Positions 1-64,000 of a DNA stretch of 64,000 nt are shown here, one piece after another; the first letter of the stretch is position 1; the number at the start of each line of letters is the position of its first letter. Source of the stretch: Aestuariibaculum sp. M13 (lineage in GTDB: Bacteria; Bacteroidota; Bacteroidia; Flavobacteriales; Flavobacteriaceae). Location: NCBI RefSeq assembly GCF_024723255.1, contig NZ_JANIAC010000003.1, forward strand, positions 124,001 to 188,000. Reading direction: 5' to 3'. A model generated the notes under the pieces. That model saw nothing but the letters and a program-made list of their open reading frames with translations, was not told where the DNA came from and did not search any database. Position numbers and translations under genes: made by a program.

Positions 1-92
1 CCTTCTTCGGCTAGTGCTATGGCTGTAGCTTTACCAATTCCGGCGGTACTTCCGCAAACTAAAGCGTATTTGTTTTTTAAGTTTAAATTCAT
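1..92 (-). CDS. SDR-family oxidoreductase, N-terminal fragment (runs off window)
   Basis: Only the first 30 codons are present, because the gene continues beyond base 1. The translation starts MNLNLKNKYALVCGSTAGIG and shows the nucleotide-binding turn of short-chain dehydrogenases (GxxxGIG) just after the first beta strand. It is on the same strand and downstream of the kynurenine genes, 112 bp after the dehydrogenase stop. It may therefore belong to that catabolic operon, although the gap is larger than those between the other genes. The substrate cannot be predicted from this fragment. Confidence 0.75.
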   Translation of the reverse strand, partial: MNLNLKNKYALVCGSTAGIGKATAIALAEE

Positions 93-147
93 AGGCTTTC
101 CTGCGTAGGCAGAAATCTTTTAAAGTTAATTATTTAGTTTATTGTGA

Positions 148-176
148 TGCTTAAACTACCTTTCGACTGCGCTCAA
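148..176. repeat. Short intergenic motif resembling a dispersed Bacteroidota repeat
   Basis: The gap between the SDR and dehydrogenase genes contains TTTCGACTGCGCTCAAGG followed by TGACA. I recognise this GC-rich island as similar to short dispersed sequences found between genes in many Flavobacteriia. Only one copy lies in the window, so repetition cannot be shown here. Confidence 0.3.
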
Positions 177-204
177 GGTGACATCTTCTGCATTACAAGT
201 TGTA

Positions 205-1641
205 TCAATATTTTATGCATACATTTTTAGTTTCGGTAAAAAAGCGTAAGGCTTCAAAACCACCCTCGCGTCCAACACCTGAAGCTTTCATACCTCCAAA
301 AGGTGTTCGTAAATCTCGTAACATCCAAGTGTTTACCCAAATGATTCCGGCTTGTAATTGATTACTTAAGCGCATGGTGCGTTTTAAATCGTTAGTCCAA
401 AGCGTAGCCGATAAACCGTATTTTACCTGATTGGCCACTTGTAACACGTCATCCTCACTTTCAAACGGCATGATGCTTACTATAGGTCCAAATATTTCTT
501 CCTGATTTAGTTTACAATCATTACTAGTAACTTCAACAATGGTGGGTTCTACATAATCCCCGTTTTCGTAGCCTTCAATAATAATTTTGTTACCACCGCA
601 TAAAATAATGTGTTCTTTTTTCGCGATATCAATATACTTTAAAATCTTTTCAACATGTTGTTTTGAAACTAAAGCGCCAATATCAGTATCTTGATTTGAT
701 GGATGACCAACTTTTAATTGTTTTACTTTATTTACAAAATCAGTTTTAAATTGTTCGTAAATGGAATGTTCTACAAAAATACGACTTCCACATAAGCAAA
801 TCTGCCCCTGATTGGAGAACGAAGACCTAACGGTTGTTTCTAACATGTCCTTATAGTCGCAGTCTGCAAAAATGATATTCGGATTTTTACCACCAAGTTC
901 TAAAGATAATTTTTTGAACATAGGAGCTGCAGTTTTTGCAATATGTGCCCCGGTTTTTGTGCCTCCAGTAAAGGAAATGGCTTTAATATCTGGGTGTTCA
1001 ATTATGGCTTGTCCGGTTGTAGAACCTAACCCATGCACAATATTTAGCACGCCTTTAGGTAAGCCTGCTTCGTTACAAATGTCTCCCAGTAAATAAGCTG
1101 TTGCAGGAGTGATTTCACTGGGTTTAGCAACCACACAATTACCAGCTGCAATCGCAGGTGCAATTTTCCAGGTAAATAAATACAACGGAAGATTCCATGG
1201 AGAAATACAACCAACAACTCCGATGGGTTGTCTTAAGGTATAGTTTACAGCATCCAAACCAATGCTTTGATGGCTTTCACTTGAAAACTGTGTGATGGCA
1301 TGCGCAAAAAAACGGAAGTTACTTGCTGCTCGGGGGATATCGATGGTTTTGGCTAAATGTATGGGTTTACCATTATCTTTGCTTTCTATTTCCGCAAAGC
1401 GATCTAAATTCGCTTCAATGAGTTCGGAAATTTTTGTTAAAATCCGACTGCGTTCTTCCAGTGTGGTTTGTGACCAACTTGGAAACGCCGATTGTGCTGC
1501 TATGTATGCATTGTCTACATCTTCTTTTCCCGAATTTGGTAAACTACCATAAATTTCTCCATTTGCAGGGCAGTAGTTGTCCAGCCATTCATTAGATAAT
1601 GGATCATGAAAATTACCATTTATGTAGTTTTGGATTTTCAA
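205..1641 (-). CDS. Aldehyde dehydrogenase, probable 2-aminomuconic semialdehyde dehydrogenase
   Basis: NAD(P)-dependent aldehyde dehydrogenase of 478 residues, the usual family length. The oxyanion Asn is in SPWN (N150), the general base in LELGG (E248) and the catalytic Cys in GQICLCG (C282). Its position after RidA, KMO and kynureninase points to oxidation of 2-aminomuconate 6-semialdehyde in the lower kynurenine pathway. The start is a TTG sharing four bases (TTGA) with the RidA stop codon; no in-frame ATG lies between the preceding stop and this TTG, so translational coupling is likely. The family is certain; the exact substrate rests on context and could also be a hydroxymuconic semialdehyde. 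Confidence 0.88.
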
Positions 1642-2048
1642 CTTGTCTGTTTTTTAAATGCCGTAACTTTTATTTCAACTACCAAATCGGGATGTGGTAA
1701 TTGATGAACCGCCACTGTGGTTCTTGTTGGGCCGGTTTCCTTATCAAAAAACTCAGCGTAAGCTTTGTTATAGCCTGCAAAATCGTTCATATTAACAAGA
1801 AAGGTGGTCACATCAACAATATCTTTCAAGGTAGCGCCTTCTTGGGCTAAATTTTTTTCAATGTTTTTTATAACTTCACGTGTTTGAACCTCAATATTTA
1901 AATGTTTCGTTCCCATGTTATCAATAACATCAACACCAGCAATAGAATTGTCAGGTCGACGGGAACTAGTTCCGGAAACGAATATAAAATCGCCCACACG
2001 TTTGGTATGCGGATAGGCGCCTCGGGGTGTTACAGCCTCGCTTTTCAT
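1638..2048 (-). CDS. RidA/YjgF-family deaminase, probable 2-aminomuconate deaminase
   Basis: About 136 residues beginning [20 protein letters not shown], the conserved N-terminal strand of RidA-family trimers, followed by [11 protein letters not shown] and the C-terminal segment [23 protein letters not shown] 36 bases upstream is in frame but would overlap the kmo 3' end; the ATG at 2048 matches the family start and leaves a 10-bp gap to kmo. Several bacterial 2-aminomuconate deaminases belong to this family. Between KMO and the semialdehyde dehydrogenase this role is likely, hydrolysing the enamine product. A generic 2-aminoacrylate deaminase is less likely here. Confidence 0.85.
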
Positions 2049-2058
2049 AGTCTTGTTT

Positions 2059-3480
2059 TTAGTGATGCATGTTTTTAGCAACACGGTCTTCTTCTAAAAT
2101 ATGTTCGGTTTCTGCCTGAACTTGTTTTAAGGTGTGTTCAAGCCAGGTTTTGTTGTCCAGTTTAAGCGGTGTTTCTATATCGCCATCAGTTAGCATGTTT
2201 AAAATAGCCTTGTCTTGTGCTCGTCCTCTTAACATGGCTTCGCGATAGCCTATATTTTCATTAAAGGTTACCAGGCCGTATTTAGAGGCATAAGTTTCAG
2301 GAAATGTTTTTTCGAAAGCCATTTCTAAGTTACGCTTTTCGCGGAAAATAGCATTGTTAACATGACCTTTCATTTCGTGAAAATTATCGATGGCTAAATC
2401 GGCAATGGCATCGGTGTCTTTTTTTCGTGAGACTTCAAAAGCTTTAAACAGACTTTCCCAATCGGTGAAATTTTCATCTAACAATTTATCAAATTCAGTA
2501 ACATCTTCAAAGGAAGCATTCATTCCTTGTCCGTAAAACGGAACAATAGCATGTGCTGCGTCTCCTAAAAGGATGGTGTTTCCCTTGTAATGCCATGGAG
2601 AACATTTAACGGTTCCCAAAGGTGAAGTAGGGTTTTCAAAAAAGTCGTCCACCAAATTCGGCATCAATTCTAAAGCATCTTTAAAGTAAGTTGAAAAGAA
2701 TGCAGTAACGCGTTCTGGAGTTGTTAGATTATTGAAATTATACTCGCCGTCTTCATAACTTAAAAATAAAGTCACCGTAAAACTGCCATCTAAATTAGGC
2801 AAGGCGATAAGCATAAACGAATCGCGTCCCCAAATATGTAATGCGTTTTTAAAAGTTTTAAATCCGCCATTTTCAGCAGGAAGAATACTTAATTCTTTGT
2901 AACCGTGAGTTAGGTAATCTTGAGAAAAACTGAATAAAAATTTCTTTCCTAAATAATAACTTTTCCGAAGAACAGAACCCGCGCCATCGGTGCCGATAAT
3001 TACATCGGCTGCTTTTGAAAATTCGGTTTTATCTTCATATTTATGAAAATAGGAGGTGTTGTTTTCAAAATCTACCGAAGTACATTTATGGTTAAAATGA
3101 ATAGTGACATTGTCTAAAGCTTCGGCTTCATTAAGGAGCAGGGCATTTAAATCTGTACGGGAAATGGAGTTGATATATTCGTTCTCCTTTCCGCTATATG
3201 GCGACAATATGGTATTGCCTTCTATATCGTGTAACATGCGACCATGCATAGGAATACAAAGTGGCGCTACTTTATATTGAATGCCTACCATTTTCATAGC
3301 TTTAATGCCGCGGTTTGAAAACGCGAGATTAATGGAGCGCCCGGCACTGATGTCTACTTTTCTAAGGTCGGGACGTTTTTCAAAAACTTCAACATTAAAT
3401 CCACGTTGACCAAGTCGCAAAGCAAGCAGTGAACCACAAAGTCCGGCGCCTATAATTTGTATGGTTTGGTTGTTATTCAT
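2059..3480 (-). CDS. kmo: Kynurenine 3-monooxygenase
   Basis: FAD-dependent aromatic hydroxylase of 473 residues converting kynurenine to 3-hydroxykynurenine with NADPH and O2. The Rossmann motif [16 protein letters not shown] is at the N-terminus, and the second FAD motif, [17 protein letters not shown], is typical of KMO rather than other hydroxylases. The C-terminal stretch after about residue 390 matches the region that anchors or caps KMO. Its ATG overlaps the kynU stop by eight bases, so the two are co-transcribed and probably translationally coupled. Confidence 0.93.
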
Positions 3481-4744
3481 TTAAAATCCCTTTTAAAATT
3501 TCAACCATATTGTATACATCTTCAAAAGAGTTGTATAGCGGTACAGGGGCACAGCGAATAACATCGGGTTCGCGCCAGTCACAAATAATGCCTGCTTCTG
3601 TTAATTTATGATGTAATGTTTTATCCGCATTTTTTACCTGAATGGATAATTGGCAACCACGTTCATTACTGTTTTTTGGTGTAATAATTTTAATGTGTTC
3701 GTTGTTGAGTTCGTTGATTAAAAACTCAAAATAACCAGTTAGCTTTTTAGATTTTTCAGTAAGGTTTTCAAAGCCTACGTCATTGAATAAATCTAAAGAG
3801 GCCCGAATGGCAGCCATCGAAAGTATAGGCGGGTTACTTAATTGCCAGCCTTCAGCGCCCGGAAGTTGGTCGAATTCATCGCGCATATTAAAACGCGTTT
3901 GTTTATTATGGCTCCACCAGCCAGTAAACCGGTTTAAGTTTTTATTGTAAGCATGACGCTCATGAACAAAGGCGCCTGCTAAACTACCCGGACCAGAGTT
4001 TAAATATTTATAAGTACACCATACGGCAAAATCGGCGCCCGAATCGTGCAAATTCAAAGGTACGTTTCCTGCACCATGAGCACAGTCGAAACCGACTTTA
4101 CAACCGTAGTTGTGTCCGAGTTGAGTGATGCGTTTTAAGTCGAAATATTGTCCGGTATAATAATTTACGCCACCAATCATAATAAGAGCAATCTCATTAC
4201 CATTTTTTTCTAAAATAGCTTCTAAATCTTCGTAGCGTAAAAGTTCTTCGCCTTCACGAGCTTTCCATAAAATAACCCCTTCTTTGTCGTCATAACCATG
4301 ATGACGTAGTTGCGATTCTACAGCATATTTATCGGAAGGGAAGGCATCGGCTTCAATTAAAATTTTGTAGCGAGTTGGTGTTGGTTGATAGAAGGACACC
4401 ATCATAAAGTGGAGATTGGCGGTAAGAGTGTTCATTACAACCACTTCAATGGGTTTTGCGCCAACGACCTTTGCCATACTTTCAGCTAAAAATTCATGAT
4501 ACGGCAACCAAGGGTGTTTAGCTTCAGTATGACCTTCAACACCTAGGTTGGCCCAATCTTCCAATTCCTGATCAACGTAAGTTTTGGTTATTTTGGGTTG
4601 TAGTCCTAAAGAGTTGCCACAGAGATAAATCAAGTCATTTCCGTGTTTGTCTTTCGGAATATGAAATTGATTTCGGTAAGAAGTCAATATGTCATTTTGG
4701 TCTAATTCTTTAGCGAAATCAAGACCAGATTTAAAGTCGAACAA
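3473..4744 (-). CDS. kynU: Kynureninase
   Basis: PLP-dependent hydrolase of 423 residues that cleaves 3-hydroxykynurenine to 3-hydroxyanthranilate plus alanine. The Schiff-base lysine is K246 in WCTYKYLNSG, and the PLP-binding Asp is in the GFDCAHGAGN segment. First gene of the minus-strand operon. No ATG lies between the upstream in-frame stop (4774-4772) and the conserved N-terminus, so the start is TTG at 4744 (ATT at 4747 is the only other possibility). An inverted repeat lies 34-49 bases upstream and may be an operator. Confidence 0.93.
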   Translation of the reverse strand: MFDFKSGLDFAKELDQNDILTSYRNQFHIPKDKHGNDLIYLCGNSLGLQPKITKTYVDQELEDWANLGVEGHTEAKHPWLPYHEFLAESMAKVVGAKPIEVVVMNTLTANLHFMMVSFYQPTPTRYKILIEADAFPSDKYAVESQLRHHGYDDKEGVILWKAREGEELLRYEDLEAILEKNGNEIALIMIGGVNYYTGQYFDLKRITQLGHNYGCKVGFDCAHGAGNVPLNLHDSGADFAVWCTYKYLNSGPGSLAGAFVHERHAYNKNLNRFTGWWSHNKQTRFNMRDEFDQLPGAEGWQLSNPPILSMAAIRASLDLFNDVGFENLTEKSKKLTGYFEFLINELNNEHIKIITPKNSNERGCQLSIQVKNADKTLHHKLTEAGIICDWREPDVIRCAPVPLYNSFEDVYNMVEILKGILNE

Positions 4745-4777
4745 AATAGTTTCGTTTAGTTTTCTAAAAAATTATGT

Positions 4778-4793
4778 TTCCTAAAGTTAGGAA
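4778..4793 (-). promoter_or_regulatory. Inverted repeat upstream of kynU, candidate operator
   Basis: TTCCTAA-AG-TTAGGAA is a perfect 7-bp inverted repeat with a 2-bp spacer. It overlaps, on the minus strand, TAACTTTA, one mismatch from the TAnnTTTG -7 box. A regulator bound here would block kyn operon transcription. The promoter assignment is tentative because no clear TTG -33 element is present. Confidence 0.45.
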
Positions 4794-4905
4794 TAAAGTT
4801 GTTAACCTACTCTAATTTCAACTTCTAAATTTTGTATATTTAATGAAATGTATTAATTATTAGTGGCTTTGGTGATGGGTGGATAAATTCGAAAGTTTTA
4901 TAACA

Positions 4906-5697
4906 ATGGAAATTAATGATGTATGGAAAGCAGGAGACCCGTATGAATACTTTATGGGAAGATGGAGTTCATTAATGGCTCCAAAGTTTCTTAAATGGCT
5001 AAATGCAGGTTTGGGAAAAAACTGGCTTGATGTTGGTTGTGGAACAGGTGCCTTAAGTGAGTCTATTGAACAACATTGTAAGCCAATGAGTTTAAGTTGC
5101 ATTGATCAGTCAGAGGGTTTTATTGAACAAGTGAAACAGAGAATTTTAATTACCGGTCAATTTAGAGTTGGAAGTGTTGAGAATTTACCGTTTAAAAATG
5201 AAAGTTTCGAGGTGGTAGTTTCTGGTCTTGCCTTGAATTTTTTTCAGAATTTAGAAAAAGCACTATCTGAATTAAAAAGAGTTTCTAGACCTAATGGTGT
5301 TATTGCGGCTTATGTTTGGGATTATTCCGATAGGATGGATTTCTTGAGGTATTTTTGGGATGCAGCTTATCAAATTGATTCAAAATCAAAAGTATTCGAT
5401 GAGGGATTACGATTTCCAATTTGTAATTCAGAGAACTTGATTAAAGCATTCGAAAAGGCCAATCTAAAAAATATTGAATCGACTAAACTTGATATAGAAA
5501 CAAATTTTAAAAATTTTGATGATTATTGGAATCCATTTTTAGGAGGACAAGGTCCAGCGCCAAGTTATTTAGCTTCTTTGGATAGTGAGCATAAGGAAGC
5601 TTTAAAAAGCAATCTTCAAGAAAGACTAAAATCTGAATCTGGTGGTTTTGTGAAGCTGTTAGCAAGAGCCATAGCTATTAAGGGAAAGTTTAAGTGA
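4906..5697 (+). CDS. Class I SAM-dependent methyltransferase
   Basis: About 263 residues from the ATG at 4906; an in-frame GTG at 4879 would add nine poorly conserved residues. SAM-binding motif I is LDVGCGTGAL at residues 41-50, and the following strand, ending in ID, gives the acidic ribose contact. The N-terminal segment YEYFMGRWSSLMAPKF matches a common bacterial methyltransferase family related to the UbiE/BioC fold. The substrate is unknown. It reads divergently from the kynurenine operon and is followed by an Fe-S protein. Confidence 0.8.
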   Translation: MEINDVWKAGDPYEYFMGRWSSLMAPKFLKWLNAGLGKNWLDVGCGTGALSESIEQHCKPMSLSCIDQSEGFIEQVKQRILITGQFRVGSVENLPFKNESFEVVVSGLALNFFQNLEKALSELKRVSRPNGVIAAYVWDYSDRMDFLRYFWDAAYQIDSKSKVFDEGLRFPICNSENLIKAFEKANLKNIESTKLDIETNFKNFDDYWNPFLGGQGPAPSYLASLDSEHKEALKSNLQERLKSESGGFVKLLARAIAIKGKFK

Positions 5698-5748
5698 AAT
5701 TTATTAATAGCTTCCGATATTTTAATTTATAACTTAATAGATAACATC

Positions 5749-6168
5749 ATGGATAAGACAAAAGAATATACAAATGGAGAAGTGACGATTGTCTGGAAAC
5801 CTGAAAAATGTATCCACTCAGGCATTTGTGCTAAAGGTTTACCTCAGGTTTTTCAACCTATGGTTCGCCCATGGATTAATATTGATGGTGCTAAAACGGA
5901 AATATTGGTAGATCAGGTTAAAGCTTGTCCGTCGGGAGCTTTGAGTTATTATATGAACAACAAAAAAGATAAAACCTCTGAAGTTTTAGAAGCTCATGTT
6001 GAGGTTTTAGAAAATGGTCCGTTATTAGTTTATGGCACGCTTCATATTAGTCATAAAGATGGAAGTCAGGAAGTGAAAAATAAAACCACGGCATTTTGTA
6101 GGTGTGGACATTCTCATAACAAACCTTTTTGTGATGGATCGCACGCTAAGGAGAATTTTAAAGGCTAA
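5749..6168 (+). CDS. Small iron-sulfur protein: divergent 4Fe-4S domain plus CDGSH domain
   Basis: A 139-residue two-domain protein. Residues about 12-70 form the divergent 4Fe-4S mono-cluster domain, with C21, C27 (CIHSGIC) and C60 (ACPSG). Residues 117-132 are a CDGSH zinc-finger-like 2Fe-2S site with ligands C117, C119, C128 and H132 (CDGSH). Both motifs are intact, so the protein should carry two different clusters and act in electron or cluster transfer, probably cytosolic since there is no signal peptide. The fusion is known in Bacteroidota without an assigned role. It lies 51 bp after the methyltransferase. Confidence 0.82.
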   Translation: MDKTKEYTNGEVTIVWKPEKCIHSGICAKGLPQVFQPMVRPWINIDGAKTEILVDQVKACPSGALSYYMNNKKDKTSEVLEAHVEVLENGPLLVYGTLHISHKDGSQEVKNKTTAFCRCGHSHNKPFCDGSHAKENFKG

Positions 6169-6173
6169 AAGAA

Positions 6174-6206
6174 AAAGCGCTTCAACTGTTTAATTGAAGC
6201 GCTTTA
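6174..6206 (+). terminator. Hairpin terminator after the Fe-S protein
   Basis: AAAGCGCTTCAA pairs perfectly with TTGAAGCGCTTT around a short loop. The T tract is only three bases before AAATAT, so termination is probably moderate. Confidence 0.65.
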
Positions 6207-6311
6207 AATATATAGAGACGCATACGCGGAATATTAAATCTATATTTCCTTAAGCTGATTTATAATATATACGTTATAAAGATGCTTTTGGATGTTAATG
6301 GTGGTTAAAAG

Positions 6312-7112
6312 ATGAATAAAAATTCGGAATATTTTGAAGTCAATAAAAAGACATGGAATGATAAGGTTAAGATTCATGTAGAAAGTGAAATGTATAACCT
6401 TGAGGCTTTTATAACAGGTAAGACTTCTTTAAATTCTTATGAGCAGTTGGCTTTAGGAAATGTTCGTGGAAAATCTTTATTGCATTTGCAATGTCATTTT
6501 GGGCAAGATACCTTGAGTTGGAGTAGAGAGGGAGCTATTTGCGTTGGTGTGGATTTAAGTAATGAAGGCATTAAAATGGCGAAAGGTCTTAATGACGAAT
6601 TGGGTTTAGATGCTAAATTTGTTTGTTGTAATGTACTAGATGTCCCCGATTATATTTCAGAAACATTCGATATTGTTTTTACAAGTTATGGTGTTATTGG
6701 CTGGTTGCCGGATTTAAAACCTTGGGGTAAAATTATAGCCAATCGTTTAAGGTCAGGAGGTGTTTTTTATATGGTTGAATTTCATCCTATTGTTTGGATG
6801 TTCGATTATTTAGAAGGTAAGCCAGTTATGAAGTATGGCTATATGCAGGACGAAGTGATTTATGAGGAATATGAAGGTACTTATGCGGACACCAAATCGA
6901 AAATAGTAAGTAAGGAATATGGTTGGAATCATGGTTTAGGTGAAGTAGTTACAGCATTAACAGAAGCAGGTTTAAGAATAGAATATTTACGGGAGCATGA
7001 TGAAAGTCCGTATGATGTTTTGCCAGATTTAGTAAAAACCGAATCTGGTAATTATGTAACTAAAGACCGTTTGTATCCTTTAATTTTTGAAATAAAGGCG
7101 ACAAAACCTTAA
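6312..7112 (+). CDS. Class I SAM-dependent methyltransferase
   Basis: A 266-residue methyltransferase whose motif I is written LLHLQCHFGQDTLSW (residues 56-70), the HxGxD-like variant of a family often annotated only as SAM methyltransferase. Motif II CVGVDLS and the motif IV region FDIVFTSYGVIGWL are visible. No signal peptide or extra domain; substrate unknown. The stop overlaps the convergent msrA stop region by four bases. It is not closely similar to the methyltransferase 1.4 kb upstream, so the pair is not a recent duplication. Confidence 0.78.
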   Translation: MNKNSEYFEVNKKTWNDKVKIHVESEMYNLEAFITGKTSLNSYEQLALGNVRGKSLLHLQCHFGQDTLSWSREGAICVGVDLSNEGIKMAKGLNDELGLDAKFVCCNVLDVPDYISETFDIVFTSYGVIGWLPDLKPWGKIIANRLRSGGVFYMVEFHPIVWMFDYLEGKPVMKYGYMQDEVIYEEYEGTYADTKSKIVSKEYGWNHGLGEVVTALTEAGLRIEYLREHDESPYDVLPDLVKTESGNYVTKDRLYPLIFEIKATKP

Positions 7113-7765
7113 TGATTTTCTTTGAGTAATTCTGGGAATTTAGCTTTAAACCGATTTAACCTCGGAATAGAAACATTGCGTACATAAGGATTGTTGGGAT
7201 GCAGGCGTTCGTAATTTTGATGATAATCTTCAGCTTTCCAGAATTTTTGAAACGGATATACCTCGGCTGCGATTTTAGCATTTAGTTTTTTTGCTAATAC
7301 TTCTTTTTTCTTCAGAATGATAGCCTTCTGTTCTTCATTCTGATAAAAAATAATAGAACGGTATTGCGAGCCAATATCATTACCTTGTCCGTTAACCTGA
7401 GTCACATTTTGCGAACCAAAATAAACATCAACTAAAGTTGAAAAACTTACTATGTTAGGGTCATAAATCACTTCAACCGATTCGGCATGCCCTGTTTTTC
7501 CCGTATTACTGGCTTCGTAAGTAGGGTTTTTAGTATGACCTCCGGAATACCCGCTAATCACTTCATCTACACCTTTAATACTTTCATAAATAGCTTCAAC
7601 ACACCAAAAGCAGCCACTGGCAAAGTAAGCGCGAGCTTTTCCATTTTTTAATGGGACTTCTACTGGATTTGAGTTTATTACCGCTTCCTGAGCTTTTGAG
7701 TTTTGGGCTGTATTCTGACAACTTATAATTAGGGTAAGGGTGAAGGTGAAAATAAGATGTTTCAT
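7109..7765 (-). CDS. msrA: Peptide methionine-S-sulfoxide reductase MsrA, predicted lipoprotein
   Basis: A 218-residue MsrA reducing the S epimer of methionine sulfoxide. The active site GCFWC (nucleophile C52) and the segment SGGHTKNPTYEASNTGKTGHAE are characteristic. The N-terminus has a hydrophobic stretch ending IISC (C16), a lipobox, so the enzyme is probably attached to the outer or inner membrane on the periplasmic side and repairs envelope proteins. No MsrB domain is fused. It converges on the methyltransferase, with a four-base overlap. Confidence 0.93.
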   Translation of the reverse strand: MKHLIFTFTLTLIISCQNTAQNSKAQEAVINSNPVEVPLKNGKARAYFASGCFWCVEAIYESIKGVDEVISGYSGGHTKNPTYEASNTGKTGHAESVEVIYDPNIVSFSTLVDVYFGSQNVTQVNGQGNDIGSQYRSIIFYQNEEQKAIILKKKEVLAKKLNAKIAAEVYPFQKFWKAEDYHQNYERLHPNNPYVRNVSIPRLNRFKAKFPELLKENH

Positions 7766-7831
7766 TGGTTTCGAGTTGTTGCGTTTTAAGATTTAGACGT
7801 TACAATTTTAAAAACCTTAATAATTTGAAAT

Positions 7832-7867
7832 AAAAAAGCCTTTACTCAAAATTGGTAAAGGCTTTTA
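7832..7867 (-). terminator. Terminator of the Nif3/coiled-coil operon
   Basis: AAAAGCCTTTAC pairs with GTAAAGGCTTTT. Read on the minus strand the hairpin is followed by six T residues, 20 bp after the stop at 7888. Confidence 0.8.
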
Positions 7868-7887
7868 AATATTTAGTTAGAAAGTTA

Positions 7888-8670
7888 TTAGCTTATTTTA
7901 GCGAATAATTTTTCCATTTTTTCTTTTTGTTCTTCAGCTAACTGTGCATCAACTAAGATACGTCCACTGTGCTCATCAGTAATGATTTTTTTACGAGCCG
8001 CAATCTCAACCTGAATTTGAGGTGGAATTGTGAAGAAAGATCCTCCTGAAGCACCTCTTTCAATTGGTACAACAGCTAAACCATTTTTCACGTTTTGACG
8101 AATTCTGGTGTATGCAGAAACTAAACGCTCTTCAATTTCGTTTTTGTAATCTTCAGATTTTTGAATTAAAGCTTTTTCTTCTTTTTCAGTTTCAGCTAAA
8201 ATATCGTTTAACTCGCTTTTCTTGTGTTTAAGGTGCGTTTCACGCTCTTTTAAACGCTCTTTAGTTTCAGCGATAACTTCTTTTTTCTGTTCAATTTGAG
8301 CTTTAAATTCTTTAATGTGCTTTTCAGCTAATTGAATTTCTAATTCCTGGAATTCAACCTCTTTAGTTAAAGAATTATATTCTCTGTTATTTCTAACATT
8401 TTTTTGTTGCTCGGTGTACTTTTTAATTAAAGCTTTAGCTTCTTCAATAAGATTCTTTCTAGATGCGATGTCGTTGTCAATAACTTCTAAACTAGAAACT
8501 AATTTTTCTAATCTGATGTTAAGACCTGCAACTTCATCTTCTAAATCACGAACTTCTAAAGGAAGTTCTCCACGAACATTTCTAATTTCATCTATACGTG
8601 AATCGATGAGTTGTAAATCGTATAAAGCTCTTAAGCGCTCTTCAACAGTTACTTCTTTATTTTTAGCCAT
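7888..8670 (-). CDS. Coiled-coil protein of the C4 zinc-ribbon family, lacking all zinc cysteines
   Basis: 260 residues. Positions about 35-185 are a long antiparallel coiled coil rich in E/K/L heptads. The C-terminal domain aligns with the zinc-ribbon domain of the family (RGASGG...IPPQ...EHSGRIL, residues 205-239), but the four cysteines are absent and the whole protein contains none. Family members are thought to bind nucleic acid. It is three bases after the nif3-like gene on the same strand, an arrangement that recurs in Bacteroidota. Function unknown; loss of the metal site suggests a purely structural fold. Confidence 0.8.
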   Translation of the reverse strand: MAKNKEVTVEERLRALYDLQLIDSRIDEIRNVRGELPLEVRDLEDEVAGLNIRLEKLVSSLEVIDNDIASRKNLIEEAKALIKKYTEQQKNVRNNREYNSLTKEVEFQELEIQLAEKHIKEFKAQIEQKKEVIAETKERLKERETHLKHKKSELNDILAETEKEEKALIQKSEDYKNEIEERLVSAYTRIRQNVKNGLAVVPIERGASGGSFFTIPPQIQVEIAARKKIITDEHSGRILVDAQLAEEQKEKMEKLFAKIS

Positions 8671-8673
8671 ACT

Positions 8674-9768
8674 TTAAAAATACTTAACAGGATTGGTATT
8701 TGTCTTTGATAAAATGATTGCAAAATTAGTAATTTTTTTTGTAAGATGTGCTACTAAACCGTTTTTTGTGAACTGCTCACTTTCATAATGTCCAATATCG
8801 GTTAGTAGGATGCTGTTTTCAGCCGTAAAAAAGTCGTGATATTTTAAATCGGCTGTGATAAATGCGTCAGCACCAGCGGCTTTAGCAGCATCAATAGCAA
8901 AACTTCCGGAGCCACCAAGTACCGCAACTTTTTTAATATTTTTATTTAAAAAGGCAGAATGACGAATACATTCGGTATTCATTTTGTCTTTTACATAGGT
9001 CAGGAAGTTTTTTTCATCCATAGATTCTTGCAATTCGCCCACCATTCCTATACCTATATGCTGATTTTTATTTTCAATACTAACCACTTCAAAAGCCACT
9101 TCTTCGTAAGAATGGGTGTCGAACAATGTTTTTAGAATTTGAGATTCTAAATGTTTTGGAAAGGTGACTGTAATTTTTGTTTCAAATTCTGTATATGTGA
9201 CACCGCGTTCTCCAATAGTAGGATTGGCATTTTTATTAGCATTAAACGTACCATAACCTTCCACATTAAAGCTACAATTATTATAATTACCAATAGTTCC
9301 GGCACCAGCATTGAATAAAGCCTCTCTAAGTTGCTCGGCTTCATTTTTAGGAACATAGGTAGTTAGTTTTTTTATGGTTTGTGGTTGAGGAATTAAAACC
9401 TGCTTATTGCTTAATTTGAGCTGATTACAAATCATGTCGTTAACACCATGAAACGCATTGTCTAGGGCTGTGTGCATGGTGTAAATGGCGATATCGTGTT
9501 TTATGGCTTTAAGAACAACGCGTTCTACATATGTTTTTCCTGTTATTTTTTTAAGTCCTTTAAAGATGATAGGGTGGAAGCTGACTATTAAGTTGCAGTT
9601 GTTTTCGATTGCCTCATCTACAACAGTTTCTAAAGTATCAAGGGTTACTAACACGCCTGTTAATTTCGCTCTTTTATCACCAACAAGAAGGCCTACATTA
9701 TCAAAATCTTCGGCGTAAGCCAAAGGCGCTAAGGTCTCCAAGTGGTCAATAACATCTTGAATTATCAT
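8674..9768 (-). CDS. Nif3-like dinuclear metal-centre protein (YbgI/DUF34 family)
   Basis: 364 residues from the ATG at 9768; a TTG at 9819 is in frame but adds an unconserved stretch. The conserved N-terminus PLAYAEDFDNVGLLVGD and the metal ligands in SFHPIIFKG and the C-terminal TADLKYHDFF...DIGHYESE match Nif3 proteins, which form hexameric toroids with a two-metal site. The insert between about residues 130 and 240 is the PII-like domain of the longer members. Biochemical role is unsettled (metal chaperone or hydrolase proposals). Operonic with the coiled-coil gene. Confidence 0.88.
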   Translation of the reverse strand: MIIQDVIDHLETLAPLAYAEDFDNVGLLVGDKRAKLTGVLVTLDTLETVVDEAIENNCNLIVSFHPIIFKGLKKITGKTYVERVVLKAIKHDIAIYTMHTALDNAFHGVNDMICNQLKLSNKQVLIPQPQTIKKLTTYVPKNEAEQLREALFNAGAGTIGNYNNCSFNVEGYGTFNANKNANPTIGERGVTYTEFETKITVTFPKHLESQILKTLFDTHSYEEVAFEVVSIENKNQHIGIGMVGELQESMDEKNFLTYVKDKMNTECIRHSAFLNKNIKKVAVLGGSGSFAIDAAKAAGADAFITADLKYHDFFTAENSILLTDIGHYESEQFTKNGLVAHLTKKITNFAIILSKTNTNPVKYF

Positions 9769-9910
9769 GAAATTATTTTGTTTATACCAAAGATAAAATT
9801 TTAAGTCATTTAGAGACAATATTTATTAAGTTTTAGAAAACCTAAAGATTCTTTAGTGAGATGAAAAATGCTTATATTGCCACGTTAAAATGAAATTAGA
9901 TTGGGGCCTG

Positions 9911-10918
9911 ATGAAGTTAATTAGAAAAATAGTCTTTCCGTTTGTACCTGTATATTATTTAATTACCTATTTGAGAAATGTATTGTATGATCGTGGTTTG
10001 AAAACATCATCATCTTACGACTTTCCGGTTATTTGTGTAGGTAATCTTAGTGTTGGAGGAACAGGCAAAACTCCTATGATTGAGTATTTGATTAACTTAT
10101 TGAAAGACGACCATCTGGTAGCCACATTAAGCCGAGGTTATAAACGAAAAACAGAAGGGTTTCAGTTAGGAGATGAACAATCAATAGTGGAAACTCTGGG
10201 AGATGAGCCTTTTCAATTTTACAATAAGTTTGGAAACGATATTTTGGTGGCGGTAGATGCCGATCGTAGAAATGGTATAAAGCAATTACGAGTTTTAGAT
10301 AAAACCCCAAATGTTATTTTATTAGATGATGCTTATCAGCACCGAAAAGTAAAAGCAGGGTTTAATATTTTACTTTCTGCTTATAGTAATATTTATACTA
10401 AAGACTGGATGTTACCAACCGGAAATTTACGAGAACCCAGAAGTGGAGCAAAACGTGCCAATGTTATTGTGATAACAAAATGTCCAGACGATTTAAGTGA
10501 ATCCAGAAAACAACATATTATTAAGGCAATTAAGCCTGAATCGTATCAGGAAGTATTTTTTAGTTCGATTGAATACGATACCAATGTGTATTCATCTCAT
10601 GAAACAAAATCTTTAGAGACATTTGGAGATTTTACTTTGGTAACTGGGATTGCCAATGCGAATACTTTGGTGAAATATTTAAAAGAAAAAGGAAAACATT
10701 TTGATCATTTAAATTTTGATGATCATCATAATTTTACTGATCAGGAAATTTTATTACTAAGTACAAAATCGACGCTCTTAACCACAGAAAAAGATTTTAT
10801 GCGTCTAAAACAATACGATGTGCTTAAAAACAGATTATACTATCTCCCAATAAAAACAAAGATTGACAGACCGGAAGTTTTTAATAAACTTGTTTTAGAT
10901 TTTGTTAACGCTAATTAA
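9911..10918 (+). CDS. lpxK: Tetraacyldisaccharide 4'-kinase
   Basis: Lipid A 4'-kinase acting at the inner membrane, the penultimate step of Kdo2-lipid IVA synthesis. An N-terminal amphipathic or membrane helix (FPFVPVYYLITYL) precedes the Walker A region GNLSVGGTGKTPMIEY. DDAYQHR holds the catalytic Asp pair and TTEKDFMRL is the conserved C-terminal motif. ATGs at 9890 and 9911 are both in frame; the latter (MKLIRKIVFPF) fits homologues better. It converges with the histidine kinase gene with a four-base overlap. Confidence 0.92.
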   Translation: MKLIRKIVFPFVPVYYLITYLRNVLYDRGLKTSSSYDFPVICVGNLSVGGTGKTPMIEYLINLLKDDHLVATLSRGYKRKTEGFQLGDEQSIVETLGDEPFQFYNKFGNDILVAVDADRRNGIKQLRVLDKTPNVILLDDAYQHRKVKAGFNILLSAYSNIYTKDWMLPTGNLREPRSGAKRANVIVITKCPDDLSESRKQHIIKAIKPESYQEVFFSSIEYDTNVYSSHETKSLETFGDFTLVTGIANANTLVKYLKEKGKHFDHLNFDDHHNFTDQEILLLSTKSTLLTTEKDFMRLKQYDVLKNRLYYLPIKTKIDRPEVFNKLVLDFVNAN

Positions 10919-13152
10919 GCGGTTTCAGATCTTCCTTTTTTAGATGCTAAAGCATTGTAAAGTTTTTTCTCAAACTCTTCCTGCTTAAATGGTTTAGGAA
11001 TAATATCGGTAAATCCGGCTTCCTCAAACTCATGCATTTTATCTTCAATGGTTACAGCTGTAAGTGCAAAAATAGTAAGTTCCTTATCAAAGGTTCTCAC
11101 AATTTTAGTGGCTTCTATACCACTAATGCCCGGCATATGGATATCCATTAAAATGATGTCGTATTTATTGGTTTTAATCTTATCAACCGCAGCTTCACCG
11201 TTGTCAACTATCTCACAATTTAGCTTCATTTTAGTTAAGATTTTCTTGGTAATCATCTGGTTGATTTTGTTGTCTTCAACCACAAGAACCTTAACGTTTT
11301 CTAAGTCTAAATCGTCTGGATTTCCACTAAAGTAAGTGGTTTTGTTGTCTAAGTTTTCTTCGGTCGCCGTATATTCTAATGGAATTTCGAAGTAGAAAGT
11401 TGTTCCTTTTCCAAGTTCACTTTTTACATAAATTTTTCCTTTAAGAATATCAATTAAACCTTTAACAATAGATAAACCTAATCCGGTACCTCCGTACTTA
11501 CGATTAATTTGTATCGAACCTTGTGAGAAACTTTCAAACATATGGTCTTGTTTCTCCTGACTAATACCAATACCGTTATCTTCTACTTCAAAGCGAAGGG
11601 TGTAGATTTTATCCTTTTCTTCAATTTTATAAATTCTAATCCATATGTCGCCGTCTTTGGTAAACTTAATTGAGTTACCAATAAGGTTAATAAGGATTTG
11701 AGATATTTTAATTTGATCGGCAATAAAGTTTTCCCCAAGCGTCGTGTCGTATTCCAGATGAATTTTAACATTATTGTCCTGAGCAGAATTGTTTAAAGCC
11801 AGGATAATATTGTTGATTTTTTTCTTAAGGTTGAATGGCTCTGGTTCAATATCAACTTTATTAGCTTCAATTTTATTAATCTGAAGAATATCATTAATAA
11901 AGGTTAAAAGGTAATCTCCTGAGAATTTTAAAGATTTTAAATGCTGAATTTGTTCCGGTTTCGGGTTTTCTTCCAGCAACATATTACTTAAACCAGTTAC
12001 AGCATAAAGCGGTGTTCTTAACTCGTGTGTTACGGTTGAAAGGAAGTTTGCTTTAGTTTTCGATGCTAATTCAGCTTTTTCTTTAGCAATAATAAGTTCT
12101 CCATTTTTTTTGTGAAGCATATTATTGGTCTTTAACCTGATGTTGTTGTTTTTGTATAACGACAGTGTCAATAACGATAAAATGGTAATTAAGGCCACAC
12201 TTAAAATCGAGATTAAGGTTCCTAAATTTTTATCGTCTTCAGCTTTTTCCTTATCTTCAGATAATTTGGCGTTTTCCTGTAAAGCAAAATCTAATTTGGC
12301 TTGAGTCTCCTGTGCTTTAGAATAGTTAGCACGTTTAATGCCTGCTAAAGAATCTGAAATTTCAATGTGGTATTTTAAATTTTCTCTTGAAGCCCTAAAG
12401 TCTTCAAGTTCATTGTAGATATCGCTGGTAATTAAATAGCCTTTATCTAAAATGCTTAAAAAACCTTCCTGTTTGGCTATGGCTACACCTTCGTTTGCAA
12501 GCGTTAGCGCTTTTTCGTTATTCTTAAGTTTATTGTAAACAATGGCGTGATAAACTAAATCTTCACTTTGTATTTTAAGTAAATCATTTTTTCTGGCCAA
12601 TGCTAAAGATTGCTCAATAACATCGCGGGCTCTGTTGTAATTTTTTAAAAGTAAGTAGGTTTTACCTTCCGCAAGAAGCACATCGGCTAAATCGGCATGT
12701 AATTCTTCTTCTTCAAATTTAGATTTTGCTGCTCTGTAAGAATCTAGAGCCTGATAGTACATTTTTTTTGCAGCATAAACATCACCAAATATCTTATAGG
12801 ATTTACCAAGATTGATATTGTCGTTTATGGTACGCTGTATTTCAACAGCTTTGTTTAATGAATTTATAGCCTGTTCAAACTCTTCAACATACAATTGAAG
12901 TTTTCCTTTTAGGGCATAGATTATGGCTATATTTTCTTTGTTATTGGTGTTTTCTGCAATTTTAAGAGCTGAATCCAGGTTTTTTTGAGCTTCATAATAG
13001 CTGAAGTTCTCTAGATTTTTTTGAGCATTTTCAATATGATAATTGATTTCATTTTGAATTAACTCTGGATCATCATTGGCAGAATTCTGCGATGAAACAC
13101 ACATGCTAAAGAGCAATAGTAGTAGGACTATGTAACTTTTTATTTGAAGCAT
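10915..13152 (-). CDS. Hybrid sensor histidine kinase/response regulator with periplasmic TPR sensor
   Basis: 745 residues from the ATG at 13152 (a TTG at 13173 is disfavoured because the signal peptide begins at the ATG). Order: signal peptide 1-22, tetratricopeptide repeats about 30-280, coiled coil, one membrane segment about 312-333, HisKA with phospho-acceptor H376 in THELRTP, HATPase with DNGIGI and GGTGLGL, and a receiver domain whose phospho-acceptor is D670 in LMDIHMPG. The TPR part should be periplasmic. There is no DNA-binding output domain, so signalling must pass to another protein or the receiver tunes the kinase. Located 32 bp after gap. Confidence 0.9.
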   Translation of the reverse strand: MLQIKSYIVLLLLLFSMCVSSQNSANDDPELIQNEINYHIENAQKNLENFSYYEAQKNLDSALKIAENTNNKENIAIIYALKGKLQLYVEEFEQAINSLNKAVEIQRTINDNINLGKSYKIFGDVYAAKKMYYQALDSYRAAKSKFEEEELHADLADVLLAEGKTYLLLKNYNRARDVIEQSLALARKNDLLKIQSEDLVYHAIVYNKLKNNEKALTLANEGVAIAKQEGFLSILDKGYLITSDIYNELEDFRASRENLKYHIEISDSLAGIKRANYSKAQETQAKLDFALQENAKLSEDKEKAEDDKNLGTLISILSVALITILSLLTLSLYKNNNIRLKTNNMLHKKNGELIIAKEKAELASKTKANFLSTVTHELRTPLYAVTGLSNMLLEENPKPEQIQHLKSLKFSGDYLLTFINDILQINKIEANKVDIEPEPFNLKKKINNIILALNNSAQDNNVKIHLEYDTTLGENFIADQIKISQILINLIGNSIKFTKDGDIWIRIYKIEEKDKIYTLRFEVEDNGIGISQEKQDHMFESFSQGSIQINRKYGGTGLGLSIVKGLIDILKGKIYVKSELGKGTTFYFEIPLEYTATEENLDNKTTYFSGNPDDLDLENVKVLVVEDNKINQMITKKILTKMKLNCEIVDNGEAAVDKIKTNKYDIILMDIHMPGISGIEATKIVRTFDKELTIFALTAVTIEDKMHEFEEAGFTDIIPKPFKQEEFEKKLYNALASKKGRSETA

Positions 13153-13184
13153 TTTAGATATGTTTACCGACAAATATAAATAAT

Positions 13185-14195
13185 TTATCGATAAAACGCA
13201 CTTTTTTTCGATAAATTACATATTAAGTCAATTATTCTTTGTGAATAACCACTCTCATTATCGTACCATCCAATAATTTTTACCATCTTACCAATAACGG
13301 AGGTCATCCCTGAATCAAATATACAAGAATGTGTGTTACCAACAATGTCAATTGAGACAATTGGGTCTTCGGTATATTCTAAAATACCTTTGTAATTCCC
13401 TAAAGCCGCTTCTTTAAAGGCATTGTTAACCTCTTCAATACTAACAGTTTTTTTTACGTTAAAGGTAATATCGGTTAATGAACCGTTAATAACAGGAACG
13501 CGAATACCACAACCACCAATAACATCAGACAGTTCTGGGAATATTTTGGTTAACGCTTTGGCAGCGCCTGTTGTTGTTGGTACGATAGATTGTCCAGCAG
13601 CACGTGAACGTCTTAAATCACGGTGCGGCTGGTCGTGTAAACTCTGGTCTGTAGTGTAGGAGTGTACTGTGGTAATATAGGCCTGGTCAATGCCACAAAG
13701 TTTATTAATGATATCAATCATTGGAGCAGCATTATTCGTGGTGCAAGAGGCATTAGAAATAATGGTCTCGCTACCATCAATACTATCGTCATTAACCCCT
13801 AAAACAATAGTTTTTATATGATCATCTAAAGGAGGAACACTTAAAACCACATGTTTTGCACCATTGTTAATATGATGCTGTAGTTCCTTTTCCGTTTTAA
13901 ACTTACCGGTAGATTCAACAACAAAATCGACATTAAAGGGTGTCCAGTCAATATCTTTAGGATGTTTATGGTTTAAAAGTGCAATCTTTTTTCCGTTAAC
14001 AATAAAGTTATTTTCTTCAAATGAAACTGTTCCGTTAAAACCACCATGTACACTGTCATATTTAAGTAGGTGACTTAGAGTTTTAACATCAGCCAAATCG
14101 TTAATAGCAACCACCTGAACGTTTTCATAATTTTGTAATAATCTGAAAACGCGTCTGCCTATTCTACCAAATCCATTGATAGCTATGTTAATCAT
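13185..14195 (-). CDS. gap: Glyceraldehyde-3-phosphate dehydrogenase
   Basis: 336 residues, full length. NGFGRIGR starts the NAD-binding fold, an Asp follows strand two (INDLAD, NAD preference), the catalytic Cys is in SNASCTTN and the conserved end is WYDNESGYSQR. After SCTTN the usual Cys/Leu/Ala-Pro is NAAP, a common variation. It lies three bases after lipA on the same strand. Whether this copy serves glycolysis or gluconeogenesis cannot be told here. Confidence 0.95.
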   Translation of the reverse strand: MINIAINGFGRIGRRVFRLLQNYENVQVVAINDLADVKTLSHLLKYDSVHGGFNGTVSFEENNFIVNGKKIALLNHKHPKDIDWTPFNVDFVVESTGKFKTEKELQHHINNGAKHVVLSVPPLDDHIKTIVLGVNDDSIDGSETIISNASCTTNNAAPMIDIINKLCGIDQAYITTVHSYTTDQSLHDQPHRDLRRSRAAGQSIVPTTTGAAKALTKIFPELSDVIGGCGIRVPVINGSLTDITFNVKKTVSIEEVNNAFKEAALGNYKGILEYTEDPIVSIDIVGNTHSCIFDSGMTSVIGKMVKIIGWYDNESGYSQRIIDLICNLSKKSAFYR

Positions 14196-14198
14196 ACC

Positions 14199-15077
14199 TT
14201 AGTTAATATGTTTTTGAGCTCTGTAAGAAGAACGTACTAGTGCACTACTTTCAACGTGACGGAAACCTAATTCTTTTCCAATCTCTTCGTATTCTTTAAA
14301 CTGGTCTGGCGTAATAAACTGCTGAACCGGTAAATGTTTTTTACTTGGTTGAAGATATTGACCAATAGTTACTACATCGACATCGTTGGCTTTTAAATCG
14401 TGAAGCGTTTCAATAACTTCCTCACGTGTTTCACCTAAACCTAACATGATCCCCGATTTTGTACGACGTTGTCCTTGTTGTTTTAAATATTTTAAAACGC
14501 CCATACTACGGTCGTATTGTGCCTGAATACGTACTTCACGCGTTAAACGACGTACGGTTTCAATGTTGTGGGATACCACTTCCGGAGCTACATCAATAAT
14601 TCTGTCGATGTGTTGCTCGATACCTTGAAAATCAGGAATAAGGGTTTCTAAAGTGGTTTCTGGGTTCATTCGGCGAACAGCCTTAACGGTTTCGGCCCAC
14701 ATAATGCTTCCCATATCTTTTAAATCGTCGCGATCAACACTGGTTAAAACCGCGTGTTTAATGTTCATGATTTTTATAGAACGCGCTACTTTTTCTGGCT
14801 CATCCCAGTCTACCGTTTCTGGTCTCCCGGTTTTTACACCACAGAAACCACAAGAACGTGTACAAACATTACCTAAAATCATAAAGGTAGCAGTACCTTC
14901 TCCCCAGCATTCACCCATATTCGGGCAACTTCCCGAAGTACAAATAGTATTCAATTTATACTTATCAACAAGTCCTCGTAATTCGGTGTATTTTTTTCCA
15001 GTTGGAAGTTTAACGCGTAACCATTTCGGTTTTGGTTTTCTTTCCGGTAATATATTTGAAGTGCTTTCTGTATTCAT
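14199..15077 (-). CDS. lipA: Lipoyl synthase
   Basis: Radical SAM enzyme inserting sulfur into protein-bound octanoyl groups. 292 residues from the ATG at 15077. The auxiliary cluster ligands are C46, C51 and C57 ([12 protein letters not shown]) and the radical SAM cluster C72, C76 and C79 (CTRSCGFC); the C-terminal Ser of the family is in VRSSYRA. A TTG at 15104 is in frame but lies next to the likely -7 box at 15094-15101. First gene of a lipA-gap-kinase run on the minus strand. Confidence 0.96.
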
Positions 15078-15093
15078 ATTGAAAAATAAAGCA

Positions 15094-15101
15094 CAAAGAT
15101 A
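15094..15101 (-). promoter_or_regulatory. Probable -7 box of lipA
   Basis: On the minus strand this reads TATCTTTG, a perfect match to the Bacteroidota -7 element, with 16 bases between it and the chosen ATG. No TTG -33 box is evident. Confidence 0.55.
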
Positions 15102-15124
15102 CAAAGTATTCTTTTAAAATGAGG

Positions 15125-16369
15125 CTATAATGTGGTTAGATACCAAATGCTGAAGCTTATAAGAAAGATGATTCCCAGCCAACTTAAAACATGTAATTTT
15201 TTAGAAGGTCGCCAGGGATCTGGTGTGTGTTTACTGGAAATTAAAATATAATTGATAATCGCAAAAAAAGGAGCAGTTATGAACGAAAGAATAGTTGCCA
15301 GTTGGATAAGTATGCCCATTTCTGAAGCTAAAAAGAAAAAAATATAAATAGATCCAATGGTTAATAGGCTAATCCAAAAGGTGTAGTTTAATTTGGTTTC
15401 TTTTTTAAAAAGAAGTTGTGTCGCCTTAGCCATGGCTCTTGGTGAGGCATCAAGCGTGGTTAATGTGGTGCTAAACATGGTTGTAAATGCAGCAACTCCA
15501 ATAATTACATAAGCCCAATTGCCTAAATTTTTAGTATACATACTAATAAGTTGTCCTGAAAATACACTTGCCGACGGACTAAAACTTTCACCACTTTTGT
15601 ACATGACTAAAGTACCTAAGAGTAAAAAGCCAATGCCAATAATTATTGTGCTTAAATAGCCGATGTTGAAGTCGAAAAGTGATTTTTCCGGTGTGTATTG
15701 TTTAGTGTCTTCGTTTTTCTGAACTGCCCAGAGGGATTGCCAAACTGATACGTCTAAAGGAGCAGGCATCCATCCCATAAAGGCAATAAGAAAGGTTATG
15801 TCTAAACTGTTGTTAGGGATAATTTGAGCAAAGGAAACAGGTTGTTGTGTGTTGGAAAGTGCAATGAAAACTGCAGCAAAAGTACTGATGGTTAAAGTAA
15901 TTACAATAACTTTCATTAATCTGTCTAACAGTTTGTATTTACCAATAGTAAGTAGCGTAACACAAATTAATAGAATGACTAACGTCCAGATTTCGGTACT
16001 GGAAATTATTTTATCTCCAATGCTGAAACTTCCAAAATTTCCAAACAAATTAGCTGCCAATCCTGCGGTAACAATGGTTACTGCAGCTTGGATGGTGAAC
16101 ATGGTGGCAAGATTAAGAATGTAATAAATAGTCAAAACACCTTTGCCTAGCTTTTTGTAACCATCTAATAAGCTTTCACCGGTAGCGGTTGCGTAGCGTG
16201 GTCCGAACTGAAAAAATGGATATTTACATAGGTTGACTAACAATAAAGCCCAAAGTAGTCCCATGCCAAAATCGGCCCCAGCTCGGGTAGATTGTACTAA
16301 ATGAGAAACGCCTATTGCTGCACCGGCAAATAATAATCCAGGACCTAGATTTTTAAGCTTCGAAATCAT
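15125..16369 (-). CDS. NRAMP-related membrane transporter lacking the canonical metal-site motifs
   Basis: 414 residues with about eleven hydrophobic segments and the NRAMP fold, recognisable from LGPGLLFAGAAIG at the start and the TATGESLLDGY loop. The DPGN motif of helix 1 is replaced (IGVSHLVQSTRAGADFG, residues 19-35), and the MPH motif of helix 6 is replaced by GWMPAPLDVS (199-208). It belongs to a divergent NRAMP-related branch, so Mn or Fe transport should not be assumed. Three bases after the ECF sigma gene and presumably in the same operon. Confidence 0.78.
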   Translation of the reverse strand: MISKLKNLGPGLLFAGAAIGVSHLVQSTRAGADFGMGLLWALLLVNLCKYPFFQFGPRYATATGESLLDGYKKLGKGVLTIYYILNLATMFTIQAAVTIVTAGLAANLFGNFGSFSIGDKIISSTEIWTLVILLICVTLLTIGKYKLLDRLMKVIVITLTISTFAAVFIALSNTQQPVSFAQIIPNNSLDITFLIAFMGWMPAPLDVSVWQSLWAVQKNEDTKQYTPEKSLFDFNIGYLSTIIIGIGFLLLGTLVMYKSGESFSPSASVFSGQLISMYTKNLGNWAYVIIGVAAFTTMFSTTLTTLDASPRAMAKATQLLFKKETKLNYTFWISLLTIGSIYIFFFLASEMGILIQLATILSFITAPFFAIINYILISSKHTPDPWRPSKKLHVLSWLGIIFLISFSIWYLTTL

Positions 16370-16372
16370 TTT

Positions 16373-16918
16373 TTATTTCGACTGAATAATTTCAGCCAAT
16401 AGCTTTTTCGCCCGAAGTAGTTTCACTTTTACGTTGTTTATAGGTTCTTTAAGCTGAACGGAAATTTCCTTGTAGCTTAATTCCTGAAAGTAACGCATGT
16501 TAATAATTTCCTGATAATGAGGTTTCAGTTTTTTTATGTCACGAAGTAGTTTAGCTAAATGCTGATCTGTAATGAGTTTATCTTCAGGAGTAGGGGACTC
16601 ATCTAAAATTTGATACACCGATTTGTCGTCATTCGACATAACTTGTGAAATGGAATTTTTTTCCTTCCGAAGTAAATCGATGTGAATATTTTTAGAAATG
16701 GTAATGAGCCAGGTCTTGAATTTGTAATTGTCATCAAAGGTTTCAATGCGATCGAAAGCTCGTGAAAATGTCTGAATGGTAATATCTTCGGCATCATTTT
16801 CATTTTGAATACGCTTTAGTTGAAAACCATAAACATCATCCCAAAAGGTATCTAATAAAAAATTAAATGCTTTTTGGTCGTTTTCCTTAGCACGTGCAAT
16901 GGCTTCCTTTATTTCCAA
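16373..16918 (-). CDS. ECF-type RNA polymerase sigma factor
   Basis: 181 residues: sigma region 2 about 10-80 (DDVYGFQLKRI, DAEDITIQTFSRAF) and region 4 about 125-178 with the helix-turn-helix YKEISVQLKEPINNVKVKLLRAK. The start is TTG at 16918 inside the last codons of the glycosyltransferase; no ATG precedes residue 95. No anti-sigma gene is adjacent, unlike the other two ECF genes in the window. Its place between a glycosyltransferase and a transporter suggests envelope-related control, or simple co-expression. Confidence 0.85.
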   Translation of the reverse strand: MEIKEAIARAKENDQKAFNFLLDTFWDDVYGFQLKRIQNENDAEDITIQTFSRAFDRIETFDDNYKFKTWLITISKNIHIDLLRKEKNSISQVMSNDDKSVYQILDESPTPEDKLITDQHLAKLLRDIKKLKPHYQEIINMRYFQELSYKEISVQLKEPINNVKVKLLRAKKLLAEIIQSK

Positions 16919-18021
16919 TGGTTAGGTTTTGATGTAAGATTTTTTATAAAGATAGCTAATTGCACACTAATTAAAAAGATTTCTAACAAAGGAAGTAGTA
17001 CTAAAAGATCGCTTTCATTTAGTTTTTTTGCTGAAGATCCGTAAACAGCATATTGAACGATAAACCGGAAAACAATTAATCCAACAACAAATGGCCACAT
17101 GTAAGTCGTTATTGAAAGAGCAATAGCTAAGATCCAGAATAAAACCTGACAAAAGTATAACAGAGCTAAGCTTAACTTATGGTTTAATTTATAGTGTTTT
17201 GCCGTTGAAATATGACGACGTTTTTGTCTAATCCAAGCGCTCCATTTCGTTTTTGATGTAGATTCTGTAAAGCTATCAGCTGAAAAGCAAATCGCTGTAT
17301 TGCTTTTTGTCGCTACTTGATTTACGAATAGATCATCATCGCCTGAGCGCACTTTCATGTGTTTAATAAATCCGTTGGCTTTAAAAAACTCCTTTTTTGT
17401 GTAGGCAAGATTTCTACCTACTCCCATATATGGATTCCCGAGTTTGGCAAACGAAAAGTAATTAACGGCCGTTACTAAGGTTTCGAAGCGGATGAGTTTG
17501 TTTAAAAATGAATTTTTAATCTTGCTGTAAGCACCATATCCTAGAACAATACTTTTTCTATCAGAGAAATGGGAAGTCATTTCCTGAATCCAGTATTTAG
17601 AAAGCACTTTGCAATCGGCGTCGGTAAACAGTAGATATTCGTGACTTGATGCTTTAATGCCCAAGGTTAATGCATATTTTTTATTTCCCCAGAAGGCTTC
17701 GTTGTTTTTTACATCAACAATTTTAATGTTGCTATACTGACTTTTGAAATCTTCCATAACGTCAAGCGTATCATCACTGGAAGCATCATTAATCAAAACA
17801 ATTTCGAATTCAGGATAATTTTGTGAAATGATAGAAGGCAGAAACGTTTTTAAATTTTCAGCTTCATTTTTAGCACAAACAATTACCGAAACGGGAAGGT
17901 TTTGAGTAGTTTTTTTTTTAGGTTTTAAATAGGCGAATTTGCCAAAAACAACTAAATATATAATAACTTGAATAACAACTACAACAGCAAATGTGTAGAA
18001 CACAAAATCAAGTATACTCAT
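16909..18021 (-). CDS. Membrane-associated family 2 glycosyltransferase
   Basis: 370 residues: an N-terminal membrane helix (about 8-28), a GT-A domain with VIVCAKNEAENL, INDASSDDT, the metal-binding TDADC, the acidic SGDDDLF and the acceptor-site RQKRRH, then two or three C-terminal membrane helices (about 285-360). This layout fits processive or lipid-linked sugar transfer at the inner membrane. The sugar is unknown. It begins six bases after the small Cys-rich protein gene and its end overlaps the sigma factor gene by ten bases. Confidence 0.87.
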   Translation of the reverse strand: MSILDFVFYTFAVVVVIQVIIYLVVFGKFAYLKPKKKTTQNLPVSVIVCAKNEAENLKTFLPSIISQNYPEFEIVLINDASSDDTLDVMEDFKSQYSNIKIVDVKNNEAFWGNKKYALTLGIKASSHEYLLFTDADCKVLSKYWIQEMTSHFSDRKSIVLGYGAYSKIKNSFLNKLIRFETLVTAVNYFSFAKLGNPYMGVGRNLAYTKKEFFKANGFIKHMKVRSGDDDLFVNQVATKSNTAICFSADSFTESTSKTKWSAWIRQKRRHISTAKHYKLNHKLSLALLYFCQVLFWILAIALSITTYMWPFVVGLIVFRFIVQYAVYGSSAKKLNESDLLVLLPLLEIFLISVQLAIFIKNLTSKPNHWK

Positions 18022-18027
18022 ATAAAA

Positions 18028-18231
18028 TTATGAGTGTTGAGGTTCGTTACAAGTATCAAATTGATCAGGCGTTTTTCCGCAAAAACCACAAGCCTGCCCA
18101 TCTTTATTTAACATTGGGTTTTGGCTGGCACATGTTCCGGCAAATTTACCGTCTTTTTTAGCCCAAATTTTAATGGCTATACCTGCGACACCTAATCCTA
18201 GCAATGCTAATGTTAATAATACAAGTTTCAT
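18028..18231 (-). CDS. Small Cys-rich membrane-anchored or secreted protein
   Basis: 67 residues. An N-terminal hydrophobic segment (about 2-24) is followed by a short domain with four Cys (GTCASQN, QACGFCGK, DTCNEP). C-GFC-G resembles a small metal knuckle or disulfide-bonded domain. I recognise similar unnamed proteins in Flavobacteriia but know no function. First gene of the operon with the glycosyltransferase, ECF sigma factor and NRAMP-like carrier. Confidence 0.65.
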   Translation of the reverse strand: MKLVLLTLALLGLGVAGIAIKIWAKKDGKFAGTCASQNPMLNKDGQACGFCGKTPDQFDTCNEPQHS

Positions 18232-18247
18232 GTGAAAATATTTTATG

Positions 18248-18255
18248 CAAAGATA
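18248..18255 (-). promoter_or_regulatory. Probable -7 box of the glycosyltransferase/ECF operon
   Basis: Minus-strand TATCTTTG, 16 bases before the ATG of the small Cys-rich protein. A perfect TAnnTTTG; no good TTG at -33. Confidence 0.55.
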
Positions 18256-18380
18256 ATGCTTTTTGAATAGAATTGGAATAGACGATTAAAAGATAGTGTG
18301 TCTTCAAATTTAAATTTTGGACTACATGGCGTTGTAAAAATTCTTATCTTTAGGTAGTTAACCTTTAAATTATTTAATTC

Positions 18381-19106
18381 ATGAAAAAATTATTTGCAGA
18401 ATTTTTTGGAACATTTTGGCTTGTTTTCGGAGGATGCGGTAGTGCAATTTTTGCATCACAAATAGCTCCGGCCGACTCTGGTCAGGTAGGCATACTTTTA
18501 GTAGGTGTGGCTTTAGCATTTGGTCTAACGGTTTTAACAATGGCTTATGCGGTAGGTCATATTTCTGGTGGACATTTTAATCCGGCAGTCACACTTGGTT
18601 TGTTATCAGGAGGTAGGCATTCTGCAAAAGAAGCTGTTCCTTATATTGTATCGCAGTGTATAGGAGCTATTGCAGCGGCTGCAGCAATATATTTTATAAA
18701 TGGAGGAACAGGGGGAGATGCTCCGGGAGCATTTGCAACTAATTTTTACGATCATGCCGTTTATTTTGGTAAAAGTTATAGTATGGGAGCTGCGTTTTTA
18801 ACAGAGTTTTTATTAACCATGTTTTTCTTAATTATCATAATGGGCACAACCGATAAATTTGCTAATGGCAAATTTGCGGGTATAGCCATAGGTTTGGCAT
18901 TAACTTTAATTCATTTAATTTCTATTCCTATAACAAACACCTCTGTAAATCCTGCTCGTTCGTTATCACAGGCTGTATTTGTCGGGGGAGATGCCTTAGC
19001 GCAGTTGTGGTTATTTTGGGTAGCGCCTATTTTAGGAGCTATAGTGGGAGGTTTAATTTATAAAAATCTTTTGGAAAGCCCAGAAAAGGAAGAATTGGAT
19101 AGCTAA
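18381..19106 (+). CDS. aqpZ: Aquaporin Z-type water channel
   Basis: 241 residues with six membrane helices and both NPA boxes: [11 protein letters not shown] (NPA 67-69) and TSVNPARS (NPA 190-192, with the filter Arg R193). His at 178 in LIHLISIP is the aromatic/arginine filter residue of orthodox water channels; glycerol facilitators have Gly there. Monocistronic, with its own terminator. Confidence 0.94.
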
Positions 19107-19125
19107 ATTAGATAAGAATACAAAT

Positions 19126-19167
19126 AAAAAAAAGCCTAATTAATTAACTTAGTTAGGCTTTTTTTTA
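19126..19167. terminator. Bidirectional terminator between aqpZ and the anti-sigma gene
   Basis: A-tract, GCCTAA, loop, TTAGGC, then an eight-T tract; symmetrical, so it can end transcripts from both convergent genes. Confidence 0.85.
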
Positions 19168-19192
19168 TGTTATAAATAGTGGAACTATTAAT

Positions 19193-19981
19193 CTATTGTA
19201 AATCTATTTCTGCAACCGAATTATCTAGAGAGGCTGTTGTGTTCCCTCCTTTAGGCTCTATGGTAATATTTAATCCCAGAGCGTTTTCGGTATAGGGTAT
19301 TTTTCTAAGTTGTCTGTCGGTTTCATTTAAAATGCCTAAGCTTACCATTTTGTCTTGTAACTCTGCCCAGATTTGATAGCATTGTTCTTCGGGTAGCTGA
19401 GGTAACGAAACCACATCAATCATCGATGTTTTATCTTTTGGATTGATATAAGCAACTGTTTTTAAGTTTTTAGCACGATTGTTACCCTGCATAATGTATT
19501 TATAAGTTTCAGGGTCGTTAAGCTGTTTAAATTGCTGCATTAAATCGTCTAACCTTTTGTTGTTCATTTGAATATCGTTTCGTAAGTCGAAAATTTCGTC
19601 AACAACAACCTGATTTTCATGATTTAATTTTTTATTCTGGTTATAGAAAATATACGAGGTACCTGCAAACAGTAAGGCAGCAACACTGGCAGCAATACTG
19701 TATTTGTACCAAGATTTGTAATTTCTAGTAGGTTTCATCGCCACAACAGGTGTGTCGTCAAGTTCATCTAAAATGCTGTTTAAGATGCTTACAGGGGCTT
19801 CTACAGCATGACTTTTGGCTACAATTTCTAAGTTGTTTTGTAGCTCGTTGTATGCATTTTCAACTTCTGGATATTTCGAAATATAGGTTTCAACCATTTC
19901 TGTTTCGGCAACAGTAGTTTCACCTAAAAGATATTTTTCTAATAGGCCAGAATTTAAAAAAGTAGTTATTTTCGCATTCAT
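19193..19981 (-). CDS. Anti-sigma factor, RskA family
   Basis: 262 residues. The cytoplasmic N-terminal part (1-90: LLEKYLLGETTVAETEMVETYIS) is the sigma-binding region, a single membrane helix follows at about 93-113 (SIAASVAALLFAGTSYIF), then a coiled segment and the C-terminal periplasmic RskA domain (YQIWAELQDKMVSLGIL). It should hold the sigma factor encoded 11 bp upstream until an envelope signal releases it. Confidence 0.88.
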   Translation of the reverse strand: MNAKITTFLNSGLLEKYLLGETTVAETEMVETYISKYPEVENAYNELQNNLEIVAKSHAVEAPVSILNSILDELDDTPVVAMKPTRNYKSWYKYSIAASVAALLFAGTSYIFYNQNKKLNHENQVVVDEIFDLRNDIQMNNKRLDDLMQQFKQLNDPETYKYIMQGNNRAKNLKTVAYINPKDKTSMIDVVSLPQLPEEQCYQIWAELQDKMVSLGILNETDRQLRKIPYTENALGLNITIEPKGGNTTASLDNSVAEIDLQ

Positions 19982-19992
19982 GACTTTTTAAG

Positions 19993-20523
19993 TTAAGGAT
20001 TATAAATCTTTTTCAATTCTCGTAATCCAATTTTTAATCTCGATTTTATAGTACCCAGCGGAATATCTAATTCCTCACTGGCTTCTTGCTGCGTCATGCC
20101 CTCAAAAAAGAGTGCATTTAATACGATCTGATATTTTTCATCTAAACTACTTAGATGTTTTTTTATATCTAAAACATCCTGATTTAACTCTGATGCTGAT
20201 AACTTATATACGTATGTGGCTTCTATTTGGACTTCGTTTCCATCTTTATTTTTTAAAGATCGAACTTTGTCAATGGCTGTGTTATAGGCAATTCGATATA
20301 ACCAGGTAAAAAGCTTGGCCTTACTGGCATCGTATTTTTTTGAATAGCGCCATATTTTTACAAAGCTTTCCTGAAGCACATCCTGGGCAGTATCATCGTC
20401 TGATATTATTTTTTTAATAACACCAAATAAAGAATCTGCATAGTTCTCATATAGAAGGGATATGGCTTTCTTATCGCCACGTTCCAGCAGATTAACAATT
20501 TCTTTTTCTATAGATGATATCAA
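19993..20523 (-). CDS. ECF sigma factor, SigK-like
   Basis: 176 residues with region 2 (LYENYADSLFGVIKKI, AQDVLQESFVKIWRY) and region 4 (MTQQEASEELDIPLGTIKSRLKIGLREL). The start appears to be TTG at 20523: no in-frame ATG lies between the upstream stop and the conserved N-terminus. A perfect -7 box (TACCTTTG) lies 44 bases upstream. Paired with the RskA-type anti-sigma gene; target genes are not identifiable here. Confidence 0.88.
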   Translation of the reverse strand: MISSIEKEIVNLLERGDKKAISLLYENYADSLFGVIKKIISDDDTAQDVLQESFVKIWRYSKKYDASKAKLFTWLYRIAYNTAIDKVRSLKNKDGNEVQIEATYVYKLSASELNQDVLDIKKHLSSLDEKYQIVLNALFFEGMTQQEASEELDIPLGTIKSRLKIGLRELKKIYNP

Positions 20524-20566
20524 CTTTTTAGGTTTTAAAGTGAATAATTTGGGGGCAAATTACCGC

Positions 20567-20574
20567 CAAAGGTA
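20567..20574 (-). promoter_or_regulatory. Probable -7 box of the SigK-like operon
   Basis: Minus-strand TACCTTTG between the end of murB and the sigma factor start, so the sigma operon can be transcribed independently of murB. Confidence 0.5.
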
Positions 20575-20589
20575 GAAATTTCTTTTGTA

Positions 20590-21603
20590 TTAAATAATGT
20601 TTACTTCAGCTTCTATGTTAATATTAAATAGACGGTTAACTGTGTCTTGTATTAGTTTAGATAGTTTTAATATGTCTTCGCCTTTAGCATTTCCGTAGTT
20701 TACCAGAACTAATGCCTGATTTTTATGTACGCCGTAATCGCCAAAACGTTTTCCTTTAAATCCTGATTTTTCAATAAGCCAGCCGGCAGGTACTTTTACT
20801 TCGGTGTCTGAAACCGGATAGCTAGGTATGTCTTCAAAATTAGCAAGGAGTTTTTCAAATAATGCTTTTGAAATAACCGGGTTTTTAAAGAAACTTCCAC
20901 TATTTCCAATCTCTTTCGGATTTGGTAATTTACTTTCCCGAATTGCAATAACGGCTTTTGAAATATCCTGAATAGTAGGGTTACTTACGTTCATAGTGTC
21001 TAATTGTGAAGCTATTGTGCCGTAATTGATATGTAATTTGTGATCTTTTTTGCTAAGTTTAAAAGTTACACAGGTAATTATATATTTTCCTTTGGCGTCC
21101 TGTTTGAAAATAGAGTTTCTATACCCGAAATCACATTCAGCGTTTGAAAAGTTAGCGAATGAACCATCTTCTATAGCTATAGTTTCGCAGGAATGAAAAA
21201 CATCTTTAAGCTCAACCCCGTATGCGCCAATATTCTGAATAGGTGCCGTGCCTACATTACCAGGAATTAACGACAGGTTCTCAACACCTCCATAATGGTT
21301 GTTAATGCACCATAATACAAATTCGTGCCAGTTTTCACCAGCATAGGCTTTAATGTAAACCTCCTGCTCATTTTCATTTACAACTTCAATACCTTTTAGG
21401 TTTACATGTATAACAAGAGCATTAACATCTTTTGTTAGCAACATATTACTTCCGCCACCAAGAATTAATTTATTCGGGTAATCGTTAAGTGATAAAACGG
21501 ATTTTAGCTCTTCAACAGAGTTTACTGAAACAAAATAATCTGCTTGAACGTCAATACCAAAGGTATTAAAAGGCTTTAATGATATGTTTTTTTGAATATA
21601 CAC
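20590..21603 (-). CDS. murB: UDP-N-acetylenolpyruvoylglucosamine reductase
   Basis: FAD enzyme that reduces UDP-GlcNAc-enolpyruvate to UDP-MurNAc with NADPH, in the cytoplasm. 337 residues, of the longer E. coli-like type. FAD-binding LILGGGSNMLLT, PGNVGTAPIQNIGAYG and the catalytic Ser in GNSGSFFKNP are present. The start is GTG at 21603, whose G is the last base of the aminotransferase TAG (TAGTG), indicating coupling; N-terminal homology (NISLKPFNTFGID) supports it. Confidence 0.94.
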   Translation of the reverse strand: MYIQKNISLKPFNTFGIDVQADYFVSVNSVEELKSVLSLNDYPNKLILGGGSNMLLTKDVNALVIHVNLKGIEVVNENEQEVYIKAYAGENWHEFVLWCINNHYGGVENLSLIPGNVGTAPIQNIGAYGVELKDVFHSCETIAIEDGSFANFSNAECDFGYRNSIFKQDAKGKYIITCVTFKLSKKDHKLHINYGTIASQLDTMNVSNPTIQDISKAVIAIRESKLPNPKEIGNSGSFFKNPVISKALFEKLLANFEDIPSYPVSDTEVKVPAGWLIEKSGFKGKRFGDYGVHKNQALVLVNYGNAKGEDILKLSKLIQDTVNRLFNINIEAEVNII

Positions 21604-22793
21604 TAGTCTTTATAAACTTTTAAGGCTTCTTTAATTATGTTAACGGCTTTTATTAAGCTTTCTCTATTAAGTACGTATGCAATCCTTACTTGGTTTAGAC
21701 CTAAGCCCGGAGTTGAATAAAATCCGCCTGCAGGAGCAATCATAACGGTTTCGCCGTTGATGTCGAAATGCTCTAAAAGCCATTGAGCAAAATTGTCTGA
21801 ATTTTTTATAGGTAACTCAACAATGCAGTAAAATGCGCCTTTTGGAGAGCCTACTTTTACACCTTCAATTTGTTGTAATTCTTTAATTAAAGTGTCGCGT
21901 CTGTCTACATATTCGGCAATCACATCGTCAAAATAACTTTGAGGTGTATCTAAGGCAGCTTCACTGGCTATTTGCGCAAAGGTTGGCGGACTTAAACGTG
22001 CCTGAGCATATTTTAGTACGGTTTGTAAAACGGTGGTGTTTCTTGAAACCAGACAACCAACGCGCGCACCACACATACTGTAGCGCTTAGAAACAGAATC
22101 AATCACAATAGTGTGCTCATCCATGTCTTCTAATTGTAAAATGGAGTAGTGGGTTTCACCATCGTATACAAATTCACGGTACACTTCATCGGCAATTAAA
22201 AACAAATCGTGCTTTTTTGCCAAATCGGCTAATTGTTGAATTTCTTCCTTCGAGTATAAATATCCCGTAGGGTTCCCCGGATTACAAATTAAAATCGATT
22301 TGGTTTTCGGGGTAATTAGTTTTTCAAAAGTTTCAATAGATGGTAACGCAAAGTTATCATCAATATCGCATATAGCAGGAACTACGTTTACACCTGTCGC
22401 AGTTGAAAAGGCAATATAGTTGGCATAAAAAGGTTCAGAGATAATTACTTCATCTCCCGGATCCATAATACTGCTGAATAAAAATAATAAGGCCTCGCTG
22501 GCACCTGTAGTTACCACAATATCTTTAGGGTCTACTGTAATATCATGCTTTTTATAGTAGGCGGCTAATTTGGTTCTGTATGTTTCAGATCCTTCAGATC
22601 TTGAATACGAAAGAATTTCAACCGTATTATCTTTTACAGCCTGTAAGGCGACTTCAGGAGTTTTAATATCTGGTTGACCAATATTTAAGTGGTAAATATG
22701 TTTGCCGTCCTTTTTTGCTTGCTCAGCAAAAGGGACTAATTTACGAATAGGAGACTCGGGCATTAATCGCCCTTTTTTTGAAATAGTTGGCAT
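21603..22793 (-). CDS. Pyridoxal-phosphate aminotransferase, class I (aspartate-aminotransferase-like)
   Basis: 396 residues of fold-type I. NPGNPTGYLYS contacts PLP and substrate, ADEVYREFVYDG holds the PLP pyridine Asp, SVSKRYSMCGARVG carries the Schiff-base Lys, and a conserved Arg near the end (VRIAYV) binds the carboxylate. It belongs to the AspC/AlaT-like subgroup, but the amino-donor specificity is not readable. It shares one base with murB downstream and reads divergently from the PDZ protein gene. Confidence 0.88.
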   Translation of the reverse strand: MPTISKKGRLMPESPIRKLVPFAEQAKKDGKHIYHLNIGQPDIKTPEVALQAVKDNTVEILSYSRSEGSETYRTKLAAYYKKHDITVDPKDIVVTTGASEALLFLFSSIMDPGDEVIISEPFYANYIAFSTATGVNVVPAICDIDDNFALPSIETFEKLITPKTKSILICNPGNPTGYLYSKEEIQQLADLAKKHDLFLIADEVYREFVYDGETHYSILQLEDMDEHTIVIDSVSKRYSMCGARVGCLVSRNTTVLQTVLKYAQARLSPPTFAQIASEAALDTPQSYFDDVIAEYVDRRDTLIKELQQIEGVKVGSPKGAFYCIVELPIKNSDNFAQWLLEHFDINGETVMIAPAGGFYSTPGLGLNQVRIAYVLNRESLIKAVNIIKEALKVYKD

Positions 22794-22919
22794 TATTTTT
22801 TTGTTGCGAAGCGCAAAGTTGAGAAAATTATATTAAAGTTTTTTTAAAAATCTGGCTAAAATAAGTATTGTGTTTCAAAGATTTGTAAATTGAATAGTCA
22901 ATTATTCGAATTAATTCTC

Positions 22920-24257
22920 ATGAAAAAATATGTATTTTTTAGCGTATGCCTTTTTTTCTTGAGTTTTCATAATTTTTCTCAAAATAGGTTCGTTGTTCGT
23001 AATAAAACACAGTCTGATAAAGTCAAATTTAAACTCATTAACAATTTAATTATTGTTCCTGTTGAGATAAATGGGGTGGGTTTATCGTTCCTGTTAGACA
23101 CAGGTGTTACAAAGCCTATTCTGTTTAATTTCTTGAATGTTTCAGATTCTTTGAAAATTAAGCACACCGATACAATTTATTTACGAGGGTTAGGTGAAGG
23201 GGAGCAGATAATGGCGCACCGATCGATAAATAATGTGTTTAAAATTGGTGATGCTGTTAAACTTAATCAGGATTTATATGCTATTTATGATGCGAATTTA
23301 AATCTGGCGCCCAAACTAGGTGTCCCTGTTCATGGTATAATTGGGTTTGATTTACTAAAAGATTTGGTCGTTGAGGTTAATTATTCGAAGCAATTTTTGC
23401 GGCTTACAAATCCTGAAGAGTATCGTTACAAGACATGCAGGAAGTGTGAAGAGTTTAATCTTGAATTTTACAATAATAAGCCTTATATGAATGCGGTTGT
23501 CGATTTACATGAGAAATCAATTCCTGTGAAATTATTGATTGATTCAGGAGGAAGTGATGCCTTATGGTTATTTGAAGATGAAGAACGTGGGGTTGATTCA
23601 GGAGATTATTTTTTTTATGATTTTTTGGGACATGGATTGAGTGGGAGCGTGTATGGTAAAAGGTCTAAAATAGAAGCCTTACATTTAAATAGGTTTGTTT
23701 TACAAAAGCCAAATGTTGCTTATCCAGATTCGTTATTTATTGCACATGCGAAGCAACATCGGGAACGAGCTGGAAGCATTTCCGGGAACGTATTAATGCG
23801 ATTTGATGTGGTTTTTGATTATGGAAACGCGAAGATTGTATTAAAGAAAAATGGTAATTTTAATGATGACTTTAGGTACAATAAGAGTGGCATCGAATTA
23901 GCTCATGACGGTGTAAGACTGGTTCGTGAATCCAGTAGTCGTGTCAACTTGGATAAAGATAAAGAGGGGAACAATAATCTGGATGGGAAGCAAATTTATT
24001 TGGAACCAACTTTTAAATTGGTCTTAAAGCCGGTATATGCTATTGTTGAACTTCGTGAAAATTCTCCAGCAGCTATTGCAGGGGTACAGATTAACGATAT
24101 TGTATTATCGGTTAATGGAAAACCGGCACACCACTTTACGCTTCAAAAAATTATGGAAATGTTTTATGAAGATGCCGGTAAGCATATTCGTTTAAAGGTA
24201 GAGCGTAACGGAGTAGATTTAGCGTTTAATTTTGTTTTAAAAAATCCTTTGGAATAA
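22920..24257 (+). CDS. Secreted retropepsin-like aspartyl protease domain protein with C-terminal PDZ
   Basis: 445 residues from the ATG at 22920, which opens a signal peptide; a TTG at 22890 would spoil it. Two half-sites of a pepsin-like fold are visible: FLLDTGVTKPIL (DTG) and LLIDSGGSDALW (DSG), each a potential catalytic Asp. The C-terminus is a PDZ domain (ENSPAAIAGVQINDIVLSVNGK). Periplasmic proteins with this layout are common in Bacteroidota; proteolysis has not been shown for most. Single gene with a shared terminator. Confidence 0.83.
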   Translation: MKKYVFFSVCLFFLSFHNFSQNRFVVRNKTQSDKVKFKLINNLIIVPVEINGVGLSFLLDTGVTKPILFNFLNVSDSLKIKHTDTIYLRGLGEGEQIMAHRSINNVFKIGDAVKLNQDLYAIYDANLNLAPKLGVPVHGIIGFDLLKDLVVEVNYSKQFLRLTNPEEYRYKTCRKCEEFNLEFYNNKPYMNAVVDLHEKSIPVKLLIDSGGSDALWLFEDEERGVDSGDYFFYDFLGHGLSGSVYGKRSKIEALHLNRFVLQKPNVAYPDSLFIAHAKQHRERAGSISGNVLMRFDVVFDYGNAKIVLKKNGNFNDDFRYNKSGIELAHDGVRLVRESSSRVNLDKDKEGNNNLDGKQIYLEPTFKLVLKPVYAIVELRENSPAAIAGVQINDIVLSVNGKPAHHFTLQKIMEMFYEDAGKHIRLKVERNGVDLAFNFVLKNPLE

Positions 24258-24282
24258 AAAAAGGCAGCGATTTCGCTGCCTT
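24256..24282 (-). terminator. Terminator, strongest for the DUF1573 gene
   Basis: AAGGCAGCGA pairs with TCGCTGCCTT. On the minus strand a run of seven T follows, the canonical intrinsic form; on the plus strand it can still act as a weaker 3' hairpin for the PDZ gene. Confidence 0.8.
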
Positions 24283-24304
24283 AAGTATGTTGAATTTTAT
24301 TTTA

Positions 24305-24730
24305 TTATTGCTGTACGATACTTTTTTTCTTTTCAAGCATAGTATCTGCCGATTTTGTATCTACAACCTCGCCTTTAATTTTTAAAGCTACTGTTGGTGT
24401 GTCTGCATTAGAAATTACAGTAATTGTTTTTCTAATTGGGTTAACACGGTTTGTATCGTATTTGACTTCAATAACCCCAGTTTTTCCAGGTAAAATTGGT
24501 TCGTCTGGTTTTTTAGGAATCGTACATCCACAGCTTGAAGATACTTTCGAAATGATAAGCGGTGCATCACCTGTGTTTGTGAATTCGAATTCGCGTACAC
24601 CATTAGATCCTTTTTCAATCGTTCCGTAATCAATAGTTTCAGATTTGAATTCTATCTTCGCTTTTTTATCCTGCGCATTAACCGATAAACTAATTAATCC
24701 GATGAATAAGATTGTTAATAACTGTTTCAT
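24305..24730 (-). CDS. Secreted DUF1573 domain protein
   Basis: 141 residues: signal peptide 1-19 ending in VNAQ, then a DUF1573 domain with DYGTIEKGSNGVREFEFTN and the hallmark SSCGCTIP. The immunoglobulin-like fold is related to ASPM/SPD-2/Hydin and is expected in the periplasm. Function unknown. Monocistronic. Confidence 0.85.
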   Translation of the reverse strand: MKQLLTILFIGLISLSVNAQDKKAKIEFKSETIDYGTIEKGSNGVREFEFTNTGDAPLIISKVSSSCGCTIPKKPDEPILPGKTGVIEVKYDTNRVNPIRKTITVISNADTPTVALKIKGEVVDTKSADTMLEKKKSIVQQ

Positions 24731-25041
24731 GGTTTATTATTTTTTAATTGTTTTATGTTCTTGTTTTACATGTTATTAATAGAGAAATTAAGTTTCATTT
24801 CATGCTCAACTTCTCTAAAAACTAAATCAAACATACTCACTTTTTAATCATTCTACAAAATTTTTAGATGTATTACATCAATGTTTGTCTGTAATTACAA
24901 TTAAAAGTACGTAATACTTTTCATTAATTTTTTCTAATTCTGTTAAAATAAGTACTTCTGTTTCTTACTGCTAATATAGTTTTCACAGAAAAAGAAATAT
25001 GAGTACTTTTGCACTTCAATATTCAAAAACTATTCCAAAGT
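24731..25041. other. 311-bp divergent intergenic region, DUF1573/valS
   Basis: AT-rich. The only clear signal is the valS -7 box near its right end. I looked for a leader peptide or a terminator-like hairpin before valS and saw none, so valS appears to have a short simple leader. Confidence 0.5.
25004..25011 (+). promoter_or_regulatory. Probable valS -7 box
   Basis: TACTTTTG, a perfect TAnnTTTG, 30 bases before the chosen ATG. No convincing TTG -33. Confidence 0.55.
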
Positions 25042-27678
25042 ATGCAAATACCATCAAAATATGAAGCCAGTCAGGTAGAAAGTAAGTGGTATGACTACTG
25101 GATGAAACACAACTATTTTCATTCAGAGCCAGACGAAAGAGAACCTTACACCATTGTAATTCCTCCTCCAAACGTAACTGGGGTTTTACATATGGGGCAC
25201 ATGTTAAACAATACTATCCAGGATGTTTTAATACGTCGAGCGCGTTTACAAGGTAAAAATGCGTGTTGGGTACCGGGTACCGACCATGCGTCTATTGCTA
25301 CCGAGGCTAAAGTTGTAGCGAAATTAAAAGAGCAGGGTATTGATAAAAACGATTTATCTCGCGATGAATTTTTAAAGCATGCCTGGGATTGGACCCACGA
25401 ATATGGCGGTGTAATTCTTGAGCAGCTTAAAAAATTAGGATGTTCTTGTGATTGGGACAGAACTAAGTTTACGATGGACGACGATATGTCTGAAGCCGTA
25501 ATAAAAGTGTTTGTTGACTTGTACAACAAAGGGATGATTTACCGTGGTTATCGCATGGTAAACTGGGATCCCGAAGCAAAGACAACATTGTCTGATGAAG
25601 AGGTAATCTACGAAGAAAAGCAAGGAAATCTTTATTACCTAAACTATAAAATTGAAGGAAGTGATGATGTGCTGACTATTGCAACTACACGTCCTGAAAC
25701 TATTTTTGGTGATACTGCTATTTGTATCAATCCAACCGATGAGCGTTTTACACATTTAAAAGGTAAAAAGGCCATTGTACCTATTTGTGGTCGTGTCATT
25801 CCAATTATTGAGGATGAGTATGTAGATGTGGAATTTGGTACCGGATGTTTAAAAGTGACGCCGGCACACGATGAAAACGATAAGGTTTTAGGCGATAAGC
25901 ACAATCTTGAAGTGGTTGATATCTTTAATGAAGACGCTTCTTTAAATAGTTACGGATTGCATTACGAAGGTCAAGATCGTTTTGCAGTGCGTAAAGCGAT
26001 TGCTAAGGAATTGGAAGAAAGTGGTGTTTTAATTAAAACTGAAACACATGTAAATAAAGTAGGAACATCAGAACGTACCAAAGCGGTTATCGAGCCTCGT
26101 TTAAGCGATCAGTGGTTCTTAAAAATGGAAGAATTGGTAAAACCTGCTATCGAAGCGGTTTTAGGTGAAGATAACGAGATTCAATTATTCCCGAAGAAGT
26201 TCGAGAATACCTATCGCCACTGGATGGAAAACATCCGCGATTGGAATATTTCACGTCAGTTATTGTGGGGGCAACAAATTCCTGCGTACTACTATGGTGA
26301 TGGAAAAGAAGATTTTGTAGTTGCTGAAACTATGGAAGACGCTTTAAAATTAGCTATTGATAAAACAGGTAATGCCGATTTAAAAGCTGAAGATTTACGT
26401 CAGGAAACCGATGCTTTGGATACTTGGTTCTCATCTTGGTTATGGCCAATGAGCGTGTTCGATGGTATTCGCAATCCAGAAAACGAGGACATAAAATACT
26501 ATTACCCAACAAATGATTTAGTAACTGGTCCGGATATTTTATTCTTCTGGGTTGCCAGAATGATTATTGCCGGATACGAGTATAAAGGGGAAAGACCATT
26601 TAACAATGTATACTTAACCGGGCTTGTACGCGATAAGCAACGTCGTAAAATGAGTAAATCGTTAGGAAACTCACCAGATGCTTTAAAATTAATTGAAGAG
26701 TACAGTGCCGATGGTGTTCGTGTGGGATTATTGTTAAGTAGTGCTGCAGGTAACGATTTATTATTCGACGAGGCTCTATGTCAGCAAGGAAAAGGTTTCG
26801 GAAACAAAATATGGAATGCTTACCGTTTAATTGATGGTTGGCAAATCGATGAAACTATTCCACAACCAGAATCTAGCAAAATTGCTTTAGACTGGTACGC
26901 GTCTAAATTCCAAAAAGCCCTAACTGAAATTGAAGATCACTTTAGTAAATACCGTTTAAGCGATGCGTTGATGGCGATTTATAAATTGATTATGGATGAT
27001 TTCTCAGGATGGTTATTGGAAATCGTGAAGCCTGCGTATCAAAAACCTGTTGATGCCGCAACTTATAAAGGATTAATCGCTGCGTTTGAAGATAACTTAA
27101 AAATTCTTCATCCGTTTATGCCGTTCTTAACAGAAGATATCTGGCATTATATTGCTGAGCGTACTCCGGAAGAAGCTTTAATTGTTTCAAAATGGCCGGA
27201 AGCAAAACCAGTAAATGAAGCCTTGATTGGTGAATTCGATTTTGCTTCAGAAGTAGTTTCAGGAATCAGAAATATTAGAAAAGAAAAGAATATTGCGTTT
27301 AAAGATGCCATTGGTTTTTCAGTAATTAATAACGGAAACACGAGCACAACCTTCGATTCCATCATTCAAAAGTTAGGAAACCTTGAAGCTATTGAATACG
27401 TGAATGAAGCTGTTGAAGGCGCTTTAACATTCCGTGTAAAATCGAATGAATACTTTGTGCCAATGGCAGGAAGCATTGATGTTGAAGCTGAAATTAAAAA
27501 GTTAACTGAAGAGTTGAATTATACAGAAGGTTTCTTAAAATCGGTTCAAAAGAAATTATCTAACGAGCGTTTCGTAAATGGTGCGCCAGAACAGGTTATT
27601 GCTAACGAGCGTAAAAAGGAAGCCGATGCTCTGGCTAAAATTGAAACGATTAAATCGAGTTTAGCCAGTTTAAGCTAA
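25042..27678 (+). CDS. valS: Valyl-tRNA synthetase
   Basis: 878 residues from the ATG at 25042; a TTG at 25009 is in frame but overlaps the -7 box. Class Ia synthetase: [15 protein letters not shown] (HIGH motif as HMGH), a CP1 editing domain that hydrolyses Thr-tRNA(Val), [11 protein letters not shown] (KMSKS), an anticodon-binding domain and the C-terminal coiled coil (about 810-878). Single gene with its own terminator. Confidence 0.97.
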
Positions 27679-27700
27679 AAATAGAGATTTTAAAATATTG

Positions 27701-27731
27701 AAAAAGGCACATTGAAAAATGTGTCTTTTTT
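27701..27731 (+). terminator. valS terminator
   Basis: AAAAGGCACATT / AATGTGTCTTTT (one G-U pair) with a GAAA loop and a T6 tail. It is followed directly by the convergent receptor gene. Confidence 0.8.
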
Positions 27732-27744
27732 ATTTTATAAAGAC

Positions 27745-30096
27745 TTAAAACCTTACTCTAAAACTCACGTTAGGCGTGATGCCTAACGAATGATTTTCAA
27801 CTTTGTTTACATTATTGGCAGCGTCTAAAGTATAGTAGCTGTTAATGATGTTACTATGATTTAAAAGGTTCCATATAGAAGCGCCAACCGTGGCTTTAGC
27901 TGCATCTGAAATATTAAAAGCATACGTTGCGGAACAATCGGTTCGTAAATAATCTTTAAGGTTTGAACTATTGGGGCTTGCATATGTAATTACATCGTCA
28001 TCCGGACTGTCGGTAATGTCGGGTTCTGTGGTTGGTTTTCCAGAATGCCAGTTAACACCTAAGGCAAATTTAAAATTATGATTGGTATAGGTTCCTGCAA
28101 AAGAAATGGCGTGTCTGATGTCGGTATTATTCGGGAATGATTGTCCATTGTTTAAACTATCGAAAGTATAGTCGTTAATGCTGTAAGAATAGGAAACCCA
28201 TGAACTCACCGTATTTCCAAACTGTTTATTAATTAGTACATCTAAACCTTTAATATCGTAGCTTCCTAAAGCATGCACAAACTGATACTGGTTTTGAAAT
28301 CCCTGACTTCGGGTAGTAATGCCGTCTATCTTTTTTAAGTAAGTTTCCAGACTAATGAGTAATTCGTTTTTGTTATAATGAATTCCGGTAGATATTTGTT
28401 TGCTCTTTAAAATTGGTACTGGAAAAATAGTCTGATTATCCTTTGTAGTGATTTCTGTATAATTGTTTGCTAAAACCCATCGACGTTTTTCAATACCTAA
28501 AAAATCGTTTTGTAAATCGATAATTTGCGTAGTAGTCTGGCTTTTTAACTCTCCAAGAATCTCCAGTCTGAAGTTGTTTAAAAACCGTTGACTAAAACTT
28601 AATCGTGGTTCAATTAAAACTTTGTCGAATTTAGGAAAGTAGTTTAAGCGCCCGCCAAAATGAAGTTTGGTTTGTGCATTATTAGATAAATATTGGGTTT
28701 CGGCATAAGCCGCATGACTACGAATGACTTCTTTAATATAACTTCTGAAATAAGGATTGTTAACATCCTCTAAATTACTGATGCCAACTTCTGTAAATTG
28801 ATAACCTCCCTTAATTTTAAACTGGTAATTCGGGGTGTAATTAATATCCAATTTAACAGAGCCATCGTAAACTTCATTTTCCTGAATCAGGCGTTGGTTA
28901 TTAATAATGTCAAAATTGATGGCATCTAAATCGTAGTTGGAAACATAAATTTGAGAAGTGGTCGAAAATCTTTCATTCCAATCTCTGGTATAGGTGACAC
29001 TGGCTGCTAAGTTTTCTTGTCTTAAACTGCTGTTTAAGGCTTCGTCTCTATTGTTATTGGTAGATTGCTCGTCGTAATTTAAAAAGTTATTTACATTCAA
29101 AAAATGAAAACGGATTTTGTCCTTTTCTGTGATGTTGTAAAGAAATTTTAAAGCCACATCGTAGAAATAGAACTTTTCGTTTTGCGAAATTGAATTAGAA
29201 CTTGAGGTATTGGTTAAATCGGAATCCTGAAAAATGCGTTTAAAGTATTGGTCGTAGGTTGGTGTGGCAATTAAATCGGTAAGTGAGCGTCTGCTGGATA
29301 TTTGTACCTCTGTTTTTTTTGATAGTGGAATTTTCGCAAATGCATCGGCATTAATCAGGTTAAAGCCAAGTCCTGCTTTAAATTCGTTATCAATAGTATT
29401 GGGTAATTTCATGTCGATAACGCTGGAAATACCATCGCCATATCTGGCACTGCTTCCGTTTTTGTAAACGTTTATTTTCTCGGTTGTATAGGGGTTGAAA
29501 GCCGAAATTAATCCGAAAAAATGACCTGACTGATACATTTTAATGCCGTCCCAAAGAAAGAGGTTCTGGTCGTGAGTGCCGCCTCGAATATTGATGTTGG
29601 AAACTGTTTCATCGGTACTTATAATTCCGGGAAGTGCCTGGATGGTTTGTAATACATCGGGTTCTATTAATCCGGGAAGAATGCCAAAGGCTTCTGTGTT
29701 TATGGTAATGGCACCGTCATTTAGTTTTTCTATACCATTGGTAAGATACTTTGAAACAATAATTTCATCAAGACGCTGTACTTTGAAAGAAGATTCTTCA
29801 GATACGATACGCTCTTTAATGGCAACAAACCGAGAATCTAAAATTTCAAACTCTAATGAGGTTTGAATATTTAAAAGGTCTAATGCATCTTGTAAGCTCA
29901 GGTCTTTAGAAGGTAAAGGAGCTGCTTTTTCTTTTATGGAAGCATCGGCATACGAGAAACTAATGTTGTAGCGCTCTTCAAGAATTTTTAAAATAGAAAA
30001 AAGAGATTGCTTTTCTTGATGGGTTTGTCCGTTAACCGGTAAAAACATCAAAAAACATAATCCGTAAATAATAGAAAGTATAAAGTTTCTATTCAC
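27745..30096 (-). CDS. TonB-dependent outer-membrane receptor with N-terminal STN signalling domain
   Basis: 783 residues: signal peptide (about 1-23), STN/secretin-like domain (about 30-92, LSLQDALDLLN), then the plug (about 105-235; INIRGGTHDQNLFLWDGIKMY) and a beta-barrel ending in aromatic Phe (VSFRVRF). The STN domain is the part that contacts FecR in FecA-type signalling. Start is GTG at 30096, overlapping the FecR-like stop by eight bases. Ligand unknown; there is no SusD partner, so it is not a standard polysaccharide locus. Confidence 0.9.
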   Translation of the reverse strand: MNRNFILSIIYGLCFLMFLPVNGQTHQEKQSLFSILKILEERYNISFSYADASIKEKAAPLPSKDLSLQDALDLLNIQTSLEFEILDSRFVAIKERIVSEESSFKVQRLDEIIVSKYLTNGIEKLNDGAITINTEAFGILPGLIEPDVLQTIQALPGIISTDETVSNINIRGGTHDQNLFLWDGIKMYQSGHFFGLISAFNPYTTEKINVYKNGSSARYGDGISSVIDMKLPNTIDNEFKAGLGFNLINADAFAKIPLSKKTEVQISSRRSLTDLIATPTYDQYFKRIFQDSDLTNTSSSNSISQNEKFYFYDVALKFLYNITEKDKIRFHFLNVNNFLNYDEQSTNNNRDEALNSSLRQENLAASVTYTRDWNERFSTTSQIYVSNYDLDAINFDIINNQRLIQENEVYDGSVKLDINYTPNYQFKIKGGYQFTEVGISNLEDVNNPYFRSYIKEVIRSHAAYAETQYLSNNAQTKLHFGGRLNYFPKFDKVLIEPRLSFSQRFLNNFRLEILGELKSQTTTQIIDLQNDFLGIEKRRWVLANNYTEITTKDNQTIFPVPILKSKQISTGIHYNKNELLISLETYLKKIDGITTRSQGFQNQYQFVHALGSYDIKGLDVLINKQFGNTVSSWVSYSYSINDYTFDSLNNGQSFPNNTDIRHAISFAGTYTNHNFKFALGVNWHSGKPTTEPDITDSPDDDVITYASPNSSNLKDYLRTDCSATYAFNISDAAKATVGASIWNLLNHSNIINSYYTLDAANNVNKVENHSLGITPNVSFRVRF

Positions 30097-30985
30097 CTTT
30101 TAATGTTATAGTATTGTTTGTTTTACTATAGGTTATATGTAACGGTACGGTGATAGATTTTAGTGCAATATCTAAATTATTATGGGTGAAACTACCAGAA
30201 AATAATTGGTTTTCATCTATGTTTAATAGTTTCATGTTCACGCCGTATTGTCTTTCGAATTCTGTAATAACTTGTTTGTAAGGTAAACTTTTAAAGGTAC
30301 TTTCATTATTTAACCACGAAGGTTCTAGGTTTTTTTCTTTTTCTTTAGCAATAAATTTCCCGTTTAGAATTAAAAAACTGTCACCAGGTTTTAATTTAGT
30401 CTCTTGTGAATTGTAAGTCACTCCAACTAAACCTTCGTAGCAAATAACTTCAAAAAACTGTTCACGTTGTTTAACGTTAAACTGTGTACCATATACGGTA
30501 ATAGTACCGGTTTTGGTTTTTACATGAAACAAAGACCCTTTAGAAACTTTAAAAAAAGCTTCTCCAGAAAGGTTGACTTCGCGTTCATTTTTCCAATCAC
30601 TTTTATTAAAAACTAAAGTCGATTTGGCATTTAAGTTTACAACAGATTGGTCGGGTAGTTCTATAAATGTTTTTTCAGCTAAATCGGTGGTGTAGGTTGT
30701 GTCTAAAGTAGTTGTGTAGTAATATAAACTGAAACAAATAGCTAATACCGCGGCAACCCGAACCATGTATTTTGTCCAAGGAGTTGTTGTTTTTTTCGAA
30801 CTGTTAATTGTGTTTAAAACCTGATCTAAAGCTTCAGCCGTATTGTATTCTTCAGATTTAAAGCTCAGTAAGGCTTTGTTCAACTGAATTAAATCTTCAT
30901 AATCTTCAAGCTTTTTAAAGGCTTCAAGTTCCTGATTGTTCAGTTCGTTATTTAACCATTTCGATATTAATTGTTCTCTATCCAT
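30089..30985 (-). CDS. FecR-family anti-sigma/sigma regulator
   Basis: 298 residues: cytoplasmic N-terminus (1-75), one membrane helix about 78-98, then the FecR periplasmic domain (FIELPDQSVVNLNAKSTL, GEAFFKVSK, VYGTQFNV) and a C-terminal DUF4974-like segment (FSGSFTHNNLDIALKSI). It should relay receptor occupancy to the sigma factor encoded just upstream. Confidence 0.92.
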   Translation of the reverse strand: MDREQLISKWLNNELNNQELEAFKKLEDYEDLIQLNKALLSFKSEEYNTAEALDQVLNTINSSKKTTTPWTKYMVRVAAVLAICFSLYYYTTTLDTTYTTDLAEKTFIELPDQSVVNLNAKSTLVFNKSDWKNEREVNLSGEAFFKVSKGSLFHVKTKTGTITVYGTQFNVKQREQFFEVICYEGLVGVTYNSQETKLKPGDSFLILNGKFIAKEKEKNLEPSWLNNESTFKSLPYKQVITEFERQYGVNMKLLNIDENQLFSGSFTHNNLDIALKSITVPLHITYSKTNNTITLKGE

Positions 30986-31054
30986 AATTCCTTATTCGTC
31001 TATATAACAGTTAACTATTGTTTTTTCCTACCCTAAAAACTAAAATTTTTAAGA

Positions 31055-31570
31055 TTACAGTTCTTTAATGTCTTTTCTCAATTTTTCAAGAGCGCCGTAA
31101 ATGCGTTTTTCAACGGCTTTTGTTGATATGTCTAAAATCTCGGCTATTTCCTTAAATCGCTTGCCTTCAATTCTATTCATTAAAAAGGCTTCACGCTGAG
31201 CATCTGTTAAATTGGCTAAGGCGAGCTGAACTTTTTTACGGTATTCATCCTCCTGCATTAAAAATTCAGGATTTTCATTAGTATAATGTGTAGGTTTTGT
31301 TCCTTGATATTTTAATATCACTTTTTGGTGTGCAGCTTCATTCAGCATTAAGTTGTTTGCGGTAGTAAATACAAAGCTCTTGGCTTTTTCTGGAGTAACT
31401 TTTCCGCAGTTTTCCCAGAGTTTTACAAAAGCCTCCTGTACTTTATCTTTTGGGTTAAGTTGCTCTCCGAATTTATAATATAAAAAGTTGTGTAAATCTT
31501 TGGCGTATTTATTAAAAATGGAAGAAAACAAACGTTCTTCGCATATATTATCCTGTATCGATTTTGGCAT
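31055..31570 (-). CDS. ECF sigma factor, FecI-like
   Basis: 171 residues with region 2 (YAKDLHNFLYYKFGE, KDKVQEAFVKLWEN) and region 4 (EGKRFKEIAEILDISTKAVEKRIYGALEKL). Bacteroidota FecI-type. First gene of a sigma-FecR-receptor trio on one strand, so autoregulation is likely. A divergent lipoprotein gene starts 112 bp away and is a candidate target. Confidence 0.92.
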   Translation of the reverse strand: MPKSIQDNICEERLFSSIFNKYAKDLHNFLYYKFGEQLNPKDKVQEAFVKLWENCGKVTPEKAKSFVFTTANNLMLNEAAHQKVILKYQGTKPTHYTNENPEFLMQEDEYRKKVQLALANLTDAQREAFLMNRIEGKRFKEIAEILDISTKAVEKRIYGALEKLRKDIKEL

Positions 31571-31682
31571 ATTCCCTTGAACTTGGAGTAACTAAAATAA
31601 AAAAAAAGAATATACAGGGTAGGAATTTTTAAAGTTAACTTGTTCTATTACCAAAAGCTATGATCAACCAAAATTACATATC

Positions 31683-33434
31683 ATGAAAACTAAACTAAAA
31701 TTATTACTACTACTGTCTTTTTTTGCCCTTTCCCTAATGACGTCTTGCCAGGATGAAGTTGTCGATATTACAACTGCCGAAGAATCTGAAGCTATTGCAG
31801 CAAATTCGGAGTTGGCTGTATTAATTGAAGCAACTTCAACTAAAGACGGATCTATGGACAATATTATTGATAGAGCCAGCTGTTTAACGGTTGGGTTGCC
31901 AATAACGGTGTCGGTTCATGGTTTGGAAATTAAAATAGATTCAACCGAAGATTATAAAATTATAGCCGCTTTATTTAAGGAGTTCGATTACGATTATAGT
32001 GACTTGGAGATTTTCTTTCCCATTACTGTAACGACCTCTAACTTCACTGAAATTACTATTGAATCTAAAGCTGCTCTAATCGAGTTGGCAAAGGAATGCC
32101 GTGGAGAAAATGAAGATGATGATGATATTGAGTGTATCGATTTTCAATACCCTATTTCTTTTTCCGTTTACGATACGCGATCTCAGGCTATCGATGTGGT
32201 GACTATTGAAAGCGACAGAGCCATGTATCGATTTATTCATAGAGTGCGAGAAGGCGAAGTATTTGCGAGTTTAAACTTTCCTGTGACTATGGTTTTGGGA
32301 GATGGAACAACCATAGAAGTGAATAATAATCTGGCATTGAGAAATGCGATGAGAGAGGCTAAAAATGCCTGCGATGAAGATGATGACAACGATTATGGAG
32401 ATACCGATTTCACTAAAGAGCGTTTAGATAATTTATTACAAACCTGTCCATGGGTGGTGTATGAGTTTGAAAGAAATGAAGATAATTTAGTTGAAAAGTA
32501 TCACGAGTATGCCATAGTATTTAAAGCTGAAAACATTGTGCAGGTGCGCACCAGAGGAGGTGATACCTTAACAGGAACCTGGTCTACGCGTGTTACAGAT
32601 AATGGAGCCTTGATAAAGTTAGAGTTTGATACTTTAGTAGATTTTAGTTTGGAATGGTTTGTTTACGATTTAGAATACGGAAGAATTAAATTATATCAGG
32701 CCGGAGGTAATCGTGTCATATTAAAGAAAAACTGTGACATTGTTTTCGATTATACTAAAGAACGCATTGAGAATTATTTACAGGAATGTTACTGGCGTGT
32801 AGAGCGTTTAAATGTTGAAGGTGTAGATAATGAAAATGAATACATAGGAACACCATTAAAATTCTATGCTGAAAATCTTGTGAAACTTCGCATAAATGGT
32901 GAGCTTGTTGAAGGCACCTATCAGGTGACTGCCGTTGATACAGGTTTTATGTTGCAGATAGCTTTTGAAGGTCGACCAAATTTAAATCTGGAATGGTTAA
33001 TAACTTTCCTTGAACCAGGATTAATCAAATTAGAGAATGATAGTAATAAAATGGTGTTGAAAAGACACTGTCCGGAGCTTGACGTGGATTTAAAAAATAT
33101 TGACGCCTTATTAATTGTTGGCGATTGGGAAGTTGCTAAATACCAGGATGGAGATGTCGATAAAACTTCAGATTACAGCAACTTTACTTTGAATTTTATG
33201 GTTTCAGGTCGTGTAACAGCAACCGATTTAGAGGCTAATGTTATTAACGGATCGTGGTTAGCTTATCGTTATGAAGGGTTATTCCTGGGGATGCGCTTTG
33301 AGGAAACCGAGCCTTTTGCAGTGTTAAATCATCGTTGGAGAATTAAAGAAATGTCAACAACACGAATAGAATTAAAAGATTTAAGTGCTTCTGGTGCAGT
33401 AGAACGCATTTTAGTATTGGAAAAGAGAAATTAA
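31683..33434 (+). CDS. Multi-repeat surface lipoprotein of unknown function
   Basis: 583 residues. Signal peptide with lipobox LMTSC (C22). Two repeats of about 75 residues follow (C67-C139 and C151-C230), each with PITVSV/PISFSV, a TIES-type strand and a closing Cys. Acidic linkers lie at 142-150 and 231-242. Then come three repeats of about 105 residues (about 243-351, 358-463, 470-583), the first two opening TKER(L/I)xNxLQxC and all sharing a W(x)V core, a SLEW/NLEW strand and a VILKKNC/MVLKRHC end. No enzyme motif is visible. Divergent from the ECF/FecR/receptor trio, so it may be its secreted partner or target. Confidence 0.7.
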   Translation: MKTKLKLLLLLSFFALSLMTSCQDEVVDITTAEESEAIAANSELAVLIEATSTKDGSMDNIIDRASCLTVGLPITVSVHGLEIKIDSTEDYKIIAALFKEFDYDYSDLEIFFPITVTTSNFTEITIESKAALIELAKECRGENEDDDDIECIDFQYPISFSVYDTRSQAIDVVTIESDRAMYRFIHRVREGEVFASLNFPVTMVLGDGTTIEVNNNLALRNAMREAKNACDEDDDNDYGDTDFTKERLDNLLQTCPWVVYEFERNEDNLVEKYHEYAIVFKAENIVQVRTRGGDTLTGTWSTRVTDNGALIKLEFDTLVDFSLEWFVYDLEYGRIKLYQAGGNRVILKKNCDIVFDYTKERIENYLQECYWRVERLNVEGVDNENEYIGTPLKFYAENLVKLRINGELVEGTYQVTAVDTGFMLQIAFEGRPNLNLEWLITFLEPGLIKLENDSNKMVLKRHCPELDVDLKNIDALLIVGDWEVAKYQDGDVDKTSDYSNFTLNFMVSGRVTATDLEANVINGSWLAYRYEGLFLGMRFEETEPFAVLNHRWRIKEMSTTRIELKDLSASGAVERILVLEKRN

Positions 33435-33507
33435 TTCTGCTACAGTTGAAAGTGCAACTTGTTTGTTTAAGTTAGTAGGTTAATTATTTAAGGAAGCTTT
33501 CAACGGA

Positions 33508-33548
33508 AAAGGGCTGTCAAAATATGTATTTTGGTAGTCCTTTTTTTT
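33508..33548 (+). terminator. Terminator after the lipoprotein gene
   Basis: GGGCTGTCAAAAT pairs with ATTTTGGTAGTCC (with G-U pairs), loop ATGT, then T8. Confidence 0.75.
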
Positions 33549-33595
33549 GTTCCATATTTTGTATAAGTATACTTCTATAATACACAGCAAATCAC

Positions 33596-33603
33596 TAAAT
33601 TTG
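33596..33603 (+). promoter_or_regulatory. Probable ffh -7 box
   Basis: TAAATTTG, perfect TAnnTTTG, 26 bases before the ATG; no obvious -33 TTG. Confidence 0.5.
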
Positions 33604-33629
33604 CACTTCTTAAAATTTCAATAACAATT

Positions 33630-34958
33630 ATGTTTAATAATTTAAGCGATAAATTAGATAAAGCCTTACACGTTCTTAAAGGACACGGAAGTATTACAGA
33701 AGTAAACGTTGCAGAGACTTTAAAGGAAGTAAGACGTGCTTTACTGGATGCCGATGTTAACTTTAAAATAGCAAAACAGTTTACAAATACCGTTAAGGAA
33801 AAAGCACTGGGGCAAAATGTATTAACGACATTACAGCCTGGGCAATTAATGGTTAAAATCGTAAAAGACGAGTTAACCGAATTAATGGGAGGTGATGCCG
33901 AAGGAATCAACTTGTCAGGTACACCAAGTGTTATTTTAATGTCAGGTTTACAAGGTTCTGGTAAAACAACCTTTTCTGGTAAGCTTGCTAATTATCTAAA
34001 AAATAAGAAAACAAAGAAACCTTTATTAGTAGCCTGTGACGTGTATCGTCCTGCTGCAATCGACCAGTTACATGTTGTTGGTGAGCAGATAGGTGTAGAG
34101 GTTTTTAGCGATAAAGGAAATCAAGATCCGGTAGCTATTGCTCAGGCAGGTATTGCACATGCCAAAGCCAACGGACATAACGTGGTGATTATAGATACCG
34201 CTGGTCGTTTAGCTGTTGATGAGGCCATGATGACCGAAATCTCAAATATTCACGCAGCTATTAAACCACAGGAAACCTTATTTGTTGTAGATTCTATGAC
34301 AGGTCAGGATGCTGTGAACACCGCGAAAGCCTTCAACGATGTATTGAATTTCGACGGGGTTATCCTTACTAAATTAGACGGTGATACACGTGGTGGTGCG
34401 GCTATTTCTATTAAATCGGTAGTGAATAAACCAATTAAGTTTATTGGTACTGGTGAGAAAATGGAAGCGATCGATGTGTTCTATCCGTCACGTATGGCAG
34501 ATCGTATCCTTGGTATGGGAGACGTGGTGTCGTTAGTAGAGCGTGCACAAGAGCAGTTTGATGAAGAGGAAGCACGTAAGCTTCAAAAGAAAATTGCTAA
34601 AAACCAGTTTGGTTTTGACGATTTCTTAAATCAGATTCAGCAAATCAAGAAAATGGGTAACATGAAGGACCTTATGGGCATGATACCTGGTGCAGGAAAA
34701 ATGTTGAAAGATGTCGATATTGATGATGATGCCTTTAAAGGCATTGAAGCCATCATTTATTCAATGACACCTGAAGAAAGAACCAATCCTTCAATCATCA
34801 ATGCGAGCAGAAAAAAACGTATTGGTAAAGGATCTGGTACTTCAGTACAACAAGTTAATCAGCTTTTAAAGCAATTCGACCAAATGAGCAAAATGATGAA
34901 GATGATGCAGGGTGGTGGTGCTAAAAAGATGATGAGCATGATGCGAGGCATGCGTTAA
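33630..34958 (+). CDS. ffh: Signal recognition particle protein Ffh
   Basis: 442 residues. N domain (1-85), GTPase G domain with SGLQGSGKTTFSGKL, DTAGR, TKLDGDTRGG, then a methionine-rich M domain that binds 4.5S RNA and signal peptides (ending in MMSMMRGMR). Delivers nascent membrane proteins to FtsY and Sec. Followed 50 bp later by folD, probably co-transcribed. Confidence 0.97.
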   Translation: MFNNLSDKLDKALHVLKGHGSITEVNVAETLKEVRRALLDADVNFKIAKQFTNTVKEKALGQNVLTTLQPGQLMVKIVKDELTELMGGDAEGINLSGTPSVILMSGLQGSGKTTFSGKLANYLKNKKTKKPLLVACDVYRPAAIDQLHVVGEQIGVEVFSDKGNQDPVAIAQAGIAHAKANGHNVVIIDTAGRLAVDEAMMTEISNIHAAIKPQETLFVVDSMTGQDAVNTAKAFNDVLNFDGVILTKLDGDTRGGAAISIKSVVNKPIKFIGTGEKMEAIDVFYPSRMADRILGMGDVVSLVERAQEQFDEEEARKLQKKIAKNQFGFDDFLNQIQQIKKMGNMKDLMGMIPGAGKMLKDVDIDDDAFKGIEAIIYSMTPEERTNPSIINASRKKRIGKGSGTSVQQVNQLLKQFDQMSKMMKMMQGGGAKKMMSMMRGMR

Positions 34959-35008
34959 TAGTAAATTTTAAGAACATTTATAATAAACAAGCAAGCAAAA
35001 TCTGAAAT

Positions 35009-35884
35009 ATGACAATTTTAGACGGAAAAAAAGTAAGTAACGATATTAAAGAGGAAATCGCGGTAGAAGTGAGCAACATGGTTGCCAATGGCGAAAAGGT
35101 ACCTCATTTAGCAGCGATTTTAGTAGGAACAGATGGTGCAAGTATGACTTACGTGAATGCTAAAGTAAAAGCTTGTGAAAAAATAGGATTTAATTCAACG
35201 TTAATAGACTTACCTGAGGAAACAACTGAGGAAGTTTTATTACAGAAAATACACGAATTAAATACCAATGACGATATCGACGGATTTATCGTTCAGCTAC
35301 CATTACCTAAGCACATCGACGAGCAAAAGGTATTAATGGCTATCGATCCAGATAAAGATGTAGATGGTTTCCATCCAACAAATGTTGGTAGAATGGCATT
35401 AGATTTACCAACTTTCCTTCCGGCAACACCATTTGGAATCATGGAATTATTAGAGCGTTACAATGTAGAAACCTCTGGTAAAAATGTGGTCGTGATGGGA
35501 CGTAGTCATATTGTTGGTCGCCCAATGAGTATTTTAATGAGTCAAAAGCGTAAGGCAGGTGATGCAACAGTTACTGTTGTACACAGTCGTACGAAGAACT
35601 TAGCTGAGATTACTCGTGGTGCAGATATAATTGTAGCTGCTATTGGTATCTCAGAATACTTAACTGGCGATATGGTTAAAGATGGTGTAGTTGTTATTGA
35701 TGTTGGAATTACTCGCGTACCAGACGAAACTAAAAAAGCGGGTTACCGTTTAGCTGGTGATGTCGATTTTTCAAGTGTAAGCCCTAAAGCAAGTTTTATT
35801 ACCCCGGTACCTGGTGGTGTAGGACCAATGACGATTGCCATGCTTCTTAAAAACACATTATTAGCAAGAGAAAGACACGCATAG
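35009..35884 (+). CDS. folD: Methylenetetrahydrofolate dehydrogenase/cyclohydrolase
   Basis: 291 residues, full length. [14 protein letters not shown] carries the catalytic Lys, VQLPLPKH and the NADP-binding [14 protein letters not shown] are present, and the end [13 protein letters not shown] is diagnostic. Interconverts methylene- and formyl-THF in one-carbon metabolism. Ends before a strong terminator. Confidence 0.97.
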
Positions 35885-35904
35885 ATAATATCTTTATTGA
35901 AAAT

Positions 35905-35942
35905 AAAAAAAGCAGCATTTTTTTAAATGCTGCTTTTTTTTT
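35905..35942 (+). terminator. ffh-folD terminator
   Basis: AAAAGCAGCATTT pairs with AAATGCTGCTTTT around a short T loop, followed by a T9 tract. Confidence 0.88.
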
Positions 35943-36093
35943 GTGCGGTCACTTGTCTATTTTCTCCTTTTGGGGAATGAAGATGTGAATCGATTAATAT
36001 CTATTATCTGTATTTTAAATAACGGCTGCCAGATAGGAAAAAATAAAAGCAATTTTTCTGCTTTTTGTCATAATTTTAAAAATGTTTATATCC

Positions 36094-36101
36094 TAGTTTT
36101 G
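36094..36101 (+). promoter_or_regulatory. Probable -7 box of the acetate transporter gene
   Basis: TAGTTTTG, perfect consensus, 30 bases before the ATG. A TTG at 36065-36067 is 26 bases upstream, slightly beyond the usual spacing. Confidence 0.55.
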
Positions 36102-36131
36102 CCGCCAATTTTAATTATTTAATAGTTCAAT

Positions 36132-36701
36132 ATGAGCAACAATAAATTAGCAAATCCGGCTGTAGTTGGATTGTCCGGTTTTGGTTTAACCACATTATTA
36201 TTACAATTTCATAACCTTGGTTTTTCTGGTTTGGGTCCTGTTTTGTCCATGGGCCTTATTTTTGGAGGATTGGCGCAGTTTATAGCAGGTTTTATGGAGC
36301 AAAAAACAGGAAATAACTTCGGTTTTGCAGCATTTACAACTTATGGTGCATTTTGGATTGGTTTGGGTATCATTTGGATTTTAAACCACTTAGGTGTTTA
36401 TGAAACAACTTCTTTTGAAACAGGTTTGTATTTACTGGGATTTACTTTTTTAACAGCTATATTCTGGGTAGGATCTTTATATATTCATTCAGCCATGGCT
36501 GTTACATTTACAACTTTATTGATTGGTTTTATTCTTTTAGATCTGGGGCATTTTGGTTTTCCAGTAATGAATAAAGTTGCAGCTGTTGTTTTAATTATTT
36601 GCGCACTTTCTGCCTGGTATATGATGGCTGTCATCATATTGAATGATGTTAGTGGAAAAGAATTGTTGAAGAACGGAAAGGCCTGGATTAGTAAGAAGTA
36701 A
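36132..36701 (+). CDS. Acetate uptake transporter (GPR1/FUN34/SatP family)
   Basis: 189 residues, six predicted membrane helices. The family signature is at the N-terminus (NPAVVGLSGFGLTTLLLQFHN). Members take up acetate or succinate with protons as hexameric channels. A monocistronic gene; the next gene is convergent. Confidence 0.9.
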   Translation: MSNNKLANPAVVGLSGFGLTTLLLQFHNLGFSGLGPVLSMGLIFGGLAQFIAGFMEQKTGNNFGFAAFTTYGAFWIGLGIIWILNHLGVYETTSFETGLYLLGFTFLTAIFWVGSLYIHSAMAVTFTTLLIGFILLDLGHFGFPVMNKVAAVVLIICALSAWYMMAVIILNDVSGKELLKNGKAWISKK

Positions 36702-36729
36702 ATACTTTGTTAACCTGATTTTACCTGTG

Positions 36730-36795
36730 CTGAATTTATTTCAGTATTTCAGAATCTAAAATACGTGCTGATGCCAGATTCTGAAATAAATTCAG
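36730..36795. repeat. Imperfect inverted repeat with an 8-bp duplication in one arm
   Basis: The right arm, AGATTCTGAAATAAATTCAG (36776-36795), is the exact complement of the left arm once one copy of TATTTCAG, present twice in tandem at 36737-36752, is removed. Spacer about 18 bp. It lies between convergent genes and looks like a REP-type palindrome of Bacteroidota; it has no T tract, so it is not a standard terminator. Confidence 0.65.
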
Positions 36796-36824
36796 AATGA
36801 CAGCAATAAAAATAAGTAGGGTTT

Positions 36825-37640
36825 TTAACGCTTTCTACGTTTCGGTTGCCTTTTGTCGTTTTGTTGCGGTCTTTCAGAAGTTGTGCCAGAACGTCTGTCT
36901 GTTTTTGGTTTGAAGACTTTAGTTGAGGTGCTAATGAGTTTATTTAATTCGGCGAACTCTTCTTTGGTCAATTCACGGTATTCTCCAACAGGTGTGTCCA
37001 GTTTAATGTTCATGATACGAACACGTTTCAGAGTCTGTACTTCGTAATTTAAATACGCACACATACGACGGATTTGTCGGTTTAGTCCTTGGGTAAGTAT
37101 AATTTTAAATTCGTAAGTGCTTAGCTTTTCTACTTTACATTTGTTGGTGGTTTTCTTTAAATCTTCTAAATAAATCCCACCTGCCATACGCTCAATAAAG
37201 GTTTGCGAAATAGGTTTGTCTACCGATACAATATATTCTTTTTCATGGTTATTGCTGGCACGGAGAATTTTGTTCACAATATCGCCATCGTCGGTTAAAA
37301 GAATTAAACCTTCACTAGGTTTATCTAATCGCCCAATAGGAAAGATGCGTTTCGGGTAGTTTAAATAATCGATAATGTTGTCTTTTTCAACGCTGGTGTC
37401 CGTAGTACACACAATGCCCACTGGTTTGTTGAAAGCCAGATATACAAAGCTTTCTTTGGTGTTTTTTACTTCATTACCATCTACGCAAACCACATCGCCC
37501 GGTGCAATTTTAGTACCCATTTCAGGAACACTGCCGTTTATAGTTACACGACCGGCATCAATAAGTTTATCGGCTTCTCGGCGTGAGCAGTATCCAATTT
37601 CACTTAAATATTTATTAATACGTTTTAATTCTTCCGACAT
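36825..37640 (-). CDS. rluF: 23S rRNA pseudouridine synthase, RluF type
   Basis: 271 residues. An S4 RNA-binding domain (INKYLSEIGYCSRREADKLI) precedes the RsuA/RluB/E/F catalytic domain; the catalytic Asp is in IGRLDKPSEGLILLT. GLNRQIRRMCAYLNYEVQ is typical of RluF. The last 30 residues are a basic, disordered tail (RRSGTTSERPQ...KRRKR), common in Bacteroidota homologues. RluF versus RluB is judged by motif only. Confidence 0.88.
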   Translation of the reverse strand: MSEELKRINKYLSEIGYCSRREADKLIDAGRVTINGSVPEMGTKIAPGDVVCVDGNEVKNTKESFVYLAFNKPVGIVCTTDTSVEKDNIIDYLNYPKRIFPIGRLDKPSEGLILLTDDGDIVNKILRASNNHEKEYIVSVDKPISQTFIERMAGGIYLEDLKKTTNKCKVEKLSTYEFKIILTQGLNRQIRRMCAYLNYEVQTLKRVRIMNIKLDTPVGEYRELTKEEFAELNKLISTSTKVFKPKTDRRSGTTSERPQQNDKRQPKRRKR

Positions 37641-37682
37641 GGTCTTGAGATAATGAATTTAGGGAGCAAAAATACAACAATT

Positions 37683-38507
37683 CTAAGCGTTTAAAAACTC
37701 TAAAATATGATTGTAAACGATTTCGTTTTTTAAGCCGTGACCAAAACCTTTGGTCTTAACTAGCTTCGCATTTTTATAGTATTTTGAAATGTGAAGCGCA
37801 TCGCGATATGAAATAATACGGTCTTTTTTATCGTGAATAATTAATCCGTCGGCTTCCAGATGTTCTGAAAAGTTCTTGATGCTGTAAAAACTAGGCAATT
37901 TTCCGAAGTGTTTTAAATAATAAGCATCCATAGCATTTACAACTCTTTTGTTGTAGCCCATAATTTTAACGTAGTTTTCAATAACCTCGTCAAAGTTAGA
38001 AGGTGCACCTAACATGATTAATTTTTCAACAGGAAGTTTATGGTTATTAGTAGCTAAAGCAGAGGCCGTACCTCCAATAGAATGACCAATAATAATATCT
38101 GGTTTAAATGCCTGAGCCACCATATTAATGCATTCTGAATATAAAACTGCATTAAATGTTTTGTGTCCGGAATTACCATGTCCTGGGGCATCTAAAGCCA
38201 CAATATTATAATCTTCTGTTTTAAAAATGTCTATTAAATCTTTCCATCGATAGGCGTTACTTTCCCAACCATGAACCAGTAAAATAGTTTGTTTAGATCC
38301 TGTCCATTGATAGGTGTGGATGTCTATACCGTCGTATTTAAAAACTTTTTGCTTGGTCGGTTTTAGGTATTCTAATTCTTCGGCGTGTAATTTTCCTTTT
38401 CTAGGGGTTGAAAAAATATCTACAGCTTTTTTAGCTGCATAACTTGGTGATAGGTAGCTTACTGTGTTAACAAGTTTACCTATGGTTTTAACAAGGGTAT
38501 TATTCAT
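37683..38507 (-). CDS. Alpha/beta hydrolase
   Basis: 274 residues. LLVHGWESNAYRW holds the oxyanion HG, GHSIGGTAS the nucleophile Ser, DKKDRI the likely Asp and KGFGHGLK the His. Substrate unknown; resembles esterase/lysophospholipase-like enzymes. Its ATG directly follows the cupin TAA (TAAATG), so they are translationally linked. Confidence 0.82.
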   Translation of the reverse strand: MNNTLVKTIGKLVNTVSYLSPSYAAKKAVDIFSTPRKGKLHAEELEYLKPTKQKVFKYDGIDIHTYQWTGSKQTILLVHGWESNAYRWKDLIDIFKTEDYNIVALDAPGHGNSGHKTFNAVLYSECINMVAQAFKPDIIIGHSIGGTASALATNNHKLPVEKLIMLGAPSNFDEVIENYVKIMGYNKRVVNAMDAYYLKHFGKLPSFYSIKNFSEHLEADGLIIHDKKDRIISYRDALHISKYYKNAKLVKTKGFGHGLKNEIVYNHILEFLNA

Positions 38508-38882
38508 TTAATGTTCTTCTTCTCGGTGTACTAAATCCATTGAAAATGCAGGTGTGCAAATAGCAATGTATTCGCAGACTTCGGTAAATGGATTGGAGTA
38601 TTGTACTCGGGTATTGCGTTCTATTTTTATAGATTGTCCAGCTTCTAAAATAACTGTTTCTCCTTCAATAATAAATTGCTTTCTACCACTTATTATAAAT
38701 GTGTATTCGTCGAATTCAGGTGTTTGAAAAGGTTCGCTCCACCCGGCAGGCGCTTTCATATGGGCGATACTAATGTTGTTATTGCCATTTGTAGCAACGC
38801 CAAAATGTTCTTTTATAACTTTGCCATCGGTTGTAGGTACAACAAACGGATTGTTTTGTATCGTATATTTTTTATTGGCCAA
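38508..38882 (-). CDS. Cupin-domain protein
   Basis: 124 residues, a single beta-barrel with EFDEYTFIISGRKQFIIEG (cupin motif 1) and AGQSIKIERNTRVQYSN (motif 2). Motif 1 keeps an acidic residue but lacks the usual HxH pair, so metal binding is uncertain. Start is TTG at 38882; no in-frame ATG follows the upstream stop. It lies 17 bp after the YitT-family gene and abuts the hydrolase. Confidence 0.72.
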   Translation of the reverse strand: MANKKYTIQNNPFVVPTTDGKVIKEHFGVATNGNNNISIAHMKAPAGWSEPFQTPEFDEYTFIISGRKQFIIEGETVILEAGQSIKIERNTRVQYSNPFTEVCEYIAICTPAFSMDLVHREEEH

Positions 38883-38899
38883 AATATTTTGGTTTTCGT

Positions 38900-39874
38900 T
38901 TAATGTCCCTGTAAGGGTTTCTTCTTAATCATACCGCCTTTTAGGTCTTTTACAACCCCCATTATTATAAAGGCGTTTCTGTCTATTTTGTCAATTTCAG
39001 TTTGAAGTTTTGCAAGTTCTAAACGGGTGACTACGGTGTAAATAATATCTTTATCGTAACTCTTTCCTGTGGTTCCAAATCCACCTTTGCCGGCATAAAT
39101 GGTACAGGCACGTCCCAGTTTTTCAGTGAGCATGACACGTAATTCCTCGTGGTGTGTTGATATAATGGTAACACCAACATATTCTTCAACGCCATCAACA
39201 ACAAAATCGACAGTTTTTGCGGCCGCAAGATACGTTAAAATTGCGTAAAGTGCCGTTTCAATGGAAAGGACATAAGCGCCAACCGAGAATATTAAAATAT
39301 TGATGAGAAGTAAAACGTCTCCAATAGTGAGTGATAACTTGCGGCTTAAGTAAATAGCCAGTACTTCGGTACCATCTATAACGCTGCCGCCTCGCACAGA
39401 TAATCCGATACCTAAACCAAGGAAAAAACCACCAAAAACAGAAATTAAAAGTTTATCGTCTGTTATGGTAGGGTAGTCGATAAAATGAACAACAAAAGCT
39501 AAAAAAGCAATAGCTGCAATACTTTTAATAGCAAATTTTAAGCTAATGGTTTTTGAGGCTAATATTAAAAAGGGAAGGTTGACAAGTATCAGGAAGATAC
39601 TTAAATCAAGAGACGTCACATGGTTTAGTAATAATGAAATACCAGTGGCGCCTCCGTCAATAAAATGATTAGGTAATAAAAATCCTTTTAATCCGAATCC
39701 GGCAGAAAACACACCAATGATTATAAAGATGTATTCTTTAATAGCGTGAGCCAGTTCCACCTGAAATATCCTTACCAGTGGCACAATTTGCCGTTTACTC
39801 ACAGGGGCATCGCTTTTGCTTTTTAGTCTTTTGCGAGCAACATCGACCAGTAATTTGGATAAAAACGGATTCAT
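38900..39874 (-). CDS. YitT-family membrane protein (DUF161 plus DUF2179)
   Basis: 324 residues. A soluble N-terminal extension of about 45 residues is followed by five or six hydrophobic helices with FLLPNHFIDGGATGISLLL and GTEVLAIYLSRK, typical of YitT, and a C-terminal cytoplasmic DUF2179 domain (GKGGFGTTGKSYDKDIIYTVV, about 240-310) that resembles a ligand-binding fold. Function unknown. Confidence 0.82.
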   Translation of the reverse strand: MNPFLSKLLVDVARKRLKSKSDAPVSKRQIVPLVRIFQVELAHAIKEYIFIIIGVFSAGFGLKGFLLPNHFIDGGATGISLLLNHVTSLDLSIFLILVNLPFLILASKTISLKFAIKSIAAIAFLAFVVHFIDYPTITDDKLLISVFGGFFLGLGIGLSVRGGSVIDGTEVLAIYLSRKLSLTIGDVLLLINILIFSVGAYVLSIETALYAILTYLAAAKTVDFVVDGVEEYVGVTIISTHHEELRVMLTEKLGRACTIYAGKGGFGTTGKSYDKDIIYTVVTRLELAKLQTEIDKIDRNAFIIMGVVKDLKGGMIKKKPLQGH

Positions 39875-39879
39875 AGGGT

Positions 39880-40431
39880 TTACCAGTTAATAAAGAAGTA
39901 CTTTATTTTAGCGTTATCAGGAATATGCATGGCTTCAATATCTAAATTCATATCAAATCTAATATTGGCTGGTAGTTCTTTTTTATCAATAGTAAAACTG
40001 GCATTGATATCGTTTACAGAAACCACAACCGAATTAATTAAGTTATCGATTCTTGATATTTTGTAATTGCTGTTAATATCTTTAAACGTACTTGCTGTTG
40101 TAATGTTTTTATCGGTTTTGTAACGCGGATCTATAATTTGAATGCTTTTTACGACTGCAGTCGTATCTGTTTTATATTCCGGGTTTAATATTAAAAGTTT
40201 TTGTCCTGCTTTATCGAAAACCTCAATGCTTTTATCAACACCCCAGGCGCCTTTATCGTTAAAGGTTTCTGCTATGGAATCGTTAATAAAAACGGTTTTT
40301 AAGTCTTTAACAAGTGTAGAGTCTGTTAACAAACCCACATGTTGCTTAGACACTTCGAAGGGGTCTTGGGTTTTACTACAACTTGCAAATAATAAAGACA
40401 ATGCAGTGATGCTTAATATTAGTTTTTTCAT
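39880..40431 (-). CDS. Uncharacterised lipoprotein
   Basis: 183 residues with signal peptide and lipobox LFASC (C18). The rest is beta-rich with a repeated PxYKTD motif (NPEYKTD and DPRYKTD about 20 residues apart). No family recognised. It starts the operon with YitT (five-base gap), cupin and hydrolase. Confidence 0.6.
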   Translation of the reverse strand: MKKLILSITALSLLFASCSKTQDPFEVSKQHVGLLTDSTLVKDLKTVFINDSIAETFNDKGAWGVDKSIEVFDKAGQKLLILNPEYKTDTTAVVKSIQIIDPRYKTDKNITTASTFKDINSNYKISRIDNLINSVVVSVNDINASFTIDKKELPANIRFDMNLDIEAMHIPDNAKIKYFFINW

Positions 40432-40480
40432 GTAATGATAGATAGGTTGTTTTTTTTATTTTTAAGCGACAAATGTCGTA

Positions 40481-42013
40481 TTATTTTTTCATGATTTTAG
40501 TTAAAATACCAAAAACACTTCTAATAAATGTAGCGCTGGTTAATACCTTCACAACTGGGTTCATAGCGGTACTTCGGCGTCTTGTTGATGATGAAGTTTT
40601 GGCTTTTTTTAAGGCTTCCTGTTCCTTTTTAGCTTTTTCTTTGGCTTCGTCAGCTTCTGCCTTTGCAATTTTTTCATTTAATAATTCGTAAGCACTTTCG
40701 CGGTCTATAGTTTCATTATATTTTTTAACCATTTTTGAGGTTGAAAGTAGTTCTTTCAATTCATCATCTGTTAAAATATCCATACGACTCATAGGTGCTC
40801 GCATCATGGTTGCTGCCAAGGGCGTTGGACGGCCTTTTTCATCTAAAGCCGATACTAAAGCTTCACCTGTACCAAGCGATGTTAAAACGTCTTCGGTGTT
40901 GTAATATTCAGAATCCGGATAGTTCTGAGCCGTTAACTTAATCGCTTTTCTGTCTTTTGCCGTGAAGGCGCGTAAGGCATGCTGAATTTTTAAACCTAAC
41001 TGACTTAAAACTTCTTCAGGAACGTCGGTTGGGTTTTGGGTAACAAAATACAGTCCGACACCTTTACTACGAATCAATTTTACGATACTTTCAATTTGAT
41101 TGAGTAACGCTTTTGAAGCTTCATCGAAAATTAAATGTGCCTCGTCAATAAATATGACCAATTCAGGTCTTCCGGAATCGCCTTGTTCAGGAAAAGTAGA
41201 ATAAATTTCAGCCAGTAAACTAAGCATAAAGGTTGAAAACAGTTTTGGCCTGTCTTGAATATCGGTTAATCGGATGATGTTTATATAGCCTTGCCCGTTT
41301 TCATCAATACGCAGTAGATCCTGAACATCGAATGAGGTTTCTCCAAAAAACAAATCGGCACCTTGTTGTTCCAGTTCTACAATTTTACGTAAGATGGCTC
41401 CGGTTGATGCCGTTGAAATTCGTCCGTAAGCTTCAATAAATTCATCCTTCCCTTCATCTGTAGCGTATTGTAAAATCTTTTTAAAATCTTTTAAATCTAA
41501 TAAAGGCAATTTATTATTGTCGCAGTATTGAAATATTACTGCTACAATTCCGGCTTGCGTATCATTTAAGTCTAAAATTCGAGACAATAATACAGGTCCA
41601 AATTCGCTAACGGTGGCCCGAAGTCTAACACCGTTTTGTTCCGATAAGGTTAACATTTCAACTGGAAAACCTTTGGCTTCAAAAGGTAAACCAATTTGAG
41701 CCATACGTTCATCTATTTTTACGTGACCCGGACTTGGTTTAGCTAATCCACTTAAATCGCCCTTAATATCCATTAGCAAAACAGGAATGCCACGCTCACT
41801 TAAATTTTCAGCTAAAACCTGCAACGATTTTGTTTTTCCAGTTCCGGTAGCTCCGGCAATTAAACCATGACGATTTAAGGTTTTTAAAGGAATTTTTACA
41901 TGGGCGCCAGTAATGGTTTGTCCATCTAACATGGCGGCACCAACAGGAATGAAGTCGCCTTTTGTTATGTTGCCTTCAGTAATGTGTTTTAAAAAATCGT
42001 CTGTTCTGCTCAT
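40481..42013 (-). CDS. HerA/VirB4-like ATPase, DUF853 (YjgR type)
   Basis: 510 residues. Walker A GATGTGKTKSLQVL and Walker B ELVIFIDEAHLIFDEA, plus the arginine-finger region VGLYFVTQNPTDVPEEVL. The C-terminal 70 residues include a charged K/E/A helix. The DUF853 group is related to HerA and FtsK translocases, but its role (DNA or protein export, or nucleoid) is not established. Separate from the convergent operon around it. Confidence 0.85.
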   Translation of the reverse strand: MSRTDDFLKHITEGNITKGDFIPVGAAMLDGQTITGAHVKIPLKTLNRHGLIAGATGTGKTKSLQVLAENLSERGIPVLLMDIKGDLSGLAKPSPGHVKIDERMAQIGLPFEAKGFPVEMLTLSEQNGVRLRATVSEFGPVLLSRILDLNDTQAGIVAVIFQYCDNNKLPLLDLKDFKKILQYATDEGKDEFIEAYGRISTASTGAILRKIVELEQQGADLFFGETSFDVQDLLRIDENGQGYINIIRLTDIQDRPKLFSTFMLSLLAEIYSTFPEQGDSGRPELVIFIDEAHLIFDEASKALLNQIESIVKLIRSKGVGLYFVTQNPTDVPEEVLSQLGLKIQHALRAFTAKDRKAIKLTAQNYPDSEYYNTEDVLTSLGTGEALVSALDEKGRPTPLAATMMRAPMSRMDILTDDELKELLSTSKMVKKYNETIDRESAYELLNEKIAKAEADEAKEKAKKEQEALKKAKTSSSTRRRSTAMNPVVKVLTSATFIRSVFGILTKIMKK

Positions 42014-42188
42014 ACCTTTAGTTTTGGTTAAAAATACATGAAAATTGATGAAGAAAAAAATAGCTGTTTTTTGTGAACATCCATAGTCTTAAACCCAATT
42101 TTTGCATATTGTTGAATGTCTTTATTTTGATGAAAAAATCAAGACGTTAAATGAACGGTAAAAAAAGTGAAATAAGTAAATGAATACG

Positions 42189-42196
42189 TATCTTTG
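42189..42196 (+). promoter_or_regulatory. queE -7 box, very short leader
   Basis: TATCTTTG, perfect consensus, only five bases before the queE ATG at 42202. The transcript would start at or next to the ATG. Confidence 0.5.
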
Positions 42197-42201
42197 CACC
42201 C

Positions 42202-42831
42202 ATGAAAAGCGAAATACAATCATTAGTAGAGAAAGGCGAAATGTTGCCTTTAATGGAGGAGTTTTACACCATACAAGGAGAAGGATATCATAAGGGAACT
42301 GCCGCATATTTTATTCGTGTTGGTGGTTGCGATGTGGGGTGCCATTGGTGCGATGTAAAAGAAAGCTGGAATGCCGATTTACACCCGCCTACCGAAACAA
42401 CGAAGATTGTAGAGAATGCTAAAAAGTATAGTGACACCATTGTTATAACCGGAGGGGAACCTTTAACCTGGGATATGACGGCTTTAACAACTCAGTTAAA
42501 AGCTGAAGGGATGCAGGTTCATATCGAAACTTCTGGGGCTTATAAGTTAACCGGAATCTGGGATTGGATTTGTTTATCGCCCAAAAAAATGAAGTTGCCT
42601 ACCGAAGAAGTATATGCCAAAGCCAACGAACTTAAGGTGATTATATATAATAAAGATGATTTTCGTTTTGCTGAAGAACAAGCAGCTAAAGTAAATGGAG
42701 ATTGTATTTTGTATATGCAGCCGGAATGGAGCAAACGTGATAAAGTAATTCCGGAAATCGTAGATTATGTGATGAAACACCCAAAGTGGAAAGTTTCTTT
42801 ACAAACACATAAGTATTTAAATATTCCTTAA
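42202..42831 (+). CDS. queE: 7-carboxy-7-deazaguanine synthase
   Basis: 209 residues. Radical SAM enzyme of queuosine/preQ0 synthesis; the cluster motif is CDVGCHWCD (CxxxCxxC), and EEFYTIQGEGYHKGTAAYFIR is the QueE N-terminal substrate-binding region. The start is supported by homology and the promoter just ahead. Queuosine sits in the tRNA-Asn, Asp, His and Tyr wobble base. Confidence 0.92.
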   Translation: MKSEIQSLVEKGEMLPLMEEFYTIQGEGYHKGTAAYFIRVGGCDVGCHWCDVKESWNADLHPPTETTKIVENAKKYSDTIVITGGEPLTWDMTALTTQLKAEGMQVHIETSGAYKLTGIWDWICLSPKKMKLPTEEVYAKANELKVIIYNKDDFRFAEEQAAKVNGDCILYMQPEWSKRDKVIPEIVDYVMKHPKWKVSLQTHKYLNIP

Positions 42832-42874
42832 AAAAATACTGTAATTTTAAGGTGGATGTTTAAGACAGGAAACC

Positions 42875-43201
42875 TTGAATAAAAAACGACATAAGTTTTT
42901 AAGTACTAAGCGAGAGTTTACACCAGACGGCCGAATTATTTTACGCGATCAGTTGTCTATTGAGCGTACACGTTTGGCTAATGAACGAACGTTGTTGTCC
43001 TATATTAGATCGTCTTTGTATTTATTGATCGGGAGTTTTGCTTTTTTTCAGTTGAAAGATGAGTATTCTAATTTTGATTACCTGGCTTATATTTCATTGG
43101 TCTTTTCGATAGTCTTTTTTGTAATTGGGATTCATCGATTTTATGTGCTACGCCGAAGTTTAAACCGATTATACGATATGGCTGAAAACATTGAAGCATA
43201 A
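42875..43201 (+). CDS. DUF202-family small membrane protein (YidH-like)
   Basis: 108 residues. DUF202 motif RDQLSIERTRLANERTLLSYIR followed by two membrane helices (about 48-64 and 70-90) and a cytoplasmic tail. The start is TTG at 42875, preceded by AGGA; no ATG is available before the domain. Function unknown. Probably co-transcribed with queE (43-bp gap). Confidence 0.75.
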   Translation: MNKKRHKFLSTKREFTPDGRIILRDQLSIERTRLANERTLLSYIRSSLYLLIGSFAFFQLKDEYSNFDYLAYISLVFSIVFFVIGIHRFYVLRRSLNRLYDMAENIEA

Positions 43202-43234
43202 AAAAAACACCTTGATATTTCAAGGTGTTTTTTT
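43199..43234 (+). terminator. queE-DUF202 terminator
   Basis: AAAACACCTTGA pairs with TCAAGGTGTTTT, then a T run; symmetrical so it may also serve the convergent DUF2911 gene. Confidence 0.85.
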
Positions 43235-43252
43235 TATGCTATAAACTTATAA

Positions 43253-43780
43253 TTACTGACTGATTGGTACGGCAACTCTTGTGGTATCCCAAGCTAAAAA
43301 CATATTATCGTTATCAAATGCTATAGAAAACGCTTCTACAGATTCTCCTTTACTTACAGGAGCTTTTACTCTTAAAACATCGTTGGCTTCTTTGTAATTG
43401 TAGGCTCCCCAAACATCGGTGTCTGAACTTAAAATAATTGTCCATTCACTATCACCAGGAATCGTGTATAACGAGTATGTGCCAGCTTTAACATCTTTGC
43501 CTCCAAGTTTAGAATCTTTATAGAATTTTATTTCTGCTGCTTCGTTAGCACCTGTTCTCCAAACTTTTCCGTTTGGTGCTAAGGTTGCTAAAGCTCTTCC
43601 GTTAAGTTGCGGTCTGCTGTATATAACTTTTGCCATTGGTGGAGCATTTCTGTCGGTTCTGTAATAAGCAATGTCTAATGGGCTTTTGTCTAATTTTGCA
43701 AATTTTTGAGCACTTGCATTTAAAGAAAATAGCATAACAAAGGCAAAAGCAAGTGTGGTTAATAAAGTTGATTTTTTCAT
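43253..43780 (-). CDS. Secreted DUF2911 domain protein
   Basis: 175 residues with signal peptide (1-24, ending in SASAQ) and the DUF2911 body (PPMAKVIYSRPQLNGR, GKVWRTGANEAAEI, YSLYTIPGDSEWTI). Periplasmic or surface; function unknown in the family. Confidence 0.85.
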   Translation of the reverse strand: MKKSTLLTTLAFAFVMLFSLNASAQKFAKLDKSPLDIAYYRTDRNAPPMAKVIYSRPQLNGRALATLAPNGKVWRTGANEAAEIKFYKDSKLGGKDVKAGTYSLYTIPGDSEWTIILSSDTDVWGAYNYKEANDVLRVKAPVSKGESVEAFSIAFDNDNMFLAWDTTRVAVPISQ

Positions 43781-43901
43781 AAAAATGATATTAGTTGTTT
43801 AAAGATTATTGTGTTTTTAAAGATAAAATGAAATGTTCTTAAAGTTTATTTAAATATTATTTAAGACTGTTAAAGTTTTTAATTTGTTTAAATTCAATGA
43901 T

Positions 43902-43936
43902 AAAAAAAAGCTCCAGAACATGCTGAAGCTTTTTTA
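43902..43936 (-). terminator. Terminator of the gatCA-gatB/aspS operon
   Basis: On the minus strand, AAAAAGCTTCAG pairs with CTGGAGCTTTTT and is followed by a run of T, 20 bp after the fusion gene stop. Confidence 0.8.
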
Positions 43937-43956
43937 TTATTAACTCAAACTGAGAA

Positions 43957-46900
43957 TTATTTTCTCATGATTTTCACATTCATTTCTTCTACTTTTTTAT
44001 CTGAAAGCATGGATGGCGCCCCAAACAGTAAATCTTCACTGGTTCCGGTTTTAGGGAAAGCCATCACTTCACGAATGGATGTTTTCTTTTCTAAAATCAT
44101 CATTAATCGGTCTACACCCCAGGCAATACCACCGTGTGGCGGGGCCCCGTAGTGGAACGATTTGTACATGGTGCTCACGCTTTTTAGCATTTCTTCTTTA
44201 TTGTAGCCCATGTTTCTGTAAGTGGCTTCTAAAATCTCTGGTTTGTGGGCACGCACCGAACCGCCACCAATTTCGTAACCATTCAGAATTAAATCGTATT
44301 GCTGAGCAATAATGGAACCGATTTCTTCGTCGTTACCGCTCATGTGTTTTTCAATATCGTAAACAGCAGGCATTGAGAATGGGTTGTGTGTAAATGTCCA
44401 ACGACCTTCATCTGTTTTTTCGAACATTGGGAAATCGACTACCCAGGCTGGTCTTAATTCTTTAGGGTTAATTAATTTCAACATGCTTCCTAATTCTTGG
44501 CGTACGGCATCTAAAGCTTTATTTGCAGTCGCATAATCGGCAGCCGAGAAGAATACAATATCACCTACCTGAGCATGCGTAGCTTTAATAATTCCGGCAG
44601 CGATGTCTTCACCTAAGAATTTAATAATTGGCGATTGTAAATCGTCTTCGTTCACAATAATATAGGCCAAACCACCTAAACCGTGTTGCTGTGCTATGGC
44701 TGTTAATTTTTCAATCTGCCCTTTAGATAAACGCTTTTTACCTTGCTCTTCGGCTGTTACTTTAATACATTTTACAATACCGCCTTCTTCAATTGGTTTA
44801 CTGAAAACCTGGAATGTCGTGTCTTTAACAATCTCAGTTATATCCTGAAGTTTTAATCCAAAACGTAAGTCTGGACGGTCGCATCCGTAATAGTCCATCG
44901 CTTCTTTGTAGGTCAGAACTTCAAACGGGTGTAAAATCCATTTGTTACCGTAAATTTTAGTCACAACTTCATTAAACATTTTAGTGTTTAAATCTATGAT
45001 TTGCTGCATACTCGCATAAGCCATTTCAATATCCAACTGCGTAAATTCCGGCTGACGGTCACCACGAGAATCTTCATCTCTGAAACAACGAGCAATCTGG
45101 AAGTATTTTTCGTAACCACTCACCATGAGCATTTGTTTAAACTGCTGAGGAGCCTGTGGTAGTGTGTAAAATGCTCCGGCTTGTTTTCTGGAAGGTACAA
45201 TAAATTCACGGGCACCTTCATCGGTTCCGGCACTTAAAATTGGCGTTTCTATTTCAAGGAAGTCCTGTTCATCTAAAATGTCGCGAAGCAGCTTAATAAC
45301 TTTATGACGGTTAACAATCGTACGACGCACATCGTCATTTCTGTGATCTAAATATTTATATTGAAAACGCGTGTTTTCGTTTGTTTTAGTGGCACGTTTT
45401 ATTTCAAACGGCAGTGTTCTAGATAAATTTAAAATATCAAGGTCTTTGGCCTCAAGTTCAATTTTTCCTGTGCGTAAAGCAGTATTGTAATCATCTTCTT
45501 TACGTTGCACAATAGTTCCCGAAACTGTTATTACCGACTCAGGCTTTAAACGTACCAGTTCATCAAGGTTAGCGAAAGACTCTCGGCTTAAACGAACCTG
45601 GAAAATTTCGGTACTTGAATCTCGCAAATCAATGAAAATTAATTCGCCGTGATCACGAACACTCGAAACCCAACCTGCAAGAGTGACTTCCTGATTAATG
45701 CTATTATCAGTAATATCGGTAATTAAATGTGTGCGATATTCTTCTTTTATCACAATTGGAATTTCAGGTAAAACTTCTTCTTGTTCTTTTTTAGAAGAAC
45801 TCTGCGCTTCAGCTTTTGTTTTTACAGTTGATTCAGCTGATGAAGTTGAAGTGCTATCCGCTTGAAGAATATTTAAAATACCTTCACGAATCACTTTTCC
45901 AGAAGCGCCTTTACCGATAATGGCGATTACTTTTCCGACTAAAATTCCTGCTTTTCCTTGGTTTCCGCCTTTAATGTCGTTAGCTATGGCTTCGTTTTCT
46001 GAAATGACTTTAGCAATGGCATCCTGGATTTTTTCTTCAGAAATGGTGTTCTCATCAAAATATTGGTTGTAGTCAAAATGTCTGTCTTTTAAATACTCAG
46101 TAATCGCATTTTGCACTAATACCGATGTGATTTTTTCCGATTTAAACAACTGGAAAATTTCAATTAAGTGTTCAATACGGTGAATGTCTCCGTATTCTTC
46201 AGGTTTGATGTTGTTAGTTAATGTTTTTGCAACAAACGACGGATCTTGAATAACATCGTTAATTGCTACAAAAGTTTCAGAACGTAAAGAATCAGCAGTG
46301 AAAAACTTCGCATCCTGCGGTAAAACACCACCTTTAATTAAGATAGATTCTACCGCAAAAGGTAATGAACTTACATCAACATCAATCGATTCTACCACAT
46401 CTTTTATACAAACAAAAGGCAGGTCTGGTTCCGAGATAAAACGGTAATCTGCCTCGTATTCCTTTTTACGCATGGTTTTGGTTTGCTTCAAATCGGCATC
46501 CCAAAGCACGGTAGTTTGATCTGGTCTAAATTCTTTATGCTCGATATAATAGTTCAGTTGTTTTTCAACTTCTTCTTTTAAGGCATCGACCATAAACTTA
46601 AACGAGTTTAAGTTTTTTATTTCGGTACGCGGATTTAAAGCATAAGAATGTTTTTTACGAAGTGACACCGACACATCCGACTTAAATTCTCCTTTTTCTA
46701 AGTTAGCTTCAGAGATTTTTAAATTCTGAACAATACGCTGAATGTATTGTGCGTAAGTTGAAGCATCTTCTATATGACGAATGCAAGGTTCGGTAACAAT
46801 TTCAATAAGCGGTACACCAGCTTTGTTGAAATCTACCAAAGAAACCGCTTTTTCGTGCATCAGTTTAGCTGCATCTTCCTCGATATGTACTTGAGTTAAG

Positions 46901-47292
46901 TTTACAGTAAACTGAGACCCATCATTACGGAAACAAGAGACTTGTCCGTCGGGAATAATCGGGTTGTGAAACTGTGTAATTTGTATGTTTTTCGGGTTGT
47001 CCGGATATTCGTAGTGTTTTCTATCCCACGAAATGACATTGTTAGAAAAGGTTGATTTTACTGCTTTTCCAAAATAAATAGCCTTTTTTACGGCCTCTTT
47101 ATTAACAGCAGGTAAAACCCCCATTTGGCCGGTGCAAACAGAGCATATATTTTGGTTTGGTGTTTCAATTTCTTGGTTAGGACAAGAACAAAACAGCTTG
47201 GTTTTTGTGTTTAATCGAACGTGAGTTTCCAGTCCGATAACCAATTCTAATTCGTGTGCTTTTAAAAGCGCGTCTAATTGTTCTAATTCCAT
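43957..47292 (-). CDS. gatB-aspS: Bifunctional fusion: amidotransferase subunit GatB and aspartyl-tRNA synthetase AspS
   Basis: A single 1111-residue frame. Residues 1-475 are a complete GatB: cradle domain ([18 protein letters not shown]), zinc cysteines C35, C37, C50, C53, and a C-terminal YqeY-like tail. Residues about 478-515 form a Ser/Thr/Lys/Glu linker. Residues 516-1111 are a full bacterial AspRS: anticodon domain ([23 protein letters not shown]), motif 2 ([19 protein letters not shown]), GAD insert and motif 3 ([14 protein letters not shown]). Both halves keep their catalytic motifs. It follows gatA with TAATG overlap. Similar fusions are known in Flavobacteriia. Expected products: Asp-tRNA, then Asn-tRNA via GatCAB. 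Confidence 0.95.
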   Translation of the reverse strand: [1111 protein letters not shown]

Positions 47293-48692
47293 TATATCGT
47301 ATCTTTTAAGAAGTTAGCAAACTTCAAAACAAGTTCGTCATTCGTTTTTGCGGCTGTGATTTGTAAGCCTGTTTCGGTGCCTTGCGGAACCGTTAAAGTT
47401 GGTAATTGGCCAAGACTAAATCCAACTGTGTATGCATCGCTTAAATACATGGCGTGCGGATCTTTTAAGCTATTTCCAATTTCTGGAGGTGTGCTTGGTG
47501 TTACCGGTGATAAGATAATGTCAACATCTTTAAAATCATCTTCAAAGTTTTCTGAAATCGCATCGCGAAGCGCTAAACTTTTTAAGTAGATTTCATCTGA
47601 AAACCCTTGCGATAGTACCTGGTTTCCACCAACAATTCTTCGTTTAGTTTCTTCTGAAAAATTCTCAGAACGGGTAACCGCGTACGATTCTTTTAAGTTT
47701 TTATCATCAATACGGTTACCGTAGTTACTGCCATCTAAACGCGATAGGTTAGAGGCGGTTTCTGCCATGGCCAATGTATAATAGGTAGACACCAAAATAT
47801 CAGACTGAAAGAAATCCAGTTCTTTAACTTCGATACCTTTGGCTTTAATTTTTTCAATAGTACTTAAAAAGTCCGATTTGATTTTCGGATCAATTGCGTC
47901 ACTTTCAATAAAGTTTTTAAAATAACCTACTGATTTAATTTCAGAAGCATCTGTAATGCTATCGGCGGTAATTTCCGCGGAAGTGTAAGTAGTTTGATCC
48001 TTTACATCTTTACCACTCATTACGTTTAAGACGATACGTATATCTTCAACTGATTTGGCGATAGGTCCAACACAATCTGTTGACGAAGCATAGGCCATAA
48101 GTCCGTAGCGCGAAATACGTCCATAAGTGGGTTTTAGTCCGTAAACATGGTTGTAACCTGCTGGTTGACGTACCGACCCTCCGGTATCGCCACCAATAGA
48201 AAATACAGTATAATCTTTCGCTACATTTACAGCCGAACCTCCACTGGAACCACCGCCTACAAGGTCTGGGTTAATGGCATTTTTAACCGATCCGAAAATA
48301 GTGTTTTCACTTGACGAACCGTGACCAAAACTATCACAGTTTTCTTTTACCAAAGGAATAGCGCCAGCATCCAGTAATTTTTGAATTGCTGTTGCGGTGT
48401 ACGCCGATTTGTAGTTTTTAAGTAAATCGGAACTCGCCGTGGTAGTTGTGCCTTGCAGCATGTAAACATCTTTAATACCAAAAGGAATCCCTTCCAACAA
48501 TCCAATAGTTTCACCATTTGCAATTTTGGCATCGACTTTAGAGGCTAAATCAAGGGCTAAATCCTCTAAAGTGGAATTTACCGTGTTATGGGTGTTAGCT
48601 TTTAAAGCGCTTAATTTTTCAGTAACCAGAGCAACACAGGATATCTCTTTGTTTGCCAGTTGCTGGTGAATTTTATGTATTTGAGAGTCCAT
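47292..48692 (-). CDS. gatA: Asp/Glu-tRNA amidotransferase subunit A
   Basis: 466 residues of the amidase-signature family. The Ser-Ser-Lys triad is visible: Lys in GIPFGIKDVYML, Ser in GGGSSGGSA and Ser in GGDTGGSVRQPAGY. It releases ammonia from glutamine for amidation by GatB. The segment NCDSFGHGSSSENT differs from the usual DEFAMGSSTENS. Somewhat divergent but complete. It shares one base (TAATG) with the downstream gatB-aspS gene and is three bases after gatC. Confidence 0.93.
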   Translation of the reverse strand: MDSQIHKIHQQLANKEISCVALVTEKLSALKANTHNTVNSTLEDLALDLASKVDAKIANGETIGLLEGIPFGIKDVYMLQGTTTTASSDLLKNYKSAYTATAIQKLLDAGAIPLVKENCDSFGHGSSSENTIFGSVKNAINPDLVGGGSSGGSAVNVAKDYTVFSIGGDTGGSVRQPAGYNHVYGLKPTYGRISRYGLMAYASSTDCVGPIAKSVEDIRIVLNVMSGKDVKDQTTYTSAEITADSITDASEIKSVGYFKNFIESDAIDPKIKSDFLSTIEKIKAKGIEVKELDFFQSDILVSTYYTLAMAETASNLSRLDGSNYGNRIDDKNLKESYAVTRSENFSEETKRRIVGGNQVLSQGFSDEIYLKSLALRDAISENFEDDFKDVDIILSPVTPSTPPEIGNSLKDPHAMYLSDAYTVGFSLGQLPTLTVPQGTETGLQITAAKTNDELVLKFANFLKDTI

Positions 48693-48695
48693 ATG

Positions 48696-48965
48696 TTATT
48701 CTTCTATAATTTTAGAAACTACTAAGTAGCCTTTTTTCTCTTTCGGGAAGTTTTCAATAATAATTTGCTTTTCGGTTGCAGAACTTTCAATCACTTCGTC
48801 TTCTCTTAAATCGTCTAAGGACACGCAATTATTACGATTATTATTAAAAGAGGTATTATTTGTTGCCTGTGCATTTTTAATTACATCAAATAATTTGTTC
48901 ACAGCCTCGCTGGGTTGTGCTCCTTTAATACTCGACAGGATGTCGACGGTCATAATTTTACTCAT
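48696..48965 (-). CDS. gatC: Divergent GatC subunit
   Basis: 89 residues from the ATG at 48965 (in-frame alternatives upstream would run through the terminator hairpin). The C-terminal half, SLDDLREDEVIE then GYLVVSKIIEE, matches the GatC tail that wraps GatA. The N-terminal half does not look like normal GatC helices and holds an Asn-rich stretch (residues 36-46 contain seven Asn, NNTSFNNNRNN). The identity relies on the tail and on gene order. Confidence 0.75.
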   Translation of the reverse strand: MSKIMTVDILSSIKGAQPSEAVNKLFDVIKNAQATNNTSFNNNRNNCVSLDDLREDEVIESSATEKQIIIENFPKEKKGYLVVSKIIEE

Positions 48966-48984
48966 GTCTAATAAATTTTCGGTT

Positions 48985-49017
48985 AAAAAAAAGCCTTCCG
49001 AACTCGGAAGGCTTTTT
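48985..49017 (-). terminator. Attenuator terminator in the gatC leader
   Basis: Minus-strand hairpin AAAAAGCCTTCCG / CGGAAGGCTTTTT (13-bp stem, AGTT loop) followed by T8, ending 20 bases before the gatC ATG. No minus-strand gene ends nearby (the next is 236 bp away), so its position is that of a leader attenuator. Its left arm CCTTCC (49006-49011) can instead pair with GGAAGG at 49038-49043, giving an antiterminator. Confidence 0.9.
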
Positions 49018-49031
49018 ACATATATTTTAAA

Positions 49032-49066
49032 CAATAACCTTCCTGTCCTAACTTTTAGGATTATTG
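49032..49066 (-). promoter_or_regulatory. Alternative RNA structures of the Asn attenuator
   Basis: Region 1, CAATAATCCT (49057-49066), overlaps the last Asn codons and can pair with region 2, AGGTTATTG (49032-49040, one bulge). Inside it TCCTAA-AAG-TTAGGA is a perfect small hairpin. If region 1 is covered by a stalled ribosome, region 2's GGAAGG is free to pair with CCTTCC at 49006-49011, the left arm of the terminator. Confidence 0.75.
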
Positions 49067-49095
49067 AAATTATTATTGTTGTTAATTACTGTCAT
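49048..49095 (-). CDS. Asn-rich leader peptide of the gatCAB/aspS operon
   Basis: Fifteen codons, MTVINNNNNFNNPKS, ATG at 49095 to TAG at 49048. Seven of 15 codons are Asn (AAC AAC AAT AAT AAT, Phe, AAT AAT). The ATG follows an A-rich stretch, as is normal in this phylum, and lies 17 bases after a near-ideal promoter. The frame is too short for ordinary gene calling. It is read as an Asn-tRNA sensor because the operon makes Asn-tRNA and because terminator and antiterminator structures follow. Confidence 0.85.
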   Translation of the reverse strand: MTVINNNNNFNNPKS

Positions 49096-49112
49096 TTTTA
49101 TTTATTCGTTCT

Positions 49113-49142
49113 CAAATATATAGAGAATAAACATACTATCAA
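49113..49142 (-). promoter_or_regulatory. Promoter of the gat operon leader
   Basis: Minus-strand TTG at 49142-49140 and TATATTTG at 49120-49113, separated by 19 bases, a full match to the Bacteroidota -33/-7 consensus. Transcription should start near 49107. Confidence 0.8.
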
Positions 49143-49252
49143 CATTTTTTTTAAGGATACACTAAGGTATTATCGATTTGTTAAAAAAGTTAAAAATAAT
49201 TTATTGTTTATATAACGAAACTGGTGTTTGTGTTTAATTTTTAAAAATGGGT

Positions 49253-50518
49253 TTAATGAAACGAAATTTGATATTGAAGAACTGCCATACCTTTATAGTC
49301 TTTTTGTTCTAAAGTTGTGGCATCAAAAATAGGACGGTGCTGATATCCTAAACTTATTTTGTTGTCATGAGAGCCATTGATAAGAAAGTTTACGGTAAAA
49401 TCATATACGGTCATGTTATCATTTAAAGCATCCCAGTTAGAATGTTGCACAGCAATATTTGGTTGAATAACTGTTGGGAGATTTAAAATTTGTGCCTCTT
49501 TAAAAGCATAACCAAATTGTCCATACCAGGTAGTTCCTGTTCCAATCATTGGGAATGCAACCCCAGAGCCGTTAAAGTCAGTGCCGCCGCCAGTAGTTGG
49601 GTTGTTAGCGCCAACATTTCGGATGTAGTCTTTACCAAAATCGTAATCGAAATACCCTAGGTATGCTGTAATAGCATTGCCATTTGAAAGCGGAAGATTT
49701 AAAAAAGAATCGGCTGCAAAATGAGTAATGTCGTAAATGTTGGTTTCCTCAAGGTTGGCATCGCCGTCGCTCATCGCTTCCGGTTGATATTGAAATCCAG
49801 CACCTATATTAAATACTTTTTTCTTTTGAAGGTAGGTGCCAGTCTGGTAAGCCGATTTGTTCGATTCATGATCAAAGAATTGGTATTTTACATAAGCTGA
49901 AGTTTTTACTCGGGGTTTGTTGTTAGCAAAGTTGACAGAGCCATTCGGAACGTTTTTTACATAAAAGGGTCTGTTAAACGTCATTCTGTAATCAAAATTT
50001 CCAGCCTGACCTTTAACCCAAAGTCCAAATAAACGTCCAATATCATCATTAATTTCAACAGAGTTTAACGTAAACAGAGGAGAGTCTAATCCCATTAAAG
50101 TTTTACTGGAACGAATATTCCATCTGTTTAAACCTTGCCAGCCCGATTTTCCAAAGCCAACCTCAAAATATTTTGCAAAAGAATATTCTACATATAAATC
50201 TAAGATGCCAATAGGGAAGTCATCGCCTTTAAAATTGTAATTGTTACCGCCAAACATACCATAAGCATATATTTTTGGTGTTATTTGAGCAGATATAGGA
50301 ATGCGTAATCTGCGAATAGAAATATCAAAAAAATCAGAAGTAGGTTCTCCGTGAATTTCCGAGCCGTCATTTAAATCGGAATATCTAAGCCAGAATTGAG
50401 AGGTAATGTTCCAGTTAAAGGTAGGTTTGAATTGTTCTGTCTCTTGACTTAGTATCGTTGCAGGGAAAAATAGAGAGAGTAAAAAGCAATAGACTAAGGT
50501 TTTGTTTTTAATTTTCAT
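49253..50518 (-). CDS. Porin-like outer-membrane beta-barrel protein
   Basis: 421 residues. Signal peptide 1-24, then a barrel pattern with alternating aromatic residues (FWLRYSDLNDG, IRRLRIPISAQITPKIYAYG, GMAVLQYQISFH at the end). It resembles the Bacteroidota phosphate-selective-porin-like group, but the substrate is not evident. No terminator seen downstream; its transcript could read into the gat leader. Confidence 0.75.
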   Translation of the reverse strand: MKIKNKTLVYCFLLSLFFPATILSQETEQFKPTFNWNITSQFWLRYSDLNDGSEIHGEPTSDFFDISIRRLRIPISAQITPKIYAYGMFGGNNYNFKGDDFPIGILDLYVEYSFAKYFEVGFGKSGWQGLNRWNIRSSKTLMGLDSPLFTLNSVEINDDIGRLFGLWVKGQAGNFDYRMTFNRPFYVKNVPNGSVNFANNKPRVKTSAYVKYQFFDHESNKSAYQTGTYLQKKKVFNIGAGFQYQPEAMSDGDANLEETNIYDITHFAADSFLNLPLSNGNAITAYLGYFDYDFGKDYIRNVGANNPTTGGGTDFNGSGVAFPMIGTGTTWYGQFGYAFKEAQILNLPTVIQPNIAVQHSNWDALNDNMTVYDFTVNFLINGSHDNKISLGYQHRPIFDATTLEQKDYKGMAVLQYQISFH

Positions 50519-52894
<2,376 letters not shown>

Positions 52895-52912
52895 TTGTAG
52901 AATATACAAAAC

Positions 52913-52941
52913 AAAAAAGTCGCTTTTCAAGCGACTTTTTT
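52913..52941. terminator. gyrB terminator, bidirectional
   Basis: AAAAAAGTCGCTT / AAGCGACTTTTTT with a TTC loop and flanking A and T tracts; also positioned for the convergent beta-barrel gene. Confidence 0.85.
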
Positions 52942-52961
52942 GTTTTTATTAAGTTCCTGTT

Positions 52962-53531
52962 TTAGAAATCGAAACCTACGTAGAATTGCCATACGCGGTT
53001 TTTCGGATTTCCATCGTCGTAAATATCTCCCATTCCTAAGTGATATCTGGCGCCAAAAGATACACCTGAATCTGTTTTAAAACCAGCACCAAAATTTAGA
53101 CCCCAATCAAAATTATCGGGTTCGGTTTCTCTAAATCCGTCAAAAAATAAACCTTTATATTCTTCTTTGTGTGATATAGCTAAACCAACCTGTGGTCCGG
53201 CTTCAAGAAAGAAATGCTTATCCGGATATAATTTTAACATTAAAGGTAGGTTTAAATAATCCAGTTTTTGGGTGAAAGTGGCATTGTTTCCTTCTAATTC
53301 AAAACCTTGTTGTGAATATAGAAACTCAACTTGCAATGCTATATTTTCATTAAGGAAAGATTCACCGTAAAACCCTATGTGAAATCCGTGACGTTGTCCG
53401 GTTTCGTAATCGTCGTCGTATTGTACGGCGGCCAGATTGTACCCGCCTTTGATACCAAAATGAGCATCTTGTGCAAAAGAATTTAAATTAAATATGATTG
53501 CGCCAATAATTGTAAAAAATAAATTTTTCAT
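52962..53531 (-). CDS. Outer-membrane beta-barrel protein (PorT/OMP_b-brl type)
   Basis: 189 residues from the ATG at 53531, which opens the signal peptide. An eight-stranded barrel pattern: HFGIKGGYNLA, GFHIGFYGESFL, LEAGPQVGLAIS, VWQFYVGFDF at the end. Role unknown. It starts 28 bp after the metalloprotease stop, so they probably form one transcript. Confidence 0.82.
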   Translation of the reverse strand: MKNLFFTIIGAIIFNLNSFAQDAHFGIKGGYNLAAVQYDDDYETGQRHGFHIGFYGESFLNENIALQVEFLYSQQGFELEGNNATFTQKLDYLNLPLMLKLYPDKHFFLEAGPQVGLAISHKEEYKGLFFDGFRETEPDNFDWGLNFGAGFKTDSGVSFGARYHLGMGDIYDDGNPKNRVWQFYVGFDF

Positions 53532-53559
53532 GATTTGTAGGTTTAAAATAATTAATGGG

Positions 53560-54324
53560 TTATTTACCTCCGTTAGCTTGTAAATCGGCAAGGCATTTCG
53601 GGTCTAATTGCGGAACGGTTCCTGCATTAAAAAGGTTTCCAAGACTTGATGAGCTTTCTGCAGCCCAGTACATCAGGCAGCTCTCAACGTCGCAATGTTT
53701 ATCGTGTTCCGGATCTTCATGGTCTTCGGTCATGGCGGTTCCTAAATTGGTAAGTCCTAAAATATGGCCAAACTCATGGTTAATCACAGTAGATTCCAAT
53801 GTGCCTCGGTTGGGCTCGTATCGGCTATCGCTATAGCCATGAATGGTTTCTTCGTAAATAACAAACGACGTATTGCGGTAGGCTGTACCTAAAACAACAC
53901 TGTTTTCATCGTTTTGGTCAGATTCTCCATCGGCGAAAAACATCCAAACAGCTATTTGGTTTTCTGAATTGTAAAGGGTACGATTCTTATCTTCAATCGC
54001 AGCAATTTCTTTTGTGGTATATGGTGATTCTCCCGGAGAAGCAATGGCACGCGTTTCTATTGTAATGCCGTCAGGTTTGTAAATTCGGTCATTTAAAAAA
54101 TTTTGAAAATTGTTTAATGCTGCCGCTGTTGGAGCAAAACCTTCAACATAAACTAATTCTATTACTAAGCTTTTATAAGTATCATCAGAAAGAATATCAT
54201 AAGCAGAACTTCCTGTTGCCTGTTGGTTTTCAATTTTATAATTGCTTGAACTGTTAGAGTTGTCTTTAGTACATGAACTAAGAACAATTAGAGAGACAAG
54301 TAGCAGGAGTAGTTTGTTTTTCAT
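53560..54324 (-). CDS. Lipoprotein metalloprotease, metzincin-like with altered third zinc ligand
   Basis: 254 residues. Lipobox VLSSC (C18). Zinc motif HEFGHILGLTN (H183, E184, H187; the usual third His is N193) followed by a His/Asp-rich loop (H202, H207, H210) and a Met-turn-like CLMYW with a Cys pair (C211, C216). Flavobacterial proteins of this kind are annotated as membrane metalloprotease. One of the loop His may take over the third position. Confidence 0.82.
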   Translation of the reverse strand: MKNKLLLLLVSLIVLSSCTKDNSNSSSNYKIENQQATGSSAYDILSDDTYKSLVIELVYVEGFAPTAAALNNFQNFLNDRIYKPDGITIETRAIASPGESPYTTKEIAAIEDKNRTLYNSENQIAVWMFFADGESDQNDENSVVLGTAYRNTSFVIYEETIHGYSDSRYEPNRGTLESTVINHEFGHILGLTNLGTAMTEDHEDPEHDKHCDVESCLMYWAAESSSSLGNLFNAGTVPQLDPKCLADLQANGGK

Positions 54325-54346
54325 GACTGTAAATATAGCTTTTTTT

Positions 54347-54378
54347 AAAAACAGCCACCCAAATAGGATGGCTGTTTT
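54347..54378 (-). promoter_or_regulatory. Hairpin in the metalloprotease leader
   Basis: AAAACAGCCA pairs with TGGCTGTTTT, with a T5 run on the minus strand, 23 bases upstream of the gene. It may attenuate or stabilise the transcript; no leader peptide is seen. A -7-like TAATTTTG lies at 54447-54454. Confidence 0.45.
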
Positions 54379-54578
54379 AACATAACATACGTTAAAATTG
54401 TGGGGATGGTTTTGAGTTTTGGTAATAAAGGTTAGTAAGCTTTTTTCAAAATTATAAACTATAAACGATTATTCCATTGCCATTAACACCTAATATAAGT
54501 TTCAGACTTTTATTTTAATTAATTATCGCTAAGATGTTAATTTTAAACGCTGAATGGTGTTTTTTGATTCTGTTTTTC

Positions 54579-54586
54579 TACTTTTG
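54579..54586 (+). promoter_or_regulatory. Probable -7 box, outer-membrane protein gene
   Basis: TACTTTTG, perfect consensus, 22 bases before the ATG at 54609. Confidence 0.5.
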
Positions 54587-54608
54587 ATAATAACCCTAAA
54601 CTTACAAA

Positions 54609-55640
54609 ATGAAAAAAATTGCTTTATTCACAATCTTTGGTTTAGCGACATTAGTTTCGAAAGCCCAAAATGATGTCGACGCGTTACTTATTGCTGGTGT
54701 TGAAAATGCACAACGATTTACAAACGATTATCTGGCACCGGCAACCAATGGTTTAATGTACAGTATGAATGCTAACTGGTTTAATACCGCTGATGCCAAA
54801 CCTTTAGGAGGATTTGAAATTTCGGTGGTTATGAATGCTTCTTTAATTAGTAAATCGGATAAATCGTTTTTAATGAATATTGCTGATTATAACAGTGCGG
54901 ATTATGATTATGTTGTGAATTTTTCAGATTTAGAGACATCAAAACAGGTGGCTACCGCTTTAGGAGAAAATAATCCAGACATCGATATTATAATCACAGA
55001 TAAAAATAACCCGCTTTCCAGCGAACGCATTACATTACCTTCGGGCATTGGTAATGCAAGTGGTAATTTATTACCCTCAGCATTTATTCAAGGTGGTGTT
55101 GGCTTAATAAAAGGCATTGAAGTTAAAGCGCGTTTTATGCCTGAAATTAAAACCGATGAGGTTGCCTTTAATATGTACGGTGCCGGATTACAGTTTGAAG
55201 CAACCAAATGGTTGCCGGCTGATAAATTATTGCCCGTAGCACTTTCTGGTCTGGTGGCTTATACGCATCTTGGCGCTTCTTATGATTTAACAGAATCGTC
55301 GGGCGTTGATGGAGACAATCAGAAGTTGGAAAACGATACCAATACTTGGCTGTTTCAGTTAATTGCTTCAACCAAATTGCCTATTATTAATTTTTATGGT
55401 GGAGTAGGGTATATCAGCGGAAAATCGGAATCTGATTTATTAGGAACTTACACTGTTACTACAGGGCCATTAAGTGGTTCGCAAAGTATAACCGATCCGT
55501 TTTCGGTATCCAGTAAAGTATCTGGAATGCGAGGAACAGTTGGTACGAAATTAAAAATAGGTTTTTTTAGATTTAATGCAGAATACCATTTAGCTGAGTT
55601 TAATGCCTTTTCTGTCGGGTTAAACTTTGGCTTCAGATAA
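54609..55640 (+). CDS. Outer-membrane beta-barrel protein, DUF6588-like
   Basis: 343 residues. Signal peptide 1-19, then a conserved region with NDYLAPATNGLMYSMNANWF and a C-terminal barrel (KLKIGFFRFNAEYH, AFSVGLNFGFR). It appears to match an uncharacterised outer-membrane family in Bacteroidota that I would assign to DUF6588 from memory. Monocistronic. Confidence 0.65.
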   Translation: MKKIALFTIFGLATLVSKAQNDVDALLIAGVENAQRFTNDYLAPATNGLMYSMNANWFNTADAKPLGGFEISVVMNASLISKSDKSFLMNIADYNSADYDYVVNFSDLETSKQVATALGENNPDIDIIITDKNNPLSSERITLPSGIGNASGNLLPSAFIQGGVGLIKGIEVKARFMPEIKTDEVAFNMYGAGLQFEATKWLPADKLLPVALSGLVAYTHLGASYDLTESSGVDGDNQKLENDTNTWLFQLIASTKLPIINFYGGVGYISGKSESDLLGTYTVTTGPLSGSQSITDPFSVSSKVSGMRGTVGTKLKIGFFRFNAEYHLAEFNAFSVGLNFGFR

Positions 55641-55668
55641 ATCATAAATTAATCAATAAAAATTTCTG

Positions 55669-55702
55669 AAAAAGTGTAAGATTTAATCTTGCACTTTTTT
55701 TA
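55669..55702 (+). terminator. Terminator after the outer-membrane protein gene
   Basis: AAAAAGTGTAAGAT / ATCTTGCACTTTTT (one G-U pair) plus T tract. Confidence 0.8.
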
Positions 55703-55721
55703 TTTAGAGTATATTAATTCG

Positions 55722-55729
55722 TAAATTTG
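55722..55729 (+). promoter_or_regulatory. Probable mdh -7 box
   Basis: TAAATTTG, perfect consensus, 110 bases before the mdh ATG. Confidence 0.4.
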
Positions 55730-55839
55730 GAAGGGAAAACCTAAAGTTTTTGCTTTCTCTGGCAAAACAATTCCTTAAGTTCTTTCTTTACAAAGTTGAA
55801 AAAAATCAAAATACATATTAAACTATAAAACATTAAAAT

Positions 55840-56766
55840 ATGAAAGTTACAGTAGTAGGCGCAGGCGCCGTAGGTGCTAGTTGTGCAGAGTACATTGCCA
55901 TTAAAAATTTTGCTTCAGAAGTCGTTTTAGTTGACATTAAAGAAGGCTATGCCGAGGGGAAAGCTATGGATTTAATGCAAACCGCTTCGTTAAATGGTTT
56001 TGATACAAAAATTACAGGTGTAACAGGAGATTACAGTAAAACAGCAGATAGCGATATTTGTGTTATTACTTCTGGAATTCCAAGAAAACCGGGTATGACT
56101 CGCGAGGAATTAATTGGTATTAATGCTGGAATTGTTAAATCTGTTGCTGCCAGCTTAATCGAACATTCACCAAACACCATCATTATCGTTGTAAGTAATC
56201 CAATGGATACCATGACGTACTTAGTGCATAAAACAACAAACTTACCTAAAAACCGAATTATAGGTATGGGTGGTGCTTTAGATTCAGCACGTTTTAAGTA
56301 CCGTTTAGCTGAAGCTTTAGAAGCTCCAATTAGCGATGTAGACGGAATGGTTATTGGTGGTCATAGTGATACAGGTATGGTACCCTTAACATCGCATGCT
56401 ACAAGAAATAGTGTGAAAGTTTCAGAATTCTTATCAGAAGAACGTTTACAGCAAGTAGCAGAAGACACTAAAGTTGGAGGCGCAACACTTACCAAACTTT
56501 TAGGAACTTCGGCTTGGTATGCACCAGGAGCGGCAGTTAGCGGATTGGTTCAGGCGATTGCTTGCGACCAGAAGAAAATGTATCCATGTTCAACCTTATT
56601 AGATGGTGAATATGAATTATCTGATATTTGTATCGGAGTACCGGTGATTTTAGGTAAAAACGGTATTGAAAGTATTGTTAATATTCCTTTAAGTGATGCC
56701 GAAAAAGCACACATGCAATCAAGCGCCGAAGGCGTTAGAAAAACCAATGGTTTACTTGAACTATAA
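55840..56766 (+). CDS. mdh: Malate dehydrogenase
   Basis: 308 residues, the LDH-like (MDH type 3) group. NAD fold GAGAVGASCA, Asp after strand two (LVDIKEG), substrate Arg region PRKPGMTREEL, VVSNPMDTMTYL and the catalytic His in IGGHSDTGMVP. TCA-cycle enzyme in the cytosol. Single gene with a strong terminator. Confidence 0.96.
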   Translation: MKVTVVGAGAVGASCAEYIAIKNFASEVVLVDIKEGYAEGKAMDLMQTASLNGFDTKITGVTGDYSKTADSDICVITSGIPRKPGMTREELIGINAGIVKSVAASLIEHSPNTIIIVVSNPMDTMTYLVHKTTNLPKNRIIGMGGALDSARFKYRLAEALEAPISDVDGMVIGGHSDTGMVPLTSHATRNSVKVSEFLSEERLQQVAEDTKVGGATLTKLLGTSAWYAPGAAVSGLVQAIACDQKKMYPCSTLLDGEYELSDICIGVPVILGKNGIESIVNIPLSDAEKAHMQSSAEGVRKTNGLLEL

Positions 56767-56798
56767 GATACCAGAAGAAAAATTTAGATATTTTAAGG

Positions 56799-56827
56799 AA
56801 AGACTGTAGAAATACAGTCTTTTTTTT
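56799..56827 (+). terminator. mdh terminator
   Basis: AAAGACTGTA / TACAGTCTTT with GAAA loop and a long T tract that runs straight into the -7 box of the next gene. Confidence 0.88.
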
Positions 56828-56834
56828 ATATTTG
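56827..56834 (+). promoter_or_regulatory. -7 box immediately before the 56839 gene
   Basis: TATATTTG, perfect consensus, four bases before the ATG; the mRNA would be leaderless or nearly so. It overlaps the last T of the mdh terminator. Confidence 0.5.
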
Positions 56835-56838
56835 GCGC

Positions 56839-57456
56839 ATGAGAACAAAATGGTACTTTGGTGCTTTAATCGTATTAATTTCCTTTTTAGGTATTTATCA
56901 GAATCGAACGTCTGAGCCTAATCAGGAGATAGTACTGCAATTCACAGATGTTGAAGTAACATCTGATGAAGCCCATTGTGCTATCCAGGAGGTTACCAGT
57001 CAACTGCAAGCTATCGGTGCCGATGCTGTTCAAGTAAAGCAACTGCAAAATGGAGAAGTAGTTATTTCGTACTACAGTGCTGCCGATGTTGCCAGTATTA
57101 AAGATTTACTTTCTGATGATGATTCACTAAATATTGGTTATAGCAATACTGCAAATAACCAGTTCCCTTCAGACGACGAGTCTAAAACCTATAAATTCGA
57201 TGTTTTTGAAATTCACAAAGCTAACGATGCACCGTCTGGTTTTGGCGGAAAGCATATGCTTAGTGCTAAGCAGGATTTCGACAGGTTTTTTAATCCATAT
57301 GTTTATTATTTCAATACCATACAAGACGTTAACAACAACGGTCTTACTGTTGAAGTTGCGTTAAAAGTATTTAGAGATATTGCCGTTGCTATAGATAATA
57401 CAACGGGTAATATTCCTGAAGTACGCGCAGGCCCTATATATTCAGGGTTAGCTTAA
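56839..57456 (+). CDS. Uncharacterised exported or membrane-anchored protein
   Basis: 205 residues. An N-terminal hydrophobic segment (about 5-19) acts as signal or anchor. The rest is soluble, acidic and shows no recognised domain; a single Cys (C47). Separate from mdh by terminator and promoter. No confident function. Confidence 0.6.
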   Translation: MRTKWYFGALIVLISFLGIYQNRTSEPNQEIVLQFTDVEVTSDEAHCAIQEVTSQLQAIGADAVQVKQLQNGEVVISYYSAADVASIKDLLSDDDSLNIGYSNTANNQFPSDDESKTYKFDVFEIHKANDAPSGFGGKHMLSAKQDFDRFFNPYVYYFNTIQDVNNNGLTVEVALKVFRDIAVAIDNTTGNIPEVRAGPIYSGLA

Positions 57457-57663
57457 AACAGAATATTATTGATTGATTTTCAATTGATGGTTTGTGTTAT
57501 GCTTCAGTTTTTATAAAGGCTTCCCAACAACTCAAATATACACTTAAAGCAATCTAAAAGATGTCGTCTTTTAGAGCAACAATTACAATTTTAATTAACT
57601 AAAAGCGTGTCAAAGTTTAATTCATTTTTATAGTGGATTAGAGTGACACAAAAACAACAAAAC

Positions 57664-60648
57664 ATGCAAAATAAAGGATTAGTAAAATTATTTGCGGTTT
57701 TATTCGGATTGGTAAGTATTTACCAGCTATCATTCACGTTTAAAGCAAGTCAAATAGAGAGCGAGGCAGAAGAAGTTGCCATCAACAAAATCTCTGAAAC
57801 AGAAGACGATTTCAGAGCAAAACGAAGTGCAGAAGAATTAAGATATTTAGATGCTATTTCCAATGATACCGTGTTTAACATGGGTATTGCAAAATTCACT
57901 TATAGCGAAGTGAAACAAAAAGCCATGAACCTTGGTTTAGATTTAAAAGGAGGTATTAACGTTATTCTTCAGGTGTCTGTAAAAGACATTTTAAAAGGAT
58001 TAGCTAATCATACTAAAAACCCTGTATTTAACAAGGCTTTAGATGATGCTTCAGAATTACAAAAAGATTCTCAAAATACATATTTAGAAGATTTCTTTAT
58101 CGCTTTCGATAAGATTAAAGGTGATACTAAATTAGCTTCTCCAGATATTTTCTATACAAAAACATTAGATGGTGAGATTGATGGAAGTATGTCTGATGCA
58201 GATGTAAAAGTGGTTATCGAGAGAAAAATTGACGAGTCTATCGTTTCTGCTTTCGAAGTATTACGTAAGCGTATTGATGAGTTTGGTGTAACATCTCCAA
58301 ACATTCAACGTTTAGGAACGTCTGGTCGTATTTTAGTGGAGTTACCAGGGGTTAAAGATATTGAAAGAGCAACATCTTTATTACAAAGTACAGCACAGTT
58401 AGAGTTTTGGGATGCTTACAGAGGAGAGCAGTTTTTTGGTTTCTTAACTCAGGCGAACGAAACGTTAAAAGATATTGTTGATACAAAATCTGAAACTAAA
58501 GAAGTTGAAAGCAACGACCAGGAAGATGCTATCGACGATCTTTTAGGTGATGCTACTACAGATTCTACAGCCGTAGATACAGTAAACCCAATTTTCGATT
58601 TAATTCGTGGTCCAGGATACCAAGGCGGACCAATTGTAGCTTATTTTGAAGTTACAGATCGTAATCAAGTATTAGAATACTTAAACATGCCACAAGTAAG
58701 AGCTTTACTTCCTGCAGAAATGCGTTACACGAAGTTTGCTTTTGGTAAACCAGAAAAAAACAGTGAAGTTGTTGGATTATACGCTTTAGCTGGAAACAGA
58801 GATAATGAGCCACAATTAAGTGGAGCTGTAGTAACTGATGCACGTCAGGATTACGACCAAATGAACAGACCAACAGTATCTATGCAAATGAATGCAAAAG
58901 GTGCTAAAATCTGGGAAGAAATGACGGGTGAAGCATTTACTAACGGAAGCCAGATTGCTATCGTTTTAGATAATGTAGTGTATTCTGCTCCAGGTGTAAC
59001 TTCAGGACCAATTGCTGGAGGTAATTCATCTATTTCAGGAAACTTTACATTAAACGAGGCTATCGATTTAGCGAATGTATTACGTGCAGGTAAATTACCG
59101 GCATCGGCAGATATTATTCAAAGTGATGTTGTAGGACCATCTTTAGGTCAGGAAGCGATTGATAGTGGTACAATGTCATTCATGATTGCTTTAGCTTTAG
59201 TTTTAGTATGGATGGTAGTTTACTACGGAAAAGCAGGTGCTTTCTCTGATGTTGCTATGTTATTAAACATCTTATTAATCTTTGGTATCTTATCAGGATT
59301 AGGAGCGGTATTAACGTTACCTGGTATTGCCGGTATTGTATTAACCATTGGTATGTCGGTCGACGCGAACGTAATTATTTTCGAGCGTATTCGTGAAGAA
59401 ATTGCTAAAGGTAAAGGACAGAAAGAAGCGATTCAGGACGGATTTAGCAACGCTTTATCTTCAATTTTAGATGCGAACATTACGACTGGTTTAACAGCAT
59501 TAATTTTATTCGTATTCGGTACAGGTCCAATTAAAGGTTTCGCAACAACATTATTAATTGGTATTGCTACATCATTATTTACTGCAATCTTCATTACAAG
59601 ATTATTAATCGACTGGTATGTAAACAAAGGTGGTCAGTTAGAGTTCTCTACTGGATTGACTAAAAACTTATTCAGAAGAATTGATATCGAGTTCTTAAAG
59701 AAGCGTAAAGTAGCTTATATCATTTCAGGAATTGTTATTGCATTAGGTATCGGTTCATTAGCTACTAATGGTTTAGATCAGGGTGTAGATTTTGTTGGAG
59801 GTAGAACTTACCGTGTGGTGTTCCCACAAGATGTTAGCGCTTCAGAAATTAAGAGTGTATTATCTCAACCAGACGTTTTCAACAGTGCTGATGCTAAAAC
59901 TGTTGGAGAGAGTAATAGTTTAAAAATTACAACCAAGTATAAAATTGATGAAACTGGTAAGGAAGTAGACGAAGAAATCAGATCTAAATTATTCGCTGCT
60001 ATTCAACCTTATTTAGGAGGTCAGTCTTACGAAGAGTTTATCGATAACAACAACGTAAACAAAGTGGTTGGCTTAATGGAGTCTTACAAAGTAAGTCCAA
60101 CAATTGCCGATGATATTAAACAAGCATCATTCTGGGCGATTTTAGGATCGTTAATCGTTGTGTTCCTTTATATCTTATTCCGTTTCAAAAAGTGGCAATA
60201 TTCACTTGGTGCAGTTGCAGCAGTATTCCACGACGTATTAATCGTATTAGGAGTATTCTCAATAACCTACAAATTCATGCCATTTAGCATGGAAATCGAT
60301 CAGGCGTTTATCGCAGCTATCTTAACGGTAATTGGGTACTCGTTAAACGATACCGTAATTGTATTCGATAGAATTAGAGAGTACGTTAACGAACATACAA
60401 GTTGGGATTTCCAAAAGATTGTTGATACATCGTTAAGTAGCACTTTAGGAAGAACCTTAAATACCTCGTCTACGACATTAGTAGTATTATTAGCAATCTT
60501 TATTTTTGGTGGAGATTCTATTAGAGGATTTATGTTTGCTTTAATTGTTGGTATCGTAGTAGGTACATACTCTTCATTATTTATTGCATCGCCAATAATG
60601 TATGATACAGTAAAGCGTTTAGAAGGTAAAAAGAAGAAAGAAGACTAA
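57664..60648 (+). CDS. secDF: Fused protein translocase subunit SecDF
   Basis: 994 residues from ATG 57664; a GTG at 57643 is in frame. SecD half (P1 domain with LGLDLKGGINVILQV, a Bacteroidota-type acidic insert around residues 285-320, then GPSLGQEAIDSG) and SecF half starting near residue 680 (GLDQGVDFVGGRTY, SLNDTVIVFDRIRE). Twelve membrane helices. It uses the proton motive force to pull proteins through SecYEG. The fusion is normal in Flavobacteriia. Not preceded by yajC here. Confidence 0.95.
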   Translation: MQNKGLVKLFAVLFGLVSIYQLSFTFKASQIESEAEEVAINKISETEDDFRAKRSAEELRYLDAISNDTVFNMGIAKFTYSEVKQKAMNLGLDLKGGINVILQVSVKDILKGLANHTKNPVFNKALDDASELQKDSQNTYLEDFFIAFDKIKGDTKLASPDIFYTKTLDGEIDGSMSDADVKVVIERKIDESIVSAFEVLRKRIDEFGVTSPNIQRLGTSGRILVELPGVKDIERATSLLQSTAQLEFWDAYRGEQFFGFLTQANETLKDIVDTKSETKEVESNDQEDAIDDLLGDATTDSTAVDTVNPIFDLIRGPGYQGGPIVAYFEVTDRNQVLEYLNMPQVRALLPAEMRYTKFAFGKPEKNSEVVGLYALAGNRDNEPQLSGAVVTDARQDYDQMNRPTVSMQMNAKGAKIWEEMTGEAFTNGSQIAIVLDNVVYSAPGVTSGPIAGGNSSISGNFTLNEAIDLANVLRAGKLPASADIIQSDVVGPSLGQEAIDSGTMSFMIALALVLVWMVVYYGKAGAFSDVAMLLNILLIFGILSGLGAVLTLPGIAGIVLTIGMSVDANVIIFERIREEIAKGKGQKEAIQDGFSNALSSILDANITTGLTALILFVFGTGPIKGFATTLLIGIATSLFTAIFITRLLIDWYVNKGGQLEFSTGLTKNLFRRIDIEFLKKRKVAYIISGIVIALGIGSLATNGLDQGVDFVGGRTYRVVFPQDVSASEIKSVLSQPDVFNSADAKTVGESNSLKITTKYKIDETGKEVDEEIRSKLFAAIQPYLGGQSYEEFIDNNNVNKVVGLMESYKVSPTIADDIKQASFWAILGSLIVVFLYILFRFKKWQYSLGAVAAVFHDVLIVLGVFSITYKFMPFSMEIDQAFIAAILTVIGYSLNDTVIVFDRIREYVNEHTSWDFQKIVDTSLSSTLGRTLNTSSTTLVVLLAIFIFGGDSIRGFMFALIVGIVVGTYSSLFIASPIMYDTVKRLEGKKKKED

Positions 60649-60668
60649 GTTGTTAGTTCTTAAACATA

Positions 60669-60699
60669 GAAAGCCCGTTAGTTTTAACGGGCTTTTTTT
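60669..60699 (+). terminator. secDF terminator
   Basis: AAAGCCCGTTA / TAACGGGCTTT with GTTT loop and T7. Confidence 0.88.
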
Positions 60700-60818
60700 A
60701 TGCTTAAAATTTAACATATTTTGTCGTTGAAGGCTGTGTACAACTGATATGTTATTTATATACATTTGCTTAAAATTTATCTGTGATGAATTATCAATTA
60801 ATACTTCAAACTGTTTAG

Positions 60819-62114
60819 GTGAAAACCCAAACACAGTCGCGAAAAAAGTTTCTTTTTGTTTCGCGTTGGGGCGAGTCTCTGGACATTGCTAACACAATTT
60901 ACTTAGAAGGTCACGCCGTAAAATTATATATAGAAGACAAAGCGTCCAAGGAAATAGGTTATGGATTTGTGCCAAAGGCAGCGCAATGGGAAAAGCATGT
61001 CGATTGGGCCGATATTATCGTGTTCGATTATACAGGTTATGGAAAAATTGCCAATGCATTAAGAGCTAAAGGTAAATTGGTTTTAGGAGGAACCGAGTAT
61101 ACCGATAACCTGGAATTAGACCGAAACTTTGGTCAGGCAGAATTAAAGAAGCATAAGATAAAAGTGATTCCTTCAAAGGAGTTTACCACGTTTAACGACG
61201 CTATTCATTATATAGAAAACCACCCGAGTTCGTATGTTTTGAAACCTTGTGGAGAAACACAAGAGCTTAAACAATTATTGTTTGTTGGAAGTGATGAAGA
61301 AGGTCTGGACGTGATTCGCGTGTTAAAAGCTTATGAAAAATCCTGGGGAAATAACTTCGGTAACTTTCAGTTGCAGCGTAAAGTAAAAGGTGTTGAAATA
61401 TCGATTGCAGCTTTCTTTAATGGAAACGAATTTATTTATCCTATAAACATTACTTTTGAGCATAAAAAGTTATTTCCAAAAGAGCTCGGAGTATCAACCG
61501 GTGAAATGGGAACTAGTATGTTTTGGGTGAAAGACTCGCCTATTTTTGAAGCCACATTACTCAAATTTCAACATACTTTGGCAAAACATAATTTTATAGG
61601 ACATATAGATATCAATTGCATTGTGAATGGCAATGGCATTTATCCTCTGGAGTTTACTTCCCGTTTTGGGTATCCGCAGGTGTTAATTCAGCGTGCGGGT
61701 ATAAATGAACCTTTGGGTGAGTTATTTTATAAACTCGTAACCAGACAGAAGTTTAAAATCAATACAAAAAAAGGCTTTCAGGTAGGGGCATTTATTGTGG
61801 TGCCACCATTTCCTTACGACGATAAAAAAACGTTTAATCTGTTTTCTAAAGATGCAGTTGTAGTGTTTAAGAAAAACGGAAAGGAAGGCGTGCATCCTAT
61901 GCATTTAAAAAAGGTAAACGACGAATGGCTTATTACCGGAAATACGGGAATTGCTGTTTTGGTAACCGGGGTTGGAAACACCATGAAAGATGCTCAGAAA
62001 ATGATGTATAATCGTATTAATAACGTCATCATTAATAACGGATATTATCGTACCGATATTGGCGATCGATGGACTGAAGACTCCGATAAATTGTGGTCAT
62101 GGGGATTATTGTAA
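60819..62114 (+). CDS. ATP-grasp enzyme, PurD-like
   Basis: 431 residues with GTG start at 60819. The ATP-grasp fold of glycinamide ribonucleotide synthetase is recognisable: N-domain FLFVSRWGESLDIANTIYLEGH, the ATP-binding SSYVLKPCGE, the substrate/metal site GHIDINCIVNG and PLEFTSRFGYPQVLIQ. N-terminal residues differ from true PurD (no GxGGREHA), so it is probably a carboxylate-amine ligase with another substrate. Followed 12 bp later by a GNAT gene, likely a functional pair. Confidence 0.75.
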   Translation: MKTQTQSRKKFLFVSRWGESLDIANTIYLEGHAVKLYIEDKASKEIGYGFVPKAAQWEKHVDWADIIVFDYTGYGKIANALRAKGKLVLGGTEYTDNLELDRNFGQAELKKHKIKVIPSKEFTTFNDAIHYIENHPSSYVLKPCGETQELKQLLFVGSDEEGLDVIRVLKAYEKSWGNNFGNFQLQRKVKGVEISIAAFFNGNEFIYPINITFEHKKLFPKELGVSTGEMGTSMFWVKDSPIFEATLLKFQHTLAKHNFIGHIDINCIVNGNGIYPLEFTSRFGYPQVLIQRAGINEPLGELFYKLVTRQKFKINTKKGFQVGAFIVVPPFPYDDKKTFNLFSKDAVVVFKKNGKEGVHPMHLKKVNDEWLITGNTGIAVLVTGVGNTMKDAQKMMYNRINNVIINNGYYRTDIGDRWTEDSDKLWSWGLL

Positions 62115-62126
62115 TTTAATGTTGTT

Positions 62127-62570
62127 ATGATTTTTGAAAAGTGCATCAAAGTTCAGTCTTTTTTTTCCATTCTTCCACAGGACTGGCAGGAGAGTATTTT
62201 GCCGTTGTGGGAGGATTATAAGTCGTCAACTGAATGTTTTGTTTTAAATGAAGCTAATGAAATTGTAGCCGGTGGTTTAGTATTTACAAAATGCCCGCTG
62301 GATATGTTTTATGCATTGGAAGAAGCAAATACTTATTTTGAAAAAGGATATAAATATTTAGGCTTTATATATGTTTCTGAATCCAGAAGAGGACAGAATT
62401 TGGGCTCTTTTTGGCTAAATAGTTTGAAAGAAATGTATCCTGAAACCAAATTTTGGTTAACCATTGAAGACTTGAATCTCCACCATTTTTATGTTAAAAA
62501 TGGTTTTTTATATGTAAAGACTTTACATCATGGTGAACAAAAGGAAGGTTTATACCTTTACCCAAATTAA
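62127..62570 (+). CDS. GNAT-family N-acetyltransferase
   Basis: 147 residues. The acetyl-CoA pyrophosphate loop is SESRRGQNLGSFWL, within the strand/helix order of GNAT (LGFIYVS before it, LHHFYVKNGF after it). Substrate unknown. Directly downstream of the ATP-grasp gene; the two could make and acetylate a small peptide or amino compound. Confidence 0.75.
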   Translation: MIFEKCIKVQSFFSILPQDWQESILPLWEDYKSSTECFVLNEANEIVAGGLVFTKCPLDMFYALEEANTYFEKGYKYLGFIYVSESRRGQNLGSFWLNSLKEMYPETKFWLTIEDLNLHHFYVKNGFLYVKTLHHGEQKEGLYLYPN

Positions 62571-62636
62571 ACCTTAGATTTATTAAAAAGTGAGTACTTT
62601 AATTTAACTTGCAACTTTTAATAACAGGTTTAAAAA

Positions 62637-64000
62637 ATGAGTTTTAAGACAGTTTCAACATACATTCTTTTTATATTCCTATTATTTCAAGGGGTAAAGG
62701 GTGGCTCACAAAACATTGAAATAAAGGGCGTTGTTATTGATGAAGGTAGTAAGCAACCATTGTCCTATGCTACCATTGTAGTTGCCAGTCGTGATACTAA
62801 ACAAGCTATTACAGGTGCTATAACTACTGAGGATGGTAGTTTTTCTCTTAAAACCAAAGCATCAAAGTTTTATATAGAAGTAAGTTTTATAGGGTTTCTA
62901 TCGAAAACTATTGAACAATTCAATTTAAAAAATAATACCATAAATCTGGGAACCATTGGGCTCCAGGAGGATGCTTCGCAGTTAGACGAAGTGGTAGTGC
63001 AGGCAGAAACGTCCAGAACCGAATTTAAATTAGATAGGCGTGTTTTTAATGTAGGTAAAGATATTTCCAGTACAGGTATGAGCGCTTTGGAAGTCCTTAA
63101 TAATGTGCCTTCAGTTAGTGTAAATATAGAGGGGATTATAAGTTTACGAGGCAGCAGTGGTGTTCAGATTTTAATTAATGGAAAACCTTCGATTCTTACC
63201 GGTGAAGGTGGTGCATTAGGCAGTATTACTGCCGATATGATTGAAAGTATTGAAGTTATAACTAATCCGTCTGCAAAATACGATGCCGAGGGAACTTCCG
63301 GTATTATAAATATCATTATTAAAAAAGAGGAGCGTAAAGGTGTGAACGGTTCATTAAGTCTGAACACAGGAATTCCAGATAACCATAGTGTGGGATTAAG
63401 TTTGAATCGACGTTCAGAAAAATTTAACCTGTTTACGCAACTTGGTATAGGCAGACGAAGTAATCCTAACGTAGGGGAGAATATTAATACAGATTTGATT
63501 AATAATACAAACCTGATGAATTCAGGAAAAGAATACCGAAATGAAAAGTTTTATAATATCATTTTAGGAACTGATTATTATATCAATCCCAATAATGTGG
63601 TAACGCTTTCCGGAAATTTTGCTTATGAGGTAGAAGATCAACCTTCAAATAATCTATTTAAATTGTTTGATGAGACAAACGCCTTGATATCTGAATGGGA
63701 TCGAACTGAAGAAACCGAGGCAACCAATCCGAAATGGCAGTATGAGCTTCAATATAAAAAGGATTTTGAAGACCATGAAGATCATGATTTATTATTCAGT
63801 GCTTTAGGGCAGTCATTTGCCAAAGATCAATCTTCTTTGTTTAATGATGTTACGGTTTCAGGTGAAGATAGAGATGCCGTTCAACGCACTCGAGCCGATT
63901 TTAGTGATTACACGTACACATTTAAGTTAGATTATACCAAACCATTTTCAGAACAATGGCGTTTGGAAACTGGTGCTCAATATGTAATAAATGATGTAAG
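62637..64000 (+). CDS. TonB-type outer-membrane receptor, partial (continues past window)
   Basis: ATG at 62637; the frame is open to the end of the window (454 codons). Signal peptide about 1-25, a CarboxypepD_reg-like domain (about 28-110; GVVIDEGSKQPLSYATIVV, DGSFSLKT), then the plug (LDEVVVQAE, ALEVLNNVPSVSV, SLRGSSGVQILING) and the first barrel strands. It resembles the outer-membrane beta-barrel family of Bacteroidota receptors (OMP_b-brl_3). Ligand unknown. Confidence 0.82.
   Translation, partial: MSFKTVSTYILFIFLLFQGVKGGSQNIEIKGVVIDEGSKQPLSYATIVVASRDTKQAITGAITTEDGSFSLKTKASKFYIEVSFIGFLSKTIEQFNLKNNTINLGTIGLQEDASQLDEVVVQAETSRTEFKLDRRVFNVGKDISSTGMSALEVLNNVPSVSVNIEGIISLRGSSGVQILINGKPSILTGEGGALGSITADMIESIEVITNPSAKYDAEGTSGIINIIIKKEERKGVNGSLSLNTGIPDNHSVGLSLNRRSEKFNLFTQLGIGRRSNPNVGENINTDLINNTNLMNSGKEYRNEKFYNIILGTDYYINPNNVVTLSGNFAYEVEDQPSNNLFKLFDETNALISEWDRTEETEATNPKWQYELQYKKDFEDHEDHDLLFSALGQSFAKDQSSLFNDVTVSGEDRDAVQRTRADFSDYTYTFKLDYTKPFSEQWRLETGAQYVINDV

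Follow-up and report, generated by a model that had tools for sequence, protein, structure and literature searches.

An Asn-codon leader ahead of gatC-gatA-gatB::aspS in Flavobacteriaceae: a probable ribosome-mediated attenuator of tRNA-dependent asparagine synthesis

Introduction

What does a short reading frame crowded with Asn codons do for the genes behind it, when those genes appear to make asparagine on tRNA? The question arises in a 64,000-nucleotide stretch of the Aestuariibaculum sp. M13 genome (the window), in which such a frame lies before gatC, gatA and a gatB::aspS fusion on the minus strand. An earlier note, made from these letters alone, had proposed an attenuator of the trp and his type that responds to low Asn-tRNA(Asn). 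We have now read the strand directly, compared the leader among relatives and folded it with a modelled ribosome in place. In all likelihood, the leader acts as a ribosome-mediated transcription attenuator, sensing the supply of Asn-tRNA(Asn) and controlling gatC-gatA-gatB::aspS for tRNA-dependent asparagine synthesis. The cell very probably gauges its asparagine supply by the ribosome's passage through the Asn codons.

In the mechanism that we propose, RNA polymerase would start near 49107 and make a short leader, on which a ribosome would begin at 49095. When Asn-tRNA is plentiful, the ribosome would reach the TAG stop codon and cover arm 2, whose GGAAGG lies 4 nt downstream; arms 3 and 4 would then pair, the terminator would form and transcription would end. 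When Asn-tRNA is scarce, the ribosome would stall in the Asn run and cover arm 1, so that arm 2 could pair with arm 3 and the polymerase would read into gatC. Termination, read-through, the response of both to Asn-tRNA and the biochemical role of the operon are what we infer from the observations set out below.

Results

Elements of the leader

On direct reading of the minus strand, to which all window coordinates here refer, the positions that the earlier note had given for promoter, leader frame, arms and terminator all hold. The promoter consists of a -33 element, TTG (49142-49140), and, 19 nt 3' of it, a -7 element, TATATTTG (49120-49113), which we take to be of the Bacteroidetes TAnnTTTG type; the start of transcription would lie near 49107. 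The -7 box is found 5' of the frame in 62/62 leaders, as TATATTTG in 45 and as TATCTTTG in 17. The -33 element also begins a match to TTGATA-N16-TATATT (10/12), but a sigma-70 pattern scan gave 23 sites against 26.8 expected, and the promoter by itself is not above chance. Its support comes from conservation in 62/62 leaders and not from the pattern score.

The leader peptide frame, MTVINNNNNFNNPKS, runs from ATG (49095-49093) to TAG (49050-49048), with 15 codons of which seven are Asn, as first described. Arm 1 (AACAAUAAU..UUUC, 49080-49066) lies within the Asn run and extends into the Phe codon, and it pairs with arm 2. It had been placed over the last Asn codons; it is in fact formed by the middle ones together with UUUC at the Phe codon. 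A small hairpin, UCCUAA/UUAGGA (49060-49046), surrounds the stop codon, as seen both in the fold and in pairing over 61 rows. Arm 2 (GGAAGGUUAUUGUU, 49043-49030, with GGAAGG at 49043-49038) starts 4 nt 3' of the stop and shows few changes. Arm 3 (CCUUCC, 49011-49006) is common to the antiterminator (2:3) and the terminator (3:4), in which its partner is arm 4 (GGAAGG, 48999-48994). Arms 3 and 4 belong to an intrinsic terminator (49017-48985) with a 13-bp stem, AAAAAGCCTTCCG/CGGAAGGCTTTTT, and a run of eight T (48992-48985), five of which lie inside the stem. Here too, regions 2, 3 and 4 and the terminator with its T8 are as the first reading had them. By sequence and by folding, terminator and antiterminator are mutually exclusive.

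The 111-nt RNA from the ATG to the T run folds into the 1:2 arms, the stop-codon hairpin and the terminator at -32.4 kcal/mol, compared with -14.55 (sd 3.19) for shuffles (z -5.60; 0/200 as low). Shorter leader transcripts fold as 1:2 or as 2:3.

The leader in relatives

A GatA search of named genomes supplied loci for comparison, of which the best 80 of 232 relatives were taken. The device lies 5' of gatC in 43/80 loci and is missing from 36; L039 has too little upstream DNA. A conserved Asn-rich frame and hairpin, on which the original proposal had staked itself, thus exist before gatC in relatives. The leader peptides have 14-16 residues, 7-10 of them Asn (for example, MTNNNNNNFNNPNF). We also built a covariance model of the leader (R1) and ran it on 397 genomes of the family. 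Strong matches (E <=3.4e-13) were found in 37/397, the window's own genome included, and all of those whose context we examined (36/36) lie before gatC, with 79-108 nt from the start of the stop codon to the gatC start. Some of the R1-matched genomes duplicate named loci and are not independent; the counts given here use 62 leaders, with 61 distinct rows.

At E <=0.05 the model matched 297/397 family genomes, most of them plainly too weakly. Eight matches that we examined, ranking below the 37 among the matches listed, proved to be five ordinary terminators (one at E 3.2e-7) and three other leaders, two with Trp codons before trpE and one with Ile/Val codons before ilvD, with no Asn leader among the eight. 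In 395 genomes of the class, searched with stricter filters, the window's own genome alone matched at E <=1e-5. The GatC type of this operon occurs in 8/294 other class genomes, all from one other family, and no Asn leader was seen by eye within 420 nt 5' of gatC in those eight loci.

The loci without the device keep the operon in 36/36 assessable cases, with no replacement seen: the 350 nt scanned held no terminator-like hairpin (0/36), and an unrelated frame with at least four Asn turned up in 3/36. The switch is therefore dispensable in places, and these 36 loci provide a natural comparison between regulated and unregulated operons. A quick GatA tree (codon positions 1 and 2) calls for eight changes of the leader or more. 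Because well-supported branches force just four changes and the root is unknown, we make no claim that the leader was present ancestrally. Separately, the gap between terminator and gatC, usually 20-25 nt, is about 187 nt in L070 (3543-3728) and 116 nt in L079 (3614-3728), implying that extra DNA entered there between the terminator and gatC.

Selection on the Asn codons

We numbered codons from the conserved Phe codon, which puts codons -5 and -6 outside arm 1. Asn stands at -5 in 58/62 leaders, encoded by AAC in 29 and AAT in 29, and at -6 in 55/62. Base changes were taken as minimum counts on the GatA tree with 43 rows. The third base changed 12 times at -5 and 11 times at -6, and the first and second bases together 4 and 6 times, respectively; at -5 the third base switches between C and T only, whereas -6 has A as well. 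The untranslated sites beside the start codon changed 9-19 times each over the same 43 rows. The third bases of these two codons therefore vary like their untranslated neighbours while Asn is kept, which argues that the frame is translated and selected as Asn. A translated Asn run should change in this way; an RNA kept purely for its structure should not.

In 61/62 leaders the closest ATG upstream is in frame; the exception, L171, has a possible GTG start in the alignment. The stop is TAG in 62/62 and, on a strict recount, lies 3-5 nt from arm 2 in 62/62. Modelled on that spacing, a ribosome terminating at TAG would cover arm 2.

Pairing of the arms and rival explanations

In an alignment of the 61 distinct rows that was fitted to 1:2, the stop-codon hairpin and 3:4, and so favours their percentages, these are paired in 98.9%, 95.6% and 92.3% of cells, respectively. 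The departures from 1:2 are 30 wobble or similar one-sided changes versus 9 broken cells. The innermost pair of the stop-codon hairpin is broken in 16/61 rows; the terminator lacks one outer pair in 45/61 and has its loop-closing pair altered on both sides in 22/61. The antiterminator, which lies outside the fitted model, is paired in 99.6% of cells, and arm 3 shows no change on the tree. As a control, sliding the columns by 1-3 left 43.7-64.5% paired for the fitted set and 35.0-86.1% for 2:3. Covariation over the whole structure is above that of shuffles. For 2:3 there is none (500/500 shuffles equal it), since these arms are almost invariant. We therefore reject covariation as proof: the arms are too conserved, and 2:3 is without any. 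The earlier note had looked to joint variation of the Asn run and arms in relatives. What the alignment reveals there is conservation of the Asn run, arms, frame, stop, promoter and spacing, but only slight covariation proper, because the arms hardly vary. Reading and comparison together establish an Asn frame that behaves as translated and selected, with conserved arms, stop position, promoter and gene context.

The end of the peptide is conserved. Phe is found in 62/62 leaders, the next two residues are Asn in 62/62 and Pro follows in 61/62; on the 43-row tree no base of codon +1 or +2 changes, and codon +3 has one change. The near-invariance of codons +1 to +3, which lie outside arm 1, is not explained by the main fold. 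It would suit an arrest peptide, whose N-F-N-N-P end would stall the ribosome on a signal that is not Asn-tRNA, leaving the Asn run a secondary role. However, most of this constancy is explained by the bases: UUUC pairs with GGAA of arm 2, and CCUA with UAGG. In an alternative register, moreover, AAUAA.CC (49065-49058) pairs with GGUUAUU of arm 2 (49039-49033) in 99.1% of cells, though with no covariation, and this may be the reason for the near-invariance of codons +1 to +3. Codons -5 and -6, away from the motif, keep Asn. An arrest peptide therefore seems to us very improbable.

Could the device instead be a plain constitutive terminator that lowers operon expression, with the Asn-rich frame there by chance in an AT-rich genome? 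AT-rich DNA does readily yield short Asn-rich frames. We scanned both strands of the 64 kb for an ATG frame, 8-30 codons long, that contained six Asn or more, for a terminator and for a competing copy of a terminator arm. The window gave one frame at each step, the gatC leader; the same scan on 60 dinucleotide shuffles gave 52 frames at step one, none of which had a terminator, and 0 at steps two and three. The leader arrangement is far beyond chance. An Asn frame and a terminator are found together in 39/43 loci with the device and in 0/36 without it, and the frame is kept with mostly synonymous changes, all of which makes the plain terminator scarcely credible. A metabolite- or tRNA-binding riboswitch (T-box-like, for example) with an untranslated frame would have a precedent in the T-box control of this pathway by tRNA(Asn) in Clostridium acetobutylicum, described in passages of PMC4052509, but it is hardly tenable in the face of codon-level selection in the leader frame, of no Rfam family above its gathering score in 48600-49500 and of the absence of the T-box from the 19 Rfam matches at E <=10 in that interval.

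Ribosome position and folding

If the leader is an attenuator, the position of the ribosome should decide between the two structures. We folded the 62 leaders up to arm 3 with the ribosome footprint held unpaired. When the ribosome stood on Asn codons -5 to -1, P(2:3) was 0.99-1.00; the antiterminator formed for every A-site position between codons -5 and +4 (means 0.99-1.00, and 0.96 or more with the case of no ribosome included). P(2:3) dropped to 0.15 at the last codon and to 0.00 at the stop. By a looser measure, P(2:3) with the ribosome at the stop was 0.07-0.22 as the footprint edge was varied between +14 and +10, and between 1 and 5 of the 62 leaders reached 0.5 or more. The E. coli trp leader, by the same looser measure, gave 0.05 with no ribosome, 0.34 at Trp10, 0.70 at Trp11 and 0.05 at the stop.

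With no ribosome, P(1:2) was 0.95 in transcripts not yet extended to arm 3; in those that include it, 2:3 beats 1:2 at equilibrium in 61/62 leaders. The proposed logic of 1:2 and 3:4 against 2:3 is thus upheld by folding insofar as a ribosome at the stop gives the terminator and one on the Asn codons gives the antiterminator, but 1:2 loses when no ribosome is present. Because 2:3 then wins, the 1:2 part must act kinetically or else count for less than in trp, and an untranslated leader may, unlike that of trp, be read through. P(1:2) falls to 0.13 with the ribosome on codon -4 but only to 0.81 with it on codon +2, implying that the early Asn codons would be the sensors, if 1:2 matters. Since 2:3 forms from codon -5 to +4 and also without a ribosome, folding gives the Asn run no special place. 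What it shows is the importance of position; the ground for taking Asn supply to set this position is the codons.

The operon and its probable role

The gene behind the leader encodes a divergent GatC of 89 aa (48965-48696), assigned by its place before gatA and by matches to TIGR00135 (E 6.6e-5) and Pfam GatC (E 0.0023) that are both below cut-off. The predicted protein has an Asn-rich linker of its own, NNTSFNNNRNN, and similar stretches occur in relatives. It is followed by gatA (48692-47292; Pfam Amidase, E 1.1e-110), for which the best NCBIfam model, TIGR00132 gatA (E 3e-128), is below its cut-off, and by gatB::aspS (47292-43957), an 1111-aa fusion with GatB_N, GatB_Yqey, OB-fold, class II synthetase core and GAD domains. 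At the matching place, 30/30 genomes have an open frame of 1116-1126 aa, as expected of a fusion. A second, stand-alone AspRS, about 40% identical, is also found in 30/30, in two pieces in G127. The joining of GatB and AspRS in one protein, with a separate AspRS elsewhere, raises the possibility of a covalent Asn transamidosome.

AsnRS was present in 30/30 of the genomes searched and GlnRS in 29/30, with none found in G127. GatCAB with a fused AspRS is therefore best read as serving asparagine synthesis on tRNA, beside AsnRS and GlnRS. The GatA, GatB and AspRS domains fit genes that would make the sensed aminoacyl-tRNA, an activity that we infer from those domains. That these genes make Asn-tRNA(Asn), as originally suggested, agrees with the domains, but with AsnRS in 30/30 and GlnRS in 29/30 genomes the operon would do more than charging.

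His in an R-D-H-G motif marks a non-discriminating AspRS. The fused AspRS has this His (74 motif matches over 80 loci), and the stand-alone enzyme has Lys in its place in 4/4 read. The tRNA(Asn) carries U1-A72 in 7/7 copies read (one per genome; nine genes were found in seven genomes), a pair that, according to passages of PMC4206432, bacterial GatCAB requires.

AsnA was found in 0/30 genomes searched. Full-length Asn_synthase frames, counted by eye, are found in 7/19 genomes with the leader (the window's own, G000, included) and 5/11 without it, and no tie between the leader and asparagine synthetase genes is evident. The window's genome has two putative Asn_synthase-family matches near each other (G000:C1:376745-378524), one of them full-length, so the operon may not be the sole route to asparagine there.

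Discussion

If this attenuator works as we propose, asparagine joins the amino acids that are read by ribosome-mediated attenuation, and that mechanism is found attached to tRNA-dependent amino-acid synthesis, for which the literature consulted gave a single regulatory device, the T-box of Clostridium. The leader ahead of the GatB-AspRS fusion would be a compact, natural reporter of how much Asn-tRNA(Asn) is available, and through it both asparagine synthesis on tRNA and its measurement there become directly testable.

How much of this is new? The titles and abstract openings of the open-licence PMC papers listed yielded no Asn-codon attenuator and no GatB-AspRS fusion. The earlier note's remark that it knew of no described Asn-codon attenuator on a gatCAB/aspS operon therefore stands for those titles and abstracts, but T-box control through tRNA(Asn) is known. 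Provisionally, the mechanism is of a known kind, and its Asn specificity and its gatCAB-aspS target appear undescribed within that literature; regulation of the pathway by tRNA(Asn) is already known, and it is the device itself that appears to be new.

A bolder reading, which we offer tentatively and think doubtful, is that this is the first Asn-specific ribosome-mediated attenuator and that it has two registers. Arm 2 would take as its partner either AACAAUAA, in the early Asn codons, or AAUAA.CC, in the last ones, giving graded outputs for early and late stalls. With the antiterminator winning in the absence of a ribosome, the switch would be ON by default, opposite to trp, and the tRNA-bound product of GatB-AspRS would feed back on its own gene.

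The attenuator that we favour, with Asn-tRNA(Asn) supply as its signal, belongs beside trp; his and pheST are further ribosome-mediated attenuators of amino-acid operons. Like the trp type, it has a leader peptide with many copies of the regulatory codon, arms that pair as 1:2, 2:3 and 3:4, an intrinsic terminator and a stop codon placed such that a terminating ribosome would cover arm 2. In masked folding, stalled and terminated ribosomes give the same outcomes as in E. coli trp. It differs from the trp type in its Asn codons, in its target, an operon for tRNA-dependent synthesis, and in the extra hairpin around the stop codon; and, unlike in E. coli trp, 1:2 here loses to 2:3 at equilibrium without a ribosome. 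The best Rfam match, RF01859 Phe_leader, reaches 32.7 bits, below its 55-bit gathering score, and has Phe instead of Asn codons.

A second comparison is with the transamidation operon of Clostridium acetobutylicum, whose T-box riboswitch was reportedly the subject of work by Saad et al. in 2012 and 2013. Passages of PMC4052509 describe this riboswitch as sensing tRNA(Asn) and also tRNA(Glu). On that account, the kind of operon and the sensing of tRNA(Asn) are shared with our locus; the T-box, unlike our leader, binds tRNA directly, also reads tRNA(Glu) and belongs to Firmicutes.

The enzymes resemble those of Deinococcus and Thermus, which, in the passages of PMC4206432 drawn on here, have AsnRS, GlnRS, GatCAB and an additional, archaeal-type AspRS, and make asparagine on tRNA beside AsnRS. 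The same combination is found in our genomes, but here the additional AspRS is bacterial-type with GAD and is fused to GatB. Those passages name Bacteroidetes among the genera with AsnRS, GlnRS and GatCAB and no Asn synthetase, and, among those 18 genera, credit only Deinococcus-Thermus with the additional AspRS. The NCBIfam model NF009460, an AspRS-GatC bifunctional protein, likewise joins AspRS to a GatCAB subunit, the partner here being GatB.

Finally, attenuation of this class has parallels close to home. For Flavobacterium psychrophilum, passages of PMC9723704 give clues for leader-peptide attenuation before amino-acid operons, among which those passages do not name gatCAB-aspS. In two other genomes of the family, Trp-codon leaders with a terminator lie just 5' of a trpE-like gene: MKNNNTHTWWWNLRNALSQ in L175 (1305-1425, minus strand), where the best model for the gene is trpE (E 1.2e-116, below cut-off; frame cut by the locus end), and MKNNNTHIGWWKLRNALSQ in L179 (1237-1354, plus strand). 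L181 (1300-1413, plus strand) has an Ile/Val-rich leader, MKRNLINIIAVVIIVIISQ, and a terminator about 310 nt before an ilvD-like gene, whose best model is dihydroxy-acid dehydratase (E 6.7e-133, below cut-off; frame cut by the locus end). Judged by these putative leaders, relatives in the family use the same attenuator class elsewhere, with a Trp leader before trpE and an Ile/Val leader before ilvD.
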